Below are positions 1-64,000 of a DNA stretch of 64,000 nt, piece after piece. The DNA comes from Streptomyces sp. V1I1 (GTDB lineage Bacteria > Actinomycetota > Actinomycetes > Streptomycetales > Streptomycetaceae): NCBI RefSeq assembly GCF_030817355.1, contig NZ_JAUSZH010000001.1, forward strand, positions 992,001-1,056,000, read 5' to 3'. A program made the position numbers and the translations under genes. The notes under the pieces were generated by a model. The model was not told the origin of the DNA. It saw only the letters and a list, made by a program, of their open reading frames with translations, and did no database searches. The first letter of the stretch is position 1; every line of letters starts with the position of its first letter.

Positions 1-1583
1 GCGGTGATGACGTCGGTGACTTCCGGTTCGCCCTTGGTCAGGGTGCCGGTCTTGTCCATGACCACGGTCTGGATGCCGGCAGAGGTCTCCAGGGCGACGG
101 CGTTCTTGAACAGCACACCACGCCTGGCTCCCAGTCCCGTTCCGACCATGATTGCGGTGGGCGTGGCGAGGCCCAGGGCGTCCGGGCAGGTGATGACCAC
201 GACGGTGATCGCGAACAGCATTGCGGTGCCGAAGGAGCGGTCGGTGGCCAGCAGCCAGACGGCCAGCGTCGCGGCGCCGCCGATCAGGGCGACGAGGACA
301 AGCCAGAATGCTGCCCGGTCGGCAAGTCGCTGTCCGGGGGCCTTGGAGTTCTGGGCTTCCTGGACGAGTTTGACGATCTGTGCCAGTGCGGTGTCGGCGC
401 CGACCTTGGTGGCGCGTACGCGCAGTGTGCCGTTGGCGTTGATGGTCGCGCCGACGACCTGCGAGCCGGGGGCCTTGTGCACGGGCATGCTCTCGCCGGT
501 GACCATCGACTCGTCGACGTCGCTCTCGCCCTCTTCCACGATCCCGTCGACTGCGATCTTGGCCCCGGGACGGACCAGCAGCAGGTCACCGACGACGACT
601 TCGGCGGTGGGCACCTCGACCGGTTCGCCTTCGCGCAGGACGAGGGCCTTGGGCGGGGCGAGGTCGAGCAGGGTGCGGATGGCGTCGTTGGCGCCGCCGC
701 GGGCGCGCATCTCGAACCAGTGCCCGAGCAGCACGAAGGAGGCCAGGACGGTGGCCGCTTCGTAGAAGACGTCGCCGCCGCCGGTGATTGTGACGATGAG
801 GGAGTAGAGCCAGCCGGCTCCGACGGCGACCGCAACCAGCACCATCATGTCCAAGGTGCGGGCACGCAGCGCGCGTACGGCGCCGGTGAAGAAGATCGAG
901 CACGAGTAGAAGATCACCGGCAGGCTGAGCAGCAGTGCCCACACGTCCTGACGCAGCCCGAAGGGGACCGGCACGTCGAGGCCGAACACGTCCTCGCCGA
1001 TCGGCGACCAGATCACGATGGGGATCGAGAACAGCAGCGCCACCAGGAAGCGGTTGCGCATGTCGGCCACCATCGCCGCCATCGACATCTCGCCGTGCCC
1101 ACCGTGGCCCATCACCTCGTGCGGCGTCGGCATCCCCTCCGGTGCGGCCAGGACCTCGGCGTGTTCCGCGTGCGAGGCACCTACCGGCTCGGCCGGCTTG
1201 GTCAGGGCCGCCCCTGCGCCGTGGCCCTCGTGGCCCGCCTCCCCGCCCGGCACATCCTCGGCGGGCGGATCGGGCTCGGCCATCGGGTCGCAGATATGGG
1301 AGGGCACCACCTGGCCGGCACAGTTGTAACCGCATTCGGTCACCCAGCCGCGCAGCTCGGCCAGCGACGTACGCCGCGGATCGAAAACCACCGTCGCCGA
1401 CTGGGCGACCGGGTTGACCTCGACATCCAGCACGCCGGGGCGCCGCCCGAGCACGGCCATCACCGTGCTCTGCTGCGACGCCCACGCAAGGCCGCGCACA
1501 TCCAGCACAGCAATGCTGCGCTCCTTGCTCGGGCCTGCCGGGCCGTGCACGTGGTGACGACGGTCATCTGTGGAGTCAGGCAC
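1..1583 (-). CDS. Copper-type P1B ATPase, C-terminus outside window
   Basis: This is a membrane pump that uses ATP to export heavy-metal ions, probably copper; about 527 N-terminal residues are present and the gene runs off the left edge. The N-terminus has an HMA-like fold without CxxC, then a His-rich stretch ([14 protein letters not shown]), transmembrane segments, the TGES actuator motif and the phosphorylation motif DKTGT. The transmembrane metal motif reads CPD (positions 180-188) instead of CPC. Start: GGAGG lies 7 nt before GTG at 1583; an ATG at 1589 is only 1 nt from it. It heads the copper region and points away from the DUF305 gene. Family is certain; exact metal is inferred. Confidence 0.88.
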
Positions 1584-1738
1584 GGTCATCCCTCCTCACC
1601 ATTTCGAAGGGCTCCCTTGGCTGTACGGCGGGTGGCCTGCGTCCTTGCCTCTTGCCCGCCAGCCCATGCACGGGTTGTCCGGGCGGTCACAGGCATCCGG
1701 TCAGAGCACGGCGACACGCTGCCGCCCACCCTTGGCGG

Positions 1739-2374
1739 TCAGCTCTTGCCCAGCATCGCCTTCATCTGGGCGATCTCGGCGGTCTGGGAGGTGACGATGT
1801 CGTCGGCGAGCTTTTTGGCAGGGCCGTAGGCGCCTTCGGTCTTCTCGGTGTTGGCCATCTCAATCGCGCCCTCGTGATGCTCGATCATCATGGTCAAGAA
1901 CATCGTGTCGAAGGCCGAGCGGGAAGCGGCCTCGAGGTCGTCCATCCGCCGGTCATCCATCATTCCGGGCCGGCCCGAGTCGTCGTGGTCCATGCCGTCC
2001 ATGCCATCCATGCCCGTGGGGACCTTCTCGTCCCAGGCTTTGAGCCAGCTGGACATGGTGGTGATCTCAGGGCCTTGCGCCTTTTTGATCTGCGCCGCGA
2101 GGGCCTTGACGTCGTTGGAGGAGGAGTGGGTTTCCACCATCTCGGACATGACGATGGCCTGGCGGTGGTGCGGAATCATGCCCTGGGCGAAGGTGACGTC
2201 GGCCTGGTTGTGCTCGCCCGCGGGGACGGCGGACGGGGCGGAGGCGGTGGGTCGAGGAGAGGTGTCGGTCCCGCTGGTGTTGCCGTCGTCGCCGCAGGCA
2301 GCGAGCCCGAGCGCGGCTGCCAAGGCGGCGGCCGCCAGAGCGGCACGGCGGGGAAGGGAACGGGTCGTGCTCAT
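1739..2374 (-). CDS. DUF305 lipoprotein (copy 1)
   Basis: A 211-residue exported lipoprotein: Arg-rich n-region, hydrophobic core and lipobox LAAC at about residue 27, then two DUF305 halves with the signatures FAQGMIPHHRQA and TMMIEHHEGAI. The Met/His pairs and the linker rich in Met, Asp and Gly suggest metal (copper) binding at the outer membrane face; the biochemical role is not established. AGGAG lies 7 nt upstream of ATG. It follows the DUF6153-like gene at 2462-2872 on the same strand. The copy at 5011-5646 has the same length and the same partner gene. Confidence 0.88.
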   Translation of the reverse strand: MSTTRSLPRRAALAAAALAAALGLAACGDDGNTSGTDTSPRPTASAPSAVPAGEHNQADVTFAQGMIPHHRQAIVMSEMVETHSSSNDVKALAAQIKKAQGPEITTMSSWLKAWDEKVPTGMDGMDGMDHDDSGRPGMMDDRRMDDLEAASRSAFDTMFLTMMIEHHEGAIEMANTEKTEGAYGPAKKLADDIVTSQTAEIAQMKAMLGKS

Positions 2375-2461
2375 GGTTGGTGCTCCTGGATGTGAGAGGG
2401 ATCCGGGCGTGCCTGTGCGCAGCGTCGGGCCCGGCTGGGGCCTGTGCCGCGCGCGGCGTTC

Positions 2462-2872
2462 CTAGATCCGCAGGAGCTGGAGTTGAGCGAGTGTGGGCGG
2501 GGCGCGTGCACCGGCCGGCTCGCACGGCGTCGCCGCAGCGGCAGACGGTGCTGTCGTGGCGATCACGTTCGGTGCAGAGGCGGCCAGGGCGGGGATGAAG
2601 ACGGCGCCGGGAACCGCTGCTGACGCACACATCTGGTCGGCGTGGCTGCCGTGCCGGTCGGCGCTGCCGTCGTCGTCGGGGCACACGCACGGGTGCTCGG
2701 TTGCGGTCGTCTGCATCTGGTGCACTGCGTGCGAGGGGGCCTTGTCCGCAAGGGCTGGGGTTGCGGAGCCCAGTCCGTGCATCGCGACCAATCCGGTCAG
2801 CACGGTGAGCACAAGCAGCATCGTGAGCCGCAGCATCGGCTGCGGCGACGGACTTCGCTCGCCACGGCTCAC
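2462..2872 (-). CDS. Small DUF6153-like membrane/secreted protein (copy 1)
   Basis: 136 residues: one N-terminal hydrophobic segment (LTMLLVLTVLTGLVAMHGLG), then a His/Cys/Met-containing region (HAVHQM, CVCPDDD, HGSHADQMC) and a conserved tail ending LQLLRI. This shape matches the actinomycete DUF6153 family, whose function is unknown. The GTG start directly precedes the hydrophobic segment. It is upstream of the DUF305 lipoprotein and probably co-transcribed. The metal role is inferred from residue content and neighbours. Confidence 0.72.
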   Translation of the reverse strand: MSRGERSPSPQPMLRLTMLLVLTVLTGLVAMHGLGSATPALADKAPSHAVHQMQTTATEHPCVCPDDDGSADRHGSHADQMCASAAVPGAVFIPALAASAPNVIATTAPSAAAATPCEPAGARAPPTLAQLQLLRI

Positions 2873-3105
2873 GGTTTCATCGTAGGTGTGGCCAGGGCTG
2901 GGCGCGCGGGCTCGTGGCCCGCCGGTGTCACAAGCCGGGGGTGCCCCACAGCGGGAACCAGCGGCTCAGGTCAGGCTCGATGCGTCCGGGCCGACCCGGC
3001 CCAAGGCGAGGCAAAGTACGCCGAACTCGCCACCGCCCTGCGCCGCACTCTGCGCCTGTGAGGGGGCGGGGCGGCAGGGCCGCGAGGGGCGGCTAGGATC
3101 ACGGC

Positions 3106-3528
3106 ATGGTCACGGCATGGTCGTCGCCCAGAAAGCCGCGGGCCCGCATCTCGGCGGGTCCGCTGCGCGTGCTGTGGCTGGCAGTTCTGCTGTTCGGCTT
3201 CCTGTTCACACACGATGCGAGCGCCCACAGCGCTTCGAGTCACCCGGCAGCCAGTGCCGCACCCCCCTCAGCGCACGGGCATGGTGCACACGGCGACACG
3301 GCCGAAGAGCAACATCACGACGACGGCCAGGAGTCTTCCCACCCGGCCGCGGAGTGTGCGTCCGTACAGCCCCAGCTGACATCGGGACCCGTCGGCCCCT
3401 CGCTCACCCCCGTCGACGGGCAGACGCCCTGCCATCGAGTCGTGGCAGGGAAGTCGGGACCGCCCGCGAACCAGTCGGCCCTGCCGCCGTTGCGAAGTTC
3501 AACGGGCTCCGTGATCCAGCAGGTCTAG
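3106..3528 (+). CDS. Small His-rich membrane-anchored protein
   Basis: 140 residues with one transmembrane or signal segment (LRVLWLAVLLFGFLF), then a His-rich stretch (HGHGAHG, EEQHHDD) and a Cys-containing tail. No enzyme motif is visible. TAGGAT at 3094-3099 lies 6 nt before the ATG, which fits a leaderless transcript as is common in Streptomyces. It is divergent from the DUF6153/DUF305 pair and precedes the His-tailed membrane protein at 3664. A periplasmic metal-buffer role is an inference. Confidence 0.6.
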   Translation: MVTAWSSPRKPRARISAGPLRVLWLAVLLFGFLFTHDASAHSASSHPAASAAPPSAHGHGAHGDTAEEQHHDDGQESSHPAAECASVQPQLTSGPVGPSLTPVDGQTPCHRVVAGKSGPPANQSALPPLRSSTGSVIQQV

Positions 3529-3663
3529 ATTCCGGCGTTTCCCGGATTCACCTGTCCCACGCCGTCCGCACCATTCTCCTGCCCAGGCGCGCCGTAGCGC
3601 GCCGGGCGACGCCTGGCGTCGCCTGCGGCCGGCCACATCCCGGAGCCGTAAGGAACAGAACCC

Positions 3664-4398
3664 TTGTCCTCGTCGCAACTCGTCGACCGACCCGTCCTCA
3701 CCGAAGAGCCGCCCGCCCTCCAAGGCGGCCGGGCCGCCCAGCGCAAAGCCCGCGCCCGCCGCGCCCGCAAAAGCTCCCTGCCCGCGCGCTACCTCGGATA
3801 CGTCGGCTACTTCGTCGGCGCCGGTCTCATCAGCGGAGCCGTGGTCCACTATCCGCTCGACCCGGCCCGCTACACCCGGATCGCCGTCTACGGCGTCCTG
3901 GTCTTCCTGGCCGCCACCGTCCTCAACGAGATCGTCCTCGCCCACCACAGGCCGCGCCTGCCACGCATGCTTGTGGTGATCGGCGCCTCCCTGCTGCTCT
4001 CGTTCGGTATCGGCATGCTCAGCGGCGGCCTCCAGCACTTCGACGACTTCCCGGCGCGCGGCGCCGTCCTCGTGCCCCTCGGAATCACCGTGTCCTTCGT
4101 TGCGTACGTCATCAAGGACGCCGACACCCCCTGGCAACGCATCTTCAGCCTGGTGGGGCTGACCGTGCTCCTCGCCGCGGTCGTCAGCTTCGTCGGCCTG
4201 CGACAGGTAGCAGCCTCCATGGGTGAGCCTGCGGAAGGCGGCGGGCACAGCCACGGAAACGCCGAGGAGCCGGACCCGGACACGCACAACCCGGACGAAG
4301 CTCCTCCCACGAAGGACGTGCCGACGCCCAGCAAGTCCCCGACGGCGGACCGCGGCACCTCTCCCGAGCCAGGTCACAACGACGGCCACAGCCATTGA
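3664..4398 (+). CDS. Multi-pass membrane protein with His-rich tail
   Basis: 244 residues starting at TTG (AAGGAA upstream; the preceding sequence has no better start). An Arg/Lys-rich N-terminus is followed by about five hydrophobic segments, then a hydrophilic tail with HSHGN, repeated Pro/Asp and a terminal GHNDGHSH. No family recognised. The His tail and location in the copper cluster suggest a metal-handling membrane component. A GC-rich hairpin at 3605-3623 precedes it. The next gene starts 71 nt downstream. Confidence 0.66.
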   Translation: MSSSQLVDRPVLTEEPPALQGGRAAQRKARARRARKSSLPARYLGYVGYFVGAGLISGAVVHYPLDPARYTRIAVYGVLVFLAATVLNEIVLAHHRPRLPRMLVVIGASLLLSFGIGMLSGGLQHFDDFPARGAVLVPLGITVSFVAYVIKDADTPWQRIFSLVGLTVLLAAVVSFVGLRQVAASMGEPAEGGGHSHGNAEEPDPDTHNPDEAPPTKDVPTPSKSPTADRGTSPEPGHNDGHSH

Positions 4399-4469
4399 CT
4401 GAACGGAAGCGGCCCGCAGGGCGTACATCCCTGCACCGCGGTTATCGTGGGACGCGGAAGGAGGCGGTG

Positions 4470-4916
4470 ATGACACACCGGTACGCACAAGCGGTCACCG
4501 TCGCCGCACGCCTCCTGCTCGTCGTGGTGCTGGCACTCGGCGTGTTCGTCATGCACACCGTCGGTCACCCCGCAGAGGGCTCCGGCTCCGGCATGTCTGC
4601 CGCATCGCACGCCGTCGGCACGCATGCAATGTCAGGCGAACCGGCCGCCGCGCACGCGAGCACGCTCTCCAGCTCGGACAGCGCGAAACTGACAGGCGCC
4701 ATCTCGTCACCGCACGAGCCCGGCATGGGCATGGACCTCACATCGCTGTGCGTGGCCGTCCTCGGCGCCTGGGCACTGGCCGCGCTGCTGCACGCGGCAT
4801 TCGCCGGCAGGTGCGACTGGCTGGCCGCTCTCGCGACCGGGGTGCGATCAGTCGTACGGCCCAATCCTCCGCCCAGAGCTCCTGACCTCGCACAACTGTC
4901 GATTCTGCGGATCTAG
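4470..4916 (+). CDS. Small DUF6153-like protein (copy 2)
   Basis: 148 residues from an ATG preceded by GGAGG at 7 nt. An upstream in-frame ATG at 4395 overlaps the previous gene and lacks a ribosome site. Hydrophobic segments sit at about residues 10-28 and 88-108, with a Met/His-containing middle, and the tail ends LAQLSILRI, like the LQLLRI tail of the 2462-2872 protein. It directly precedes a DUF305 lipoprotein, giving the same gene pair as at 1739-2872 on the opposite strand. Function unknown. Confidence 0.72.
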   Translation: MTHRYAQAVTVAARLLLVVVLALGVFVMHTVGHPAEGSGSGMSAASHAVGTHAMSGEPAAAHASTLSSSDSAKLTGAISSPHEPGMGMDLTSLCVAVLGAWALAALLHAAFAGRCDWLAALATGVRSVVRPNPPPRAPDLAQLSILRI

Positions 4917-5010
4917 GCCGATCTCTTCCGCGCGGACAGGCCCATGAGGGCTGCCCGCCATGACGCCTACGCATCCACCCGCAGAATCGACACCACGAGG
5001 TACACAGAAC

Positions 5011-5646
5011 ATGACCGCCTTCACGCGTTCCTTCGACCTGCCCCTGCGCCGCCGCGTCGCGGTGCTGGGAGTCATCGCCGCCGGCTCCCTGCTGCTCGCC
5101 GCCTGCGGCAGCGACGACAGCAGCGACTCCTCCGCATCCACACCGGAGACGGCCGCATCGTCCGCCGCGGGCGCCTTCAACGACGGGGACGTGACGTTCG
5201 CCCAGGCGATGATCGTCCACCACCAGCAGGCACTGGAGATGTCCCAGCAGGCCGACGGCCGCGCTTCCGACCAGGAGATCAAGACCCTGGCCGGGCAGAT
5301 AGAGAAGGCCCAGGACCCCGAGATCAAGACCATGCAGTCCTGGCTCAAGTCCTGGGGCAAGCCTCAGTCTCCCGACATGGACCACGGCAACGCGGGCCAT
5401 GGCGGCGACGACATGGCCGGGATGATGTCCGATCAGGACATGGACGCACTCACGGCCGCCAAGGGCACGGACTTCGACCGCAAGTTCGCCCAGATGATGA
5501 TCGACCACCACAACGGCGCCATCGACATGGCGAAGGACGAGCAGAAGAACGGCCGCAACACCGCCGCCAAGAAGCTCGCCGACAACGTCATCAAAAACCA
5601 GTCCGCCGAGGTCAAGCAGATGCAGAGCACCCTCGACCGTCTCTGA
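5011..5646 (+). CDS. DUF305 lipoprotein (copy 2)
   Basis: 211 residues with a lipobox (LLLAAC) and two DUF305 halves: FAQAMIVHHQQALEM and FAQMMIDHHNGAIDM, separated by a Met/His/Gly-rich linker (MDHGNAGHGGDDMAGM). It is a predicted exported lipoprotein with repeated MxxxHH elements suited to copper. The start at 5011 puts a charged n-region in front of the signal peptide; the frame stays open 17 codons further upstream but that part is not signal-like. It is paired with the DUF6153-like gene 94 nt upstream and closed by the hairpin at 5667-5697. Confidence 0.88.
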   Translation: MTAFTRSFDLPLRRRVAVLGVIAAGSLLLAACGSDDSSDSSASTPETAASSAAGAFNDGDVTFAQAMIVHHQQALEMSQQADGRASDQEIKTLAGQIEKAQDPEIKTMQSWLKSWGKPQSPDMDHGNAGHGGDDMAGMMSDQDMDALTAAKGTDFDRKFAQMMIDHHNGAIDMAKDEQKNGRNTAAKKLADNVIKNQSAEVKQMQSTLDRL

Positions 5647-5666
5647 TCCGCACCGTACTCACCGCT

Positions 5667-5697
5667 GTTCCGGGCCTTCCATGCGAGGGCCCGGAAC
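5667..5697 (+). terminator. Hairpin after DUF305 copy 2
   Basis: Perfect 10-bp stem GTTCCGGGCC / GGCCCGGAAC with an 11-nt loop, starting about 20 nt after the stop codon. No T-tract follows, as is usual for Streptomyces terminators. Confidence 0.6.
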
Positions 5698-5734
5698 GGC
5701 GGCGCACGCCTCCACCCACGGCAGGACAAAGAAG

Positions 5735-6613
5735 ATGAAGAACACACGGAAGTGGCCCCTCGCCACCACCGCGGTCCTCGCGCTCACGCTCGCGCTGACC
5801 GCCTGCTCCAGCGACTCCGGCACCAGCACCGCTGCCGCGACGTCAGTCGCGTCGGTGCACGGCCACGTTCACGGGCTCGGCATCGACCCCGCCGACAACC
5901 GGCTCTACGTCGCCACCCACGAAGGGAACTACACCCCGGGCAAGGACGGCGCGGCCCAGCGGGTCGGCAACAGCAAGGACGACTTCATGGGCTTCACCGT
6001 GGCCAAGGCGAAGACCTTCCTGGCTAGCGGCCACCCCGCCCCCGGCACCGGCGGCCCCGGCAACCGGGGGCTGATCGAGAGCACCGATTCCGGGAAGACC
6101 TGGAAGACCCGCTCGCTGGCCGGCGAGGTCGATTTCCACGCCCTCGACTACACCCACGGCACCATCTACGGCTACGACAGCACCAACGCCCTGCTGCGCG
6201 TCAGCAAGGACGGAGCCGCCTGGGACGACCGCGCTCGCCTCCAGGCACTGGATATCGCCGTCAGCCCCGACGCCCCGGACACCGTGCTGGCCACCACCGC
6301 CGAGGGGATCGCGATGAGCACCGACGGCGGAAGAACCTTCGCCGCAGGCAAGCAGCCGGCGATGGCTTTCCTCTCGTGGCCGAAGCCCGGCGCGCTGTAC
6401 GGACTCGACGACTCGAGCGGGCTCAACCGGAGCACCGACGGCGGCGCCACCTGGCAGAAGGCGGGCACGGTGCCCGGCGGACAGGCCCAGGCGCTCACGG
6501 CGGTTGACGCCGAGCACATCCTGGCCGCCACCCAGAACGGCGTCTACGAGTCCCGGGACGGCGGCAAGACCTTCACCAAGCGGTTCACGGTCGACGTCGG
6601 CGACGGCCACTGA
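5735..6613 (+). CDS. Secreted beta-propeller lipoprotein (F510_1955-like)
   Basis: 292 residues with a signal peptide and lipobox (LTLALTAC at about residue 24), followed by VHGHVHGLGIDPADNRLYVATHEG and repeated Asp-box-like units (STDSGKTW, STDGGRTF, STDGGATW, SRDGGKTF). These are typical of sialidase/BNR-type propellers. The N-terminal HxHxHG element near the membrane and the copper context suggest metal binding rather than glycosidase activity; no sialidase Arg triad is evident. Start chosen at the ATG just before the signal peptide. It ends in front of a strong bidirectional hairpin. Confidence 0.74.
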   Translation: MKNTRKWPLATTAVLALTLALTACSSDSGTSTAAATSVASVHGHVHGLGIDPADNRLYVATHEGNYTPGKDGAAQRVGNSKDDFMGFTVAKAKTFLASGHPAPGTGGPGNRGLIESTDSGKTWKTRSLAGEVDFHALDYTHGTIYGYDSTNALLRVSKDGAAWDDRARLQALDIAVSPDAPDTVLATTAEGIAMSTDGGRTFAAGKQPAMAFLSWPKPGALYGLDDSSGLNRSTDGGATWQKAGTVPGGQAQALTAVDAEHILAATQNGVYESRDGGKTFTKRFTVDVGDGH

Positions 6614-6628
6614 TCCACGCACACGGAA

Positions 6629-6665
6629 GGCTTCGCCAGGGCAACGACATTGCCCTGGCGAAGCC
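6629..6665. terminator. Strong bidirectional terminator hairpin
   Basis: Perfect 16-bp stem GGCTTCGCCAGGGCAA with its exact complement and a 5-nt loop, located between the convergent genes ending at 6613 (+) and 6710 (-). Confidence 0.85.
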
Positions 6666-6709
6666 GAGCGTTCCGGGCGCCGAAAGGTCGGGGGCGCCGT
6701 TGCGTTCCC

Positions 6710-7264
6710 TCAGCCCCGGGTGGGTGCGGCTGCGTCCGTGGCCTGTGACGCGGTGCGCTGCTCGTGCTGTTTGCGCTGCCCGTAGCGGGTCCGGCCCTGC
6801 GGCTTGTACACCGACAGAGCCGTCGCCACGAGGAGCACCAGCACCGCAGCACCGGACTGGAACACGAGCTGGGTCCTCAGGCCGTCGAGTTCACCACTGG
6901 ACCAGTCCGCTCCCGCCGCTATTCCGGCGATGTAGCTGATCGGCTGCATGTGCACCAGCAGCACGATGGTGGACAGGACCGTGATCACGAGTTTCACCAC
7001 GACCCAGTAGTACCGGACCAGGCCCCAGGTAGTGCCCAGGGACGAGACAACCCCGGTCAGCAGCGAAGCGAAGCACAGCGGGACGATGACGAACCAGCCG
7101 GTCAGGTCCATCGCGACATACGCGGACCGTGCCGTCTGGGCATCCTGACTGGTAAGACCGGCGACGGCGAGAGCCAGGAAGACGGCGACCGCGCCGAGCC
7201 AGCCCACCGAGGCCGTGACGTGCGCGGTGAGCGCGAGCTTACGCAGGCGCGGTGTCATCGCCAT
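6710..7264 (-). CDS. Four-helix membrane protein (DUF2269-like)
   Basis: 184 residues with four hydrophobic segments: LTAHVTASVGWLGAVAVFLA, WFVIVPLCFASLLTGVV, VVKLVITVLSTIVLLVHM and SGAAVLVLLVATALSVY. The first carries a conserved-looking His in the HVTASVGWLG context, as in DUF2269-type proteins. Its ATG shares one base with the stop codon of the upstream 59-residue gene (TGATG), so the two are translationally coupled. The pair is read from a promoter containing a TetR-type palindrome. Function unknown. Confidence 0.72.
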   Translation of the reverse strand: MAMTPRLRKLALTAHVTASVGWLGAVAVFLALAVAGLTSQDAQTARSAYVAMDLTGWFVIVPLCFASLLTGVVSSLGTTWGLVRYYWVVVKLVITVLSTIVLLVHMQPISYIAGIAAGADWSSGELDGLRTQLVFQSGAAVLVLLVATALSVYKPQGRTRYGQRKQHEQRTASQATDAAAPTRG

Positions 7265-7443
7265 CAGTGATGGCCCCCCATATCGCCGCCCGCCAGGTGC
7301 ATGATCACGAACGCCAGGACCAAGGCTATGGCAACGACGGCGAACACGATCACCCACCGCGGCCTGCCCGATGCCGGAGGGGGACCGGGCCTCGCCGCGT
7401 CCGTCCCGTCGGCCGAGTGGGTAGCAGGGGGAAAGTCAGCCAT
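7264..7443 (-). CDS. 59-residue single-pass membrane protein
   Basis: A small gene with a Pro-rich N-terminus, one transmembrane helix (WVIVFAVVAIALVLAFVIM) and a metal-friendly tail HLAGGDMGGHH. GGAGG lies 8 nt before the ATG. The stop codon overlaps the start of the four-helix membrane protein by one base. It is divergent from a TetR gene and its promoter carries the palindrome at 7503-7517, so it is probably the first target of that repressor. Confidence 0.7.
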   Translation of the reverse strand: MADFPPATHSADGTDAARPGPPPASGRPRWVIVFAVVAIALVLAFVIMHLAGGDMGGHH

Positions 7444-7502
7444 GAGTGTGTCCTCCGCTGTCGTGCGCGATTACCGAGTCCGTCACGGCGGCCACCTTTT
7501 GC

Positions 7503-7557
7503 GAGACAGGCTGTCTCTGTCAAGTCATCGTGTCACGGAGTCGTCGTCGCGTATATT
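7503..7557. promoter_or_regulatory. Divergent TetR promoter region with operator
   Basis: The palindrome GAGACAG-G-CTGTCTC (7503-7517) lies inside the 17-nt space following a TTGACA -35 element on the minus strand (7524-7519), where a repressor would block the small-membrane-protein operon; the minus -10 is poor. On the plus strand, GTGTCA (7530-7535), 16 nt and TATATT (7552-7557) lie 6 nt from the tetR ATG, suggesting a leaderless tetR transcript. Confidence 0.62.
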
Positions 7558-7563
7558 CGGGGG

Positions 7564-8226
7564 ATGCCGAAGCTCTGGAACGAGACGATCGAGGCACACC
7601 GCCACGCAGTGCGCGAAGCGACCCTGGACGCCACCGCGGCACTGGTGACCGAGCACGGGCTGCTCTCGGTGACGATGTCGCGCATCGCCCAGGAAACCGG
7701 CATCGGACGGGCGACGCTGTACAAGTACTTCCCGGACGTCGAATCGATCCTGACCGCCTGGCATGAACGTCAGATCACCGGACACCTCGAACACCTCACC
7801 GCGGTAAGGGACCAAGCCGGCGATGAGGGCGAGCGGCTCGAAGCCGTGCTGACTGCATACGCGCTCATGACCCACAGGCGGCACGAGCACCACGGCACCG
7901 AGGTCGCGGCACTCCTGCATCAAGGCAAGCACGTCGCACGGGCGCACCAGCAACTCAGAGGACTCATCAGCGACTTGCTGGCCGAGGGAGCCAAGGCCGG
8001 CGACCTGCGGAACGATGGCGCACCCGACGAACTCGCCGCCTACTGCCTCCACGCCCTCGGCGCAGCCGGCAGCCTGCCCTCCGAAGCCGCGGTCCGAAGA
8101 CCTGTCACGGTCACCCTGGCCGGGCTGCGCCCCCCGGCCGAAGCCGTCGGCCCGGCCTCCGCCGCCAAGGAAGCGGATGACCAGGAACAGCACCTGCACC
8201 ACCACCGACGGCACGGCGCCCACTGA
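7564..8226 (+). CDS. TetR-family repressor
   Basis: 220 residues. The N-terminal helix-turn-helix reads LSVTMSRIAQETGIGRATLYKYF, the classic TetR signature; the C-terminal ligand domain is followed by a His-rich tail (HLHHHRRHGAH). The ATG immediately follows a -10 element, so it is probably leaderless. It is divergent from the 59-residue membrane protein with a shared palindromic operator, so autoregulation and control of that operon are likely. The His-rich tail could bind metal; the ligand is unknown. Confidence 0.88.
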   Translation: MPKLWNETIEAHRHAVREATLDATAALVTEHGLLSVTMSRIAQETGIGRATLYKYFPDVESILTAWHERQITGHLEHLTAVRDQAGDEGERLEAVLTAYALMTHRRHEHHGTEVAALLHQGKHVARAHQQLRGLISDLLAEGAKAGDLRNDGAPDELAAYCLHALGAAGSLPSEAAVRRPVTVTLAGLRPPAEAVGPASAAKEADDQEQHLHHHRRHGAH

Positions 8227-8344
8227 CCGTTGGCCGGAGGCGTTGCGGCTGTCTCTGACAGCCAGGGGTCGTCCCGGGCGCTCGACGCGCCTGATCAGCA
8301 CTGGCCGCCGGATCGTGATCCGGCGGTCAGGTTGCTCGTCTGCG

Positions 8345-8443
8345 TTAGCAGCAGGTGTTGCCGCATGCCTCGGGCGGGCACTCCGGGTCGTCGCAGCAGC
8401 CGCCGCGGACGGGGGCCTCGACGGTAGTGATCTCCTCGGTCAT
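8345..8443 (-). CDS. 32-residue Cys-rich peptide
   Basis: The ATG at 8443 follows a near-perfect ribosome site (GGAGGTGA, 4 nt away). The peptide begins MTEEITTVEAP and ends GGCCDDPECPPEACGNTCC, six cysteines in 19 residues, like a minimal metallothionein. It lies at the end of the merR-type gene, in the same frame as that gene's C-terminal half, so it may instead be the regulator's tail. With the upstream frameshift, the shifted merR frame stops at the ATGA overlap and the peptide would be made separately. A metal-binding role is inferred. Confidence 0.5.
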   Translation of the reverse strand: MTEEITTVEAPVRGGCCDDPECPPEACGNTCC

Positions 8444-8853
8444 CTGGTCACCTCCTTCCGGTCGCCAGGTGCCCGGCACCGGGTCCGGGCAGTCGGGGGC
8501 GGGAATGCGGGCGAGCATCTGTTCCAGCTCGCCACGCAGGGCGGACAGCCGGGCCATCTCGGCGTCGATCTCGCCGATCCGGCGCCGCAGCATGTCCTCA
8601 GCGGGCTCGCAGGGGCACTCGCCGGTGTCGCGCACAGCCAGCAGGTCACGGATCTCGCGCAGCCGCAGTCCCAGACGCTGGGCGCCTGGATGAAGCGCAA
8701 GCGATCGGTGGCCTCGGGGCCATAGAGCCGGTAACCGGCCGCCGTGCGTTGCGGCGCGGACAGCAGGCCGGCCCGTTCGTAGTAGCGCACGGTGTCGGCC
8801 GAGACTCCGACCTGTGAGCCGAGAGCCGAGACGGTGAGGTGCGAGCCGTTCAT
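8345..8853 (-). pseudogene. MerR-family metal regulator, frameshifted
   Basis: The first part (from ATG 8853) encodes a clear MerR winged helix: LTVSALGSQVGVSADTVRYYERAGLL, then AGYRLYG. After RFIQ, near 8685, the frame changes. The natural continuation (RLGLRLREIRDLLAVRD, ECPCEP, a dimerisation helix and CPDP) lies in another frame and runs into the Cys-rich tail ending at 8345. One base lost or two gained near 8680-8690 explains this. The promoter at 8863-8892 is a canonical MerR-regulated site and looks intact. Sequencing error cannot be excluded. Confidence 0.78.
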
Positions 8854-8862
8854 GCCTTCGAC

Positions 8863-8892
8863 GCTAAACCTGGGAGCACGGTCCAAGGTCAA
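8863..8892 (-). promoter_or_regulatory. MerR-type promoter A
   Basis: TTGACC (8892-8887), an 18-nt spacer and TTTAGC (8868-8863). The spacer carries the imperfect dyad ACCTTGGA-N6-TCCCAGGT. The stretched spacer with central dyad is the hallmark of promoters activated by MerR/CueR-type regulators. It reads into the frameshifted merR gene 10 nt downstream. Confidence 0.75.
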
Positions 8893-8948
8893 GCCCTGCC
8901 ACTGTGCTCGCTGGGCGCGGATGCACTTGGGCGGGCGGGTGTGGCCGG

Positions 8949-10178
8949 TCAGCGTCGGAAGCTGAGACCGAGCCCGATGAGGGCCAGGAGCATCCAGGCG
9001 GTCAGGTAGGTGAAGGCGGCCGTCGGCGAGATAGCGGTCCACAAGATGCCGGCGATGGTGCTGGCGGCGAGGTTGCCGAGCGACTGGACGGTGGCAAGCA
9101 TGCCGAACGCGGAGCCGCGCAGGTCTGTCGGGGCGAGGGCCGCGACGGCGGAGTGCTGGGCGGTCTCCACGGCGCCGATCCCGATGCCTGCCAGGAGGAA
9201 CGGGATCGCCAGAAATGCGATGGCGGCGCCGTTGATCGTGAACAGGCCGTAGGCCGCGGCGAATGCGGCGACGCCTCCGGTCAGGACCAGTACGGGGCCG
9301 CGGGAGCCGAGCCGGTCGGAGAGGCGTCCGGCGGGGACCGACGCGAGAGTGGCGGCGACGTTGTAGGCGGTGTACAGACCGAGGGCGATCGTCGTCGCGG
9401 TTTTCGTTCCGTGCTCGGGGGCGAGCAGGTCGGAGGCGCGCAGGATCAGCAGCGTGGCGGCCACGTTGCCGACCTCGAACGCGGCCACGGCGGCCATGAG
9501 CTGGCCGATGTCGCCCTGCAGGACGGGCCGGATGCGGATCTTGAGCGGGACTTTGTCCCGGCTGGTCGGCTTCGGCGTGTGCCGGATCGCGTAGATGATC
9601 GCGACGGCGGCCAGCAGGCCGGGGATGACGGACAGGCCGATCGCCCAGGTCACGCCCAGCCAGGCGACCAGGCCAAGGGCCAGGAGCGGTCCGAAGATCG
9701 CGCCGAGGTTGTCCATCATCCGCTCGAAGCCGTAGGCCCGTCCGTATGCCTTGGCCGGGACGATGTCCGCGAGCAGCGCGTTGCGGGCCGGGACGCGAAG
9801 CCCCCGGGCGGTCCAGGCGGCAGCTCGCAGGACCCCGACCTGCCAGACCGCGGTCGCACCGGCGGTCGCGGCGCCCAGGACAGCGGTGGTCGCGTAGCCG
9901 CCGACGGCCACCTTCGGGCGGCGGGCCGGGTCGTCGGCCAGGACTCCGCCGCCGAACCGGGCCGCCCCGGCGAGCGCGTCGGAGACGCCCTCGATCGCGC
10001 CGAGGGCGGCAGCCGGGGCGCCGAGGGTGGAGGTCAGCAGCGAGGGCAGCAGCGCCGTGGGGATCTCGTGGCCCACGTCGGCGAGGAAACTGGCCGTGCC
10101 GATGCCGCGGACGCCGGGCGTCAGCCATCGCTCCTGCTCGGGAATGGTCTGGTCGGCGAGCGGCGGAGTCTCGGTCAT
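8949..10178 (-). CDS. MFS permease in metal cluster
   Basis: 409 residues, about 12 hydrophobic segments, beginning FLADVGHEIPTALLPSLL and containing the MFS loop signature AGRLSDRLGSRGP in the second half. Substrate unknown; the position between two MerR-type genes suggests export of a metal complex or toxic compound. The start at 10178 (MTETPP) was chosen because the 19 further in-frame codons upstream are Arg/Pro-rich and not protein-like. No strong ribosome site is visible. Confidence 0.82.
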   Translation of the reverse strand: MTETPPLADQTIPEQERWLTPGVRGIGTASFLADVGHEIPTALLPSLLTSTLGAPAAALGAIEGVSDALAGAARFGGGVLADDPARRPKVAVGGYATTAVLGAATAGATAVWQVGVLRAAAWTARGLRVPARNALLADIVPAKAYGRAYGFERMMDNLGAIFGPLLALGLVAWLGVTWAIGLSVIPGLLAAVAIIYAIRHTPKPTSRDKVPLKIRIRPVLQGDIGQLMAAVAAFEVGNVAATLLILRASDLLAPEHGTKTATTIALGLYTAYNVAATLASVPAGRLSDRLGSRGPVLVLTGGVAAFAAAYGLFTINGAAIAFLAIPFLLAGIGIGAVETAQHSAVAALAPTDLRGSAFGMLATVQSLGNLAASTIAGILWTAISPTAAFTYLTAWMLLALIGLGLSFRR

Positions 10179-10289
10179 GCCGGGGAGTCTGCCCGTTCGC
10201 CGGCCGGGCCGGCGAGTGGGCGATGCCATGAACACCGATCCCAGTTCTCGGCAGAAGCACTGGCAGTCGGCGGGCCGCGGGCCGCCGGT

Positions 10290-10424
10290 TCAGCGGCGGG
10301 TGAGGTCGGCGGCGTACTCGGCGCCGAAGCCCTGGCGTTCGCGCTGCCCGTTGTCGCCGGTGTTCTGATGGAAGCCGAGCAGTCGGCCGCAGACGAAGGA
10401 CAGCGGCTCGGAGGCGATGTCCAT
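10290..10424 (-). CDS. 44-residue orphan reading frame after merR
   Basis: The frame lies immediately after and in phase with the merR stop codon. From ATG 10424 it reads a plausible, evenly composed peptide containing EPLSFVCGRLLGFHQNTG and GFGAEYAADLTRR at its end. No ribosome site is seen. It may be a fragment of a larger lost protein or a small real gene; no family recognised. Confidence 0.25.
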   Translation of the reverse strand: MDIASEPLSFVCGRLLGFHQNTGDNGQRERQGFGAEYAADLTRR

Positions 10425-10469
10425 CAGGGCGCGCGACCCGAGGGCGGATGCCGATGGCGAATGGTGCGC

Positions 10470-10886
10470 TCAGCCGACAGCGTTCTCGATGATGCGGCAC
10501 ACCACGGCACCCTCCCCACGGTCCGCCGCCTGGTCTGCCTGGGCTCGGGCGTGCTGGAGCGTCGTACGGAGGGCCTCGAGGTCCGCGATGCGGCGGTCGA
10601 TGTCGGCGAGGTGCTGGTCGAGGAGATCGGTGACGAGGCCGCAGGGCTGCTCGCCGCGGCGCTGGAGGTCCAGGATGTCCTTGATCTCCTTGAGGCTGAG
10701 GCCGAGGGCCTGGGCCTGGCGGATGAAGCCGAGCACGGGTACCGCTTCGTCGGTGTAGGTGCGGTAGCCAGCCGCGGTGCGCTCGGGTGGGTCGATGAGG
10801 CCGTTGGCCTCGTAGAGGCGTACCGCCTTGGGACTCAGGCCGGTCTGGGCGGCGATGCGGCCGACGGTGAGCATGTGCGGCTCCAT
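10470..10886 (-). CDS. MerR-family heavy-metal regulator
   Basis: 138 residues, intact: winged helix LTVGRIAAQTGLSPKAVRLY, AGYRTYTDEAV, the dimerisation helix, and two candidate metal-binding cysteines at about C82 (EQPCGLV) and C130 (VVCRIIENAVG), as in CueR/ZntR-type sensors. The start could also be the Met at 10874. It is divergent from the cyclodipeptide synthase-copA operon, whose promoter B it most probably controls. It may serve all three matching promoters because its neighbour merR is broken. The metal is probably copper, inferred from the ATPase. Confidence 0.9.
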   Translation of the reverse strand: MEPHMLTVGRIAAQTGLSPKAVRLYEANGLIDPPERTAAGYRTYTDEAVPVLGFIRQAQALGLSLKEIKDILDLQRRGEQPCGLVTDLLDQHLADIDRRIADLEALRTTLQHARAQADQAADRGEGAVVCRIIENAVG

Positions 10887-10911
10887 TCGTGCGAGTGATG
10901 CCAGTGTGCAC

Positions 10912-10941
10912 TTGACCTTGCCCTAAGGGCAAGGTTTTACC
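10912..10941 (+). promoter_or_regulatory. MerR-type promoter B (synthase-copA operon)
   Basis: TTGACC (10912-10917), an 18-nt spacer and TTTACC (10936-10941). A perfect dyad ACCTTGCCC-N3-GGGCAAGGT (10915-10935) fills the spacer. This is the best of three matching sites in the window. The ATG of the next gene lies 8 nt further on. Confidence 0.85.
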
Positions 10942-10949
10942 GTCCGGTC

Positions 10950-11660
10950 ATGAGCACAGATCAAGGCGACGGCTGTCCGGCGGCGATGGCGGTGACTCCG
11001 TTGAGCGGCCGGTGCGCCGAAGCGGTCGAGCGGGCCGAGCACGCCTGCTTCGGGATCAGTCCGTTCAACAGCTACTTCTCCAAGGCCCGGATCCACGAGC
11101 TGGCGAAGTGGGGGCTCGATCACTTCGAGCGGGTGGACTTCTTCGTCCCGGACGCGCCGAGTGCGTTCACTTTCGAGGCACTTGGATACGCGCCGGAAAA
11201 GGCCGCGTGGAAGGCGCGCAGGCAGGGCCAGTACACCCGCAACAAGATCGTCACTGCGCTGGGTTCGCTTGGCGTGGACGATTCGGACAAGCGGGTGCTG
11301 GGCTGGGCCGAGCTGGAGGGCAATGCGGCGTTCGGCCGCCTCCATGAGAGCGGACTGCGCCGCTATGGCGAGGACGCGGATTTCCGCGACGCCTGCCGGG
11401 AGGCGACCGGATGGGTGCTTGCCGGGAAGCTGCCCACCGGGCGGGCGCCGGATGTGGAGCAGGTCGAGAAAGCTGTGCGCTACTTCCTGGCCGAGCTGCC
11501 GCTGTTCATCGACACCCCGGCGATCGTCGGGGCCGGCACGTCCGTGTTCTGCTACCACGAGCCGCCTGCCGTCCTGCGCCGCTTGTACGGCGGCGAGCTG
11601 AGCTGGCGTCCCGCCGCCGGGCAGGGCTTCGCCGTTGTGGCACCGGCCGTACGAAACTGA
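10950..11660 (+). CDS. tRNA-dependent cyclodipeptide synthase
   Basis: 236 residues of the AlbC family, which joins two amino acids taken from aminoacyl-tRNAs into a diketopiperazine. The motif GISPFNSYF puts G35, nucleophile S37 and N40 exactly at AlbC numbering; Y178, E182, Y202 and H203 (YFLAE, CYH) also coincide, placing it in the NYH subfamily with all catalytic residues present. It is the first gene after MerR-type promoter B and is followed 17 nt later by a copper ATPase. No tailoring oxidase or methyltransferase is adjacent. Enzyme family is firm; product and metal link are inferred. Confidence 0.92.
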
Positions 11661-11677
11661 GAGAGAGGAGTGCCGAC

Positions 11678-13879
11678 ATGACGACCACCACTCGGGCCGA
11701 TTCCGAGCAGTCCATAGAACTGACCATCACCGGGATGACCTGCGCCTCGTGCGTGGCGCGGGTCGAGCGGAAGCTGGGCAAGCTGCCCGGAGTGACCGCG
11801 ACGGTCAACCTCGCGACCGCGACCGCGCACGTCACCCGCGAGGACCCGGCGGTCGAGGTGGCGGAGCTGGTGGCAGCTGTCGAGGCCATTGGATACGGGG
11901 CGGGGGTTCCCCGGACCGAAGCCCCGGCCGGAGACGAAGAGGCCAGCGACGCTGAGGGCGTGCACATCGCCGGGCTGCGCCGCCGCCTGATCGTTTCGGC
12001 TCTGCTCGGGCTGCCGGTGGTCCTTGTGTCGATGATCTCCGCCTTGCACTTCGCCGGCTGGGAGTGGGTCGCGCTGGCTCTGGCGACTCCCGTCGTGGCG
12101 TGGGGCGCATGGCCCTTCCACCGGGCCGCGGCCCTGAATCTGCGGCACGGGTCGGCGACGATGGACACCCTTGTGTCGCTGGGCGTACTGGCCGCCTACC
12201 TGTGGAGCGCCGTAACGCTCGTACTGGGCGGTGATCACCTGTACCTGGAGGTCGCCGTCGTCCTGACGGCCTTCCTGCTGGCGGGCCGGTTCTTCGAGGC
12301 GCGCGCGAAGCGGCGGGCGGGGGACGCCATCCGGGCGCTCATGGACCTGGGCGCCAAGGACGTCGCCGTACTGCGGGACGGTAGCGAAGTGCGCATCCCC
12401 GTCGAGGAGTTGGCGGTCGGCGACCTCTTCGTCGTACGCCCCGGGGAGAAGATCGCCACCGACGGCGAGATCACCGACGGCGCCTCGGCGATCGACGAGT
12501 CGCTGCTGACCGGTGAGAGCGTGCCGGTGGAGGTCGAGCCCGGCTCGCAGGTCACCGGCGCCACCGTCAACAGCCACGGACGGCTGACCGTACGCGCCAC
12601 GCGAGTCGGGTCGGACACCAAACTGGCGCAGATCGCCGCGCTGGTGGAGCGCGCCCAGACCGGCAAGGCGGAGGTGCAGCGCCTCGCCGACCGGATATCG
12701 GCGGTCTTCGTACCGGTCGTCATCGCCCTGGCGATCGGCACATTCGGCGTGTGGACGCTCACCGGAGCCTCGGCAGCTAACGCACTCACGGCCGCCATCG
12801 CAGTAGTGATCATCGCCTGCCCGTGCGCGCTCGGGCTGGCCACGCCCACCGCGCTCATGGTCGGCACCGGTCGCGGCGCCCAGCTCGGGCTGCTGATTCG
12901 CGGGCCCGAGGTGCTGGAGTCGACCCGCCGGATCGACACCGTCGTTCTGGACAAGACCGGCACGATCACCGAGGGCAAGATGCGCCTCGTCGACGTGATA
13001 CCGGCCGACGACGAGGACGAGCAGGAGGTGCTGCGGCTGGCGGGCGGGCTGGAGGACGCCAGCGAGCACCCGATCGCCGCAGCCATCGCGAACACCGCAC
13101 GGGACCGCCTCGGTTCACTCCCCGCTGTGACCGGCTTCGCCAACACCCAGGGCCGGGGCGTGACCGGGCAGGTCGAGGGACGTACGGTCCGTGCGGGCAG
13201 GGCCGCGTGGCTGGAGGAACAGGACCAGGTGCTGCCCGACGAGCTCGGCCGCGCACAACAGAAGGCCGAGGCCGAGGGCCGTACGGTGGTCTTCGCCGCC
13301 TGGGACGGGCGTGTTCGCGGCGCGCTGGTCGTCGCCGACACCGTCAAGGCGACCAGCGCCGAGGCGGTAGCCGACCTCAAGCGGCTCGGGCTCACCCCCG
13401 TCCTGCTGACCGGCGACAACACGGCGGCGGCCCACGCGGTGGCGGCCGAGGTCGGCATCGACCAGGTCATCGCCGAAGTCCACCCCGAGGACAAGGTCGC
13501 CGAGGTCGAACGCCTCCAGCGGCAGGGCCAGGTGGTGGCGATGGTCGGCGACGGCGTCAACGACGCGGCCGCCCTCGCCCAGGCCGACTTGGGGCTTGCG
13601 ATGGGCACCGGCACGGATGCGGCGATCGCCGCATCCGATCTGACCCTGGTACGGGGCGACTTGCGGGCGGCGGCGGATGCGATCCGACTGGCCCGGCGCA
13701 CCCTTCGCACGATCAAGGCCAATCTGTTCTGGGCCTTCGCCTACAACGTCGCCGCGCTGCCGCTGGCAGCGCTCGGCCTGCTCAACCCGATGATCGCCGG
13801 CGGCGCGATGGCTTTCTCCTCGGTGTTCGTGGTCTCGAACAGCTTGAGGCTGCGCCGCTTCCAGCCCTTGACGCGCTGA
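11678..13879 (+). CDS. copA: Copper-exporting P1B-1 ATPase
   Basis: 733 residues. One N-terminal HMA domain with GMTCASC (about residues 12-75), then transmembrane helices, TGES, the transmembrane CPC motif ([15 protein letters not shown]), DKTGT, the nucleotide-binding HP motif (SEHPIA) and the hinge [10 protein letters not shown]. These are the full set for Cu(I) export. GAGAGGAG lies 8 nt before the ATG, 17 nt after the cyclodipeptide synthase, so both are one transcription unit under the MerR promoter. A CPD-type paralogue occupies the left edge of the window. Confidence 0.95.
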
Positions 13880-14126
13880 CGGTCCGCGGCCCGGCTCCTC
13901 CCTACTTCAACCGAGCGCGGTGCGGGCGCGCACAGTAACGGTGGGCACACCGTCGAGGCCGCCGAGGCCACGTCGACGCGGTTTTGCAGCGCCCACTTCT
14001 GTGATCTGCTGGAGGCGTCGGGCCGACTTGTCACTCCCTGTGGGCAGGCGCAGTAGTCGACACTGCCGGGACTCCGGTGGTGACGTGCCTGGTGATATTG
14101 GCAGGGCGGCCCCTGGGAGGAGCGCC

Positions 14127-14954
14127 ATGCTGCACGTCCGCGTCGCCGCCCCCGCGCCGACACAGCCCGGAATCCTGCCGCGGCGTGATCTGGCCGTTGC
14201 ATGGACCCTGATGGCTGTGCTCGCCGCACTGGCATGGGTGCTCACCGTCGCCCAGTCCCGTGACATGGGCGTGGAGCCGGGAACGATGGGTCTGGCGCTG
14301 CCGCTCTTCCTGCTGCTGTGGGTGACCATGATGGTCGCGATGATGTTCCCGTCGGTGGCGCCGGTGGCCATCACATGGGCCCGTGCCATCGGCCGGCAGT
14401 CGGCCGGTGCGGTCCGCGCCGCGCGTATCGCCCAGTTCGCAGGGGGCTACCTGCTGGCCTGGACAGCATTCGGTCTGCTCGCCTACGGAGTCCTGGCAGC
14501 AGCCGCCCGGCTGGTGGACGGCGCCCCCGAGACAGGCCGCTGGCTTGGCGCGGCTGCGTTCCTGCTCGCGGGGCTGTACCAGTTCGGGCCGCTGAAGCGC
14601 GTCTGTCTCCTGCACTGCCGCAACCCGCTGTCGGCCCTGATGCGGTACGCGCACTTCCGGCCGTGGGCCCGCGACCTGCGCGTGGGCGCGCACCACGGGC
14701 TCTACTGCGTGGGCTGCTGCTGGGGCCTGATGATCGTCCTCGTCCCGCTCGGCGTGATGAATGTGGCAGCCATGGCCGGCCTCGCGGCGGTCATCTTCCT
14801 GGAGAAGCTGTGGCGGCGCGGCCCGTTGCTCACCTGGGCGGTTGGTCTGGCCTTTCTTGTCCTGGGCGTTCTGGCCCCGTTCCAGGACTGGTTGCTGCCC
14901 GGCCTGCAGATGTCCGAGCCGTCGATGAACTCGATGACGGACCGACCGCACTGA
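14127..14954 (+). CDS. DUF2182 metal-binding membrane protein
   Basis: 275 residues with about seven hydrophobic segments. The conserved DUF2182 core is visible: LLLWVTMMVAMMFPSVAP, then LYQFGPLKRVCLLHCRNPL and HHGLYCVGCCWGLM. Cys/His/Met residues in the membrane suggest metal binding; function is not established. The ATG at 14127 has GGAGG 6 nt upstream; a long in-frame N-terminal extension is Arg/Pro-rich and rejected. It is convergent with the DUF1326 gene, a frequent neighbour of this family. Confidence 0.88.
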   Translation: MLHVRVAAPAPTQPGILPRRDLAVAWTLMAVLAALAWVLTVAQSRDMGVEPGTMGLALPLFLLLWVTMMVAMMFPSVAPVAITWARAIGRQSAGAVRAARIAQFAGGYLLAWTAFGLLAYGVLAAAARLVDGAPETGRWLGAAAFLLAGLYQFGPLKRVCLLHCRNPLSALMRYAHFRPWARDLRVGAHHGLYCVGCCWGLMIVLVPLGVMNVAAMAGLAAVIFLEKLWRRGPLLTWAVGLAFLVLGVLAPFQDWLLPGLQMSEPSMNSMTDRPH

Positions 14955-14969
14955 GCGCCTTGCCACACG

Positions 14970-15623
14970 TCAGTTGGGGCCGCTCCAGTCGAACGGGAAG
15001 TGCTTGCTGGATTTGCCGCTGCGGTTCCAGCTGAAGCCGAAGGCGTCGGCCTGGTCGGTCGTGGCGCGACCCCAGGTGGCGATCTGGCCCGGGCCGACCT
15101 CGGCACCGGGGGCGTTGTGGACCTGCACGCGCGCGCCCTCGGGAGTGGTGGGACCGGTGAGGGCCTCGGCGCGTGCGGTCACGCGGCCGGGGATTTCGGC
15201 GCTCCACGACCCGAGGTCGTCGTCGATCTCGACGGTGATGGGGGCGACGTCCATCCCGCGCATCTCAGGGCTGAAGACCTCGCTGAACTGCTGCGGCCAG
15301 CCGCCCGCCTCACCACCGAAGATCGCGCCGAGCGCGGCGCGCTGGCGGTCGTTGGCACGCTCGTCGACGAAGACGGCGGCGTATGCGTCCGTGTGGGTGC
15401 CCTCCCATACGTTGCCGGTGAAGGACCCGAGCATCAGGATATTCAGATCGTCGAGCCGGACATCCCCGTACCGTCCCTCGCGTATGTGCCAGGCGAGCAC
15501 GCCCTCGCAATCGCCCTCGGTCGGGGGCTGGGCGAACGTGCAGGGGCAGGGTATGGCGCATTTGCAGGTATCGAACCAGTCGCCGACCACATGCCAAGGC
15601 GGGCTGGTGGTCTGTTCGGTCAT
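14970..15623 (-). CDS. DUF1326 protein
   Basis: 217 residues, cytoplasmic. The N-terminus GDWFDTCKCAIPCPCTFAQPP, rich in cysteine, is the family signature, followed by the conserved FxGN-like and Asp-rich middle and C-terminal SSKHFPFDWSG. It is thought of as a companion of DUF2182 membrane proteins, as here (convergent, 15 nt apart). Start at 15623 with GAGGAGG upstream. Metal binding through the CKCxxPCPC cluster is an inference. Confidence 0.87.
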   Translation of the reverse strand: MTEQTTSPPWHVVGDWFDTCKCAIPCPCTFAQPPTEGDCEGVLAWHIREGRYGDVRLDDLNILMLGSFTGNVWEGTHTDAYAAVFVDERANDRQRAALGAIFGGEAGGWPQQFSEVFSPEMRGMDVAPITVEIDDDLGSWSAEIPGRVTARAEALTGPTTPEGARVQVHNAPGAEVGPGQIATWGRATTDQADAFGFSWNRSGKSSKHFPFDWSGPN

Positions 15624-15807
15624 CTCGCGAGCCTCCTCATCCCCCCGCCTACGCAAGGCCATGAGAGTTGCGTGGCTGCCCGCGCCGACCCCGCGTTCCG
15701 GGGTGGTGGCGGAGCGGCCTCCCCTCCAGCGTGCGCCTCGTCGGCGCGGAAACGGAAGCCCTGCGAAAGTGAGTGGCCGCTTCGCCCGACCGAGCTCGGC
15801 CTGCGCG

Positions 15808-16452
15808 TCACCCGTCGGCCGATGCGCGGGCGGGCTTGCGGGCAGCGAGCCTTTCGACGATGCCGAGCTTGAACCGGCCCAATTGCTCGATCTCCAGTCC
15901 TTCCGCCTGGACGTTCCGGAGGGGGCGGCGCAGCAGATGCTCGCCGCCGAGCGGAACGGTGACGAGTTCGATGAGCCGCTGGATCGCGCGGACGGGCCAG
16001 GCGGAGCTGGGGACGTGGTCCAGCAGGAGGAGCCGGCCGCCGGGCTTGAGCACGCGGCTCATCTCGGCGATGGGGCGCCGGTCGTCGGGGATCGCGCAGA
16101 GCGACAGGGTGCACACCACGGTGTCGAAGGACGTGTCCGGGAACGGCAGGGTTTGGGCGTCGCCTTCGCGCAGGTCCGCGGTCCGGCCGAGCTCGTCGGC
16201 GCGGCGACGGGCGAGGGCCAGCATCTTGGGGCTCCACTCGATGCCGGTCAGCCGCACGCCGGGAGGGTAGAGGGGGAGGTTCAGGCCGGTGCCGATGGCG
16301 ACCTCCAGGACGTCGCCGGTGGCCTGGGAGCACGCCTAGGAACGGCTCTCGCCGAACAGGGTGCGGTCGAAGAACCGCATCTGCCGGTCGTAGGAGCGGG
16401 ATTGCTTGTCCCAGTAGCGGCGCAGCCGCTCGTTGTCGCTCGGCTCGGGCAT
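15808..16452 (-). pseudogene. SAM-dependent methyltransferase with internal stop
   Basis: Reading from ATG 16452 gives RRYWDKQSRSYDRQMRFFDR, then GESRS, a TAG stop (16338-16336), then ACSQATGDVLEVAIGTGLNLP, TGIEWSPKMLALARRRA and LKPGGRLLLLDHV to 15808. The frame is continuous; a single TGG-to-TAG change (Trp expected) accounts for the break. It is a class I methyltransferase of the UbiE/ArsM-like type. An internal restart at GTG 16257 would lack most of motif I, so activity is doubtful. Confidence 0.85.
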
Positions 16453-16579
16453 GGTGTCATCCTCGCCGTCACCGGTCTCTCCCGCACGTCACAGTTGGCC
16501 CGCCGGGTGGCCCGGCCGGGAGGACTTCCCGGCCGGGCCACACGGCGGAGCTGCTGCCGCCCTTTGGGGCGTTGTCGTG

Positions 16580-16837
16580 TCAGTCGGCCGGACGGGCCGT
16601 GTAGTCGCCGGCCTGCTGCACCGCCGCAACGAGTGCGGCAGTGGCGACGTCGGCGCCTTCCTCCAGGCGGACGGTGGTGCGTCCGGCTTTCACGTCGGTA
16701 CTGGAGGAGCGGACCCCGGGGATGTCTTCCAGCTCGTCGTCGATGAGCAGGCCACAGCTGTTGCAGTGCATGCCCTCGATGTGGAGCACCAACTGCTTGC
16801 CGGTGTCGGTGTCCTTCTTGCGCTTGAAGAGCTTCAC
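16580..16837 (-). CDS. HMA-domain copper chaperone
   Basis: 85 residues: a Lys-rich start (KLFKRKKD), then a beta-alpha-beta HMA fold with the metal loop EGMHCNSCGLLIDDEL. It starts at GTG 16837, overlapping by four bases (GTGA) the stop of the TauE-like/cupredoxin gene, so the two are coupled. It probably hands Cu(I) to or from that membrane protein or to CopA. Confidence 0.9.
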   Translation of the reverse strand: MKLFKRKKDTDTGKQLVLHIEGMHCNSCGLLIDDELEDIPGVRSSSTDVKAGRTTVRLEEGADVATAALVAAVQQAGDYTARPAD

Positions 16838-17982
16838 TTTGTGTCTTCCTGGAAGTCGATGGTGCCGGTCTGCATGCCCATGGCGCAGGAGAAGCGGAGC
16901 GTGCCGGGCTTGCGGGTGCCCAGCTCGACCTTCGTGTCGCCGTCACGCTTCACGATTTCTTGCACCCCGAGCTCGGGGATGGTGAAGGCGCGGGCGCAGC
17001 CGCCGGAGTCCTTGCCGTGCAGCACCAGCGTGGTGGGCACGCCGGCCTTGGCGGTGAACTGGGTGGGGACGTAGAAGTCCGTCACGGTCAGGGTGATGAC
17101 CTGCTTGCCGGTGGCGTCGATGCGCACCGGGCCGTCCGAGGCCCCCGTACCGCCTTCCGAAGGGGCGGGAGCGGCGGCCGCCACGGTCGTGGAGCCGGTG
17201 TTGAAGGAGGCCCACCCGCCGGCCTGGAGTCCGGAGGCGATGGTCCAGGCCGCGACGGCAAGCACCACGACGCCGGTGGCGATGCCCAGGCGGCCGGACA
17301 GTGCCCGGCTGGAGCGGCGGAAGAGGTAGCCGAGGACGGTAAACAGCGGGGCGGTGCCCAGCACGAACCCGGCCATCACCGCCGCCCCGGCGATCGGGGA
17401 GCCCGCGGTGATCGCGACCAGCTCCATCGACAGCGTCACCCCGCACGGCACCAGCACCGTGGCGAAGCCGACCAGGGCTGGGGTGGCCATCGAGGTGGTC
17501 TTGGTGCTGCGCCGCACGAGGCGTCCGAAGGAGGCTGGGGGCCGGGGGATGATCCGGCCCACCACCTTGACCCCGAAGAGGTCGAGCGCGAAGAGCACCA
17601 TCAGTGCCCCGGCAATGATCAGCAGCGTCGCCTGCGTCCGGGGACTGGGCTGCAGCGCGGCGCCGAAGATCCCCAGCAGGGCGCCGAGGATCGTGTGGGA
17701 GAACAGCTTCCCGGCGAGGAACGCGCCGACCGGGGCCAGGTTCCCGACCGTCGGCTCCGGGGACGCAGTCGATGCCGCGCGCCCGGATGGGCTCGGGGCG
17801 GCGGTTCGGGGTCGCTTCTTGGCGGACGTGGAGGACGTGCGGGCGGGAACGCGGGCCTCGGCGGGGTCGCGGCGGGTGACTGCTCCTGCGAGCAGACCGC
17901 CCTGGACGGCGGCGCACGAGGCGCCGCCGGCGAGCAGACCGGTGCTGACACCGGTGATGAGCAAGGTGATGGACGACGGCAT
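16834..17982 (-). CDS. TauE/DsbD-like membrane protein with C-terminal cupredoxin
   Basis: 382 residues. N-terminal helices beginning LLITGVSTGLLAGGASCAAVQGG and continuing with GFATVLVPCGVTLSMELVAI resemble the TauE/SafE and DsbD-type six-helix fold with paired membrane cysteines. After a linker, a cupredoxin-like domain spans about residues 285-382 and ends with the copper ligand motif FSCAMGMQTGTIDF. It is coupled to the HMA chaperone downstream. It probably moves or buffers copper across the membrane. The start at 17982 precedes the first helix; an upstream in-frame ATG-like start is Arg-rich. Confidence 0.84.
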   Translation of the reverse strand: MPSSITLLITGVSTGLLAGGASCAAVQGGLLAGAVTRRDPAEARVPARTSSTSAKKRPRTAAPSPSGRAASTASPEPTVGNLAPVGAFLAGKLFSHTILGALLGIFGAALQPSPRTQATLLIIAGALMVLFALDLFGVKVVGRIIPRPPASFGRLVRRSTKTTSMATPALVGFATVLVPCGVTLSMELVAITAGSPIAGAAVMAGFVLGTAPLFTVLGYLFRRSSRALSGRLGIATGVVVLAVAAWTIASGLQAGGWASFNTGSTTVAAAAPAPSEGGTGASDGPVRIDATGKQVITLTVTDFYVPTQFTAKAGVPTTLVLHGKDSGGCARAFTIPELGVQEIVKRDGDTKVELGTRKPGTLRFSCAMGMQTGTIDFQEDTK

Positions 17983-18113
17983 GCGTCGTGACTCCTGTTC
18001 GGATACGACGGCACGCACACAGGGATGTGGTTACGGGCGTGCCGAGGCGGACGTGAGGAAGGTCGGCGTCCCACGAGGCGGCAGCAGTGGGCAGCCTCAC
18101 GGGCGACGAACCG

Positions 18114-18560
18114 TCACGTCCTTGACACGCACAACCGGTGGAGATCAGGAGGGGCCAGGGCCGGAGGCGGCGCGTTGGGCCGGGCGGTGACGGCCGCATG
18201 GGAGCAGGCCGTCACTGTCGGCACATCGGTCACGGCCGTGCCTGGCTGAACGTCGTGGACGAGGGTGGCTTGCGGTGCCGCGCACTGCTTCTCGAACATC
18301 GGGCAGTGCGTACCGTGCTCGACCGAGCCGACCGCCATCGCTACCCCAGCCCCGGCCGCGTCGGCATGCATCACCCGAGAGGAGTGATCGTCGGCTGCGG
18401 CCGGAGAGGCCACCTCCATCGAGCCCATGGAGGTCATCGAGGGGGGCATCGCTATTGCGGGCCGCGCGATCCCGGTCAGGCAGAACATGACTGCGCACAC
18501 GAGCAGCGCCCCGGACCAGGCCCGGAGCGGCATCAGTACGCGGCGCGACATGCGCGCCAT
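18114..18560 (-). CDS. Small exported Met/His/Cys protein
   Basis: 148 residues: N-terminal signal or membrane helix (SGALLVCAVMFCLTGIA), then Met-rich (MPPSMTSMGSMEV) and His/Cys elements (EHGTHCPMFEKQC) and a Pro-rich tail (APPPALAPPDLHRLC). It is similar in style to the DUF6153-like proteins but without the LRI end. No catalytic motif. It lies upstream of the TauE-like/cupredoxin gene on the same strand with about 130 nt between. Confidence 0.6.
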   Translation of the reverse strand: MARMSRRVLMPLRAWSGALLVCAVMFCLTGIARPAIAMPPSMTSMGSMEVASPAAADDHSSRVMHADAAGAGVAMAVGSVEHGTHCPMFEKQCAAPQATLVHDVQPGTAVTDVPTVTACSHAAVTARPNAPPPALAPPDLHRLCVSRT

Positions 18561-18654
18561 GCTATGGCACGCCCGCCCGCCGCTTCCTGCGCAGGCCGCC
18601 GGTCTGACTCGTCATCGCAGTTCAGGAGCCTGTGAGCGTGGCGACTCGGTTGGG

Positions 18655-19396
18655 CTATTCGCCTTCCGGCCAGTCGTAGCTGCCGGGCACGTCGACCTTC
18701 TGGCCCGTCGGCCCATAGACGATCGCAATCTCGTCGTGCGCCGTGAACTCGATCGCCGCCGGGTTGCCGGTGTACGGCTTGCCATTGACGTACGCGCGGA
18801 AGGTGTTGCCGTCGTCGGCCTTGAGCCCGCCGATCGAATCCTGGGTGAGGGCGACGTCCCACTCGGTCATGAACTGGCCGAGGGAGAAGGTGGCTTTGAC
18901 CGGGGACTCGATGTGGATCACACCGTTCGCCTCGTGTGTGTGCAGCGGGCTGATCTGCTGCGTCTGCTCGTCGATCCCGATGTTCGCGGGGACGGGGACC
19001 GGCTTCCCGTCGACGGTGATGTCGAGGTGCGGCGTGGATGTGCTCCACGTTCCCTTCCTCTCCGAGCATCGGCAGCCCGGCCGCCTTGGCGCGCGCCGCG
19101 GGATCGGCGGGGGCGCTCCAGGGCGGGTCGGCCGTACGGCCCGACGCGGTCGTCATCGGCACGGTCTGGATGCCCGCCTCGGGGGTCGCGCGAGAGCCGG
19201 AAGGGCCGCCGCCGGAAGTGGAGACCAGCGCGATCGTGATCCCGGCGATGATCACGATCACCGCCACAGTCGCCGCCAGAATGGTCAGCAGGCGACGGCG
19301 ACTCTGGGCGCGGGCCTCCTGCTCGCGCAGAGCGGCGGCCCGGGCGCGGCGGCCATCCGATCCCTTGCTGGGTGGTTTGCGAGACTTGCGGCGCAT
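18655..19396 (-). pseudogene. Membrane-anchored conserved protein, frameshifted
   Basis: From ATG 19396: a basic N-terminus, one helix (LLTILAATVAVIVIIAGITIAL), a linker, then GLPMLGEEGNVEHIHA. Near 19030 one extra G shifts the frame; the continuation HLDITVDGKPV, ISPLHTHEANGVIHIESPVK, FRAYVNGKPYTGNP and IAIVYGPTG to 18655 is in another frame. The restored protein is a recognisable actinomycete hypothetical with paired HIH and HTH motifs. Removal of one G at 19031-19035 restores it. True mutation or base-call error cannot be told apart here. Confidence 0.78.
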
Positions 19397-19514
19397 CCCT
19401 GCCTTCCCGAGCCGACGAACGACAATGGACGCAAAATCGAACATCTCAGAAGAAAAGCCAATATCAAGACTAGGCGGCGAAGGTGGCGAGGATGAACTGT
19501 CTGCCGCCGCCTCC

Positions 19515-19544
19515 TTGACCTTGCCCTTGGGGGAAGGTTCTAGC
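19515..19544 (+). promoter_or_regulatory. MerR-type promoter C (copCD operon)
   Basis: TTGACC (19515-19520), an 18-nt spacer and TCTAGC (19539-19544), with the near-perfect dyad ACCTTGCCC-N3-GGGGAAGGT. It has the same geometry as promoters A and B, and the dyad differs from B by only one base in each arm region. It reads into the Cys-rich peptide gene at 19592. Confidence 0.82.
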
Positions 19545-19591
19545 GTCGTGAGCGTAAGGACGCAGCGCAGCAGCGCAGAGGAGGTCCCGTC

Positions 19592-19732
19592 ATGGCACTG
19601 GTGACCGGCGAGGTGTACCGGTGTGCCGAGTGCGGCTGTGAGATCACCGTGACCAGGGGCGCGACTCCTGGCCACGGCGGAGATCAGAACCCCACCTGCT
19701 GCTCCGGGCACCCCATGACCAAGGTTCACTGA
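19592..19732 (+). CDS. 46-residue Cys-rich desulforedoxin-like protein
   Basis: A small gene with a strong ribosome site (GAGGAGG, about 8 nt before the ATG). The sequence contains YRCAECGCEITV, then TCCSGHPM, matching the pattern of a desulforedoxin-type knuckle (CxxC with a distal CC) plus one extra Cys. It is the first gene of the MerR-promoter C operon leading to copC-copD. Likely binds a metal (Fe, Zn or Cu); which one is not visible from sequence. Confidence 0.72.
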   Translation: MALVTGEVYRCAECGCEITVTRGATPGHGGDQNPTCCSGHPMTKVH

Positions 19733-19759
19733 CCGACCGCAACACCCCGAGGACCCGCA

Positions 19760-19984
19760 ATGGACAACCTGCTGTACATACTCCCGGCGCTGGCCTGCCC
19801 CGTCGGCATGGGACTGATGATGTGGTTCATGATGCGCGGCAAGCGCCCCGCCCCGGACCAGTCGCACACCGCCCCCACCACCGCGCAGGAGCAGGAGCTC
19901 GCTCGCCTGCGCGAGGAGGTCGAGGCCCTGCGCGACGAGCAGAGGTCCCCGAAGGCTGACCTCCACAAGGGCTCACCGGCATGA
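19760..19984 (+). CDS. Small membrane protein with coiled-coil tail
   Basis: 74 residues: one helix rich in Met ([20 protein letters not shown]), then RGKRP and a short coiled coil ([19 protein letters not shown]). It overlaps the next gene by four bases (ATGA). Second gene of the promoter C operon. The Met/Cys-rich helix is compatible with copper handling; function unknown. Confidence 0.68.
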
Positions 19985-20226
19985 CCGGCGTCTGGCTTCC
20001 CCTGGCCGCGACCGCGCTCGCCGCCACCCTCACCTACGTGTGCTGCATCCGCCCGATGCGCCGGCACGAGGGCTGCAGCCCTGTCGCGCCCGAGCGCACG
20101 AAGCAGAGTGTCGACGAGGAGATCCGCCGCGCCCGCGAGGAACTGCGTCTCCTGCGCGCGCAGTCCGCCGTCAGGACGGACCCCGTTGCCGCTCCCGAAC
20201 GGGGACCGGAGACCATCAGACCGTGA
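19981..20226 (+). CDS. Small membrane protein with CC motif
   Basis: 81 residues: helix [20 protein letters not shown] followed by RRHEGC and a charged coiled-coil-like tail ([15 protein letters not shown]). Adjacent cysteines at the helix end recall small actinomycete copper-cluster proteins. It overlaps the previous gene by ATGA and the next by GTGA, so it is translated as part of the copCD operon. Confidence 0.68.
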
Positions 20227-22166
20227 CCTCCCCTGCCCCACGCCCCGCTCTTGGGGCCCGGCCGCTCCTCCACCGGGCGGCCGGACTGCTGTTCGCTGCC
20301 ATCGTCCTCGCGCTCGCCGGCCTCATCGGTGCCGCCCCGCCGGCCGCGGCTCACGCCACTCTGCTGTTCACCGGCCCGGCGGCGGACGCGACGGTGGCCG
20401 AGTCGCCCAAATCGCTGGTCCTTGTCTTCGACCAGCCGGTCAGCGTCGCGGGATCGTCCGTGCGTCTCAAGAACACGCGGCTGGGTTCCCCTGCTCTCGG
20501 CCAGGGCGCCCGGACCGTCACCATCCCCGTGCGTTCCGCCCTCGCCGAGGGCGTCCATACCGTCGACTGGCAGGTCACCGCGCGCGACGGCGACATCATG
20601 ATGGGCAGCTACCGCTTCGCCGTCGGCCCGCGAACCGTCGCCCTCGGCTCCGGCCAGAGCACGGCCGCGAAGGACGCCACGCCCACCACGGTGCTGCGCT
20701 GGCTGTTGTTCGCCGCCCTCGCGCTCCTGCTCGGCGAACTGGCGGCGGGCCGTTTCGCCTCCCGCGTCCCCAACGCCCCAGGCCGCCGTCCGCGCCGTTG
20801 GTCCCTGCCCGTGGCCCTGGTCGGCTGCGCGGCCGCTCTCGCCCTGGCCGCCTTGGTAGCCGGAGACGCCTCGCCGGGTGCCCTCCTCGACACACGGCCG
20901 GGTGCGCTCTCCGTGATCGAGGTCGCGGGCTTCGTGCTCGCGGCCGTGGCCGTGCTCGTACGCCGACGCGCCTGGGCCCTCGTTCCGCTGGCGGCCGTGC
21001 TGGTCGCCGAGGCGCTGCGCGCCCACCCGCAGGCCGAACAGCCCGTCGCCGGACCCGTGTTGACCTTCGTCCACCTCGCGGCTGCCGCGCTGTGGGCCGG
21101 GACGCTGGTACAGGTGCTGCGTACGATGGCGGCCTGGCGCGGTGAACGCTCCGCCGCCCGCGCGCTGCTTCTCGCCTACGCCCGCCTGGCTGCCTGGCTG
21201 TTCGCCGCGGTGGTCGCCACGGGACTGATCGCCACCGTGCTCCTCGTCCCGCTCGAGGACCTCACCGCCACCACGTACGGCCAGGTCCTGCTCGGCAAAC
21301 TCGCCCTGGTCGCCACTGCCGCTGCCCTCGCGATCACCGCCCGCCGATGGCTCCGCCGCGACACGTCCGCACAACGCCCGGCCCGCGCCGAAGCCTCCGC
21401 GCTCGCCGTGATCCTCGCCCTGTCCGCGACCCTCACAGTCCTGCCGGCACCCGCCGACACCGACCGCCCCCTCCCCTTCGCGCCCCCGGCCAACGGCCCT
21501 GTCGTGCCCGCCGGTACCCGCGCCGGAGAGATCGGCGTCAGCGCACGCGCCAGCGCAGGTCAGCTCGTCCTCGACCTGACCGCCCCCCAAGTCGGCGACG
21601 GCACAAAGAAATACGCCCTAACCGCCACCCTCGCAGACCCGGGCGGAACCAACCGGCGGCTCAAGCTGCGCAGCTGCGGCACCGGCTGCTTCTACTCCCC
21701 CATCACCTGGCACAAGGGCACCAGCCGCCTCACCCTCAACGTGTCCGCCGAAGGATGGACCGGCGGCCGCACCGGGCTAACACTCACCTGGCCGCCCCGC
21801 CCCGATGCTGCCCTGCTCCGCGAAGCCGTCGCCGCCATGCAGGCCACCCCCCACTTCACCCTGCACGAACTGGTCACCAGCAACACCACCCTCAGCCTTG
21901 GCAACCTCAAGCAACTCCCCCTGACCGGAAAGAAGTTCCTCGCCTCCGAGCCGTACGGCAGCGGCACGGCCCCCGTCACCACCCGCCTGGCCAACGACAA
22001 CGGCCACCGCCGCATCGCCCTCGCCTACCCGGCCGAGCACACCCAGCTCGAACTGACCCTCGACGAGGACGGCCGGATCCTCCACGAAACCCTGACCGCT
22101 CCCAACCACCTCGCGACCCGCACCTTCGTCTACCCGGAGGCCGACAAGGAGTCCCACAGGCACTGA
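20223..22166 (+). CDS. CopC-CopD fusion copper protein
   Basis: 647 residues. A signal peptide is followed by a CopC domain whose mature end begins at His (AAAHATLLFTGP), with FDQPVSV and HTVDWQVTARDGD. The usual second CopC His in the DGH motif is Asp here. Then about eight membrane helices form a CopD domain, with HLAAAALWAGTLVQVL and LLGKLALVA typical of the family, then a C-terminal extracytoplasmic domain of about 200 residues with a YcnJ-like beta-rich look. Start GTG 20223 overlaps the preceding stop. Copper acquisition or buffering is the expected role. Confidence 0.88.
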   Translation: MTSPAPRPALGARPLLHRAAGLLFAAIVLALAGLIGAAPPAAAHATLLFTGPAADATVAESPKSLVLVFDQPVSVAGSSVRLKNTRLGSPALGQGARTVTIPVRSALAEGVHTVDWQVTARDGDIMMGSYRFAVGPRTVALGSGQSTAAKDATPTTVLRWLLFAALALLLGELAAGRFASRVPNAPGRRPRRWSLPVALVGCAAALALAALVAGDASPGALLDTRPGALSVIEVAGFVLAAVAVLVRRRAWALVPLAAVLVAEALRAHPQAEQPVAGPVLTFVHLAAAALWAGTLVQVLRTMAAWRGERSAARALLLAYARLAAWLFAAVVATGLIATVLLVPLEDLTATTYGQVLLGKLALVATAAALAITARRWLRRDTSAQRPARAEASALAVILALSATLTVLPAPADTDRPLPFAPPANGPVVPAGTRAGEIGVSARASAGQLVLDLTAPQVGDGTKKYALTATLADPGGTNRRLKLRSCGTGCFYSPITWHKGTSRLTLNVSAEGWTGGRTGLTLTWPPRPDAALLREAVAAMQATPHFTLHELVTSNTTLSLGNLKQLPLTGKKFLASEPYGSGTAPVTTRLANDNGHRRIALAYPAEHTQLELTLDEDGRILHETLTAPNHLATRTFVYPEADKESHRH

Positions 22167-22223
22167 CTGCCCCAGCCCGACCGGCGTGGACGCAGGGTCC
22201 GCATCCTGTGCGGCCGCAGCGTG

Positions 22224-23657
22224 TCAGTGCGCGTGGGGGCCGCCGGTCAACTGCGGCTTGCCGCGCGGTACGAGCCCCAGGGCCACCGCTGCGCTCGCCC
22301 CCGCGGCGAGAGCGCAGACCGTGAAGGCATCCGTGAAAGCGCCGACGGAGCCGCACTCGATGCCCGCCGCCGCGACAGTGGAGACGACCGCTACACCGAT
22401 GGAACCGCCCACCTCGTGGAAGGTGTTGACGACTCCGGACGCGAGACCCGCCTCACGGTTCTCCACCATGGCCAGCGCGGTGGTGGTGGCGGTGACGAAG
22501 ACCGCACCAAGACCGAAGGACGCGACCACGAAGCCGGGCAGCAGACCGGCGTACACGCTGCCGTCGGCGGAGAGCTGGGTCAGCGGCACGGTTCCGGCGG
22601 TCGCGATCACCATGCCCGCCACAGCGGTCGTACGGCTGCCGATCCGTCCGACGAGCCGGGACCCGAGATGGGCTCCGATACCGGTCGCCACGGCAACGGG
22701 CAGGAACAGCAGGCCGGTCTTGAGTGGGCTGAAGTCCCGTACGTGCTGCAGATAGACCGAACCGAGGAAGAAGAACGCGATCAGCAGCCCAGTGGCGATC
22801 AGCATCAGGAACGCGCCCGCCAGCACCGGTCGCCGGGTGAACATCCGCAGGTCCATCAGCGGGGCCCGGCCGGTCCGTTCGACCGCGGAGAACGCCGCGT
22901 ACAGCACTACCGCGGCGGCGAGCGGCAACAGTGTGGCGGTGGCTCCCCATCCGGCGTCGCCCGCCGTGACCAGGCCGTAGATAAGCGAGGCGGTGCCCGC
23001 GGTGACCAGCAGCGCCCCGGGCACGTCGAGCCGGGCGGGCTGCGGCGCGCGAGCCGGAATCACCGCGGGCACGGCGGCCAGGACGGCTAGGCCGACCGGC
23101 ACATTGACGTAGAAGACCCACTGCCAGCCAGGGCCGGCGGTCAGCGCGCCACCCATCAGCACACCGGCGGCAGCGCCAGTTCCGCCGATCGCAGCCCACA
23201 CGCCCAACGCCTTGTTGCGCTCCTCCCCGTGGAAGGTGGTGGTGACGATCGAGAGCGCCGAGGGGGAGAGCAGTGCCGCGCCTATGCCTTGGGCTATGCG
23301 TCCGCCGAGCAGCATGGGGGCGCCCGCGGCGAGCCCGGTGACCAGCGAGGCGGCGGTGAAGACCACGAGCCCGGCCAGGAGCGTGCGCCGGGCGCCGAAG
23401 GCGTCGGCGAGGCGACCGCCGAGGAGCATGAGACCGCCGAAGCACAGGGTGTACGCGGTGACCGTCCAGGTCAGCGTCTCCCGGCCGAGACCGAGGTCGG
23501 CGGCCATGTCCGGCAGCGCGACGTTCACCACGGTGACGTCGAGGATCAGCATGAACTGCGCGATGCAGATGATCACGAGGGACGCCCAGCGGCGCGGGTC
23601 GGCCGGCGGCAGAGGGTGCTCCGGCGCGTGCTGCGCACCGGGGGCGGGGTGGGTCAT
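22224..23657 (-). CDS. 14-helix MFS drug exporter (EmrB/QacA type)
   Basis: 477 residues. Signatures of the DHA2 family are present: FMLILDVTVVNVALPDMAADL in helix 1, GGRLADAFGARR in the loop between helices 2 and 3, and GPGWQWVFYVNVPVGL in helix 5. It exports hydrophobic drugs by proton antiport. AAGGAG lies 6 nt before the ATG. It is divergent from a TetR gene, and its promoter (TTGAGT, 17 nt, TACAGT) overlaps both TGAAC-N6-GTTCA boxes, so it is repressed by that TetR. The ORF ends close to copCD, convergent. Confidence 0.93.
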   Translation of the reverse strand: MTHPAPGAQHAPEHPLPPADPRRWASLVIICIAQFMLILDVTVVNVALPDMAADLGLGRETLTWTVTAYTLCFGGLMLLGGRLADAFGARRTLLAGLVVFTAASLVTGLAAGAPMLLGGRIAQGIGAALLSPSALSIVTTTFHGEERNKALGVWAAIGGTGAAAGVLMGGALTAGPGWQWVFYVNVPVGLAVLAAVPAVIPARAPQPARLDVPGALLVTAGTASLIYGLVTAGDAGWGATATLLPLAAAVVLYAAFSAVERTGRAPLMDLRMFTRRPVLAGAFLMLIATGLLIAFFFLGSVYLQHVRDFSPLKTGLLFLPVAVATGIGAHLGSRLVGRIGSRTTAVAGMVIATAGTVPLTQLSADGSVYAGLLPGFVVASFGLGAVFVTATTTALAMVENREAGLASGVVNTFHEVGGSIGVAVVSTVAAAGIECGSVGAFTDAFTVCALAAGASAAVALGLVPRGKPQLTGGPHAH

Positions 23658-23702
23658 GACGGCTCCTTAGGACGGAGGGCTGAGCCAGACGCCCAAGCAT
23701 TC

Positions 23703-23741
23703 TGAACTGTACGGTTCAGTTCACCTGAACTCAACTGTTCA
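23703..23741. promoter_or_regulatory. Two TetR operators in divergent promoter
   Basis: Two 16-nt dyads TGAAC-N6-GTTCA at 23703-23718 and 23726-23741, centres 23 bp apart. The minus-strand promoter has -35 TTGAGT (23734-23729) and -10 TACAGT (23711-23706), each inside one dyad. A further TTCAGTT half-site follows. Confidence 0.8.
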
Positions 23742-23767
23742 GTTCAGTTGGGTGCTAAGATCCGCCT

Positions 23768-24415
23768 ATGAGCGCGGAGAACGTCAAGCAGCCCCCCAGC
23801 GGACCCCGCGCCGAAGTGAAACGGCAGGCCATCGTCCGGGCGGCGCGCAGGCTGTTCCTGCGTGAGGGCTTCGGCGTCGGCATGGACGCGATCGCCACCG
23901 AGGCGGGCGTGTCCAAGGTGACCGTCTACAACCACTTCGGCAGCAAGGAAGCGCTGTTCACCGCGGTGATCACGAGCGCGCTCGACGAACCCCTCTCCAG
24001 CGCCTCATCGGCCGCCCTCGACGGGCTGCCCGAGGTGGAGGACCTGCGCAGCGCGCTGATCGACGCCGCACGCGCCTGGGTGGCCGCGGTCCGGACCAAC
24101 CACGAGGTCACCGCCCTGCGCAACCTCGTCGCCGCCGAGGTTCACCGCTTCCCCGAGCTCGGTCGGGCCTGGCAGGGCCACGGCCCCGAAGGCCACCACC
24201 CCGCCGTGGCTGGTGCACTGCGTACGCTCGCGGACCAGGGCCGGCTGGTCATCCCCGACCTGGAGGCCGCCATCATCCAGTTGTACGCACTGCTGGTCTT
24301 CCCACACATGGTCTTCAGCGGCTACGGCACCCACATCGACGACGACCTCACCGGCCGCCTCATCACCAGCGGCGTCGACATGTTCCTCAGCCACTACGCA
24401 CCACCGCACGCGTAG
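23768..24415 (+). CDS. TetR-family repressor of the MFS exporter
   Basis: 215 residues with an N-terminal HTH (FGVGMDAIATEAGVSKVTVYNHFGSKEALF) and a C-terminal domain of the AefR type (HRFPELGRAWQGHGP). It is divergent from the EmrB-type exporter with two shared operators, so substrate-relieved repression of the pump and itself is likely. TAAGAT (23755-23760) is a plausible -10. Ligand unknown. Confidence 0.9.
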   Translation: MSAENVKQPPSGPRAEVKRQAIVRAARRLFLREGFGVGMDAIATEAGVSKVTVYNHFGSKEALFTAVITSALDEPLSSASSAALDGLPEVEDLRSALIDAARAWVAAVRTNHEVTALRNLVAAEVHRFPELGRAWQGHGPEGHHPAVAGALRTLADQGRLVIPDLEAAIIQLYALLVFPHMVFSGYGTHIDDDLTGRLITSGVDMFLSHYAPPHA

Positions 24416-24550
24416 GAATCACGCACACCTGAGTCGGAGTCCGCGCGGAGCGCGGCTTTCAGCGACGGCACTGCGCCAGCCAGCCGGCGGGGGCGGTACC
24501 AGCCGCCTGCCGGATGGTTGAAACTGGCAGCTTCACCGACCCTGGGGGAC

Positions 24551-25774
24551 ATGAGGTGTGACGCGCCGCCCGAAGCAGCGTCCTCAGTCGGGGCGGGCCA
24601 CCCGCCTGGCACGTCGTCGACGGGGCGGCTGATCGGCCTCGACCTGGCCCGCGGCCTGGCGATCTTGGGCATGCTTGCCGCCCACGTCGGTCCCGAGCCG
24701 TCGGTGGGCGGCCCGCTCGGCTGGGTAATGGAGGCGGCCCGAGGGCGACCGGCCGCCCTGTTCGCGCTGCTGGCCGGGTTCACCCTGGTCATTCTCACTG
24801 GCCGACCGGAGCCGCGGACCGGGCGCGCGGGGCGACAGGCCGTGGGGAGAGTACTGATCCGCTCCGCCATCCTGATCGCGCTGGGATACGCCCTCATCGC
24901 TCTGGACACCGATATCGACGTGATCCTCGCCGCCTACGGGCTACTGTTCGTCCTCGCGCTTCCGCTGTACCGGCTGCGGGCCGCCACCCTGGCCGTCATC
25001 GCCGCGGCGGCCGCGCTCGTGCTGCCCCAGGTCCTGTATCTGATCCGGATCGCGGTGGAGAACAGGAGCCGGGCCGATGCCGTCATCGCCTTCGATCCGC
25101 TGGCCCGGAGTACCGACTCGGGCGGGTTCGTCGAGCTGTTCATCACCGGCGCGTACCCAGTGGTGACCTGGCTGCCCTTCATCATCGCCGGAATGGCGGT
25201 GGCCAAGCTCGACCTCGGCCGCCCCGGAGCCCTCTCCAGGGTGGCGATGTGCGGCGGCGCGCTGGCCGTGCTCGGCTACGGAGGGTCGTGGCTGGCCCTG
25301 CACCTGGTCCCCGGCGCGCAGGCCGCCGTGAACGCGGCCACGGACACCACGGCGGCCGCATCGGCCTGGTGGTCCGACGCCGTGGGCGAGGACCCGACCG
25401 CAGGCGTTCCCGCCTGGCTGCTGGTCGCCGCGCCGCACAGCCAGACGACCTGGTCCATCCTGGGCAACACCGGCGTCGCCCTGCTGATCCTGGCCACCTG
25501 TCTCATCGCCACCGACCGGTCTGCACGCGTGCGGTGGGCGGCCTCACCCGTCACCGCGGTCGGCTCGATCGCCCTGACCGCGTACGTCGGCCACATCATT
25601 GCCATCAGGGTTCTGGGCGTCGAGGACCTGCCGGACTCCGCCGCCCTGCCGGTGTTCATCTGCTTCGCCGTCGCGGCCATGCTGCTGGCCCTCGCCTGGA
25701 CATGGGTCTTCCGGCGCGGGCCACTGGAGTACCTGCTACACGCCGCCACCATGCCCGCCCGCCTGATCAAATGA
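24551..25774 (+). CDS. YeiB-like membrane protein (DUF1624/DUF418 type)
   Basis: 407 residues with about ten hydrophobic segments. The opening GRLIGLDLARGLAILGMLAAHV carries the RxxxLDxxRGxAILGM motif of the YeiB/heparan-acetyltransferase-like superfamily; the end has SIALTAYVGH and FRRGPLEYLLH, typical of DUF418. It is probably an acyl-transferring or transport-related membrane protein; the substrate is unknown. Start ATG 24551 (GGGGGAC upstream) is preferred to a TTG at 24518. Confidence 0.82.
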   Translation: MRCDAPPEAASSVGAGHPPGTSSTGRLIGLDLARGLAILGMLAAHVGPEPSVGGPLGWVMEAARGRPAALFALLAGFTLVILTGRPEPRTGRAGRQAVGRVLIRSAILIALGYALIALDTDIDVILAAYGLLFVLALPLYRLRAATLAVIAAAAALVLPQVLYLIRIAVENRSRADAVIAFDPLARSTDSGGFVELFITGAYPVVTWLPFIIAGMAVAKLDLGRPGALSRVAMCGGALAVLGYGGSWLALHLVPGAQAAVNAATDTTAAASAWWSDAVGEDPTAGVPAWLLVAAPHSQTTWSILGNTGVALLILATCLIATDRSARVRWAASPVTAVGSIALTAYVGHIIAIRVLGVEDLPDSAALPVFICFAVAAMLLALAWTWVFRRGPLEYLLHAATMPARLIK

Positions 25775-26184
25775 TCGGGCGGCTGACAACGCCGAGGCTG
25801 GGGTGTCAGTGCACCGGCACCGATGCGCCGAAGGCCACGCAATCAGCGCCAAGGACCCGGCTGCCGCGGTGTGGCCACTCCTCTCCTCCTGCGGATCGAG
25901 CCGCTGAGCAGTGACCGCGTCTGTGGGCCGGGGGCTGTCAACGACGAGCGCAACGCCCTCGTTGCAGGAGGACGAACAGGCTGAGCGGTGTGGCGAGCAG
26001 GGTGAGTGCGAACCCAGCGCACCCGGGGGGAACTCGAGCACCGGCACTTCGCACGCCAAGCGCGGGTGCCCCGCCGGTGCGCGGGGCGGTCAAACCCCGC
26101 AGGGAAGGGATCACTGCCTCGCCGGCTACGTGGACCTCTTCGCCGCGTAACGGCTCCGCTCGCACCAGCGCGCCACCGCCATGG
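25775..26184. other. Intergenic region, no convincing gene
   Basis: 410 nt between the YeiB-like gene and the TusA-like gene. A minus-strand frame at 25938-26165 encodes a short hydrophobic stretch (GFALTLLATPLSLFVLL) that could be a membrane-protein remnant, but it has no start signal or recognisable family. Nothing else is seen. Confidence 0.4.
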
Positions 26185-26511
26185 CTACTGCTCAGGGGCG
26201 GAGTTCTCGCCGCCGTCCAGCCGCCACGGCGAGGTGGGCTGGGTCGGCTTCGCGGTACCGGTGACGGTGAAGCTGTAGACCGGGCCGTGGCCGCCCTTGG
26301 AGAGGGGGCCGAGGTAGGTGTGCCCGGTCAGGTGGCACCAGGCGGCCAGGTCCAGGAGTGCGGCAGGATCGTCCGCGATCAGGTGGACCTCCATTCCGGG
26401 CGGGGCATCGGCGATCCGGGCGCGCAGGTGCAGGAGCAGGACCACGCAGAGCATGCCGGTGCCGTCGATGACCAGGGGCCGGTCCGGTGGCGCGGGCAGG
26501 GTCGCGGTCAT
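26185..26511 (-). CDS. TusA-like sulfur carrier protein
   Basis: 108 residues: a beta strand, then GTGMLCVVLLLHLRARIADA, which holds the single conserved Cys, then a two-layer sandwich pattern (VHLIADDPAALLDLAAWCHLTGHTYLG). The TusA hallmark CPxP is replaced by CVVL, so it is a divergent member. It overlaps by ATGA with the cysteine desulfurase gene upstream, so it probably accepts persulfide sulfur from that enzyme. Confidence 0.78.
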   Translation of the reverse strand: MTATLPAPPDRPLVIDGTGMLCVVLLLHLRARIADAPPGMEVHLIADDPAALLDLAAWCHLTGHTYLGPLSKGGHGPVYSFTVTGTAKPTQPTSPWRLDGGENSAPEQ

Positions 26512-27671
26512 GCGGCCCTGCGCGCGGCGGTCACCAGCAGGTCGGCCGCGCGGTCGATCTCGTCGGGGGTGGTCCAGCGGCCCAGCGACAGCCTCAGGGC
26601 CGCGAGGCTGCGGTCGTCGTCCAGACCCATTGCGCGAAGTACGGGCGAGGGCGTGTGGTCGCCGCTGTGGCAGGCCGAGCCGGTGGAGGTGGCGATCTCG
26701 GGGACGGCCGCGAGGAGTTCATGGCCCTGGACGCCGTCGATGCTGATGTTGAGGGTGTTGGGCAGGCGGCCATCGGCGGGGCCGTTGAGGTGGATCCGGC
26801 CGGGGAGCCGGGCGGCGAAGCCGGCGTGGAGGCGGTCGCGGAGCGCGGCGATGCGCCGGTCGCCGCCGTCGGCCAGCTCCTCGACGGCGAGTTGGGCGGC
26901 GGCGCCCAAGGCGACGCCGAGCGCGACGTTCTCGGTGCCGGCGCGCAGGCCGCGTTCCTGCCCGCCGCCGTAGACCAGCGGTTCGAGGGCGACTCCTGCG
27001 CGGATGTACAGGACGGCGATGCCCTTCGGTGCGTACATCTTGTGGCCGACGATCGTCAGCAGGTCGACGCCCAAGTCCCTTACGTTCAGGGGGATTTTCC
27101 CCGCCGCCTGGGCTGCGTCACAGTGGAAGAGTGCCCCGTGGGCGCGGGTGATGCGGGCCAGTTCGGCAATCGGCTGAAGCGCGCCGGTCTCGTTGTTGGC
27201 GGCCATGACCGAGACGAGGACGGTGCGCTCGGTGAGTGCGGCGGCCAGTGCCGCCGGGTCGACCAGGCCGTCGCCGTCGACGGGCAGGTAAGTCACCTCG
27301 GTGCCGTGCAGGCGCTCCAGCGCGCGACAGGTTTCCAGGACGGCCGGGTGCTCGGTGACCTGAGTGATCACATGCGGACGGTCGCTCTTGGCGGCGAGTA
27401 CGGCACCCCGGATGGCGAGGTTGTCGGCCTCGGATCCGGAGCCGGTGAACACGATCTCCTCGTCCGCCCCGATGAGCGTGGCGACCTGGGTACGGGCGCG
27501 GGCCAGAGCCGCCTTGGGCTGGGCCGCGTAGGCATGGGCGCTGGAGGGATTGCCGAACCAGTCCGCCAGATACGGCCGCATCGCCTCGGCCACCCGGGGG
27601 TCGATGGGGGTGGTGGCGTTGTAGTCCAGATAGACCGGTCCATCCTGCAGCCCGGTGTGCGCGGGGATCAT
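26508..27671 (-). CDS. Cysteine desulfurase (NifS/IscS family)
   Basis: 387 residues, PLP-dependent, releasing sulfur from cysteine as enzyme persulfide. Signatures: YLDYNATTPIDPRV at the N-terminus, TEHPAVLE, FHCDAAQAAGKIP, the PLP lysine in TIVGHKMYAPKG, and the active cysteine in STGSACHSGDH. Start ATG 27671 overlaps the stop of the ArsR-rhodanese gene by four bases. It is co-transcribed with a TusA-like carrier, so this unit makes and relays sulfane sulfur. Confidence 0.94.
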   Translation of the reverse strand: MIPAHTGLQDGPVYLDYNATTPIDPRVAEAMRPYLADWFGNPSSAHAYAAQPKAALARARTQVATLIGADEEIVFTGSGSEADNLAIRGAVLAAKSDRPHVITQVTEHPAVLETCRALERLHGTEVTYLPVDGDGLVDPAALAAALTERTVLVSVMAANNETGALQPIAELARITRAHGALFHCDAAQAAGKIPLNVRDLGVDLLTIVGHKMYAPKGIAVLYIRAGVALEPLVYGGGQERGLRAGTENVALGVALGAAAQLAVEELADGGDRRIAALRDRLHAGFAARLPGRIHLNGPADGRLPNTLNISIDGVQGHELLAAVPEIATSTGSACHSGDHTPSPVLRAMGLDDDRSLAALRLSLGRWTTPDEIDRAADLLVTAARRAA

Positions 27672-28336
27672 GCGGTCCCGCTGTCCACGGGCAGCTCGGC
27701 CAGCCGCCACTCCAGCATCCCGTCGCTCAGCCGGACCGCCTTACGGCCCCGCTCGTGCAGCAGCCGTACAGCGTCGTACGCGAGGACGCAGTAGGCGCCC
27801 CGGCAGTAGGCGACCACCTCGGCATCGTCCGGCAACTCGGCGATCCGCTCGGCGAGTTCCTCGACCGGAATGGAGAGCGCGCCGGGGATGTGCCCTGCGG
27901 CGTACTCCTCGGCCGGGCGAACATCGAGGACGACGACTTCACCCGCCTGCGCCCGGGCCAGCAGCTCCTCCCGGCCGACCTCCTCCGCCTCACCCGCGTC
28001 GCCGAGGTAGGCGGTGCGCGCGGCCTCGACGCCCGCCTGGTGGGTCTGGGCGACCTGGCGCAGCAGCGCGTACAGGGCGGTGACGTCGTCTCCTGCCAGC
28101 CGGTAGTGGATGCGTACGCCGTCGCGGCGGGTGGCCACGAGTCCTGTCTGTTTGAGGGTCTGCAGATGGGCGGATGCGGTGGTCAGGTTCAGCCCCGCGG
28201 CCTTCGCAAGTGCGTCGACGGTGCGCTCGCCCTGTGCGAGCAGATCGAGCAGTTCCAGACGCTTTCCGCTGGCCAGAGCCTTACCGGTGTGAGCGAAGGC
28301 GTCGTACAGCGCCGACTTGCGGGTGGCATCTCCCAT
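27668..28336 (-). CDS. ArsR-type repressor fused to a rhodanese domain
   Basis: 222 residues. Residues about 10-95 are an ArsR winged helix (LELLDLLAQGERTVDALAKA, LNLTTASAHLQTLKQTGLV). Residues about 115-215 are a rhodanese domain (VVLDVRPAEEYAAGHIPGA) with active Cys in AYCRGAYCVLAYD. Such fusions sense sulfane sulfur by persulfidation. GGAGG lies 5 nt before ATG 28336; the ATG at 28348 would put that site inside the gene. A perfect TATAAT sits upstream. It probably represses both divergent arms. Confidence 0.92.
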   Translation of the reverse strand: MGDATRKSALYDAFAHTGKALASGKRLELLDLLAQGERTVDALAKAAGLNLTTASAHLQTLKQTGLVATRRDGVRIHYRLAGDDVTALYALLRQVAQTHQAGVEAARTAYLGDAGEAEEVGREELLARAQAGEVVVLDVRPAEEYAAGHIPGALSIPVEELAERIAELPDDAEVVAYCRGAYCVLAYDAVRLLHERGRKAVRLSDGMLEWRLAELPVDSGTA

Positions 28337-28361
28337 GGCATCCTCCATAGATCCATGGAAT

Positions 28362-28390
28362 ATTATATCTGTAGGCAGGTGCTGTGACCA
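28362..28390 (-). promoter_or_regulatory. Promoter of the ArsR-rhodanese operon
   Basis: A consensus TATAAT (28367-28362) follows TGGTCA (28390-28385) at 17 nt. The surrounding 28351-28372 is an AT-rich island in very GC-rich DNA, with outer AGAT/ATCT symmetry, the kind of site ArsR proteins bind. Confidence 0.6.
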
Positions 28391-28424
28391 CTCAGCCCCT
28401 ACCGAATGACACCTGGAGGACCTG

Positions 28425-29789
28425 ATGGGCTTCGCCGACGATCACCTGATACCACTGGTCGATGAGGGGCTGGGCAACAGCGCCTACCTCGTCGACCTCG
28501 GCGACGGCCGAGCCCTGGCCGTGGACGCGAGCCGGGACCTGCGCGCCCTGCGCACCGCCGCCGAGCGGCGCGGTCTGACGGTCGCCTTCGCCGCCGACAC
28601 CCACCTGCACGCCGACTTCCTCACCGGCGCACTCCAGCTCGCAGCCGACGACGGCGCCACCGTGCTGGCCTCCGCCGCCGGACGCCGCGCCTTCCCGCAC
28701 ACCGCGCTCGCCGACGGCGACGAGACCGACCTGGGCGGGCTGACATTGCGAGCGCTGGCCACCCCCGGCCACACCGACGAGCACCTGTCCTTCCTCCTCC
28801 TGGACGGCTCACGCGACTTGGGCGTGTTCACCGGCGGCTCATTGATCGTCGGCTCGGCAGCGCGTACGGACCTGCTCGGCGCCGACCGCGCGGAGGAACT
28901 GGCCCGCGCCCAGTACCGCTCGCTGAAGCGGCTCGCCGAACTGCCGGACACAGTGGCCGTATGGCCCACCCACGGTGCCGGGTCCTTCTGCTCCGCCCCG
29001 CCCGGTGCCGAGCGCACCACCACCATCGGCGCCCAGAAGCAGGCCAACCCGCTGCTCGCCGCGCCCGACGAGGACACCTTCGTACGGCAGTTGCTCGGCA
29101 GCCTCGGCACCTACCCCGCGTACTTCGACCGGCTCGGCGAGATCAACCGACGCGGACCCGGCGTCCTCACCGCCGCGCCCGGCCTTGCCTCACTTACGGT
29201 GACAGAGGTGCGGGCGCTGCTCAGGCAGGGCGCGCAGCTCGTCGACGTACGACCCGTGGTGGACTTCGCAGGCGGCCATATCCCCGGCGCCGTCTCCATC
29301 CCGCTCCGCGACCAGTTCGCCACCTGGCTGGGCTGGCTGCTGCCAGACGACTCCCCCATCGTCTTCCTCGCCGGACCTGAGCAGGATCTCGCCGAAGTCA
29401 CATGGCAGGCACTGAAGATCGGATACGAGCGACTGGCCGGGTATCTCGACGGCGGCATGGCTGCCTGGATCTCTGACGGCGGGCCGCAGCAGGCCATAGA
29501 GCTACTCACCGCCGACCGCATCGTCGGCCGTCCGGTCCTCGACATCCGGCAGAGGGCCGAGCACACCGCAGGGCACATCGCTGACGCGGTTCACGTGGAA
29601 CTCGGTGACCTTGCCGCCCGTACCGATGAAGCACCGAACGGTGCTGTGGTCGCGTGCGGCCACGGTGAACGCGCCATGACCGCCGCCAGCCTGCTCCAGC
29701 GCGCCGGACATCAAGGGCTCGCGGTCCTCGACGGCGGACCGGGCGACTGGTCCGAGGCCACCGGCAGCCCCCTGGAGAAGACCGCGTGA
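28425..29789 (+). CDS. MBL-fold persulfide dioxygenase-like protein with two rhodaneses
   Basis: 454 residues. N-terminal metallo-beta-lactamase domain with the motif THLHADF and GHTDEHLSFLL; middle rhodanese domain (LVDVRPVVDFAGGHIPGA) lacking the active Cys (loop FLAGPEQ); C-terminal rhodanese (LDIRQRAEHTAGHI) with Cys in VACGHGERAMT. The layout matches CstB-type enzymes that oxidise persulfides and transfer the sulfur. GGAGG lies upstream of the ATG. It is divergent from the ArsR-rhodanese regulator and overlaps the MFS gene downstream by GTGA. Confidence 0.9.
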   Translation: MGFADDHLIPLVDEGLGNSAYLVDLGDGRALAVDASRDLRALRTAAERRGLTVAFAADTHLHADFLTGALQLAADDGATVLASAAGRRAFPHTALADGDETDLGGLTLRALATPGHTDEHLSFLLLDGSRDLGVFTGGSLIVGSAARTDLLGADRAEELARAQYRSLKRLAELPDTVAVWPTHGAGSFCSAPPGAERTTTIGAQKQANPLLAAPDEDTFVRQLLGSLGTYPAYFDRLGEINRRGPGVLTAAPGLASLTVTEVRALLRQGAQLVDVRPVVDFAGGHIPGAVSIPLRDQFATWLGWLLPDDSPIVFLAGPEQDLAEVTWQALKIGYERLAGYLDGGMAAWISDGGPQQAIELLTADRIVGRPVLDIRQRAEHTAGHIADAVHVELGDLAARTDEAPNGAVVACGHGERAMTAASLLQRAGHQGLAVLDGGPGDWSEATGSPLEKTA

Positions 29790-31048
29790 CCGCCCATGCC
29801 ACCGGCGGGATCAGCTCCGGCATACGGCTCGGACTACGCGCCAACCTCGCCCAGTTCAGCCTGCTCGTCGCGGTCAACGCCCTGGTCGGCGGCATGCTCG
29901 GCCAAGAGCGCACGGTCCTGCCACTGCTCGCCGACCAGGTCTTCGGTCTCGCCGCATACACCTCCGCGCTGACCTACATCCTGGCATTCGGCACCACCAA
30001 GGCGATCACGAACTTCTTCGCCGGCACTCTCTCCGACCGCTACGGCCGCAAACCTGTCCTGATCGCGGGCTGGCTCCTCGCACTCCCTGTACCGGCCATG
30101 CTGGCCTGGGGCCCCTCCTGGGGCTGGATCGTCGGCGCCAACATCCTGCTCGGCATCTCCCAGGGCCTGGCCTGGTCCACCACCGTCATCATGAAGATCG
30201 ACCTGGCCGGACCCGAGCGCCGCGGCCTGGCGATGGGCTTCAACGAAGCCGCCGGATACGGCGCGGTCGCCGCCACCGCCATGGCCACCGGCGCCATCGC
30301 CGCCCACGCCGGACTGCGCCCCGAACCCTTCTTCCTCGGCGCCGCCTACGCAGCACTGGGCCTGGGACTGTCCGTCTTCGTCGTCCGCGAGACCCGCGGT
30401 CACGCCCTGGCCGAAGCAGCGCTCCACCCACAGCAGACCGTCGCTGAAACCGAGTTGAGCACCGGACAGATTGCCTGGCGTACCAGCTTCACCGACAAGG
30501 CCCTGTCCGCCGCCAGCCAGGCGGGCATGGTCAACAACCTCAATGACGCCCTCGCCTGGGGCATCTTCCCGCTGCTCTTCGCCGCCCACGGCCTGTCCAT
30601 CGCGCAGATCGGCGTGCTTGCCGCGCTCTACCCGGCCGTCTGGGGCGCGGGCCAGCTGCTCACCGGCTGGTGGTCCGACCACATCGGCCGCAAACACCTC
30701 ATCACCACCGGGATGCTGCTGCAGGCCGCCGCCATCGCCGTCGTCGCCGCCGGCACCTCCTTCGGTGTCTGGGCGACCGCCCAGGTCCTCCTCGGTATCG
30801 GCACCGCCCTGGTCTACCCCACCCTGCTCGCCGTCATCGGCGACATCGCCCACCCCGCCTGGCGCGCCCGCGCCGTCGGCGTCTACCGGCTCTGGCGCGA
30901 CGGCGGCTTCGCCGTCGGCGCCCTCCTCGCCGGAGCCCTCGCCGACATCTACAGCCTGACCACCGCGATCTGGGCCATCGCCGCGCTCACCGCCGCATCA
31001 GGGCTCCTCGTGGCGGTGCGCATGTACGAAACGCACCCACGCAATTGA
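29786..31048 (+). CDS. MFS permease of the sulfur module
   Basis: 420 residues, 12 helices. MFS loops GTLSDRYGRKP and GWWSDHIGRKH both present. The GTG start overlaps the preceding stop. Coupled to the persulfide dioxygenase-like gene, it may export a sulfur oxyanion or import a sulfur compound; the substrate is not visible. Transcription probably ends at the 11-bp hairpin at 31083-31119. Confidence 0.88.
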   Translation: MTAHATGGISSGIRLGLRANLAQFSLLVAVNALVGGMLGQERTVLPLLADQVFGLAAYTSALTYILAFGTTKAITNFFAGTLSDRYGRKPVLIAGWLLALPVPAMLAWGPSWGWIVGANILLGISQGLAWSTTVIMKIDLAGPERRGLAMGFNEAAGYGAVAATAMATGAIAAHAGLRPEPFFLGAAYAALGLGLSVFVVRETRGHALAEAALHPQQTVAETELSTGQIAWRTSFTDKALSAASQAGMVNNLNDALAWGIFPLLFAAHGLSIAQIGVLAALYPAVWGAGQLLTGWWSDHIGRKHLITTGMLLQAAAIAVVAAGTSFGVWATAQVLLGIGTALVYPTLLAVIGDIAHPAWRARAVGVYRLWRDGGFAVGALLAGALADIYSLTTAIWAIAALTAASGLLVAVRMYETHPRN

Positions 31049-31082
31049 GCCACCACGTGCCCGGATGTCGCCGACTGGATTT

Positions 31083-31119
31083 TGCTCGGCCCGGCACTGC
31101 ACCAGTGACGGGCCGAGCA
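31083..31119 (+). terminator. Terminator after sulfur-module MFS gene
   Basis: Perfect 11-bp stem TGCTCGGCCCG / CGGGCCGAGCA with a 15-nt loop, 35 nt after the stop codon. Confidence 0.75.
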
Positions 31120-31234
31120 CCTACCGGCAGCCAGGGTGCCCGAGTGGCCCGGTGAGCGGGACCGGGAAGGACATTGGCGTTCTTCCCGGTCCGGGTGGAG
31201 AGTGAAGAGGAAGCCTCCCGGGAGGTGAGCCACG

Positions 31235-31498
31235 GTGATGTACTGGGATGGCGGTGGCTGGGTCTGGATGGCCCTGATGCCCGTGCTGTGGATCGCGTTG
31301 ATCGGCCTTGTGGTGTGGGCGGTAGTCCGCCTCACGCAGCACTCTGCCGGTCGCCACGACGGCATGGGCCCCTGGCTGCCTCAGAAGGAGACGCCGGAGG
31401 AGATCCTCGACCGCCGCTTTGCCTCCGGCGAGATCGACGCGGACACCTACTCCGAGGCGCGCAAACGCCTCGCCGCCCACCGGCCGAGGCCCCAGTGA
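31235..31498 (+). CDS. SHOCT-domain small membrane protein
   Basis: 87 residues: one Trp-rich helix (WVWMALMPVLWIALIGLVVWAVV), a His-containing linker, and a C-terminal SHOCT motif (TPEEILDRRFASGEIDADTYSEARKRL). GGAGGTGA sits upstream of GTG 31235 (ATG at 31238 is also possible). It overlaps the next reading frame by GTGA. Such proteins often accompany metal or sulfur export genes; function unknown. Confidence 0.85.
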   Translation: MMYWDGGGWVWMALMPVLWIALIGLVVWAVVRLTQHSAGRHDGMGPWLPQKETPEEILDRRFASGEIDADTYSEARKRLAAHRPRPQ

Positions 31499-31695
31499 CC
31501 AGGCTGCCTGGCCGCTGGCTGCCCCTGACCGTGCTCGTCGCTGCGGTGGCCATGCTCATCGCCTCGATCGTGTGGGTCGCGGGCAGCGACTTCGGTCGGC
31601 CCGGCCGCGGCTGGACGGCCAGCGCGCGTGACTCGCGGGCTCGGTCGAGGCTGCGGTCGACGATGCGGAACCGGGTGCCGTACGCGCGTAGCTGA
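31495..31695 (+). CDS. Small membrane protein, probably truncated
   Basis: 66 residues starting at GTG in a GTGA overlap with the SHOCT gene. The first 35 residues make a good transmembrane helix (LPLTVLVAAVAMLIASIVWV) followed by GSDFGRPGRGW. From about 31608 the frame runs antisense through an oxygenase fragment and becomes Arg/Ser-rich, so the native C-terminus has probably been lost at a recombination junction. Confidence 0.5.
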   Translation: MTRLPGRWLPLTVLVAAVAMLIASIVWVAGSDFGRPGRGWTASARDSRARSRLRSTMRNRVPYARS

Positions 31696-31750
31696 GCCGT
31701 GAGGGCCAGTCCCGTCCGGCCCGCGCCCACCACGACATCCAGCGGTACCG
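31608..31750 (-). pseudogene. N-terminal fragment of FAD-dependent oxygenase
   Basis: The minus strand encodes LDVVVGAGRTGLALTAQL, the FAD-binding Rossmann motif, then FRIVDRSLDRARESRALAVQPR, the usual second strand and Arg-containing loop of PheA/TfdB/MhpA-type hydroxylases. The match stops abruptly at about 31608, where the plus-strand membrane gene begins. Only about 47 residues of a roughly 500-residue enzyme remain. Confidence 0.7.
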
Positions 31751-31871
31751 CCGTGGACCCACCGTAGTCCGGCGTCAGCGACCAGACAGCCTCGACGACC
31801 GCACGCGCCAGGGCGGCGCTGCGACAGGCCAAGGAAGGGATAGATGAGCCGACCGCGCTTTCGTACCACGG

Positions 31872-32582
31872 TCAGCAGCAGTCGCAGCCCGGCCGGCAAC
31901 CGCAGGCATCGGCCTCTTCACGCCTGGCGGGCGTCACTGTCGCCGCGGGTGCGCAGCAGCCCTTGCCCTGCCAGGCGTCTCGGCCTTCCTTGACCGCAAC
32001 AGCTGCGATGACCAGCGCGGCGATCGGGTCGGCCCAGGACCAGCCCAGCGTGGCATTGGCGACCAGGCCGACCAGCAGGACGGCCGACAGGTAGGTACAC
32101 AGCAGGGTCTGCTTCGAGTCCGCGACCGCAGAGGCCGAGCCGAGTTCTCGCCCCGCCCTGCGCTGCGCGGCGGACAGGAAGGGCATCACCGCGAGCGACA
32201 GGGCGGCGAGCACGATGCCGGGGATCGAGCGATCCGCTTCACCTGTACCGGTCAGCGCCCGTACGGCGTCCACGGACACGTATGCGGCGAGCGCGAAGAA
32301 GGAGATGGCGATGATCCGCAGGGTGATGTGCTCGCGCGACTCGCGCACCGCGTGGTCGCGGGCGGAGAACTGCCAGGCCACCGCTGTGGCGGAGGAGACC
32401 TCGATGACCGAGTCCAGGCCGAAGCCGACGAGGGCCGTGGACGAAGCGATGGTGCCCGCCGTGATCGCGACGACCGCCTCGATCACGTTGTACGCGATAG
32501 TTGCCGCGACCAGCATGCGTATCCGGCGGGCCAGCACGTCCCGCCGGGCCGGGGACGGACCGAGGGATATCCCGGCCGCCAT
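31872..32582 (-). CDS. Cation diffusion facilitator with Cys-rich tail
   Basis: 236 residues, about six helices. The CDF pattern appears as ALVGFGLDSVIEVSSATAVAW and later SKQTLLCTYLSAVLL and WADPIAALVIAAVAV. The C-terminal cytoplasmic tail is Cys-rich (GKGCCAPA, DACGCRPGCDCC). It shares one base (TGATG) with the cmtR stop, so it is the regulated efflux partner of a Cd/Pb sensor. Export of Cd(II), Pb(II) or Zn(II) is likely. Confidence 0.9.
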   Translation of the reverse strand: MAAGISLGPSPARRDVLARRIRMLVAATIAYNVIEAVVAITAGTIASSTALVGFGLDSVIEVSSATAVAWQFSARDHAVRESREHITLRIIAISFFALAAYVSVDAVRALTGTGEADRSIPGIVLAALSLAVMPFLSAAQRRAGRELGSASAVADSKQTLLCTYLSAVLLVGLVANATLGWSWADPIAALVIAAVAVKEGRDAWQGKGCCAPAATVTPARREEADACGCRPGCDCC

Positions 32583-32917
32583 CAGCAGCAGCCCTTCTCG
32601 GCGGCGTCCGGGCAGGTGCGGTCGGCCTCGACGGCCAGCATGGCGCTGCGCAGGTCGTCGAGGGCATGTCCCAGCCGGGGGTCGGCCAGTTCGTACCGGG
32701 TACGCCGTCCCACAGGCACGGCGACGACCAGGCCGCAGTCCCGGAGGCAGGCGAGATGGTTCGACAACCGGGTCCGGGAGATCCCCAACAGCTCAGCCAG
32801 ATCAGACGGATGGGCCGGCGCCTCGCGCAGGGCGAGCAGCAACCGGCAGCGAATCGGATCGGCGAGCGCACGGCCGAAGCGGGCCAGTAGCTCAACCTCG
32901 GGAGCAAGAGTCAGCAC
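32582..32917 (-). CDS. cmtR: CmtR-type Cd(II)/Pb(II)-sensing ArsR repressor
   Basis: 111 residues. With start GTG 32917 the metal ligands fall at C57 and C61 (HLACLRDCGLV) and C102 (RTCPD), the same numbering as mycobacterial CmtR; this supports the chosen start over the TTG at 32932. An extra C-terminal GCC is present. Winged-helix recognition segment: LGISRTRLSNHLACL. It is coupled to the CDF exporter downstream. It is expected to release DNA when Cd(II) or Pb(II) binds. Confidence 0.88.
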   Translation of the reverse strand: MLTLAPEVELLARFGRALADPIRCRLLLALREAPAHPSDLAELLGISRTRLSNHLACLRDCGLVVAVPVGRRTRYELADPRLGHALDDLRSAMLAVEADRTCPDAAEKGCC

Positions 32918-32943
32918 ACACTGACCGTACAAGCCTACGTGAA

Positions 32944-32959
32944 TTCAGGCAATCCTGAA
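32944..32959. promoter_or_regulatory. Palindrome upstream of cmtR
   Basis: Perfect dyad TTCAGG-CAAT-CCTGAA, 27 nt upstream of the cmtR start, in a locally AT-richer stretch. Candidate operator for CmtR autoregulation; no direct support beyond position and symmetry. Confidence 0.45.
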
Positions 32960-33019
32960 CCCTGGCACGGCTCCTCAACGACGACGGCGGAGCGGGACGG
33001 CGGCTGCGGGCCGTCGGTG

Positions 33020-33541
33020 TCAGCGGTTGCGTGGGGCGACGAGGCCGGATTCGTAGGCGAGGACCACGAGTTGGGCGCGGTCGCGGGCGTGGAGCTTGGC
33101 CATGGCCCGGTTGATGTGAGTTTTCGCGGTCAGTGGGCTGATCACCATGTGGTCGGCGATCTGGTCGTTGGACAGGCCCTCTGCGACCAGGACGACGGCC
33201 TCGCGTTCGCGGTTGGTGAGTTCTTCGAGCCCCGCGTCGGCGCCTGTGTGGAGCGGCTGGGTGACGTACCGGTTGATCAGTTTGCGGGTGATCGACGGTG
33301 CGAGCAGGGCGTCGCCCCGGGCGGCGACGCGTACGGCGTGCAGGAGGTCTTCCGGCACGATGTCTTTGACGAGGAATCCGGCGGCGCCGGCCCGCAGCGC
33401 GTTGAAGACGTACTCATCGAAGTCGTAGTTGGTCAGGATGACGACGTGCACCTGGGCCAGGGCCGGGTCGGCGGCAATGCGCCGGGTCGCCTCGATGCCG
33501 TCGACGACCGGCATCTGGATGTCGATGAGCGCGAGTCGCCG
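33020..33541 (-). pseudogene. NarL-type response regulator lacking its N-terminus
   Basis: From about 33541 the frame reads LALIDIQMPVVDGIEATRRI (the phosphoacceptor Asp region), ILTNYDFDEYVFNALRAGAAGFLVKD, then a LuxR-type HTH (LTNREREAVVLVAEGLSNDQIADHMVISPLTAKTHINR). The first 50 or so residues of the receiver domain, including the acidic pair, are missing. The upstream sequence belongs to an unrelated plus-strand fragment. No kinase gene accompanies it. Confidence 0.82.
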
Positions 33542-33814
33542 ATCGCCTTCACCTCGACGACGGCGCCCGCTCCCGCGCCGTGATCTTCTGCCAACCGCCG
33601 CACACCGTGTACCAGTGGGGGGCCGCGCGACCTGTGGGCGGAGGTGGAGACGGAACTCAGGCACTGGCACACGCACGAACGTCCCGCCTTCGAAGATCTT
33701 GGATTGGCTGTGCACCACCAAGGGAGTCGGGCAGTCAACCACAGTGAAATTACGGACACTTGGGGCCTTTGGTTCGTACCCTCAAGATTGGAACCGGCAG
33801 CAGGATCAAATTAG
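33541..33814 (+). pseudogene. C-terminal remnant of a methyltransferase-like protein
   Basis: The plus strand encodes LHLDDGARSRAVIF and HTVYQWG, then, after a run of six G (33616-33621), a change of frame to RDLWAEVETELRHWHTHERP, FEDLGLAVHHQGS and WGLWFVPSRLEP before TAG at 33812. Deleting one G joins the two. The tail resembles the C-terminus of actinomycete PIMT-like methyltransferases found with ATP-grasp peptide maturases. It abuts the truncated response regulator head-on. Confidence 0.4.
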
Positions 33815-33934
33815 CCGTATGCGTACAAATATGGACGTCCCGGCTTCCCCCGTTTCCCGGCCGTCGCCAGCCCTTCGACGATGCACCAACGGGCTGGGTA
33901 GGGTCGAGTGACACCGAGTGGGAGAGGTAGTTGT

Positions 33935-34261
33935 ATGGCCAGCGAGATCGTGATCGCGCAGACCACCATCGACAACGCGGAGCGGGCGAAGGGGCTGGCA
34001 CGGGGCGCCGTCGAGAGCCAGTTGGCGGCGTGTGCCCACATCGACGCCCCCTTCAGCGCGGTCTACCGCTGGAAGGGCGCCATCGAAACGGCACAGGAGT
34101 GGCGGATCTCGTACAAGACGACCCTTGATCGTCTTCCGGCACTGCAGGCGTGGGTAGCGGGCGAGCACCCCTACGATGTTCCCGAGTGGATCACGCTGCC
34201 AGTTACGGGCGGGTCCGACGCGTACCTGTCTTGGGTGGTCGAGGAGACTCACCCGCAGTAG
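33935..34261 (+). CDS. cutA: CutA1 divalent-cation tolerance protein
   Basis: 108 residues, full length for this trimeric cytoplasmic family. Signatures: IVIAQTTIDNAERAKGLARGAVESQLAACAHI near the N-terminus, SVYRWKG-like AVYRWKGAIE, and the C-terminal YDVPEWITLPVTGGSDAYLSWV. GAGAGG lies 7 nt before ATG 33935. It sits at the edge of the metal region; the family is linked to copper tolerance although its mechanism is unsettled. Confidence 0.93.
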   Translation: MASEIVIAQTTIDNAERAKGLARGAVESQLAACAHIDAPFSAVYRWKGAIETAQEWRISYKTTLDRLPALQAWVAGEHPYDVPEWITLPVTGGSDAYLSWVVEETHPQ

Positions 34262-34311
34262 GACACGCCACCCGGCGCCTCACCGTCACCGAACCTGCGC
34301 GCCGCGATGGC

Positions 34312-35558
34312 TCACGATGCGAACGCCAGCAAGTGGCCGGCCAGGTCGCGCTCCGTGTCGGGGAGCCAGGCAGCGATGTTCTGCGCCCGCTGACGTCCCA
34401 TGGTGTTCGGCTTTGACTCCGCTGCTGCGGCGAACTTGCGCGCGACGTAGACCCCACGGTCTACGTCGCCGCCGCGCAGAAGCGCCGACGCCAGGTCCCC
34501 GAGGACCACCACTCCAGAGTCAGGCAGTTCCTTACCGAGGCGCTCGACCGCGGAGTCGGCTGTGACCGTCAGCTCTTGGCGCTTGAGTTCGCCGTATACC
34601 GAGAGCGCCAGTGAGTCCATCCGGTATGGCGTCACGAATCGGACCCACGCCTGCTCGCTCGTGTGATTCGCAAAGTCATACGCGAATCTCGCCTGCTCCA
34701 GGGCCCGGAGAGCACCGGCATCGTCCCCTGACTGAGCCGCTTCCTCCGCATACCGTCCCAATGCCCACGCCGCAGCGGTCGCGTTGCCATGCCCACGCAC
34801 ATCCTGAGCCGCCTGTGACAGCATCTCCAGCGCCTTACCCGGGGTAGCGGCACCATAGCTCGCGTAGCCCAGCGCCAGGGCGCGCAGAGGCGGGTGCCCG
34901 GCCTCCTTCGCGCACTCCGAGGTCACCCGGTAATAGGCAGCAGCCTTGTCGTGTTCCCCCAGGTCCCAGGCGACCCATCCGGCAAGGGCTGCGGTTTCCC
35001 CCGCCGCAATGGTCAGCGCTCGCTCGTGGGCGCCGGCACGGGGAAGGGCCGCGGTGATCGCGTCCAGGTGTGACTCGACTCGGTTCTGCAGACTGCGTGC
35101 GCTTTCACTCAGCTCGTCCACATGCAACCCAGCCGCGTGATCGATGAGCACGGACGCGGACTCGGGGTCGATCCTGGCTCCCTTACTGAGCGCGTACGCG
35201 AGTCGGCCCCAAGGCTCGGCAGCGGCAGCTGCGCCGACGACGGCGCCCCCCAGCAGCGTTCGGCGCTTCACGTCGTCCAGGTCCTCCCCTTCAGCGTCGT
35301 CCTTCTTCCTCCGCCTGACCCGGGCGGCCTTCGCCTCCCGCAGGAGCGGCTCCAACGGGACGCCGCAGGCCACAGCGATGTGCCCAAGCGTGTGGTTCGT
35401 AGGGACGTTCTCACCGTTCTCGTACCGACTGACCTCGCGGCGGGTCACCGTCGCCCGGCCCCCGAGGCCGTGTTGATCGCGTCCGCCTGCTCATCCTGCG
35501 ATCGGTCCGCGTTACGGCGCAGCTGACGAAGTAGTTCGGCGAACGGATCTGCTGGCAT
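34312..35558 (-). pseudogene. XRE regulator with TPR-like domain, frameshifted
   Basis: From ATG 35558 (GAGGT upstream): DPFAELLRQLRRNADRSQDE, then INTASG, after which the frame breaks near 35460. The other frame continues TVTRREVSRYENGENVPTNH and about 370 residues to 34312 with helical TPR-like repeats. The missing step is one base lost or two gained in the GC-rich GGGGCCGGG stretch. A later ATG at 35448 gives an HTH-truncated protein. It is divergent from the ATPase gene, as is usual for these Streptomyces XRE/ATPase pairs. Confidence 0.75.
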
Positions 35559-35610
35559 GAGTGTGACCTCTATCGGTGGGGGAATCCAATCCTGACCCCA
35601 ACTCCCCCCT

Positions 35611-35653
35611 AGTTTTCCCCCCTTGACAAAGTTTTCCCCCCTCAGGTTTCCCC
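35611..35653. repeat. Three AGTTTTCCCC-type direct repeats
   Basis: AGTTTTCCCCCC at 35611 and again at 35630, and AGGTTTCCCC at 35644, between the divergent XRE and ATPase genes. A TTGACA lies between the first two (35623-35628). Spaced, same-direction repeats around a -35 element suggest a regulator binding array. Confidence 0.6.
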
Positions 35654-35688
35654 TGTTCCGGATCGCGACACCACGGTGCGATGGGCAC

Positions 35689-36207
35689 ATGACCACGCAC
35701 CGTGCAGCAACGCCTCCCCAACCTGGGATGACTGACGGCGGACCCACCGCCGCCGGCAGCGCACCGGCCGTGTCTCCGCTGGCGTCCCGTGCCTTCGAGA
35801 TGGTCATGACGCCGGCGAGTATTCACGTCGCTCAAGCACGAGGTACCACAGCGGCCTTGCTGAGGCAGTGGGCTCTGCCGGACGCACCGTCAGGAGATGC
35901 CCAGCTTGTCGTCTCAGAGTTGGTGACCAACGCGATCAGTCACGGCTCTGGGGCTGTGCGGCTACGGGTGCGGTACGGCAACCACCAGCTCCGGATCGAG
36001 GTCACCGACGGGAGCACCACCCCGGCCAAGCGACGACGCGCAGGTGCCAACGACCCGGGCGGGCGAGGGCTGCTCCTAGTCGCGCACGTGTCACATCGGT
36101 GGGGCGTGGCCGACAGCGGCCGGACTACATATGCGGTCATTCCCACTCTTCCGGAGGCACCCCCATGTCGCCGCACGACGCAACCAACCTTGGATCCGAC
36201 GTGTTGA
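35689..36207 (+). CDS. RsbW-like ATP-binding protein
   Basis: 172 residues with a GHKL ATPase domain: N-box AQLVVSELVTNAISHG, G1-like VTDGSTTP and G2 GGRGLLLVAHVSHRWGV. Such proteins act as anti-sigma or serine-kinase-like regulators in Streptomyces. The start at 35689 is the first ATG after the repeat array; a downstream ATG at 35728 is possible. Paired divergently with the XRE regulator. Confidence 0.85.
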   Translation: MTTHRAATPPQPGMTDGGPTAAGSAPAVSPLASRAFEMVMTPASIHVAQARGTTAALLRQWALPDAPSGDAQLVVSELVTNAISHGSGAVRLRVRYGNHQLRIEVTDGSTTPAKRRRAGANDPGGRGLLLVAHVSHRWGVADSGRTTYAVIPTLPEAPPCRRTTQPTLDPTC

Positions 36208-36417
36208 GCCCCGTGGCCGACCCTGGCCTGGATCGGGAGGTGCAGTCGTCCGGCGACTGGCCGAATGCCGGCAATGACCGGATCCGGTGGCGGCACCGCG
36301 GACCCGACCCGTTGGAGCGCCAGTCCCGCAATTGGGCAGCTCCGTAAGCTCCGCCAGCACTTCCATCGAGAGGCTGTCGGAAAGCGCGATCGTCAAAGCA
36401 GCGACCAGCAGCTCCGC

Positions 36418-36792
36418 GTGCTGGCGTACAGCTTGGTGCCGAGTCCGGGGGCCAGCCCCGACGAGGACTGGAACACCCTCCAGGCCGAGGCCGAGCAGCA
36501 CGGCTACGCGATAGGAGCAAGGCTCCACGATGTTGCCGTCCCCGTGCCCACGACGTACTTCCCCAGCTCTCGCACGGGCCGGAGCGTCTACACGCCCCCC
36601 TGGCATCGCCCTGGCTGGAGGGAAGTCGAGAGACAGATCCGAGGCGGATTCGCGGAGGGCGTGATCGTCCTCGACCGGCACAACATCAGCTCCGATGACG
36701 ACGAATACCACGCCGTGATCAAGCATCTGGGCGAGCGGTACAAGGCGTTCGTACACCTCGTGATCCCCGAGGAGCCTACTGCGCCGACTTGA
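36418..36792 (+). CDS. Conserved Streptomyces hypothetical protein
   Basis: About 124 residues from GTG 36418 (RVLAYSLVPSPGASPDEDWN onward), with GYAIGARLHD, YTPPWHRPGWREVERQIRGG and GVIVLDRHNISSDDDEYHAVI. The frame is open back to ATG 36265, but that extension overlaps low-complexity, non-conserved-looking sequence. It often follows RsbW-like ATPase genes in this genus. The N-terminal pattern suggests a resolvase-like fold (LAYSLV followed by DxxxIL); function unproven. Confidence 0.7.
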   Translation: MLAYSLVPSPGASPDEDWNTLQAEAEQHGYAIGARLHDVAVPVPTTYFPSSRTGRSVYTPPWHRPGWREVERQIRGGFAEGVIVLDRHNISSDDDEYHAVIKHLGERYKAFVHLVIPEEPTAPT

Positions 36793-36810
36793 AGGCGTCC
36801 GCTGCGCTGG

Positions 36811-36909
36811 ATGGACGAGAAGGGCTGGGGCTGGAGACAGATCAGCGCTCAGGTCCTCCTCATCGCCGCTGTCTTTGCCGTGCTCGCCATCACCTACGAC
36901 TTGACCTGA
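36811..36909 (+). CDS. 32-residue single-pass membrane peptide
   Basis: A short frame: DEKGWGWRQISAQ, then one helix (VLLIAAVFAVLAITY) and DLT. No clear ribosome site. It fits in the gap between two same-strand genes and has the composition of a real membrane peptide, but it could be chance. Confidence 0.42.
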   Translation: MDEKGWGWRQISAQVLLIAAVFAVLAITYDLT

Positions 36910-36922
36910 TCAGGGGGCCACC

Positions 36923-37174
36923 ATGACATTCGAGGGACACACCGACCGGGCGCCGCGGCTCCTGCCGCACCGCGAGCAGGGCGAGGCCCTCCTCGCCATC
37001 CAGGAGGCCGCCCCGGAACTGCCTAGCGAGGCCGGGATCGATCTCTTCGCCGTCCCCGCCGGCGAGGTGCAGGGTGGCAGCCTTGACCTCTCCCGCTTTC
37101 ACCGGCTCTCCCGCCTGCCGGTTTCGAGGAACGCGGCGTCCCCGGATTCAAGTGACCCGCAGGACGCAGCGTGA
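36923..37174 (+). CDS. Hypothetical protein, 83 residues
   Basis: Soluble, without recognisable motif; contains LLPHREQGEALLAIQEAAPE and a Ser/Asp-rich tail. A weak GGGGG site precedes the ATG. It overlaps the methyltransferase gene by four bases (GTGA), which supports its being translated. Confidence 0.55.
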   Translation: MTFEGHTDRAPRLLPHREQGEALLAIQEAAPELPSEAGIDLFAVPAGEVQGGSLDLSRFHRLSRLPVSRNAASPDSSDPQDAA

Positions 37175-37776
37175 CGTCGGTATTGGACCGCCTCAGCCCC
37201 GCCCAGTGGGATACCTGGTACAGCGAGGGCCGGGCCATAGACCGCCTCGTGACTGACGCCGAGGCCGACCGCTTCCTCCAGCACGTCAACCCGCCCGCCG
37301 GGGCATCCGTACTCGACGTCGGCTGCGGCATCGGCAGCCTTAGCCGGCAGCTCTCTCGTTGGGGCTATGACGTGCTGGGCCTGGACTTCTCGCCGGTCGC
37401 GATCCGGACTGCGCATCGGCAAGGCGTCAACGGTCGGCTGGACTACGGCGTTCACGACTTCGACGCGGAGTCGATCCCGCCCCGGCTGCAGCCCGGCTCG
37501 CTCGACCTCATCGTTTGCCGCAACATCCTGCCGTTCATCGACCACACGCGTTTCATGGTCGACGCACGCCGTTGGTTGCGCCCTGGCGGGCAGCTGTACG
37601 TCCTTGCTCGTGTCTGGTCCGAGCGCGGCGGCGAACCGGACGAGAGGCCGTGGCAACGCGGCTTCACCGAGAAACAAGTGCAAGAACTCCAGAACGGGTG
37701 GGCCGAACAGGAACGCTGCTGGCTCGGCAGGCACACCGCACTGTTCCTGTCCGACCAGCGCCGTCGGGCCTTGTGA
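37171..37776 (+). CDS. Class I SAM-dependent methyltransferase
   Basis: 201 residues. Motif I is VLDVGCGIGSLSRQLSRWGY, followed by VLGLDFSPVAI (motif II), LDLIVCRNILPFID and WLRPGGQLYVLARV. Closest in style to small UbiE/TehB-like methyltransferases; the substrate is unknown. The GTG start overlaps the preceding gene. A 9-bp terminator hairpin follows. Confidence 0.88.
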   Translation: MTSVLDRLSPAQWDTWYSEGRAIDRLVTDAEADRFLQHVNPPAGASVLDVGCGIGSLSRQLSRWGYDVLGLDFSPVAIRTAHRQGVNGRLDYGVHDFDAESIPPRLQPGSLDLIVCRNILPFIDHTRFMVDARRWLRPGGQLYVLARVWSERGGEPDERPWQRGFTEKQVQELQNGWAEQERCWLGRHTALFLSDQRRRAL

Positions 37777-37817
37777 CCGTTCGCCGGCACCGGCGCGTCC
37801 ACTCGCCCGCTCAGCAC

Positions 37818-37847
37818 TCCCCCACCTCCAGTCGAGCCGGTGGGGGA
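37818..37847 (+). terminator. Terminator after methyltransferase
   Basis: Perfect 9-bp stem TCCCCCACC / GGTGGGGGA with a 12-nt loop, about 40 nt beyond the stop codon. Confidence 0.72.
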
Positions 37848-38138
37848 AGGGAACTCCCGCCGGTTGAGTGGATGAGTGAACCGTGAGTGATCCGATTTCA
37901 TCATCCCGTCACGGTGCCTGACAGCGGTTTCCTTCCCTTCCCGGCTCGATTCGACCCCCGGGCCGCCAAAGGCCAAGTCCGTAGCAGCGGGATCCACAAC
38001 CGGGATCGTCGATCCGGTCGGCACCCGGCATGTGGGTTGCCGCCCCACCGCGGCCTCCTCCGCCATCGCGCGGTCCGTCAGCGGCGTGCGAGTCGCCCAC
38101 GGCACCACCCATCCACCCGCGAGCAAGTGAGGTAGCAG
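37848..38138. other. Intergenic region, no gene seen
   Basis: Together with the terminator this makes a gap of about 360 nt. Frames on both strands are Arg/Pro-rich shadows without start signals. It presumably holds the promoter of the gene at 38139, but no convincing -10/-35 pair was found. Confidence 0.4.
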
Positions 38139-38621
38139 ATGAACCGTCCCGTTCTCGCTCTGGCCGCTGGCGTTGCCGTCGCGTCCACGGTGCACACCGT
38201 CCAGCGACACCTGCACCACAAGCGGCTCCTTGAGCTGGAGATGCACAAGGCGCATGGGCGCATGCTCGAAGTCGCTACGACACACCCCGACTTGGACCCG
38301 ATCTGGGTGCGAAACCACCCCGATCACGTCAAGGAGGACGAGTCCGGTCCGCTGCTGATGTGCCAGTGGTGGCTCGAGTTCTGGCGCACCGGACTCAACC
38401 TCGGGGTGTTCACGCCGGCCGTGCTGCGGCAGAACGCCAAGAACTTCATGAAGGAACCCACGGCCCTCAAGGCGTGGGCCCTGACCCGCCACGGACGCGC
38501 CCTGCAGTCCAGAAGCCGCCACGACCGCATGCATGTGGCGCTGCTCAATGCGGCGTTCGAGGAGGCCGACGGGCCCAGCCAGTACCCCGAGTGCGAACTC
38601 ACACCGGCCTCGGCCCTCTGA
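38139..38621 (+). CDS. DUF6082-like Streptomyces protein
   Basis: 160 residues: a short hydrophobic N-terminus (LALAAGVAVASTVHTV), then a helical, His/Trp-rich body (DPIWVRNHPDHVKEDESGP, CQWWLEFWRTGLNLG, FMKEPTALKAWALTRHGRA). It resembles actinomycete DUF6082-type proteins; function unknown. A moderate ribosome site (GTGAGG) precedes the ATG. Confidence 0.65.
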   Translation: MNRPVLALAAGVAVASTVHTVQRHLHHKRLLELEMHKAHGRMLEVATTHPDLDPIWVRNHPDHVKEDESGPLLMCQWWLEFWRTGLNLGVFTPAVLRQNAKNFMKEPTALKAWALTRHGRALQSRSRHDRMHVALLNAAFEEADGPSQYPECELTPASAL

Positions 38622-38670
38622 GCCGCGCCGTTTCCAGGTGCCGACAGCCGCCCCGACCAGGAGGACATCC

Positions 38671-39044
38671 ATGACCGCCCCCACCCCGATAGCACCACCG
38701 GCTCCGGCCGCATCCGAAGTCGTAGCGGGAGAGAGGAATCACGCGAACTGCGCGCCGCGTGCCCTTCTCCTTGACCTCGACGGCGTTCTGCTCGACACCC
38801 GGCCGGTCATGGAGACGGCGTGGCGCGAGGTCCAGGCGACTCATGGCCTTGACATGCCGTTCGCCTCGTACGAGCGCCACTTGGGGCGTGAGTTCAACGA
38901 CATCATGCGCCGCCTCGGGGTGAGGGACGCCGATCTCGTCCACGAGACGTACGAGACAGCGTCCCGGGCCGCCTCGCACCTCGCCCGTCAGTTCGCCGGC
39001 ATCGCGGAGGTTCTGCACGCCTTCGCTTCCGCGGACTGGCTGCT
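38671..39044 (+). pseudogene. HAD-superfamily hydrolase, 3' end lost
   Basis: Good start (GGAGG before ATG 38671) and a clear HAD motif I, ALLLDLDGVLLDT, then a cap domain with WREVQATHGLDMPFASYERHLGREF. After AFASADWLLA, near 39044, homology ends before motifs II-IV, and sequence in another frame belongs to an integrase-like tail. The frame itself stays open to 39153 but is no longer protein-like. Confidence 0.75.
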
Positions 39045-39161
39045 GGCTACCTGCACCCGGACGTGCACAAGATCACGGCCGCCGGGGCGGCGCTCTCCGC
39101 ACACCTCAGCGTGCTGCGCGCACCACGCTCGCTGCCGAGCCCGATTGTTGTGACCCGGTGA
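39045..39161 (+). pseudogene. Probable tyrosine-integrase C-terminal remnant
   Basis: A 38-residue frame with no start: GYLHPDVHKITAAGAALSAH and VLRAPRSLPSPIVVTR then TGA. The YLHPD element is placed like the tyrosine-nucleophile segment at the end of actinomycete phage-type integrases. It ends 100 nt from tRNA-Pro, exactly where an integrase gene lies in tRNA-targeted elements. The assignment rests on a short motif and position, so it is tentative. Confidence 0.5.
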
Positions 39162-39208
39162 CCTCGGTCAAGGACGCCGGTCCCCAACTGGTCCCCAAGA
39201 ATGGTCAA

Positions 39209-39240
39209 GGGCTGGTTTCGGATTCCTCCGAAACCAGCCC
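39209..39240. terminator. Long hairpin next to tRNA-Pro
   Basis: Perfect 14-bp stem GGGCTGGTTTCGGA / TCCGAAACCAGCCC with a TTCC loop, 20 nt beyond the 3' end of the minus-strand tRNA. It likely terminates the tRNA transcript and also the plus-strand remnant. Confidence 0.8.
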
Positions 39241-39260
39241 TGACCTGCGACTGTCTCCAG

Positions 39261-39334
<74 letters not shown>

Positions 39335-39423
39335 ATACGCCGTTCCTCCGGGTTTCCCCGCCGAAGGGCGCAAGAGAACATTACCCCACTCCCCGGGAGC
39401 CACCGGACCTCCGGCCTGCGGCG

Positions 39424-39609
39424 TCAGAGCTCTTCCATGACGAAGTCGGCCTTCATGGCGCCGCAGTCGGGGCACTCCCAGGTGTCGGGGATGTCCTCCC
39501 ATCGCGTACCCGGCTCGATTCCCTCTTCGGGCAGGCCGAGCTCCTCGTAGTACACCCAGCCGCACAGGAGACACATCCACGACCGCTTGCCGGACGACTG
39601 GTCGTTCAT
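39424..39609 (-). CDS. Rubredoxin
   Basis: 61 residues with two iron-binding knuckles, C13xxC16 ([13 protein letters not shown]) and C46xxC49 ([13 protein letters not shown]). A one-electron carrier. It overlaps the alpha/beta hydrolase gene by ATGA and is the last gene of the desaturase operon. It probably delivers electrons to the three membrane di-iron desaturases, as in polyyne clusters. Confidence 0.95.
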
Positions 39610-40493
39610 GAGATCCCTTCTCTGTTCCTGTTCCAGTCCATGTTCCGGGAGACGAACGCGGACACCAGCGCCTTGACCTCCCTGTCCATGAGGATCCCGG
39701 CGTGACCGGTCCCCGGCGCCTCTTCGAGGGTCACATGGCGCAGACCTGCGGCGACGGCCTTGGCGTCGGAGTACGGCACCATCGGGTCGCCCGGGTCGTG
39801 GACGGCCAGGACGGGGGTGTCGAGCCCGATGCCGAGCGCGACGGCGTCCCAGTGGCTGACGGGCACGCCGTTGCGGAGGTGGAGTTCGCGGTAGATGCCG
39901 TCGACCACGGTGCGGGTCAGCCGAAGTCCCGCGCCGTCCCATCGCTCCAGCACGCCGCCCAGGGTGCAGGCGGGGGCGATCGCGACAAGGCAGTCGAGCG
40001 GCGGCGCGGTCCGCCGCACGGTCCGCTGCACGGCCGCCCCGACCGAGGCGATCGTGCCCAGCGAGTGCGCGACGATCACACGTACGTCCCCGAGGGTGTC
40101 GAGGACCGCCCGGACCGCCCGCGTGTACTGGGTCATGGTGGCCTGCGAGCCCTTGCGCACCCCGTGGGCGGGAGCGTCGAACGCGGCGACCGACAAGCCG
40201 AGTTCACGCATCGGAGCGACGAGCGAGTACATGCTGCTGCTGTCGGACGCCCAGCCGTGGACGAGCAGCGCGGTGCCTTCCGTACCGCCCTGTTCGCCCC
40301 ACAGGTATCCGTTGGGCGCGTCAGGGCTGTCGTGCACGGTGAAATTCCGTGCGCCCAGCGGCAGTACGTTGTCGGGGCGCAGCCCGAGAGTGCGCGTGCT
40401 GCTGAAGACATCGGTCGCCACGCGCGCACCCGCCCCGGGCGCGACGGCGCCCAGGGCGGTGTGGGCGAATCTGCGCAGGGCTCGCGCCGTCAC
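39606..40493 (-). CDS. Alpha/beta hydrolase (probable acyl-releasing enzyme)
   Basis: 295 residues. Oxyanion region [14 protein letters not shown], nucleophile elbow [14 protein letters not shown] (GxSxG-type HSLG), acidic residue in [14 protein letters not shown] and catalytic His in [16 protein letters not shown] 40493 overlaps the upstream desaturase stop; the ATGA at its end overlaps rubredoxin. In the corresponding place of known polyyne clusters a hydrolase/thioesterase releases the product from the carrier protein. Confidence 0.9.
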
Positions 40494-41593
40494 GAGGCAC
40501 CCTTGCCGGACGCCATGGCCTTCTCCCCCGGCGCCACCTTGGCGCGGGTGCGGTCGGTGTAGAAGCCCGACTCGGTGTCGTAGAAGTGCAGATGGCGCAC
40601 GATGCGCCACATCTGGCTGAAGCTGAACTTCTTCTCCCTGACCATGCCCGGGTACTGCCGTTTGAGTGCCTCCTGTGCCTTGGGGAGGTTGTAGTACGGC
40701 ACGACGGGCGCCACATGGTGCGCGGTGTGGATGGAGATGTTGTGGGTGAGGAACAGCAGCCACTTCGGGTAGACGTAGTCCGTGGTGAGCAGCAGCCGGC
40801 TGGCGTTGCGCGTCCAGTAGTCGGCGGTCAGATAGGGCACGTCGCTGGCGCTGTGGTGCATCAGCGTCGTGGCGCTGAACCACGCGTGGGTGGCGATCCA
40901 GGGTGCGACGAAGTACAGCAGCACGCCCTGGAATCCGGTGAAGTGGATGAGCAGTCCGAAGTAGGGGACGCCCAAGGCGAGGACGAAGGCGATCGAGCGC
41001 CGCACCTCGCGCCGCTGTCCCTGCTTGGGGAAGAAGCCGGGCCGGAAGCCTGACTCCAGCCAGTAGTTGATGGTGCCGCCCCAGAATGCCCAGGTGCGCG
41101 TGGACATGTAGACGACCTTCTCCCACACCGTCATGCGGTCGTACATACCGGCCGGCAGCGGGCGCCAGTCGGTATCCAGCTCCAGGTGGTTGGTGCTGCT
41201 GTGGTGCATATTGTGAACATGTCGCCAGGCGTGGAAGGGGTAGGCCAGCGGCAGCAGTGACAGGTGCCCGATGGCGTAGTTGAACTTGCGGGAGCGTGAG
41301 AACGATCCGTGCCCGCAGTCGTGCGCGATGCAGTGGAGGCCCCACCCGCCGAGCCCGGCCACGATCCACAGCGGTATGCAGAGCAGCCAGTGCGGGGCGT
41401 AGGCCACGCCGAGGATCGCGCCGAAGTACAGCAGCCAGCTGACGGCGAAGCCGGCGATGCCGCGGGCGACCCGGGGTTCGAAGTAGTCCTTGGGGATCGC
41501 GCCGGCGAGGCGCTCCCCCTCGATCTGCTCGGACTGCCGGAGGAACTTCTCGAAGTGTTCGTCAGGCGCCGAAGGAAAGTTGAACGCACCCAT
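40490..41593 (-). CDS. Membrane fatty-acyl desaturase/acetylenase (third)
   Basis: 367 residues of the DesA (omega-6/delta-12) type. Histidine boxes: HDCGH (IAHDCGHGSF), HNMHH (RHVHNMHHSSTNH) and HTAHH (SIHTAHHVAPVVPYYNLP), with paired membrane helices between. Such di-iron enzymes insert double or triple bonds. It lies directly downstream of the acyl carrier protein gene and upstream of the hydrolase, so an ACP-bound acyl chain is the likely substrate. Confidence 0.93.
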   Translation of the reverse strand: MGAFNFPSAPDEHFEKFLRQSEQIEGERLAGAIPKDYFEPRVARGIAGFAVSWLLYFGAILGVAYAPHWLLCIPLWIVAGLGGWGLHCIAHDCGHGSFSRSRKFNYAIGHLSLLPLAYPFHAWRHVHNMHHSSTNHLELDTDWRPLPAGMYDRMTVWEKVVYMSTRTWAFWGGTINYWLESGFRPGFFPKQGQRREVRRSIAFVLALGVPYFGLLIHFTGFQGVLLYFVAPWIATHAWFSATTLMHHSASDVPYLTADYWTRNASRLLLTTDYVYPKWLLFLTHNISIHTAHHVAPVVPYYNLPKAQEALKRQYPGMVREKKFSFSQMWRIVRHLHFYDTESGFYTDRTRAKVAPGEKAMASGKGAS

Positions 41594-41626
41594 GTCGTCT
41601 GTCGTCTCCTTTGCGGACGTCCGGTC

Positions 41627-41911
41627 CTACAGCCTGAGTTCCTTGGCGAGGTAGGCGCTGAGGTCGTCGATGGACTGGTATTCGTACAGCAGGCCCGGGG
41701 AGAGGCGGCGCTCGACGATCTTCTCGAGCGCGCCGGAGACCTGGACAGCCACCCGCGAGTCGAGCCCGTAGGACTCGAAGGTCTTCTTCGTGTCGATCTC
41801 ACCGGCCGGGACCTCGATCTGCGCGGCCAGGTAGTCGGTCAGCCACTGTCTGAGCGACTCTTCGGTCAGTGGGCCGTCCGGCTTCGGGACGGCTTTCTTC
41901 CTCCTGAACAA
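41627..41911 (-). CDS. Acyl carrier protein
   Basis: 94 residues. Four-helix ACP pattern with the phosphopantetheine site at S52 in FESYGLDSRVAVQVSGALEK and a C-terminal LYEYQSIDDLSAYLAKEL. The start is TTG 41911, with GGAG 7 nt upstream; no ATG or GTG is suitably placed. Positioned between desaturases two and three, it is the dedicated carrier loaded by the FAAL. Confidence 0.9.
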   Translation of the reverse strand: MFRRKKAVPKPDGPLTEESLRQWLTDYLAAQIEVPAGEIDTKKTFESYGLDSRVAVQVSGALEKIVERRLSPGLLYEYQSIDDLSAYLAKELRL

Positions 41912-42033
41912 CTGCCAGCTCCTGTCTTGCCTCTGTCCTGGGCGGACGATGGGGGTGATCTCATGTGCGGAGTGATCCGGCGGGATTGGAAGAGGTACCG
42001 CGGGACACGACGGGGTACGGCGGGGTACGGCGG

Positions 42034-43008
42034 CTACGGCACGGCCTGGCGGACGGCCGCGGTCCTCGCCTCTTCCCTGCGCTTGGCGATCGTTTCCGCG
42101 TCGGGCTCGCGCAGGCTCCAGACGACGCCGACCTTGCCGAGTCCGGCCAGCAGCCAACCGCTCATGTCCGGCTCCCACCAGGTGACTCCGTGGCGGTAGG
42201 AGCCGGGGAATGCATGGTGGTTGTTCTGCAGGCCCTCACCGAAGGTGAGCAGGGCAACGGGCCAGTTGTTGGCGCTGCGGTCCTTGTTGTGGAAGGGGCG
42301 GCCGCCGAACGCGTGGCAGACGGAACCGACGCACCAGGCCGCCTGGTTGGCGACGAAGATCCGCGCGAGCCCACCGAAGACCAGGCCGGTGAGCGCGGAC
42401 ATCGCGGTCCCCTCGACGGCGAAGCCGATCAGGGCGGGCAGCACCAGTCCGCTGACCACCCACAGGGGATAGGTGCGGTGGAAGTACATCAGCCGCCGGT
42501 TCTTGAGCACATCGGGGCCGAAGACCGTCCACTTGGTGGTCTCCGCGCTCAGCATCCACGGCATGTGCGCGTACCACAGGCCGTGCATACGGGCCTTGAA
42601 GCCCCTGCCGTGCAGATTGGGCGAGTGCGGGTCGCCCTCCTGGTCGCTGAAGCGGTGGTGTCTGCGGTGAGTGGTTACCCAGAACATCAGCGGTCCCTGC
42701 GCGCCCATGGAACCGGTGATCATCATCACCGCCTCGAAGGCCGGCGAGGTCTTGAACGCCTTGTGGGCGAGGTAGCGGTGGAAGCCCACGGTGATGCCGA
42801 ACATGTGCACGAAGTACATGGCCCCGAAGAGCCACAGGTCCGTTGCCGTGAAGTTTCCGGTCCATAAGAAGTACACGGCGGCTGCCGTGCCGATGAGCGG
42901 CAGCGTCATCGTCGTCAGCGCGGAGAAGCGTTTGATCCGCAGACTGGCGGGATCAAGCGTGACGATGGCGCCGGAGAGTGCCCCGGAGGTGGCCGTGGCC
43001 GAGGACAT
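42034..43008 (-). CDS. Acyl desaturase, delta-9 type (second)
   Basis: 324 residues. Histidine boxes HRYLAH, HRRHH (VTTHRRHHRFSD) and NNHHAFPGSY, plus HAFGGRPFHN; four membrane helices. It shares one base-pair boundary with the preceding desaturase gene (TGATG-like overlap at 43008). Paralogous to the first desaturase (43008-44045) by the same box spacing. The 122 nt to the ACP gene contain short GGGGTACGGC repeats and no gene. Confidence 0.93.
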   Translation of the reverse strand: MSSATATSGALSGAIVTLDPASLRIKRFSALTTMTLPLIGTAAAVYFLWTGNFTATDLWLFGAMYFVHMFGITVGFHRYLAHKAFKTSPAFEAVMMITGSMGAQGPLMFWVTTHRRHHRFSDQEGDPHSPNLHGRGFKARMHGLWYAHMPWMLSAETTKWTVFGPDVLKNRRLMYFHRTYPLWVVSGLVLPALIGFAVEGTAMSALTGLVFGGLARIFVANQAAWCVGSVCHAFGGRPFHNKDRSANNWPVALLTFGEGLQNNHHAFPGSYRHGVTWWEPDMSGWLLAGLGKVGVVWSLREPDAETIAKRREEARTAAVRQAVP

Positions 43009-44045
43009 CAGTCGACTCCTTCCTTGTCAGGTCGTTCCCGGTCGGGATAGCGCGCGTTGGACACCAGGCCCAGCGCGCGTTCCCGGTCGGGATAGCGCGC
43101 GTTGGACACCAGGCCCAGCGCGTCGAGTGCCCGGATGACCGCCCCCGTGGGGTCGATCTGCCAGAGCCCGTGCCGGTTGTGCGCGAGCGCCGGGCGGGCG
43201 TGGTGGTTGTTGTGCCACGAGCCGCCGACCGACAGCGCGGCGAGCGGTGCAACGTTTCTGCTGTTGTCACGGGTGCGGTAGGGCCGGTTGCCGATGCTGT
43301 GGCCGATGGAGTTGACGCCCCAGGTCACATGGTCGAGCAGGAAGATCCGCGCCAGCCCGCCCCAAAGGAAGCCGCCCACTGCCCCGCGCACACTCCCGGT
43401 GGCCAGCCAGCCCAGCAGAGCGGGCAGCGCGAGACCCGCGAGGATCCAGCCGAAGTAGTACTGGTTGAGGCGCATCACCAGCCGGTCCCGTACGAGGTCG
43501 GGCACGCGCTTGGCCCAGTTCTGCCGGCGTACCTGGAACAGCCAGCCGACGTGTCCGTGCCAGAACCCGCGCAGCCGTGGGAACCGGCCGCCGCCGAGCG
43601 GCCGCGGCGAATGCGGATCGCCGTCGCGGTCGGTGAAGGCGTGGTGCTGGCGGTGGGTGGCGACCCAGAACAGCACAGGTCCCTGGGCCGCCATGCTTCC
43701 CGCGATGCCCCAGAAGGCGGTCATGCCGGGCCCGGCGGTGAAGGACTTGTGGGAGAAGAACCGGTGGAAGCCGCCCTCGACGCCGAGCGAGGTCACCGCG
43801 TACATCATCAGCAGGAGCAGGCCGTCGACAAGGGTGAATCCGTAGTTCCAGGAGAAGGCGACGGCCGCCGCGAAACCGAGGGTGGGCACCCCGACGGTGA
43901 CGTAGGCGAGCCTCCTCGCCGCCGTGTCCAACTCCTCGACGGGCGGTGATTCGGCGGGGGCTGTCGTGTGGTCCGCGGGTGTTGTCGTGTGGTCGGTGGA
44001 AGTTGTCGTGTGGTCGGTAGGGGTCGTCGTGTGGTCGGTGGTCAT
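43008..44045 (-). CDS. Acyl desaturase, delta-9 type (first)
   Basis: 345 residues. Histidine boxes HRFFSH, HRQHH (VATHRQHHAFTD) and NNHHARP. Odd ends: the N-terminus is four heptad-length repeats of DHTTTPT type, and the C-terminus carries a perfect 15-residue duplication (ALGLVSNARYPDRER twice) from a 45-bp tandem repeat. The core enzyme is intact. It overlaps the FAAL gene upstream by ATGA, so both belong to one operon. Confidence 0.93.
   Translation of the reverse strand: MTTDHTTTPTDHTTTSTDHTTTPADHTTAPAESPPVEELDTAARRLAYVTVGVPTLGFAAAVAFSWNYGFTLVDGLLLLMMYAVTSLGVEGGFHRFFSHKSFTAGPGMTAFWGIAGSMAAQGPVLFWVATHRQHHAFTDRDGDPHSPRPLGGGRFPRLRGFWHGHVGWLFQVRRQNWAKRVPDLVRDRLVMRLNQYYFGWILAGLALPALLGWLATGSVRGAVGGFLWGGLARIFLLDHVTWGVNSIGHSIGNRPYRTRDNSRNVAPLAALSVGGSWHNNHHARPALAHNRHGLWQIDPTGAVIRALDALGLVSNARYPDRERALGLVSNARYPDRERPDKEGVD
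43034..43123. repeat. 45-bp perfect tandem duplication in desaturase gene
   Basis: Two adjacent 45-bp units (43034-43078 and 43079-43123) differ only at the last base. In frame, they double 15 C-terminal residues of the first desaturase. Near identity at the DNA level, including wobble positions, shows the duplication is recent. Confidence 0.92.
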
Positions 44046-45871
44046 CGCACGGACACCTGGCTTTCGGCCGGCGAGGGCGGGAAGGCCTTGAGGCTTCCGT
44101 TCACGAAAGCGGCCTTGGTGGCGTTGCGGCGGATCTTGCCGCTGGTGGTCATCAGAACGACCCCGGGCGGGCCGAAGTGCACCGCACCCGGCTTTACTCC
44201 GTGTTCGGCGGTCACCGCGGCCGTCACCCGCTCCCGCAGCCGGTCCTCCTCGGCCGCGAACTCTCTTGGCGTACCCCGGAATTCGGCGACGACAACGACC
44301 TCTTCCTCCTCCCTGCGCGTGCTGCGCACGGAAAAGGCGGCCGTTCTGCGTAGTGCGCTGTGGGACTTCTGGACGGAGTCCTCAATGTCCTGCGGGTAGA
44401 GGTTGCGACCGCTGATGACGATCAGGTCCTTGAGCCGTCCGGTGACGAACAGCTCCCCGTCGAGCAGGAAACCGAGGTCGCCGGTGCGCAGATACGTCTG
44501 TCCCGCTCTGCCCGGCAGCGTCGCGCCGAACGTCTTCGCCGTCAGTTCCGGCCGGTTCAGATATCCGCTCGCCACGTTCCGGCCGCTGACCCAGATCTCT
44601 CCGATCCTCCCGGTCGGCACCGGCTGTGCGCTGTCCGGGTCGACGACGACGACCTCGTGACCGGTGGCGATGACGCCGCAGCTGACGACGCCCACCGCTC
44701 CCGCGGCCTCGCGGTCCGGGGCGCGGCGCACCTCGCCCAGCTCCAGCGCAGTGCCGTCCAGCCACTCGGTCCGTACGCCTTCGCTCTCGGGTTTGCCGGA
44801 GACGAAGAGCGTCGCCTCGGCCAGTCCGTAACAGGGGATGACCGATGAGGGGTTGAAGCCGGTGACAGGGCCGAAGCGCTCGTGGAATGTGCCGAGCGTC
44901 GCCCCGGAGACCGGCTCGCTGCCGCAGAAGACCTGCCGCAGCGTACTCAGGTCGAGGGTCCGCAGCTCGTCGTCGCCGATGGACGAGGCGCACAGGTCGA
45001 AGGCGAAGTTGGGCCCGACTGTGATGGTCACCCGGTGGTCCGTGATGGCCTTGAGCCAGCGGTAGGGGTCCTGGACGAAGTGCACCGGGGAGAGCATGAC
45101 GAGCGGCCATCCGCCGTGCACGGCCAGCATGATCGTCCCCATCAGACCCATGTCGTGGTACGGCGGCAGCCAGGAGCAGCCGACGCGGTCGGGCTCCATC
45201 CCCATGTGGGCTTCGAGCACCCGGCAGTTGCTGACCAGGTTGTCGTGGGTGAGCACGATTCCCTTGGGGTCCCCGGTGGAACCGGAGCTGTACTGAAGCA
45301 GCGCCTGGTCAGCGAGGCGCAGCGGGGCCGCGGCTTCCCCGGCGCCGAGGTAGAACTCCTCCTCAGGGAAGATCCACTCGATCTGCGGGGAGCCGCCCGG
45401 GAGTTGCTCGTCGAACTGCCCGGCCTGGCCGCTGAAGCGCGGATCGGTCAGGACGGCGTCGGGCGCGCAGTCCACCACGATGGAGAGGAAGCGCGCCATG
45501 GCGCGCTTCCCGATGGGCGGGAAGGAGGGGACGGCGGTGCAGCCGGCCCTCAGAATTCCGAACAGCCCGGCCACATAGTCGAGTCCGGGGTCGACGGCGA
45601 GGACCACCCGGCCGCCGTCGAGACCCCGCCGGCCAAGCTCGGCCGCCACCGCCTCGGCGCGCACGGCCAGCTCGTGATAGGTCCAGTCGACAGCCTGGTC
45701 GCTCGTGCCGTCCTGAAGAAAGCGGAACGCGAGCCGGTCCGGCTGCGTCCTCGCCCGCTCCTGAAGGATCTCGGGCAGAGACGTTCCCAGGGGCTTCGTC
45801 TCCAGGGGCTTCGTCTCCAGGGGCTTCGGTGGCGTTTTCGGGGACGACGATTCCGCTGACGGCGTTTCCAC
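44042..45871 (-). CDS. Fatty acyl-AMP ligase (FAAL)
   Basis: 609 residues, adenylate-forming. Core motifs: LLQYSSGSTGDPKGIVLTH (P-loop), WLPPYHDMGLMG, CYGLAEATLFVS, YLRTGDLGFLLDGELFVTGRLKD and KIRRNATK at the C-terminus. It activates a free fatty acid and passes it to the ACP. The N-terminus has short PLETK repeats encoded by 15-bp tandem units near 45790-45830. It overlaps the first desaturase by ATGA; 57 nt separate it from the thioesterase upstream. Confidence 0.95.
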   Translation of the reverse strand: METPSAESSSPKTPPKPLETKPLETKPLGTSLPEILQERARTQPDRLAFRFLQDGTSDQAVDWTYHELAVRAEAVAAELGRRGLDGGRVVLAVDPGLDYVAGLFGILRAGCTAVPSFPPIGKRAMARFLSIVVDCAPDAVLTDPRFSGQAGQFDEQLPGGSPQIEWIFPEEEFYLGAGEAAAPLRLADQALLQYSSGSTGDPKGIVLTHDNLVSNCRVLEAHMGMEPDRVGCSWLPPYHDMGLMGTIMLAVHGGWPLVMLSPVHFVQDPYRWLKAITDHRVTITVGPNFAFDLCASSIGDDELRTLDLSTLRQVFCGSEPVSGATLGTFHERFGPVTGFNPSSVIPCYGLAEATLFVSGKPESEGVRTEWLDGTALELGEVRRAPDREAAGAVGVVSCGVIATGHEVVVVDPDSAQPVPTGRIGEIWVSGRNVASGYLNRPELTAKTFGATLPGRAGQTYLRTGDLGFLLDGELFVTGRLKDLIVISGRNLYPQDIEDSVQKSHSALRRTAAFSVRSTRREEEEVVVVAEFRGTPREFAAEEDRLRERVTAAVTAEHGVKPGAVHFGPPGVVLMTTSGKIRRNATKAAFVNGSLKAFPPSPAESQVSVR

Positions 45872-45928
45872 AGAGGGCCTTTCTGCTGGACAAGGGTCTG
45901 CTGGATCGGGGTCAGGGCGGTTTGGCGG

Positions 45929-46747
45929 TCAGCCCTGACGGACGAGGCGGAGCTGGTGCGCGGTGCCCAAGTGGGTGCCGTCGCGGCCCCAGGCGTCGAT
46001 CTGCTCGTCGACCCAGCCGCTCGGGCTCGCCGCGAGCGTCCTCGCCCGCAGCAGGATCCATGGCGACGAGGTCTGGGCGAGCCCGACGCCGGGCCTGACC
46101 GTCAGCTCGACCGTCGGCACAAATGCGAGCGTGGACAAGATCGCCGTGTACGAGGGCGCAAGGGCGTCCATGAGAAAGACAAAGCGCAGAACGTCCGGTG
46201 GATCGTCGTCCTCGACGATCCTTATCCACGCCGTCAGTTCGGGTTCCTTTCCGCCCGCATACGGACGTGAAACACCCACCGGCCTGATTTCCATGCTGGT
46301 GGCGATGGGCAGGAATTCCTTGGGAATGGCGAATACTTCAAGATCCTCGGGCGCCGGCGATTCGGGAGCCGCGGGAGCGACGAGCGGCCAGTCCGCATCG
46401 CTTCCCGCACCGAAAATAGCGGACGCCTCGACGTGCACGCCTTTGTCGGTCTCTGCGGACGCCGTCACCGTTGACGTATTGCGCCCGGCCCGCACCAGCG
46501 AACTCGTAATACGGAATCCGGAATCAATCGGCCTGCCGAATCTTCCGGTGATGCTCCGCAGCTCGAGGCCGGGAGCGTGCGACTCCATGGCGGAGGCCAG
46601 CACGGCGAGGGTGAGACCGCCGTGAAACCCCCCGAAGCCGTTGAGATGACCTGCGGCTTCCACCCATTCCCCAGTGGGCTTTCGCAGCAGAACGCCGGGC
46701 GGGATCAACTCTCCAAGGCCATCGTGATCAACTATGATATTTGGCAT
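45929..46747 (-). CDS. Double-hotdog thioesterase-like protein
   Basis: 272 residues of the TesB/4HBT_3 type: GHLNGFGGFHGGLTLAVLASAM (first hotdog helix), FGRPIDSGFRITSSLVRAGRNTSTVTASA, and second-half elements RFVFLMDALAPSYTAIL and SPWILLRARTLAASPSGWVDEQIDAW. It is the first gene of the operon. It may release or edit acyl chains. The start at 46747 precedes the first conserved segment; the extra 21 in-frame codons upstream lie in the AT-rich promoter area. Confidence 0.84.
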   Translation of the reverse strand: MPNIIVDHDGLGELIPPGVLLRKPTGEWVEAAGHLNGFGGFHGGLTLAVLASAMESHAPGLELRSITGRFGRPIDSGFRITSSLVRAGRNTSTVTASAETDKGVHVEASAIFGAGSDADWPLVAPAAPESPAPEDLEVFAIPKEFLPIATSMEIRPVGVSRPYAGGKEPELTAWIRIVEDDDPPDVLRFVFLMDALAPSYTAILSTLAFVPTVELTVRPGVGLAQTSSPWILLRARTLAASPSGWVDEQIDAWGRDGTHLGTAHQLRLVRQG

Positions 46748-47113
46748 GAACACGACGATAAGCGCACCAGATCCAGTCAACAAGAAAAAGCTTTGTGATG
46801 CGCGCCACACCCAGTACCGCCTGCACGGGAATTAATTGGTCCGCCCCCTGAACGTAACGTCAGGAAATAATTCAGAAGCCCCACGAGCAGGTGGTACGAG
46901 AAATGAGCATCCGGAACATGATCGTGCACTCTGCGCTCTCCGGCAGGCCGGGCCGGACTGCCATGAAAGCCTCGGCGTCATATGACCGGAGGTGCTGACC
47001 TGAACCAATGTACCCATAGGTAATGAACGACACACGGTCGATATTCAGCCGAACTCGGGGAGCACTGCGACGGCCAGAACAAGCCGCGGTCGACGAACAG
47101 CGGGATACCGCCC
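46748..47113. other. AT-richer promoter region of the desaturase operon
   Basis: 366 nt between the convergent-facing thioesterase start and the HxlR stop, clearly lower in GC than its surroundings (for example AATTAATTGG, GGAAATAATTC, AAGAAAAAGC). It should hold the operon promoter; no convincing -35/-10 pair was picked. A plus-strand 31-codon frame from ATG 46903 exists without a ribosome site and is not called a gene. Confidence 0.5.
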
Positions 47114-47638
47114 TCAGACCTGGGCGGAGCCGTCCTCGGGCGCGACCGGCCCGTTCCAGTCCCAGCCGGGTGCGCGCACCTGCAGCCGCAATTCCTCGGG
47201 AGCAACCTCCCCGCCGCAGTGGCGACAACTGTGGACCATGTCCAGCTCCTCGCCGCAGGAGTGGCTGAACACCGCGGGTGGCTCGTCGACGAGCCATCGG
47301 TCGCCCCACGCGCGCAGCGTGGTCAGCACGGTCAGCAGGTCCCGCCCCGCTTCGGTGAGGTGGTACTCGAAGCGAGGGGGGTGCTCGCTGTACGGCCGCC
47401 GGGCGAGGACGCCCACCGACTCCAGATGGCGCAGACGCGCCGTGAGGACATCGCGGGGAGCGCCGGTGTTACGGGCGATCGCGGCGAAGCGGTGATTGCC
47501 GAAGCTGATCTCCCGGACGGCCAGCAGCGACCATTTCTCGCCGACCGCCTGAAGCGACGCCGCGATCGAGCACGGCCTGCCGCGCGAGTCCAGGGCCAGA
47601 GCGGGGAGTGCGCCGTCCTCCGCGGTGCGTGCCTTCAT
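47114..47638 (-). CDS. HxlR-family regulator
   Basis: 174 residues. HxlR winged helix: CSIAASLQAVGEKWSLLAVREISFGNHRFAAI, then TGAPRDVLTARLRHLESVGVL and YHLTEAGRDL. The C-terminus adds a zinc-ribbon-like set of cysteines (SHSCGEELDMVHSCRHCGGE). Divergent from an EmrB-type exporter, with a palindrome between them. It may respond to a redox or electrophilic signal through its cysteines (inference). Confidence 0.9.
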   Translation of the reverse strand: MKARTAEDGALPALALDSRGRPCSIAASLQAVGEKWSLLAVREISFGNHRFAAIARNTGAPRDVLTARLRHLESVGVLARRPYSEHPPRFEYHLTEAGRDLLTVLTTLRAWGDRWLVDEPPAVFSHSCGEELDMVHSCRHCGGEVAPEELRLQVRAPGWDWNGPVAPEDGSAQV

Positions 47639-47695
47639 ACCCCCTAGGTTGCCACATCCAACTCACTCCCTCTAGCATCCCGTGCCGAGTAGTCA

Positions 47696-47710
47696 GTTTG
47701 ATATCCAAAC
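47696..47710. promoter_or_regulatory. Palindrome between HxlR and exporter
   Basis: GTTTG-ATATC-CAAAC, a perfect 5-bp-arm dyad about 57 nt from the hxlR start and 100 nt from the exporter start. Candidate HxlR operator. Confidence 0.5.
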
Positions 47711-47812
47711 CACAGCGCGTCAGATCCGCACCCCTGAAGGAAGAGCGAACCCCTTCGCGCAGCTGCCGGTTCCGGTCGGCCAAGCCGCACCCTCCTGAAG
47801 AGAGTGAAGAAC

Positions 47813-49231
47813 ATGGTCCAACAGGCCTCAACCGTCGAGGACAAGGCAGCGATCTCCCGCTTCCGCCTCGTCTTCGCCGTCGTCGCCGCAGGCGTGGCGA
47901 TGTCGAACCTCGACCTCTTCGTCGTGAATGTGGCGATCCCCAACATCAGCAGCCACTTCGACGAGGCGTCGCTGTCCTCGCTGTCGTGGGTGCTCAACGC
48001 ATACGCCGTGGTCTTCGCCGCGCTGCTTGTCCCCGCGGGCAGCTTCGCCGACCGCACCGGGGCGCGGCGCGCGTATCTGCTGGGCATCTCCGTCTTCACC
48101 GTGGCCTCGGTGCTGTGCGCGGTCGCGCCGAGCGTGTGGTTCCTGGTGGCGGCGCGGGTCGTCCAGTCGGCCGGAGCCGCGCTGTTGATCCCCGCCTCGC
48201 TCGGCATTCTGCTGGCCGCCGCGCCGCCGGAGCGGCGCGGCGCGGCCGTACGCAACTGGGCGGCCCTGAGCGGACTGGCCGCAGCTCTCGGCCCGGTCAT
48301 CGGTGGTGCGCTCGCCCAGGCCGACTGGCGCTGGATCTTCCTGATCAACGTGCCGGTCGGCGTCGCCACCGTCGTCGTCGGCCGGCGTGCGATCGCGCCC
48401 TCCCCCCGCCGTAAGGACACAGGCCGCGGCGATCTGATCGGCGCGGCGCTCCTGACTGCCGGGATCGGCGCGGTCGCCCTCGGGCTGGTCAAAGCCCCCG
48501 ACTGGGGCTGGTCTTCGGGCTCCGTGGCGATCACGCTGGCGGCCGCGGTCGTTCTGCTCGCCCTGTTCGTCTGGCGCTCGGCGAAGCATCCGGCGCCGGT
48601 TCTCCCGCTGGATCTGCTGCGGATTCCGGCGATGGGCCCTGCCATGCTGGCGAATCTGCTGTTCGCGGTGGCGTTCGGCGCGATGCTGCTCTCCGCCGCC
48701 CTGTGGTGCCAGGACGTATGGCACTGGTCCGCGCTGCAGACCGGTCTGGCGATCAGCCCCGGGCCGCTGATGGTGCCGCTGCTGTCCAAGTACGCGGGCA
48801 TGCTCGTGCAGCGCTTCGGCGCGGCCGGGGTGTCCACCGCCGGCTGTGCGCTCTTCGCGGTCGGCCTCGTCTGGTGGATCGCGGCCCTGAGCGTCGATGA
48901 CCACGACTACGTACTGGGGCTGCTGCCCGGCATGGTGCTGACCGGCATCGGCGTGTGCTTCACGCTGCCCACCCTGGTGGGCGCGGCCGTCACCCGGGTC
49001 CCGCCGACGAACTTCTCCACCGGCTCGGGCGTGGTGACCATGGCGCGTCAGGCCGGCAGCGTGGTGGGTGTCGCGGGCCTGGTCGCCGTGCTCGGCAAGC
49101 CGTACGGCACCGCCGTGATGGACGCTTTCCGCCACGGCTGGATCTTCACTCTGGTGGCGACGGTCGCCGCGGCGGCGGCCTGCTGCCTGCTCCTGCCCCA
49201 CACGAAGCCCGCGGCCCGCGCCGACGCCTGA
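47813..49231 (+). CDS. 14-helix MFS exporter (EmrB/QacA type)
   Basis: 472 residues from ATG 47813 (GTG 47804 is an alternative). DHA2 signatures: MSNLDLFVVNVAIPNISSHF in helix 1, AGSFADRTGARRAYLLG in the 2-3 loop, and ADWRWIFLINVPVGVA in helix 5. Divergent from the HxlR regulator. Being next to the polyyne-type operon, it could export its product, but it could equally be an unrelated drug pump. Confidence 0.92.
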   Translation: MVQQASTVEDKAAISRFRLVFAVVAAGVAMSNLDLFVVNVAIPNISSHFDEASLSSLSWVLNAYAVVFAALLVPAGSFADRTGARRAYLLGISVFTVASVLCAVAPSVWFLVAARVVQSAGAALLIPASLGILLAAAPPERRGAAVRNWAALSGLAAALGPVIGGALAQADWRWIFLINVPVGVATVVVGRRAIAPSPRRKDTGRGDLIGAALLTAGIGAVALGLVKAPDWGWSSGSVAITLAAAVVLLALFVWRSAKHPAPVLPLDLLRIPAMGPAMLANLLFAVAFGAMLLSAALWCQDVWHWSALQTGLAISPGPLMVPLLSKYAGMLVQRFGAAGVSTAGCALFAVGLVWWIAALSVDDHDYVLGLLPGMVLTGIGVCFTLPTLVGAAVTRVPPTNFSTGSGVVTMARQAGSVVGVAGLVAVLGKPYGTAVMDAFRHGWIFTLVATVAAAAACCLLLPHTKPAARADA

Positions 49232-49289
49232 GAACGACGCCGCGCCCCCGGGGACAAACGGCCGCCGCGCCCCGGGGGACAATCGAGGC

Positions 49290-49778
49290 GTGGACAAGGC
49301 ATCAGGCAGGGACCGCGACGCCGAGGGGCGCGCACGCAACGCACGCCCTCGTGACGGGCTGGGACGCCCCCTTCCGTACGGAAGTCCGGGAGTGGAGCGG
49401 CAGGCCGAGGGGGTGGTGCGCGCGCCGGGTCAGACGCTGGCCGAGGCACAGCGGCTGCTCGACGCGGGCATGCCCTTCCATGCCCACGAGGTCCTCGAGG
49501 ACGCGTGGAAGTCAGGGCCCGCGGCGGAGCGTGAGCTGTGGCGCGGGCTCGCGCAGCTGGCGGTGGGGCTCACGCACGCCGCCCGCGGCAACAGGGCGGG
49601 CGGCGCGCGGCTGCTGCTCCGGGGCGCGGACCGGATCTCCGGGTACCGGGATCCGTACGCCATCGATGTGGCCGGTCTGACGGCCTGGGCGCGGGAGCTC
49701 GCGGCCCGTCTCGAAGGGCCGGTGGACACAGAGGTGGACGCGGGCGCCGAGGCTCCCCGGCTGATCTCAGTCCTGTAG
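49290..49778 (+). CDS. DUF309 protein
   Basis: 162 residues from GTG. The DUF309 core is at about residues 50-120: LLDAGMPFHAHEVLEDAWK, ERELWRGLAQLAVGLTHAARGN and GGARLLLRGADRI. An all-helical cytoplasmic family of unknown role. The first 45 residues are poorly structured. It converges on lutC with a 12-bp overlap of the coding ends. Confidence 0.85.
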   Translation: MDKASGRDRDAEGRARNARPRDGLGRPLPYGSPGVERQAEGVVRAPGQTLAEAQRLLDAGMPFHAHEVLEDAWKSGPAAERELWRGLAQLAVGLTHAARGNRAGGARLLLRGADRISGYRDPYAIDVAGLTAWARELAARLEGPVDTEVDAGAEAPRLISVL

Positions 49779-50408
49779 CAGCACGACCTCGAGGGTGCGG
49801 GGGCCGTGCACGCCCTCGACCCGGTCGAGCTCGATGTCACTGGTGGCGGAGGGGCCGGAGATCCAGGTCAGCGGGCGGGTCGGGTCGAGTCGGGGCATCG
49901 CCTGCGGTACGGACGCGACGACCTGGTCCGGGGTCCGTACGACGCAGATGTGCAGATCCGGGACGAGAGTGAGCGCCCGGCGGCCCTGTCCCGGGCCCGC
50001 GTCGAGGACGATCGTGCCCGTCTCGGCGATCGCGAGGGCGCAGCCGGTCACCACGGCGTCGACGGCGTCGAGTTCGTACGGGCTGAGGGGGCCGTCGTCC
50101 GTGCGCTGATCGGCGTCGGCGGCGGCGAGCCAGGCGGCGGGCAGCCCGTCCGGCACGGCGACCGACCGCGCGCCGCGATCGGCGAGCAACTGCGCGACCA
50201 GAGCGGGCAGTTCGGCCTCGCTCGCGCGGTGCACGATCGCCCGGTAGTCGGCGAGGTTCTCGTGCAGCAGGTCGAGGATCGCGGCGGGGTCGTCGGGGGT
50301 GTGGCTGTCCAGGTAGTCGCGGGCGGCCTCGGGGGCGTCGGGCGCGTCGGCGACGGCGGCGCGGATCCGGGCGAGGATGCGGTCGCGGGAGCCGGTTTCG
50401 GTGCTCAT
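49767..50408 (-). CDS. lutC: Lactate utilisation protein C (LUD domain)
   Basis: 213 residues. LUD/YkgG domain with ALAIAETGTIVLDAGPGQGRR, LVPDLHICVV, ISGPSATSDIELDRVEGVHGPRTLEVVLL. Part of the LutABC L-lactate oxidation complex. Start ATG 50408 overlaps the lutB stop by four bases; the six in-frame codons further upstream lie in lutB. Confidence 0.93.
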   Translation of the reverse strand: MSTETGSRDRILARIRAAVADAPDAPEAARDYLDSHTPDDPAAILDLLHENLADYRAIVHRASEAELPALVAQLLADRGARSVAVPDGLPAAWLAAADADQRTDDGPLSPYELDAVDAVVTGCALAIAETGTIVLDAGPGQGRRALTLVPDLHICVVRTPDQVVASVPQAMPRLDPTRPLTWISGPSATSDIELDRVEGVHGPRTLEVVLLQD

Positions 50409-51823
50409 GTGCGGTTCTTCTTCCACCAGTCACGGAAGGATTGGGCGGGCAGTTCGGGCAGTTCGCGGTCGGCGGTCCAGGCCCCGGCGCCCGGCGGCTT
50501 CCTCGGATGCAGCCCGCGGGTCTTGGATGCTGCCTTCTCGCCGGCGGCCAGCGCGGCCGGATGGTCGAGGATCCAGCCCGCCGCTTTGATCGCGGCTTTC
50601 TCGAGACGGTGGCCCTTGCCACCCTGGTCGGCGACTTTTTCCCGGAGGTGGACGAGGACTTCGGGGATGTCGATGGCGACCGGGCACACCTCGTAGCATG
50701 CCCCGCACAGGGAGGAGGCGTACGGCAGGGAGGCATCGATCTCGCTCTGGATGCCGCGTAGTTGGGGGCTGAGGATGGCGCCGATCGGACCGGGGTAGAC
50801 GGAGCCGTACGCATGCCCGCCGGCCCGTTCGTACACCGGGCAGACATTGAGACAGGCGGAGCAGCGGATGCACCGCAGCGCCTGGCGGCCGACCTCGTCG
50901 GCCAGCGCGTCGGTCCTGCCGTTGTCGAGCAGGACCAGGTGGAAGGTCCGCGGTCCGTCGGCGTCGGCGGTGCCGGTCCACATCGAGGTGTACGGGTTCA
51001 TGCGTTCGGCGGTCGAGGAGCGGGGCAGCGTCTGGAGGAAGACCTCCAGATCGCGCCAGGTGGGGACCGTTTTCTCGATTCCGACGACGGAGATCAGGGT
51101 CTCGGGGAGCGTCAGGCACATCCGGCCGTTGCCCTCGGACTCGAAGACGACGAGGGTGCCGGTCTCGGCGACCATGAAGTTGGCGCCGGAGATACCGACT
51201 TTGGCCCGCAGGAACTTCTCGCGGAGGTGGAGGCGGGCCGCCTCGGCGAGTTCGGCAGGGGAGTCGGAGAGCCCGTCGGGCGCGGGCCGCCCCCAGCTCT
51301 CCATCCTCTGCTCGAAGATGTCGCGGATCTCTCCGCGGTTGCGGTGGATGGCGGGGACCAGGATGTGACTCGGCAGGTCCTCCCCCAACTGCACGATCAG
51401 TTCGGCGAGATCGGTTTCGTACGCCGAGATGCCCTCGGCCTCCAGGGCTTCATTGAGGCCGATTTCCTGGGTGGCCATCGACTTGACCTTGACGACCTCG
51501 CTCTCGCCGGTCGCCTTCACCAGACCGGCGACGATCCGGTTGGCCTCCTCGGCGTCGGCCGCCCAGTGGACGGTGCCGCCTGCCGCCGTGACCGCCGACT
51601 CCAACTGCTCCAGGTGGCGGTCGAGATGACGGAGCGTATGGTCTTTGATCTGCTTTCCGGCCTCGCGCAGCAGCGCCCAGTCGTCGAGTTCCGCGACGGC
51701 CTTGGCACGCTTGTCACGGATGGTGTGGGTGGCGTGCCGCAGATTGGCGCGCAGCGTCACATTGTGCACGGCGTCCTTGGCGGCCTTCGGGAAGGACGGC
51801 ATGCCGAGATACGTACCGCTCAC
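50405..51823 (-). CDS. lutB: Lactate utilisation iron-sulfur protein B
   Basis: 472 residues. N-terminal LUD-like domain (VKVKSMATQEIGLNEALEAEGI, ISGANFMVAETGTLVVFESEGN), then two 4Fe-4S clusters: CIRCSACLNVCPVY and CGACYEVCPVAIDIPEVL, and the DUF3390-like tail. GTG 51823 overlaps lutA by GTGA. Electron-transfer subunit of the lactate dehydrogenase complex. Confidence 0.95.
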   Translation of the reverse strand: MSGTYLGMPSFPKAAKDAVHNVTLRANLRHATHTIRDKRAKAVAELDDWALLREAGKQIKDHTLRHLDRHLEQLESAVTAAGGTVHWAADAEEANRIVAGLVKATGESEVVKVKSMATQEIGLNEALEAEGISAYETDLAELIVQLGEDLPSHILVPAIHRNRGEIRDIFEQRMESWGRPAPDGLSDSPAELAEAARLHLREKFLRAKVGISGANFMVAETGTLVVFESEGNGRMCLTLPETLISVVGIEKTVPTWRDLEVFLQTLPRSSTAERMNPYTSMWTGTADADGPRTFHLVLLDNGRTDALADEVGRQALRCIRCSACLNVCPVYERAGGHAYGSVYPGPIGAILSPQLRGIQSEIDASLPYASSLCGACYEVCPVAIDIPEVLVHLREKVADQGGKGHRLEKAAIKAAGWILDHPAALAAGEKAASKTRGLHPRKPPGAGAWTADRELPELPAQSFRDWWKKNRT

Positions 51824-52530
51824 AGCAGGGGCTCCTCTTCGGTGCTCGCGAGGATGTCGGCGATGTGCAGGGCGCGCTGCGGAGCGTCCTGGCGGCGCAG
51901 GATGCCACCGATGTGCATCAGACAGGAGTTGTCGGCGCCGCACAGCACATCGGCTCCGGTGGAGGCGGCGCTGCGGACCTTGTCCTGGCCCATGGCGGCG
52001 GAGACATCGGAGTTCTTGACGGCAAAGGTGCCGCCGAAGCCGCAGCACTCGTCGGCGCCGGGCAGTTCGCGCAGCTCGAGTCCCTTCACCGCCTCCAGGA
52101 GCCTGCGCGGCCGCTCCCCCAGCCCCAGCAGGCGCAGGCCGTGGCAGGAAGGGTGGTAGGTGACGGTGTGCGGGAAGTACGCGCCGACATCGGTGACGCC
52201 GAGGACGTCGACGAGAAACTCGGTGAGTTCGTACGTACGGGCCGGGAGCCCCGACTCCCCGAACTTCGGGTAGTGCTCGCGCACCATCGCCGCGCACGAT
52301 CCGGACGGGGTCACGACGTATTCGTACCCCTCGAAGGCCCGCGCGGTGCGGCGGACCAGCGGCTCGGTCTCACGCCGGTAGCCGGTGTTGAACTGCGGCT
52401 GTCCGCAACAGGTCTGCGCGGCGGGGAACTCCACCGCCACCCCGAGCCGCTCCAGGAGTCTCACGGTCGCGATGCCCGTGGCCGGATACACCGCGTCGTT
52501 GACGCAGGTGACGAAGAGTGCGACACGCAT
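51820..52530 (-). CDS. lutA: Lactate utilisation protein A (CCG domains)
   Basis: 236 residues. Two cysteine-rich CCG domains: AAQTCCGQPQFNTGY and ADECCGFGGTFAVKN, with THPSCH-like TYHPSCHGLR. The start at 52530 (MRVALFVTCVND) fits the family; seven further upstream codons are not conserved in character. First gene of lutABC, divergent from cobF with 72 nt between. Confidence 0.95.
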   Translation of the reverse strand: MRVALFVTCVNDAVYPATGIATVRLLERLGVAVEFPAAQTCCGQPQFNTGYRRETEPLVRRTARAFEGYEYVVTPSGSCAAMVREHYPKFGESGLPARTYELTEFLVDVLGVTDVGAYFPHTVTYHPSCHGLRLLGLGERPRRLLEAVKGLELRELPGADECCGFGGTFAVKNSDVSAAMGQDKVRSAASTGADVLCGADNSCLMHIGGILRRQDAPQRALHIADILASTEEEPLL

Positions 52531-52602
52531 GGTCGGAGGATATGCCGCCACCGGCGACCCCGGTAGGTCCCGCGATCAGCCGGATGGGGCAGACTCGTCA
52601 GC

Positions 52603-53358
52603 GTGAGAAGGATCTATGTGATCGGCATCGGGGCGGGCGACCCCGACCAGCTGACCCTGCAGGCGGTCAAGGCGCTGAACAAGGCGGATGCGTTCTTCAT
52701 CCTCGACAAGGGCGAGGAGAAGTCGGATCTGACGCAGCTGCGCCGGGACATTCTCGACGCGCATGTCGAGGACCCTTCGTACCGTCTGGTCGTGGCGAGC
52801 GATCCGGAGAGGGACCGGAAAACATCGGACTACTCCCCCGCGGTCGACGACTGGCGCCACCGCCGGGCCGACCTGTACGAGCGGTTCATCGCCGAGGAGC
52901 TGGGCGATGACGAGTGCGGCGCGTTCCTGGTGTGGGGCGATCCGGCGCTTTACGACTCCACCCTCGGCATTCTCGAGGAGATCCTCGAACGGGGCACGGT
53001 CGCCTTCACCCATGAGGTGGTGCCCGGCATCAGCAGCGTCTCGGCGCTGCTGGCCAAGCACCGCACCGGTCTGAACCGGGTGGGCCGCCCGGTTCAGATC
53101 ACCACGGGCCGGCGGCTCGCCGACGGCTGGCCTGAAGGCGTGGACGACGTGGTCGTGATGCTCGACGCGCGGCAGGCGTTCACCCGCCATCTCGATCAGG
53201 ATCTGTTCATCTACTGGGGCGCGTATGTGGGCACCGAGGACGAGATCCTGGTGTCGGGGCGGCTTTCTGAGGTGTCCGACCGCATCGAGGAGCTGCGTGC
53301 CGAGGCGCGTGCCCGCAAGGGCTGGATCATGGACACCTATCTGCTGCGGCGGGGCTGA
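52603..53358 (+). CDS. cobF: Precorrin-6A synthase (deacetylating)
   Basis: 251 residues, full length. SAM-binding tetrapyrrole methylase motifs: VIGIGAGDPDQLTLQAVKAL, FLVWGDPALYDSTLGIL, and EVVPGISSVSALLAKH. It methylates precorrin-5 at C1 with loss of the acetyl group in aerobic cobalamin synthesis. GTG start. No other cob gene is adjacent in this window. Confidence 0.93.
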   Translation: MRRIYVIGIGAGDPDQLTLQAVKALNKADAFFILDKGEEKSDLTQLRRDILDAHVEDPSYRLVVASDPERDRKTSDYSPAVDDWRHRRADLYERFIAEELGDDECGAFLVWGDPALYDSTLGILEEILERGTVAFTHEVVPGISSVSALLAKHRTGLNRVGRPVQITTGRRLADGWPEGVDDVVVMLDARQAFTRHLDQDLFIYWGAYVGTEDEILVSGRLSEVSDRIEELRAEARARKGWIMDTYLLRRG

Positions 53359-53377
53359 GGCCACCACAGCCTGAGGG

Positions 53378-54043
53378 CTACTTCGCCCACAGGTCGCGTA
53401 CGTGCCCGAGATGGCGGCTCATCACCTCCCGTACCGCCTCCTCGTCCCTGGCCAGCAGCGCGTCCAGCAGTTCGTGGTGTTCCTCTGCGGAGTCCTCCAG
53501 CAGGCCCCGTTCGACCAGCGCCGTCAGTCCGTACAACCGGGAGCGTTTGCGCAGGTCGCCGACCACCTCGACCAGATGCCCGTTCCCGGCGAGGGCGAGC
53601 AGCGCCAGGTGGAAGCGGCGGTCGGCCTCGACATAGCCGATGAGGTCGCCGGAGGCGGCCGTCGTCACGATCTCGTCGGCGACCGGGCGCAGCGCCTCGA
53701 GCGCCGAAGGGTCCGCGGCGGATGTCAGGGCAGTGACCGTCGGGATCTCGATGAGGGCACGGATGTGCAGGTACTCGTCGAGCTGCCGCTCGGTGACCTC
53801 GGTGATCCGGAAGCCCTTGTTGGGCAGGGCGGTGACCAGGCCCTCCCTGACGAGGTCGAGCATCGCCTCGCGTACGGGTGTCGCGGAGACGCCGAAGCGG
53901 GCGGCGAGGGCGGGGGCCGAATGGACTTCGCCCGGCAGCAACTGGCCCGCGATCAGCGCCGCGCGCAGGGCGTCGGCGACGCGTTCGCGGTAGTTCATAC
54001 GGCCGGTGAGGGAGGGCAGCTGCGGGGGTGTGGGGCGGTTCAC
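53378..54043 (-). CDS. GntR-family (FadR-type) regulator
   Basis: 221 residues. Winged helix: YRERVADALRAALIAGQLLPGE, ARFGVSATPVREAML, RGF-like NKGFRITEVT; C-terminal FCD domain with HIRALIEIP, DRRFHLALLALAGN and EHHELLDALLARDEEA (His metal ligands). GTG 54043 overlaps the stop of the chimeric oxidoreductase/racemase gene. It likely regulates hydroxyproline or amino-acid catabolism. Confidence 0.9.
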   Translation of the reverse strand: MNRPTPPQLPSLTGRMNYRERVADALRAALIAGQLLPGEVHSAPALAARFGVSATPVREAMLDLVREGLVTALPNKGFRITEVTERQLDEYLHIRALIEIPTVTALTSAADPSALEALRPVADEIVTTAASGDLIGYVEADRRFHLALLALAGNGHLVEVVGDLRKRSRLYGLTALVERGLLEDSAEEHHELLDALLARDEEAVREVMSRHLGHVRDLWAK

Positions 54044-54807
54044 AGAAGGAACCCTCCAGGGAAGGGGTCGGTGGGGTCGAGCAGATACTGCGCGGTGCCG
54101 GTGATCCAGGCCCGTCCGGTGACGGTCGGCAGCACGGCGGGGCGCCCGCCGACTTCGGCCACTCCGGTGAGGCGGCCGGTGAAAGCGGTGCCGATGAAGG
54201 ACTCGTTGACGAAGTCCTGGTGGAGCGGGAGTTCGCCGCGGGCGTACAGCTGCGCCATGCGCGCGGAGGTTCCGGTGCCGCAGGGGGAACGGTCGAACCA
54301 GCCGGGGTGGATGGCCATCGCATGCCGCGAGCGCTCGGCCGTCGATCCGGGGGCGAGCAACTGCACATGGTGGCAGCCGGTGATGGTCGGGTCCTCGGGG
54401 TGTACGGGCGGTTCGTCGGCGTTGACGGCCGCCATCAGGGAGAGTCCCGCGGCTGGGATCTCGTCCTGACCCCCCGCGAACGCCGTCAGCGCGGCGAGAT
54501 CGGCGGGGCGGGCGGCGACCACCAGGCCGCCCTTGGCGTGGAACTCGACGGCCGTGCCGAACCCACCGGTCCCAGCCGTGAGTTCGCGCCACAACCTCAG
54601 GGAGAGCAGGGCGAGCTGGAGCTCCGGTCCCGGCTCCTTGTCGGAGACCAGCAGATTGCCCTCACCGGCTCCGGTGGTGCCGCCGGCGACCGGCCCGCGG
54701 TCCACGAGTACGGTGCGCAGTCCTGCACGGCTCGCGTACAAGGCGCATGCGGCGCCGACCATTCCGGCCCCGACGATCACCACATCGCAGGTCAGACGAG
54801 TGTTCAC
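54040..54807 (-). CDS. Chimera: FAD oxidoreductase N-terminus + proline racemase C-terminus
   Basis: 255 residues, frame uninterrupted. Residues 1 to about 112 are the FAD-binding half of a DadA-like amino-acid oxidase (CDVVIVGAGMVGAACALYAS, GEGNLLVSDKEPGPE). Residues from about 120 are the C-terminal half of a proline racemase/hydroxyproline epimerase, with its catalytic C176 in WFDRSPCGTGTSARMA and NESFIGTAFTGRL. Each part lacks its other half. An in-frame deletion between two neighbouring catabolic genes, with junction near 54460, is the simplest cause. The product is probably inactive. Confidence 0.8.
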   Translation of the reverse strand: MNTRLTCDVVIVGAGMVGAACALYASRAGLRTVLVDRGPVAGGTTGAGEGNLLVSDKEPGPELQLALLSLRLWRELTAGTGGFGTAVEFHAKGGLVVAARPADLAALTAFAGGQDEIPAAGLSLMAAVNADEPPVHPEDPTITGCHHVQLLAPGSTAERSRHAMAIHPGWFDRSPCGTGTSARMAQLYARGELPLHQDFVNESFIGTAFTGRLTGVAEVGGRPAVLPTVTGRAWITGTAQYLLDPTDPFPGGFLL

Positions 54808-54876
54808 GGCAGTACCATGTCACATGCCACAGCTGTGGGCCACAGTGCCGTCATCTTCTGTCCTGAATGGATCAGT

Positions 54877-56100
54877 TCACCAGACGAGATGGAGCGCTTC
54901 GGGCGAGCGGTGGATCAAGGTGGGCCGCATCACGACCGGCGGCTTGTCCTCATCGAGCCGCAGGCCGGGCATCCTGCGGGCGAACAGTTCAATGGTCAGG
55001 CGGAGTTGTTCGCGCGCGAGCTGCGAGCCGGGGCAGCCGTGCGCCCCGTGGCCGAAGGCCACATGCTGCCGGGAGACCGGCCGGGTGATGTCGAAGACGT
55101 CGGGCCGGTCGTGGCGGTCCTCGTCGCGATTGGCCGATCCGTACGCCACGAACACGGTTGCTCCGGACGGGAGTTCGGTCCCGGAGATCGTGACCGGCCG
55201 GGTGGTGGTCCGCCGGAAGCCCTGGACCGCGGTGTCGTACCGGGCGGCTTCCTCGACGGCGGCCGGTATCAACTCCGGGTCGGCGCATATCAGTTCCCAC
55301 TGCCGCCGGTCGCTCAGCAGATGGAGCAGCGTCGTGCCGATGAGAGCGGTGGTGGTGAGATGCCCGGCGATCAGGAAGTTCTGGAGGTTCGACACGAGTT
55401 CATGGCGCTGGTCCAGCGTGAGTTCGCCGTCACCGGGCGCGAGCGCGGCGACCATCCCCGAACAGAGGTCCTCACGCGGGCTCTCCCGACGCTCGCGTAT
55501 GTACGTATCAAGCAGCCTCTGGAGCGCAACGACGTCCTCGGCCGCGCGGACCTGCGCGTCCGGGTCGAGCGGCCGGAACAGCAGCTGTTCGGCGCGGTAG
55601 CCGCCGTGCACCGCCGCCGCGACGTCCGCCGGGTCGAGTCCGATCAGCCGCCCTATCACCTGGCCGGGCAGCTTCTTCGCGTACGCCTCCATCAGCTCGA
55701 CGCCGCCGTCCGCAGCGAAGCCGTCCACGAGCGCCTCGGCGCGCTCCGCCGCGTATGTGACGAGTGCGGCGTTCCGTCCGGCGGACAGTCCGCGGTTGAG
55801 CGGGGCCCGGTGGCGCTGATGGGCCGGGCCGTCGGTGGAAACGACGGTGGGCCGCTTGCCGTACCCCTTGGCCAGCACCTCCAGGGCGGCGGGCGAGGGC
55901 ATGACGTCGGGGAGCAGGGCGCGTACGGACGAGAACTCCTCGGGCCGCCGCAGGACTTCCCGTACATCCGCGTCCCGCGCGACGAGCCAGGCGTCGAGCT
56001 CGGGAACGAAGGTCAGGCCTTCGGACCCGCGCGCCCGCGCGTAGAGCGGATAGGGATCGCGTTGCAGCTCGTCGAGCCTGGTGTGATCTTTGCTCGTCAC
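54877..56100 (-). CDS. Cytochrome P450
   Basis: 407 residues. I-helix NFLIAGHLTTTALIG, K-helix EEAARYDTAV (ExxR as EAAR), and the heme loop FGHGAHGCPGSQLARE with the thiolate Cys. A soluble bacterial class I P450. GTG 56100 is chosen ahead of SKDHTRLDELQRDPYPLYARARG; the frame stays open upstream but is not protein-like. Substrate unknown; no ferredoxin gene is adjacent. Confidence 0.93.
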   Translation of the reverse strand: MTSKDHTRLDELQRDPYPLYARARGSEGLTFVPELDAWLVARDADVREVLRRPEEFSSVRALLPDVMPSPAALEVLAKGYGKRPTVVSTDGPAHQRHRAPLNRGLSAGRNAALVTYAAERAEALVDGFAADGGVELMEAYAKKLPGQVIGRLIGLDPADVAAAVHGGYRAEQLLFRPLDPDAQVRAAEDVVALQRLLDTYIRERRESPREDLCSGMVAALAPGDGELTLDQRHELVSNLQNFLIAGHLTTTALIGTTLLHLLSDRRQWELICADPELIPAAVEEAARYDTAVQGFRRTTTRPVTISGTELPSGATVFVAYGSANRDEDRHDRPDVFDITRPVSRQHVAFGHGAHGCPGSQLAREQLRLTIELFARRMPGLRLDEDKPPVVMRPTLIHRSPEALHLVW

Positions 56101-56200
56101 GCGGCGCCTCCAGGTCGGAAGGATTCTGCACGGTGGTCTCGCGGTACGTCGGGCCATCGTGCCCCAGCCCCGCCTCGTCGGGAAGGGGCCCTCAGCCCGC

Positions 56201-56958
56201 TCAGAACAGCAGCAGCTGCAGACCGCCGAGCACGGTCGCCGCGATGACCAGCCGCTCGAAGAGCACCTGGTCGATCCGGTCCACACACGCCTTCCCGATG
56301 AACGCTCCGGGCAGCACGAACAGCGCGAGCACCGCGTCCAGCAGGAGAGAACGCCGGTCGATCAGACCGAGGCCCACGCTGAAGGGCACCTTCGAGGTGT
56401 TGACGATCAGGAAGAACCACGCCGAGGTCCCCAGAAAGCCGAGCTTCCGGAAGCCCGCGGAAATCAGATACAGCGACAGGACGGGCCCGCCCGCGTTGGC
56501 GACCATCGTGGTGAATCCGCCGAGCACGCCGTACGAGCGTGCTTTCAGCCGGCCTCTTAGACCTTCCTGCGATGCGAGCGCCTCGTCCGCGCCCGGCCTT
56601 CTGCGCCACACGGTGGCCCCGGCCATCAGCAGCAGGATCGCCCCGATCGATGTGCGTACGGCGTCGTCGTCGGCCCAGAACATGAACAGCGTGCCGGCGC
56701 CACCACACCGGCGGCGACCGCGGGAAACAGTCGCAGCAGGGTCGGCCAGTGGGCGTGCCTGCGATAGATGAGTACGGCGACCACATCGCCGACGATGAGT
56801 ACGGGCAGCAGCACCCCTGTCGACTCGCGCGCCGGCAGCACCGCCGCGAAGATCGCGAGGCTGACCGTGTTCGCACCGCTCACGGCGGTCTTCGAGAAGC
56901 CGACGAGTACGGCTGCCGCGGCGAGCGCACCCATTTCCCAGCTGATGATGATGTCCAT
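56201..56958 (-). pseudogene. TSUP (TauE/SafE) permease, frameshifted
   Basis: From ATG 56958: DIIISWEMGALAAAAVLVGF, KTAVSGANTVSLAIFAAVLP, then LFPAVAAGVV, after which the frame changes near 56703. The other frame resumes AGTLFMFWADDDAVRTSIGA and GVLGGFTTMVANAGGPVLSL to 56201. One base too many or too few in GGTGGCGCCGG explains it. The restored protein is a typical 8-helix anion permease of about 250 residues. Confidence 0.82.
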
Positions 56959-57207
56959 GCCAGGAGCTGATGCTATGCGCCCGGACCCCTGGCATCTCGT
57001 CGGAGTCAAGGCACCAGCGCCGGCGGCCTCGGCAGGTCCGGTCGGATCAGGGAGCGGTGCACCACGGCGACACCGGAGGCAGAGAGCCATGCCGCTGCGC
57101 TTGACATCAGATCGGCAGCGCGAGGAGCCCCGGCTGCTACGGCCTGGCGGCTGACGTGGCAGGGGGCCGGGCCGTATTCTCCCTGCCAATCAGGGCAGGC
57201 TCGCTAT

Positions 57208-58026
57208 GTGGTCATTCCCGTTCATGACTCGAATCCGGTGCGGCGCACCCCCTGGGTCACCTACGCGCTGATCGTGGCCAACGTGGTGGTGTTCCTGCGC
57301 ACGCCCGTGGCCGTGTCCTCGATCGTGGGCGACAGCAGCCTCGCGCAACTGTGCCATCTGCAGGCTTTCCTCGAGCAGTGGGCCGCCGTCCCGCGGGAGC
57401 TGATCCACAACCGGGTGCCGGATCTGGTCCCGACCGGGACGCCTGCGGTGGGTCCCCAGGGGCAGGGTTGCCTGCTTGGACCGCCCAGTTACGACAAGGT
57501 GCCTCCGCTGTCTGTGCTGACCTCGATGTTCCTGCACGGCAGCTGGCTGCACCTGCTGGGCAACATGCTCTTCCTGTGGATCTTCGGCGACAACATCGAG
57601 GACCGGTTGGGCCGGGTGCGGTACCTGCTGTTCTACCTGTTCTGCGGGTACGTGGCCGGGTACGGCTTCGCGCTCGCCAACCCCGATTCCGCCGAACCGC
57701 TGATCGGGGCGTCCGGGGCAGTCGCCGGCGTGCTGGGCGCCTACCTGGTGCTCTACCCGCGGGCTCGGGTGTGGGGCCTGGTGCCCTTCTTGTTCTTCTT
57801 CCCTCTGCGGCTCCCCGCCTGGGCGGTGCTCGGACTGTGGTTCGTCCTGCAGGCGTTCTACTCGGTCGGCTACGGCGTCGCGGAGGCCGGCACCGTTGCC
57901 TATCTCGCCCATGTGGCCGGTTTCGTGGCCGGGGCGTTGCTGGCGCTTCCGTTGCGGGCCAATACCCCTCCCCCGCCCGAACCGCGGCGGCTGCAGAAAG
58001 CGCCGCAGGTACCACCGCACTGGTGA
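57208..58026 (+). CDS. Rhomboid-family intramembrane serine protease
   Basis: 272 residues, six to seven helices. Features: SMFLHGSWLHLLGNMLFLWIFGDNIED (conserved HGxxxHLxxNM), catalytic Ser in LIGASGAVAGVLGAYL, and catalytic His in YLAHVAGFVAG. The Ser-His dyad is complete. A cytoplasmic-side loop holds several Cys. GTG start. Substrate unknown. Confidence 0.93.
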   Translation: MVIPVHDSNPVRRTPWVTYALIVANVVVFLRTPVAVSSIVGDSSLAQLCHLQAFLEQWAAVPRELIHNRVPDLVPTGTPAVGPQGQGCLLGPPSYDKVPPLSVLTSMFLHGSWLHLLGNMLFLWIFGDNIEDRLGRVRYLLFYLFCGYVAGYGFALANPDSAEPLIGASGAVAGVLGAYLVLYPRARVWGLVPFLFFFPLRLPAWAVLGLWFVLQAFYSVGYGVAEAGTVAYLAHVAGFVAGALLALPLRANTPPPPEPRRLQKAPQVPPHW

Positions 58027-58134
58027 GCTCATTGCCAGTCGCGCAGGAAGCCCTCCCAGGTCTTCGGGAGCCCTGAACCGGAGCATGAGAAGAGGGCCTC
58101 CGCAGGCTCTGACCTGTGAAGACCCTCAACACCG

Positions 58135-58208
<74 letters not shown>

Positions 58209-58753
58209 GTGCCCGTCTGACCTGGGGTTTCCCCTGGCCGAACGCGCATGAGAACAATACCGCACTTCGACCGGTGGTCACGAACCGCTTTGCGCCCGCC
58301 CGCCGACCAGGCGCAACGCACCGTGGGCCTTCCACGACAGCGTGACGCGCGTCACAGCCGAGACGATCGACGCGCCCGACCGTGATCGTTTCCTGCCCCC
58401 AAGGGGGACACGGGCTACCGCTGGCCGTCGGCACCGCGCTCGGGCTGCGGGCCCCGCCGCGACCCACGGCCGGCCCGGCGGGATCGCGTCCGGACCACGG
58501 ACCCGCGGCTCGCGGTCGTACTGGCCGAGATCAGCAGAGACGGCTTCGACCTGGCCGGACGGCGGCCCCCGGAGCGGATGATCAATGTGGGGATCCGGGC
58601 ACAGCTGATGCTCGGCGCGGGCGGGCTTGACCCGAGGGGCTCCCCGAACGGATCACGGGATTCCTCAGCGCTGGCGGCGATCAGCCGGGGGCCTGGCTGA
58701 CGCGGCTCCGCCGTGCAACGCGGTCCCGCCACGCACCGCGCCCCGCCGCCCGG
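58209..58753. other. Intergenic region with possible gene remnant
   Basis: 545 nt between tRNA-Pro and the YjbR gene. A plus-strand frame near 58495-58700 reads RLAVVLAEISRDGFDLAGRR and INVGIRAQLMLGAGGLDPRG with plausible composition but no start or known family, so it may be a decayed gene. The remainder shows only shadow frames. Confidence 0.35.
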
Positions 58754-59119
58754 TCACCCCGTCCGCTCGGCCAACTCCGGGTGCGCGTCCAGCAGTTTGC
58801 GCGGTGCTGCCTGGCGCCACGAGTCGAGCAGGATCGCGTACAGCTCCTCCTCGTCCTCCAGCGCCGCCAGCCGCACCCGCAGCCAGGCGTAGTTGTCGTC
58901 GTGCCCCGCGCGGATGAAGAACTTCTCCGGCTCTGAGGCGATCAGCTCCTCCCGGTCCTCCTTCGGGCACTTCACACCCATCACCTTGTCGTCGTCATCG
59001 AGCGAGGCGAAGATCTTGCCCCCGCCGTCCAGGCGAAACGTGGGCATGCCCCAGGCGAGCTTCTCCATCGCACCGGGAAGCGAGAGCGCAAGTCTGCGTA
59101 CGTCGTCGGCAGTGGCCAT
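58754..59119 (-). CDS. MmcQ/YjbR-family protein
   Basis: 121 residues: ADDVRRLALSLPGAMEKLAW, MPTFRLDGGGKIFASLDDDD, DREELIASEPEKFFIRAGHD and WLRVRLAAL. A small CyaY-like-fold family with predicted DNA binding. Start ATG 59119; the upstream in-frame extension overlaps the promoter of the next gene and is rejected. Confidence 0.9.
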   Translation of the reverse strand: MATADDVRRLALSLPGAMEKLAWGMPTFRLDGGGKIFASLDDDDKVMGVKCPKEDREELIASEPEKFFIRAGHDDNYAWLRVRLAALEDEEELYAILLDSWRQAAPRKLLDAHPELAERTG

Positions 59120-59197
59120 GTGAAGACCGTACGACGCAGCACTGACACTCGCCCTGCTCCTTGCAACACCGCGCTCACACCGGGCTCTTCCGACCCA

Positions 59198-59254
59198 TTG
59201 ACCCCCTGTAAGGCGGGAACCTACGCTGTGCAACGAATTCAGAAAGCGCTTTCT
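59198..59254 (+). promoter_or_regulatory. Promoter and LacI-type palindrome of the secreted sugar-dehydrogenase gene
   Basis: TTGACC (59198-59203), 18 nt and TACGCT (59222-59227), then a perfect 14-bp palindrome AGAAAGCGCTTTCT (59241-59254) just downstream of the expected transcription start. A CG-centred dyad of this kind is typical for LacI-family carbohydrate repressors; the regulator gene is not in the window. Confidence 0.68.
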
Positions 59255-59296
59255 AAACGCCCGAGCCGCGGTCCGCCCACCAGCACCGGGAGCGCA

Positions 59297-62200
59297 ATGA
59301 GTAGTCGAAGAGCACGGCTCAGTCCAGGAGCACCGCTCAGCCGCATGCCCCTCTCCCCCTTAACCGTCATCACCGCACTGCTGGCGCTCGTCGTCGCCCT
59401 CGGGATCGCCTCGCCGCCCCGCGCCGACGCCGCGCCCTATCGCGTACTGGTCTTCTCCAAAGTCACGAACTTCTACCACGACTCCATCCCCGCCGGGATC
59501 GATGCGATCAAGAAGCTCGGCAGCGAGAACGGCTTCGACGTCGAAGCCACCGACGACGCCGCCGCGTTCAGCGATACGAACCTCGCGCGCTTCCAGGCGA
59601 TCGTCTTCAACAACACCAACTCCACGCCTGAGAAGGGCGATCTGCTGGGCGCCGAGCAGCGCGCCGCGCTCCAGAAGTACATCCGGGGCGGCGGCGGCTG
59701 GGTAGGACTGCACGCCGCCTCCGCGAGCGAGCGCGACTGGGACTGGTACGAGGGACTGGTCGGCGCGATCTTCGACAAGCACCCGGCCGTGCAGACCGGG
59801 CGGATCAAGGTGCTCGACCATGCCCACCCCTCCACCAAGGGGCTTCCCGAGCTCTGGGAGCGTACGGAGGAGTGGTACAACTGGCGCACCAATCCGACCG
59901 GGAAGGTTCACACCCTCGCCCAGATCAAGGTGCGGGACGGCATCACCGGGCTCGACGAGGGTGTCGACCACCCGTGGTCCTGGTGCCAGAACTACGACGG
60001 CGGACGCTCCTGGTTCACCGCGGGCGGCCACGCCAAGTCCGCCTTCCAGGAAGAGGGTTTCCTCAAGCACATCCTCGGCGGGATCCAATGGGCCGCCGGC
60101 AACAAGCCCGGCGACTGCACCGCCACGAAGACCGGCGCCTTCCAGCGCACACCGCTGGTCACCAGCGATCTCGCCGACCCCTTCGAACTCGCCGTCGCGC
60201 CCGACCGCCGGGTCTTCTTCATCCAGCGCACCGGCAAGGTCAAGGTGATCGACCAGCAGACGCTGAAGGTCACCACCGCGCTGGACTTCGCGTACACGCC
60301 CGACATGACGAGCCAGTCCGACGGTCTCCTCGGACTCGCTCTCGATCCGGAATTCGGGAAGAACAACTGGCTCTATCTGCTGAACTCCGACAAGACCGAG
60401 AAACGGCTCAACCTCTCGCGGTTCACGGTGACCGGCAACACGATCGACCCCGCCTCCGAGAAGCGGCTCCTCACCATTCCCACCTGGCGGGGCGAGGGGC
60501 GGGCCAACTCCCATATGGCCGGCTCGATCGCCTTCGACAAGAAGGGCGAGCTGTACATCGCGACCGGCGACAACACCGACCCGTTCGCCTCCGAGGGCTT
60601 CGCTCCGATCGACGAGGGCGAGGGACGCCGTGCCTGGGACGCTCAGGGCACCGCGGGAAATACCAATGACCTGCGCGGCAAGATCCTGCGCATCACGCCG
60701 AAGGACGACGGTACGTACACCGCCCCCGAGGGCAACCTCTTCGCCCCCGGCGCCGAGAAGACGCGTGCCGAGATCTACGCGATGGGGATGCGCAACCCGT
60801 TCCGGATCACAACCGATCCGCTGAGCGGCGCGCTGCTGGTTGCGGACTACGGACCCGACGCACGCGCCGCCAAGCCGGACCGCGGTCCTGAAGGCACCGT
60901 CGAGTTCACCCGTATCACCAAGGCGGGCAACTTCGGCTGGCCGTACTGCATCGGCGACAACACCCCGTTCAACGACTACGACTTCGCGACCAGGACACCT
61001 GGCCCGAAGTTCGACTGCGCGAAGCTGGTCAACGATTCGCCCAACAACACGGGCCTGGCCGAGCTGCCGCCGGCTCAGCCCGCCACGGTCTGGTACGCGT
61101 ACTCGGCGTCCGCTCAGTTCCCCGAGCTCGGTACGGGCGGGGGCGGGCCGATGAGCGGCCCGGTGTACGACTACGACGCGGCGAACACGTACCGCACCAA
61201 GTTCCCCGAGTACTTCGAGGGGAAGTGGCTGAACTACGAGCTGACCCGCAAGTGGTTCAAGTCCTTCTCAATTCAGCGGCAGGACCAGACCTTCACCGAT
61301 CCGCGTTTCGCACCGGCGAAGGCGGGCGATCTTCAGTCGATCAACTCCGTCTTCGCCGACATGACGTGGAACCAGCCCTTCGAAGCCGACTTCGGACCCG
61401 ACGGAGCGCTGTACGTCATCGACTTCGGCCTCGGCAGCGGTACGGGACGGGGCGGCAGCAACGAGGGCTCGGGCATCTACCGCATCGACTACGTCGGTGA
61501 CGGCCGGCTGCCCGACGCCAAGGCCACGGCCTCTCCCGACACCGGCTCGGTGCCGCTGACCGTGAAGTTCTCCAGTGCGGGCTCCGGACTGCCGGGCGGC
61601 AAGCCGGTGACGTACGCGTGGGACTTCGACGGGAACGGCACGACCGACTCGACCGAGGCGAACCCGACCCACGTCTACCGGACCAAGGGACGCTTCACCG
61701 CGCGACTGACGGTCACCGGACCGGGAGATCTGACGGGACTCGCCGTCCAGGACATCACCGTCGGCAACACCCGGCCCGTGGTGACCATCCAACAGCCGTC
61801 GAACGGAGGGATGTTCAGCTTCGGCGACACCATCCCCTTCACGGTGAAGGTCAGGGACAAAGAGGACGGTCGGCGGATCGACTGCTCGCGAGTGGTCGTC
61901 CAGTCGCAGCTCGGCCATGACACCCATCTGCATCCATTGGACAACTACACCGGCTGCACGGGCGAGATCGCGACCGACGCGGGCGAAAGCCACGGTCCCG
62001 GCCAGAATCTGTACTACGGGATCACCGCGCAGTACGAGGACAAGGGAGTACCGGGCGTGCCCGCGCTCACCGGCTCCAGCTCGCTGACCCTGCGTACGAC
62101 GTTCCGTGAGGCCGAGCACATGACCACCACCGGCGGCGCACACGCCGGGGTGGTGGTGGCGAGCCGCGCCGACGCCTCGGGCGGTAGGCGGCTGGCCGAG

Positions 62201-62788
62201 ATCGAGGACGGCGACTGGATCAGCTTCGACCCCGTGCACCTGAAGGGGATCGAGTCGGTGACGGTCGGGGCGGCCTCCGGCGGCCTCGGCGGGGACGTGG
62301 AGTTCCGCGCCGGATCACCGACAGGTCCGCTGCTGGGCAAGGTGACCGTCCCGAACACCGGGGACTGGGGCAACGTCGTCTCGCCCACGACCGCCCTCAG
62401 GAACCCGGGCGGCACTGTGAAGCTGTACGCGGTCTTCACCAACCCGCAGTGGTCGGCCGAGAAGCCCGATCTGCTCGCCCTCGACTGGCTGCACTTCAAC
62501 GGGAGGGGCGTCGAGAAGCACCCGGCGACCAAGGTCTCGCTGACGGCGACGCCCGCGACCGGGACCGCGCCGCTCGCGGTGCAGCTCGCGAGCAAGGTCG
62601 AGCCGCTGCCCGGCCGCACCATCGCCTCGTACCACTGGGACTTCGGCGACAACGCCAAGCCCACCGCTCCTGAGGGAGCGACGGCGGCGCACAGCTACGC
62701 CCGCCCCGGTGCGTACACCGCGCATCTGACCGTCACCGACAACAAGGGCGACACGACAGTCAACTACGTCCGAATCAGCGCGAGTTGA
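59297..62788 (+). CDS. Secreted ThuA - sugar dehydrogenase - PKD - CBM6 protein
   Basis: 1163 residues. Signal peptide (about 1-46); ThuA-like glutamine-amidotransferase domain (about 47-285: YRVLVFSKVTNFYHDSIPAG, GGGWVGLHAAS); PQQ-type glucose/sorbosone dehydrogenase beta-propeller (about 300-700: GLLGLALDPEFGKNNWLYL, NSHMAGSIAFDKKGELYIATGDNT, YAMGMRNPFRI); PKD domain (YAWDFDGNGTTDSTEANPTH); a linker domain; CBM6 (FREAEHMTTTGGAH); second PKD (YHWDFGDNA). Start ATG 59297 with GGGAG upstream. It is co-directional with the TIM-barrel gene 13 nt downstream. Likely acts on extracellular sugars. Confidence 0.92.
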   Translation: MSSRRARLSPGAPLSRMPLSPLTVITALLALVVALGIASPPRADAAPYRVLVFSKVTNFYHDSIPAGIDAIKKLGSENGFDVEATDDAAAFSDTNLARFQAIVFNNTNSTPEKGDLLGAEQRAALQKYIRGGGGWVGLHAASASERDWDWYEGLVGAIFDKHPAVQTGRIKVLDHAHPSTKGLPELWERTEEWYNWRTNPTGKVHTLAQIKVRDGITGLDEGVDHPWSWCQNYDGGRSWFTAGGHAKSAFQEEGFLKHILGGIQWAAGNKPGDCTATKTGAFQRTPLVTSDLADPFELAVAPDRRVFFIQRTGKVKVIDQQTLKVTTALDFAYTPDMTSQSDGLLGLALDPEFGKNNWLYLLNSDKTEKRLNLSRFTVTGNTIDPASEKRLLTIPTWRGEGRANSHMAGSIAFDKKGELYIATGDNTDPFASEGFAPIDEGEGRRAWDAQGTAGNTNDLRGKILRITPKDDGTYTAPEGNLFAPGAEKTRAEIYAMGMRNPFRITTDPLSGALLVADYGPDARAAKPDRGPEGTVEFTRITKAGNFGWPYCIGDNTPFNDYDFATRTPGPKFDCAKLVNDSPNNTGLAELPPAQPATVWYAYSASAQFPELGTGGGGPMSGPVYDYDAANTYRTKFPEYFEGKWLNYELTRKWFKSFSIQRQDQTFTDPRFAPAKAGDLQSINSVFADMTWNQPFEADFGPDGALYVIDFGLGSGTGRGGSNEGSGIYRIDYVGDGRLPDAKATASPDTGSVPLTVKFSSAGSGLPGGKPVTYAWDFDGNGTTDSTEANPTHVYRTKGRFTARLTVTGPGDLTGLAVQDITVGNTRPVVTIQQPSNGGMFSFGDTIPFTVKVRDKEDGRRIDCSRVVVQSQLGHDTHLHPLDNYTGCTGEIATDAGESHGPGQNLYYGITAQYEDKGVPGVPALTGSSSLTLRTTFREAEHMTTTGGAHAGVVVASRADASGGRRLAEIEDGDWISFDPVHLKGIESVTVGAASGGLGGDVEFRAGSPTGPLLGKVTVPNTGDWGNVVSPTTALRNPGGTVKLYAVFTNPQWSAEKPDLLALDWLHFNGRGVEKHPATKVSLTATPATGTAPLAVQLASKVEPLPGRTIASYHWDFGDNAKPTAPEGATAAHSYARPGAYTAHLTVTDNKGDTTVNYVRISAS

Positions 62789-62801
62789 GAGGGAAGCAGA
62801 C

Positions 62802-63656
62802 ATGAACGGCACACGACGTGCGTTCCTCGGCACGGCGCTGGGCGCCGCTGCGGCGACGGCCTTGAGCCGCCCGGCGTACGCCGCCGAGGGCGGCCGCCGA
62901 CGACGCATCCCGCCCTCCGGCATCGGCATGCACCTCTACACGATGCGCACGCCCCTGGCGAAGGACTTCAAGGGGACCCTCGCGCGACTGGCGGGCATGG
63001 GGTACGCGACGGTCGGGGTCAGCGGCCGGCACGGCAACAGCGCGGCCGCGATCCGGGGCATGCTGGAGGAGACCCGCCTCAAGGCGGTGCTCGAGCATGT
63101 CGGCTACACCGTCGTCACCAGCGACGGTCTGCCGCAGGCACTCGATGACATCCACACCCTCGGCGCGCGATGGATCGTGGTGCCGAGCCTGCCCGGCTCG
63201 ATGCACACTCCGGCCGGATTCCGGGAAGCGGCACGGCAGTTCAACAAGGCCGGGCTCGCCGCCCGCGAGTCCGGTCTCGGTCCGCTGCTCTTCCACAATC
63301 ACGGCCTCGACCACGAGGTCGTCGACGGAGAGAATCTGTACGACATCCTCCTCAACGAGACCGACCCGGAGCTGGTGGCCTTCGAGCTGGATGTCTACTG
63401 GGCGGCGAAGGGCGGGGCGGATCCGCGTTCGCTGTTCGTGCGCCACCGGCGGCGCTTCCCCGCGCTGCACGTCAAGGACATGGCTCCGGACGGCGGCTTC
63501 GCCGATGTCGGCTCCGGAACCCTGGACTTCCCGTCGATGTTCGACACGGCGCGCAGCGGCCGTGTGAAGCAGTGGCTGGTCGAGCACGACTCGCCGGCCG
63601 ACCCGTTCACGACCGCGCAGAACAGCTACACGTACCTGGCGAACCTCAGGTACTGA
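62802..63656 (+). CDS. Tat-exported sugar isomerase/epimerase (TIM barrel)
   Basis: 284 residues. Twin-arginine signal TRRAFLGTALGAAAATAL, then an AP-endonuclease-2/xylose-isomerase-like barrel: IGMHLYTMRTPLAKDF, GPLLFHNHGLDHE (metal-binding His), VAFELDVYWAAKGGADP and ALHVKDMAPDG. Its Tat signal fits export with bound metal. It follows the secreted sugar-dehydrogenase gene in the same operon, so both probably serve one extracellular sugar pathway. Confidence 0.9.
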   Translation: MNGTRRAFLGTALGAAAATALSRPAYAAEGGRRRRIPPSGIGMHLYTMRTPLAKDFKGTLARLAGMGYATVGVSGRHGNSAAAIRGMLEETRLKAVLEHVGYTVVTSDGLPQALDDIHTLGARWIVVPSLPGSMHTPAGFREAARQFNKAGLAARESGLGPLLFHNHGLDHEVVDGENLYDILLNETDPELVAFELDVYWAAKGGADPRSLFVRHRRRFPALHVKDMAPDGGFADVGSGTLDFPSMFDTARSGRVKQWLVEHDSPADPFTTAQNSYTYLANLRY

Positions 63657-63967
63657 CGGAGTCCCGAACGGGGGCTCCGCCCCAGACCCCGCGCCTCAAT
63701 CGCCGGCGAGGCTGGCTTTCGGGGCTCCGCCCCGGACCCCGCTCCTCAATCTCCCCCAGACTTCGTCCGGGGGCCCCCACGGGGCTTGATTTGCCCGGAC
63801 GGGCTTGAAGTTCCGCCCGGACGGGCGGAACTTCAAGCCCGTCCGGCGATTGAGGACAACGCCCGAAGGGCGTACCGGGGGTCTGGGGCGGAGCCCCCCA
63901 CGCGGCGGAGCCGCAAATCGATACAGCGGGAAGGGGCGGGGAGGGGAACAGCCCCGCCGGGCATCGG
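63657..63967. repeat. GC-rich interspersed repeat block
   Basis: 311 nt without a gene. GGGGCTCCGCCCC-type units occur in both orientations (63670, 63720, 63885), with CCTCAATC and GATTGAGG as complementary partners around the central palindrome. This is the Streptomyces intergenic repeat style, and it likely terminates transcription from both sides. Confidence 0.7.
63795..63846. terminator. 52-nt perfect palindrome
   Basis: Two 25-nt arms, beginning CCGGACGGGCTTGAAG, are exact complements around a GA centre. It would form a very strong hairpin in either strand, between the TIM-barrel gene and the convergent gene at the right edge. Confidence 0.82.
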
Positions 63968-64000
63968 CTAGTCCTGCGCGGACGCCGCGCCGAGCAGACC
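63968..64000 (-). CDS. C-terminal tip of a gene beyond the right edge
   Basis: The last ten codons of a minus-strand frame, reading GLLGAASAQD before TAG at 63970-63968. Too short to identify; its position after a strong palindrome supports a real convergent gene. Confidence 0.4.
   Translation of the reverse strand, partial: GLLGAASAQD

Follow-up and report, generated by a model that had tools for sequence, protein, structure and literature searches.

A polyyne-type operon in Streptomyces sp. V1I1 and its probable P450 partner elsewhere in the genome

Introduction

Polyynes are reactive fatty acids that carry a row of triple bonds. A clade of polyyne biosynthetic gene clusters (BGCs) has been described in Actinobacteria, where it covers seven genera with Streptomyces dominant, in a work that is cited here from excerpts and also names the caryoynencin cluster, cay (Mullins 2021; PMC8406139). 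As stated in these excerpts, no actinobacterial polyyne had been linked to a gene cluster up to 2021 (PMC8406139), and none was found to be so linked among the literature matches listed in the present analysis. The mas cluster of Massilia sp. YMA4, directing massilin/collimonin synthesis, has been reconstituted in part: masD-masJ, with masH swapped for a Burkholderia homologue, yielded the ene-triyne massilin C in E. coli (excerpts of PMC9098870). Here we describe a locus in the window, that is, the whole 64,000-nucleotide stretch of Streptomyces sp. V1I1 DNA analysed, in which a sequence-only reading had proposed a polyyne-type operon.

Organization of the operon and its upstream genes

The operon comprises eight genes at 39424-46747, all on the minus strand, intact and without an internal stop. 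From its head, a double-hotdog acyl thioesterase of 272 aa (45929..46747; Pfam 4HBT_3 and 4HBT_3C) is followed by a fatty acyl-AMP ligase, or FAAL, of 609 aa (44042..45871; Pfam AMP-binding), desaturase 1 (Des1, 345 aa; 43008..44045), desaturase 2 (Des2, 324 aa; 42034..43008), an ACP of 94 aa with a GLDS motif (41627..41911; Pfam PP-binding), whose TTG start was picked by eye, and desaturase 3 (Des3, 367 aa; 40490..41593), each desaturase matching Pfam FA_desaturase. The last two genes encode an alpha/beta hydrolase in the position of the polyyne hydrolase/thioesterase (39606..40493; Abhydrolase_1) and a rubredoxin of 61 aa (39424..39609; Pfam Rubredoxin), and both have equivalent places in polyyne loci. 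FAAL and Des1 overlap by 4 bases, Des1 and Des2 by 1 base, and Des3 and the hydrolase, like the hydrolase and the rubredoxin, by 4. Coordinates and Pfam matches thus confirm the eight-gene order thioesterase-FAAL-Des-Des-ACP-Des-hydrolase-rubredoxin first read from the sequence. For FAAL, the best NCBIfam matches include FAAL models, with none above the curated cut-off, and the best solved-structure matches include FAAL chains.

The operon unit extends upstream, first to an HxlR-family regulator on the same minus strand (47114..47638; PF01638) and then to a divergent MFS exporter on the plus strand (47804..49231; Pfam MFS_1). The regulator is 63% identical to the HxlR protein of polyyne locus L047 and 54%, in a partial match, to that of L048, and, of the 25 other sister-type actinobacterial loci, 23 hold an MFS homologue (51-78%). 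The head thioesterase had been regarded as an unusual addition, but of 43 loci that could be scored, 23 have it immediately ahead of FAAL, and it is a normal part of the actinobacterial polyyne clade.

Two tRNA-Pro genes, at 39260-39334 and 58134-58208, are duplicates identical at 75/75 bases. A genomic island at these repeats was considered and set aside. None of the ORFs scanned on the two sides encodes an integrase; since the repeat takes in sequence upstream of the tRNA, a plain tRNA duplication is as likely as an island.

Relationship to polyyne clusters

The gene order of the operon was found again in loci of Streptomyces, Actinomadura, Burkholderia, Collimonas and Xenorhabdus, and because it recurs across these five genera it is not a product of chance. 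Its last seven genes, FAAL through rubredoxin, reproduce the seven-gene polyyne cassette order given in the excerpts of Mullins 2021 (PMC8406139). A tree of the concatenated core was built with 47 rows, including Collimonas loci and loci from B. peredens, a cepacin-BGC holder that the same excerpts name under Caballeronia (PMC8406139). In this tree the 32 actinobacterial loci form one branch (support 100), and the window groups with six Streptomyces clusters (support 98), falling among Streptomyces and Actinomadura loci with hydrolase and rubredoxin. The trees left out the named cay, pgn and ccn type-strain proteins and the jamABC-only alkyne clusters.

Des1 (96), Des2 (86) and Des3 (100) each share one branch with their polyyne-locus counterparts in the desaturase tree, a quick tree with a long-branch warning that held 54 polyyne-locus desaturases and one non-cluster desaturase (L005). 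The genome has three non-cluster desaturases, of which L001 and L002 were left out by a motif filter. Des3 is 64-84% identical to its counterparts at eight same-genus loci. The three desaturases therefore do not group only with housekeeping desaturases, one non-cluster desaturase having been tested, and cluster-level similarity is extensive; both results support the earlier proposal of a polyyne-type operon in an actinomycete. We are highly confident that the operon is a polyyne core. As such it is of an already-known kind, belonging to the clade described in the excerpts of Mullins 2021 (PMC8406139).

Another reading is that the operon feeds an alkynyl starter into a PKS or NRPS, the role that jamABC has for jamaicamide. 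The jamABC alkyne cassette likewise has FAAL, ACP and desaturase (excerpts of PMC8406139), and homologues of all three are present in the operon. Beside this set, however, the operon has two further desaturases as well as a colocated hydrolase/thioesterase and rubredoxin, and these extra genes mark a polyyne and not an alkyne cassette (excerpts of PMC8406139). Moreover, there is no PKS or NRPS among 39 scanned ORFs of the window, a set that takes in all those of at least 367 aa among the 62 called, and a role in starter supply is very improbable.

A remote P450 locus

A P450 lies inside the cluster in 23 of 26 sister-type actinobacterial loci, and none is present at the window locus. In the same genome, 1.87 Mb from the core, a P450 gene at G000:C1:2913330-2914562 adjoins an HxlR gene, and its product has 75-78% identity to the P450s encoded within the three closest clusters of the same genus. 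What is new here is this arrangement, in which the locus lacks the P450 usual for the clade and a close relative of that P450 is encoded at a distant place in the genome. The closest solved P450 structure is that of P450BioI (3ejb), reportedly crystallised with an acyl-ACP. The remote HxlR shares 67-78% identity with the HxlR proteins of polyyne loci L018, L019, L031, L032 and L041-L043, and 60% with the window HxlR, which is of a different subtype. At 60% identity or more, the remote P450 was found in 7 of 295 same-genus genomes, and these are the very seven that carry this type of cluster. These seven genomes are mutually related, so the co-occurrence does not amount to seven independent events.

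The remote P450 sits with L043, L047 and L048 in the P450 tree (85, not starred), whereas the core tree places the window with six Streptomyces clusters (98), and the P450 and the core may therefore have been acquired separately. The lack of clear agreement between the two trees would also suit another reading, in which the core alone makes a plain, unoxidised polyynoic acid and the remote P450 and HxlR genes are an unconnected relic or belong to some other pathway. The simple ene-triyne acid obtained from masD-masJ in E. coli (excerpts of PMC9098870) would agree with this reading, as would the S. somaliensis cluster, which has no P450 in the locus and whose draft genome gives a best match of 37%. 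However, the remote P450 still shares 75-78% identity with cluster P450s, and it is accompanied by a regulator of the type found in other clusters and by the same operator-like palindromes. Furthermore, at the threshold of at least 60% none of the 295 sampled genomes holds the P450 without the cluster, its relatives in four genomes without a Des3 match reaching 44-47%. A plain acid is thus rather unlikely, and the remote P450, although outside the window, probably belongs to the pathway of the operon.

Several sister clusters also hold thiolase genes, akin to the self-resistance enzyme MasL, and an epoxide-hydrolase-like gene. Neither kind was found at the core or the P450 locus; no close thiolase gene was seen elsewhere in the genome, and the best match of its own to the epoxide-hydrolase-like gene is 34%. 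Among the loci of 30 of the 35 thiolase matches, the one nearest to ThlB (67%) adjoins MeaB and glyoxalase-family genes and was rejected as housekeeping-like, and the one nearest to ThlA, at 50%, was not accepted as its counterpart.

Operator-like palindromes

The palindrome GTTKGNNNNNCMAAC lies upstream of an MFS or P450 gene in 26 of 26 matches in relatives. There are five sites in the 8.3-Mb genome itself, of which the core has one and the P450 locus two. At the core, the operator-like palindrome at 47691..47715, with GTTTGATATCCAAAC at 47696-47710, scores 19.5 with a weight matrix trained on relatives only; it is the sole exact match to GTTTGNNNNNCAAAC in the window, against 0 in 100 shuffles. 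The same matrix also recovers another operator-like site 48 bp away (47643..47667; score 19.3) and two more remote sites, giving four remote ones (L133 9126-9289), and the best score elsewhere in the window is 9.4. Immediately ahead of the thioesterase gene at the window locus, no palindrome was found. Loci without a known HxlR reach 17.7 (L066) and 17.4 (L057), near the 19.3-19.5 of the window sites, and no site was found at L033 and L021, both of which hold MFS and P450.

The two other genomic sites were tried as regulon members and rejected; their matrix scores are 5.5 and 13.6. One of them falls within an ORF of 690 aa that has no Pfam match, and one is in a region with a glycosyltransferase and a cytidylyltransferase-like ORF.

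A P450 gene within the window (56286-54877), on the same strand as the operon, might be thought to tailor the product in place of the remote one. Its product shares only 26-30% identity with the cluster P450s of the eight same-genus loci, LutB/LutC and other genes separate it from the core, and there is no palindrome nearby, all of which makes such a role most doubtful. The core and the remote P450 locus appear to have in common both the HxlR regulator family and the operator-like site, and are apparently under a common control signal, as far as sequence indicates. The palindrome would offer a handle on the control of Streptomyces polyyne clusters, and a route to pathway genes that lie elsewhere and are missed by cluster-mining.

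Proposed pathway

The polyyne pathway is likely split over two loci, a compact core and a detached tailoring locus, under putative HxlR control. First, FAAL would put a medium or long fatty acid onto the ACP. Second, the three membrane desaturases/acetylenases, with the rubredoxin as their predicted electron carrier, would make the conjugated polyyne stepwise, probably with a terminal alkyne at the end. Third, the acid would be released by the alpha/beta hydrolase and/or the head hotdog thioesterase, which could alternatively supply free fatty acid to FAAL, and the MFS protein would export the polyyne. The remote P450 would oxidise the chain, as in sister clusters, and its position cautions that structure predictions based only on the core may be mistaken.

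HxlR would act at the palindromes between its own gene and the MFS gene, and a conserved cysteine might let it respond to the reactive product or to a related electrophile. Because the P450 locus has its own HxlR and similar palindromes, the two loci would be switched together. We suggest more tentatively, as an idea that is somewhat doubtful, a two-locus regulon in which two HxlR-type electrophile sensors, one per locus, read one palindromic operator and thereby tie synthesis and export at the core to the distant P450; the cell might then tune the export and the oxidation of a product that reacts with thiols by sensing this reactivity.

Comparison with known systems

The caryoynencin cluster has the order FAAL, two desaturases, ACP, desaturase and hydrolase, the same as in the window operon, and carries a P450 inside the cluster, unlike the window locus. 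FAAL, two desaturases, ACP, desaturase, hydrolase/TE and rubredoxin are also found in mas, where hydroxylation is carried out by the dioxygenase MasB and masL, for an acetyl-CoA acetyltransferase, is the proposed self-resistance gene (excerpts of PMC9098870), whereas neither such a dioxygenase nor a masL-like gene lies near the window core. Another comparison is with the actinobacterial subclade in which a P450 replaces hydrolase and rubredoxin (L052, L058, L060, L061, L065 and L069). Its order of FAAL, Des2, ACP and Des3 is that of the window, Des1 is present in 5 of 6 loci, and a distant relative of the P450 (43-48%) is shared as well. However, it is without hydrolase, rubredoxin, head thioesterase match and palindrome site, L061 having no room for the thioesterase. 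The window operon was rejected as a member, with hydrolase and rubredoxin present and such a P450 absent from the locus. Compared with the actinobacterial hydrolase/rubredoxin clade (excerpts of PMC8406139), the window locus is without the P450, the thiolase and the epoxide-hydrolase-like gene, but the cassette and its order are alike, and the head thioesterase, the MFS exporter and the HxlR regulator recur too.

Core operon and its relatives

The window spans C1:992001-1056000 of a genome that comprises 8.30 Mb in two contigs. Its core operon consists of eight intact genes on the minus strand, from 46747 down to 39424, assigned by Pfam to a 4HBT_3/4HBT_3C thioesterase, an AMP-binding ligase, three FA_desaturases (Des1, Des2 and, after the ACP, Des3), a PP-binding ACP, an alpha/beta hydrolase and a rubredoxin. 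The ligase groups with FAALs by NCBIfam and solved-structure matches, no NCBIfam cut-off being reached. An HxlR regulator (47638-47114, minus strand) is encoded upstream on the same strand, and an MFS protein (47804-49231, plus strand) is divergent from it. Short in-frame repeats occur at the N-termini of Des1 (TTDHTT type, 43951-44041) and FAAL (LETKP type, 45787-45828), and the Des1 C-terminus carries a perfect in-frame 45-bp tandem duplication (43033-43122), which is not found in ten relatives examined. The window also contains tRNA-Pro(ggg) twice (39260-39334 and 58134-58208, minus strand), identical over 75/75 bases, with 89% similarity continuing upstream as far as 39390 and 58266. One of the two copies has the polyyne core immediately upstream.

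Nine of 295 same-genus genomes, this one included, gave a Des3 match at E 1e-40 or better, and an alignment of these nine proteins retrieved 47 loci from the named genome collection. Eight same-genus stretches, of which six repeat named loci, were added, and the comparison set came to 50 loci, including two copies within one genome (L029 and L030). These S. griseofuscus copies are very similar, lie near both chromosome ends and are presumably in terminal inverted repeats. Seven plasmids from Streptomyces, 0.51-0.63 Mb in size (NZ_CP033582, NZ_CP011665, NZ_CP115937 and four more), also carry a Des3 relative (80%), which, judged by this gene, suggests that the cluster can move.

Wherever the contig extends far enough, FAAL-Des1-Des2-ACP-Des3 stand in this order and are followed by a hydrolase and, in most cases, a rubredoxin; this holds across loci from Streptomyces, Actinomadura, Burkholderia, Collimonas and Xenorhabdus. 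Six loci from actinobacteria depart from it most clearly, lacking hydrolase and rubredoxin and having a P450 after Des3, as Mullins 2021 (PMC8406139) reports for a 10-genome subclade; one of the six, L065, is also without a recognisable Des1. In the cluster comparison, rubredoxin had no match in L062, L064, L066, L068 and L071. Three of these, the Mycobacteriaceae-type L062, L064 and L071, have another FAAL-like gene (36-37%) downstream of the hydrolase. In the close relative L018, the matches to FAAL (7014-8800) fall in two reading frames, apparently through a frameshift or an error in the sequence.

A concatenated core tree of 47 of the 50 loci (omitting the second copy L030, and L027 and L039 with too few genes), built by a quick method without bootstrap and with long branches flagged for L063 and L066, placed all 32 actinobacterial rows on one branch (100) and joined the window to six Streptomyces rows (L018, L026, L028, L029, L031, L032) at 98. 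In a desaturase tree of 18 chosen loci, Des1, Des2 and Des3 each formed one branch (96, 86 and 100), and the one other desaturase of this genome tested fell outside all three. The desaturases thus do not group only with housekeeping enzymes, nor is cluster similarity missing, the two outcomes that the sequence-only reading had named against itself. Its operon of eight genes is confirmed, and its polyyne assignment is supported, as a member of an already catalogued clade.

The same reading had called the head thioesterase an unusual addition, which does not hold. FAAL is visible in 46 of the 50 loci, and 43 of these extend 1.5 kb or more ahead of it. In 23 of the 43, a co-oriented hotdog thioesterase is the immediate upstream neighbour of FAAL, with a gap of at most 714 bases; in four (L044, L045, L047, L048) it lies elsewhere nearby, and in 16 it was not found. 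The term sister-type is used here for 26 actinobacterial loci, the window and 25 relatives, which come from Streptomyces, Actinomadura and a record with the title Streptosporangium and have the hydrolase and, contig permitting, the rubredoxin; all of them have the thioesterase except L027, L039 and L041, whose contigs stop short of its position. In Burkholderia stagnalis and a relative (L044, L045), a hotdog thioesterase (44-45%) neighbours a thiolase some 3 kb upstream of FAAL; the enzyme is therefore not confined to actinobacteria. The word "hotdog" is absent from the main text of Mullins 2021 (PMC8406139).

A detached P450

A same-family P450 lies within 23 of the 26 sister-type loci, with the window, L027 (on a contig of 3.2 kb) and S. 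somaliensis L032 as exceptions. A search of this genome gave 31 P450 match stretches. Among the 30 whose loci were compared, one P450 (seen as L114 and L130) has 75% identity to the L018 cluster P450, the next best 36%. Its gene (C1:2913330-2914562) is 1.87 Mb away from the core and diverges from a second HxlR gene (C1:2912659-2913117). At E 1e-100 or better it has 13 matches in the 295 genomes. Those of at least 60% identity come from seven genomes, exactly those with a sister-type cluster, and six of these carry the P450 inside the cluster; the other six matches, at 44-48%, comprise two from P450-type clusters and four from genomes in which Des3 had no match. The closest relative outside the genus is that of Actinomadura L043 (80%).

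The P450 tree nests this P450 among those of the clusters, beside L043, L047 and L048, but at only 85 and 81, so that it could come from the break-up of one ancestral cluster or from separate acquisition. In S. somaliensis the best match is only 37%, so that, as far as the draft genome shows, a sister-type cluster holder can be without this P450 altogether.

HxlR regulators and a shared palindrome

The remote HxlR has 67-78% identity to the HxlR of polyyne loci L018, L019, L031, L032 and L041-L043; that of the window is nearest to L047 (63%) and L048 (54%, partial). Members of the HxlR family, YodB among them, detect electrophiles via a cysteine, and both regulators have the cysteine of the ECSIAD/PCSIA motif; by analogy, we infer that they may sense the polyyne product. 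In the collection of papers searched, none mentions both polyyne and HxlR.

By-eye comparison of the window HxlR-MFS gap with the remote HxlR-P450 gap gave GTTTGNNNNNCAAAC, and relatives a wider form, GTTKGNNNNNCMAAC. The latter has 29 matches in 57 sequences (1.134 Mb; window, the remote-locus stretch and 55 relatives' loci, duplicates kept), against 0, 6, 2, 5 and 3 in five 1-Mb Markov sequences. All 26 matches in relatives (21 once duplicate loci and L030 are removed) are upstream of MFS or P450 genes, none inside a scored gene. In the whole genome the pattern occurs five times: once at the core, twice at the P450 locus and twice elsewhere; the control pattern, read backwards, occurs twice.

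A weight matrix built on 22 relatives' sites, 15 of them distinct, with window and remote locus excluded, scored two window sites 48 bp apart at 19.5 and 19.3 (9.4 for the runner-up in 64 kb) and four remote sites 44-49 bp apart at 27.5, 24.3, 22.4 and 12.2 (next best in 20 kb, 2.3). Since the proteobacterial loci L066 and L057, without an HxlR match, reach 17.7 and 17.4, the window scores are not far above chance in other genomes. Nor is the palindrome universal, because L033 (weight matrix) and L021 (pattern only) have no site despite MFS and P450. Ten relatives have sites with scores of 16-29 ahead of the thioesterase; the scan found none there in the window, where HxlR and thioesterase, running in the same direction, may share one control region. 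As judged from sequence, a detached P450 with matching regulator and palindromes is supported as a new arrangement among polyyne clusters.

Proposed chemistry and self-protection

The nearest solved relative of the remote P450 is P450BioI (3ejb, 203 bits; next 179), in what we take to be its acyl-ACP complex, so that action on an ACP-bound chain is plausible. Some sister clusters have thiolases and an extra alpha/beta hydrolase, whose nearest solved relatives (7clz/6kxh/6kxr) are presumably epoxide hydrolase Alp1U. Neither kind was found at the core or the remote P450 locus, which would leave the MFS exporter as sole self-protection candidate there. ThlB of L018, the one thiolase compared, matches solved acetyl-CoA acetyltransferases generally, and MasL (7ei3) ranks fourteenth. 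According to the massilin study (PMC9098870), MasL is a proposed self-resistance enzyme covalently modified by polyynes, and the dioxygenase MasB hydroxylates massilin C. The same study reports that Massilia masD-masJ in E. coli, with masH swapped for a Burkholderia homologue, yielded this ene-triyne, in an amount that fell when the rubredoxin was omitted. By its relationship to masD-masJ, which there shows the same seven-gene order, the window core would produce an acid similar to massilin C.
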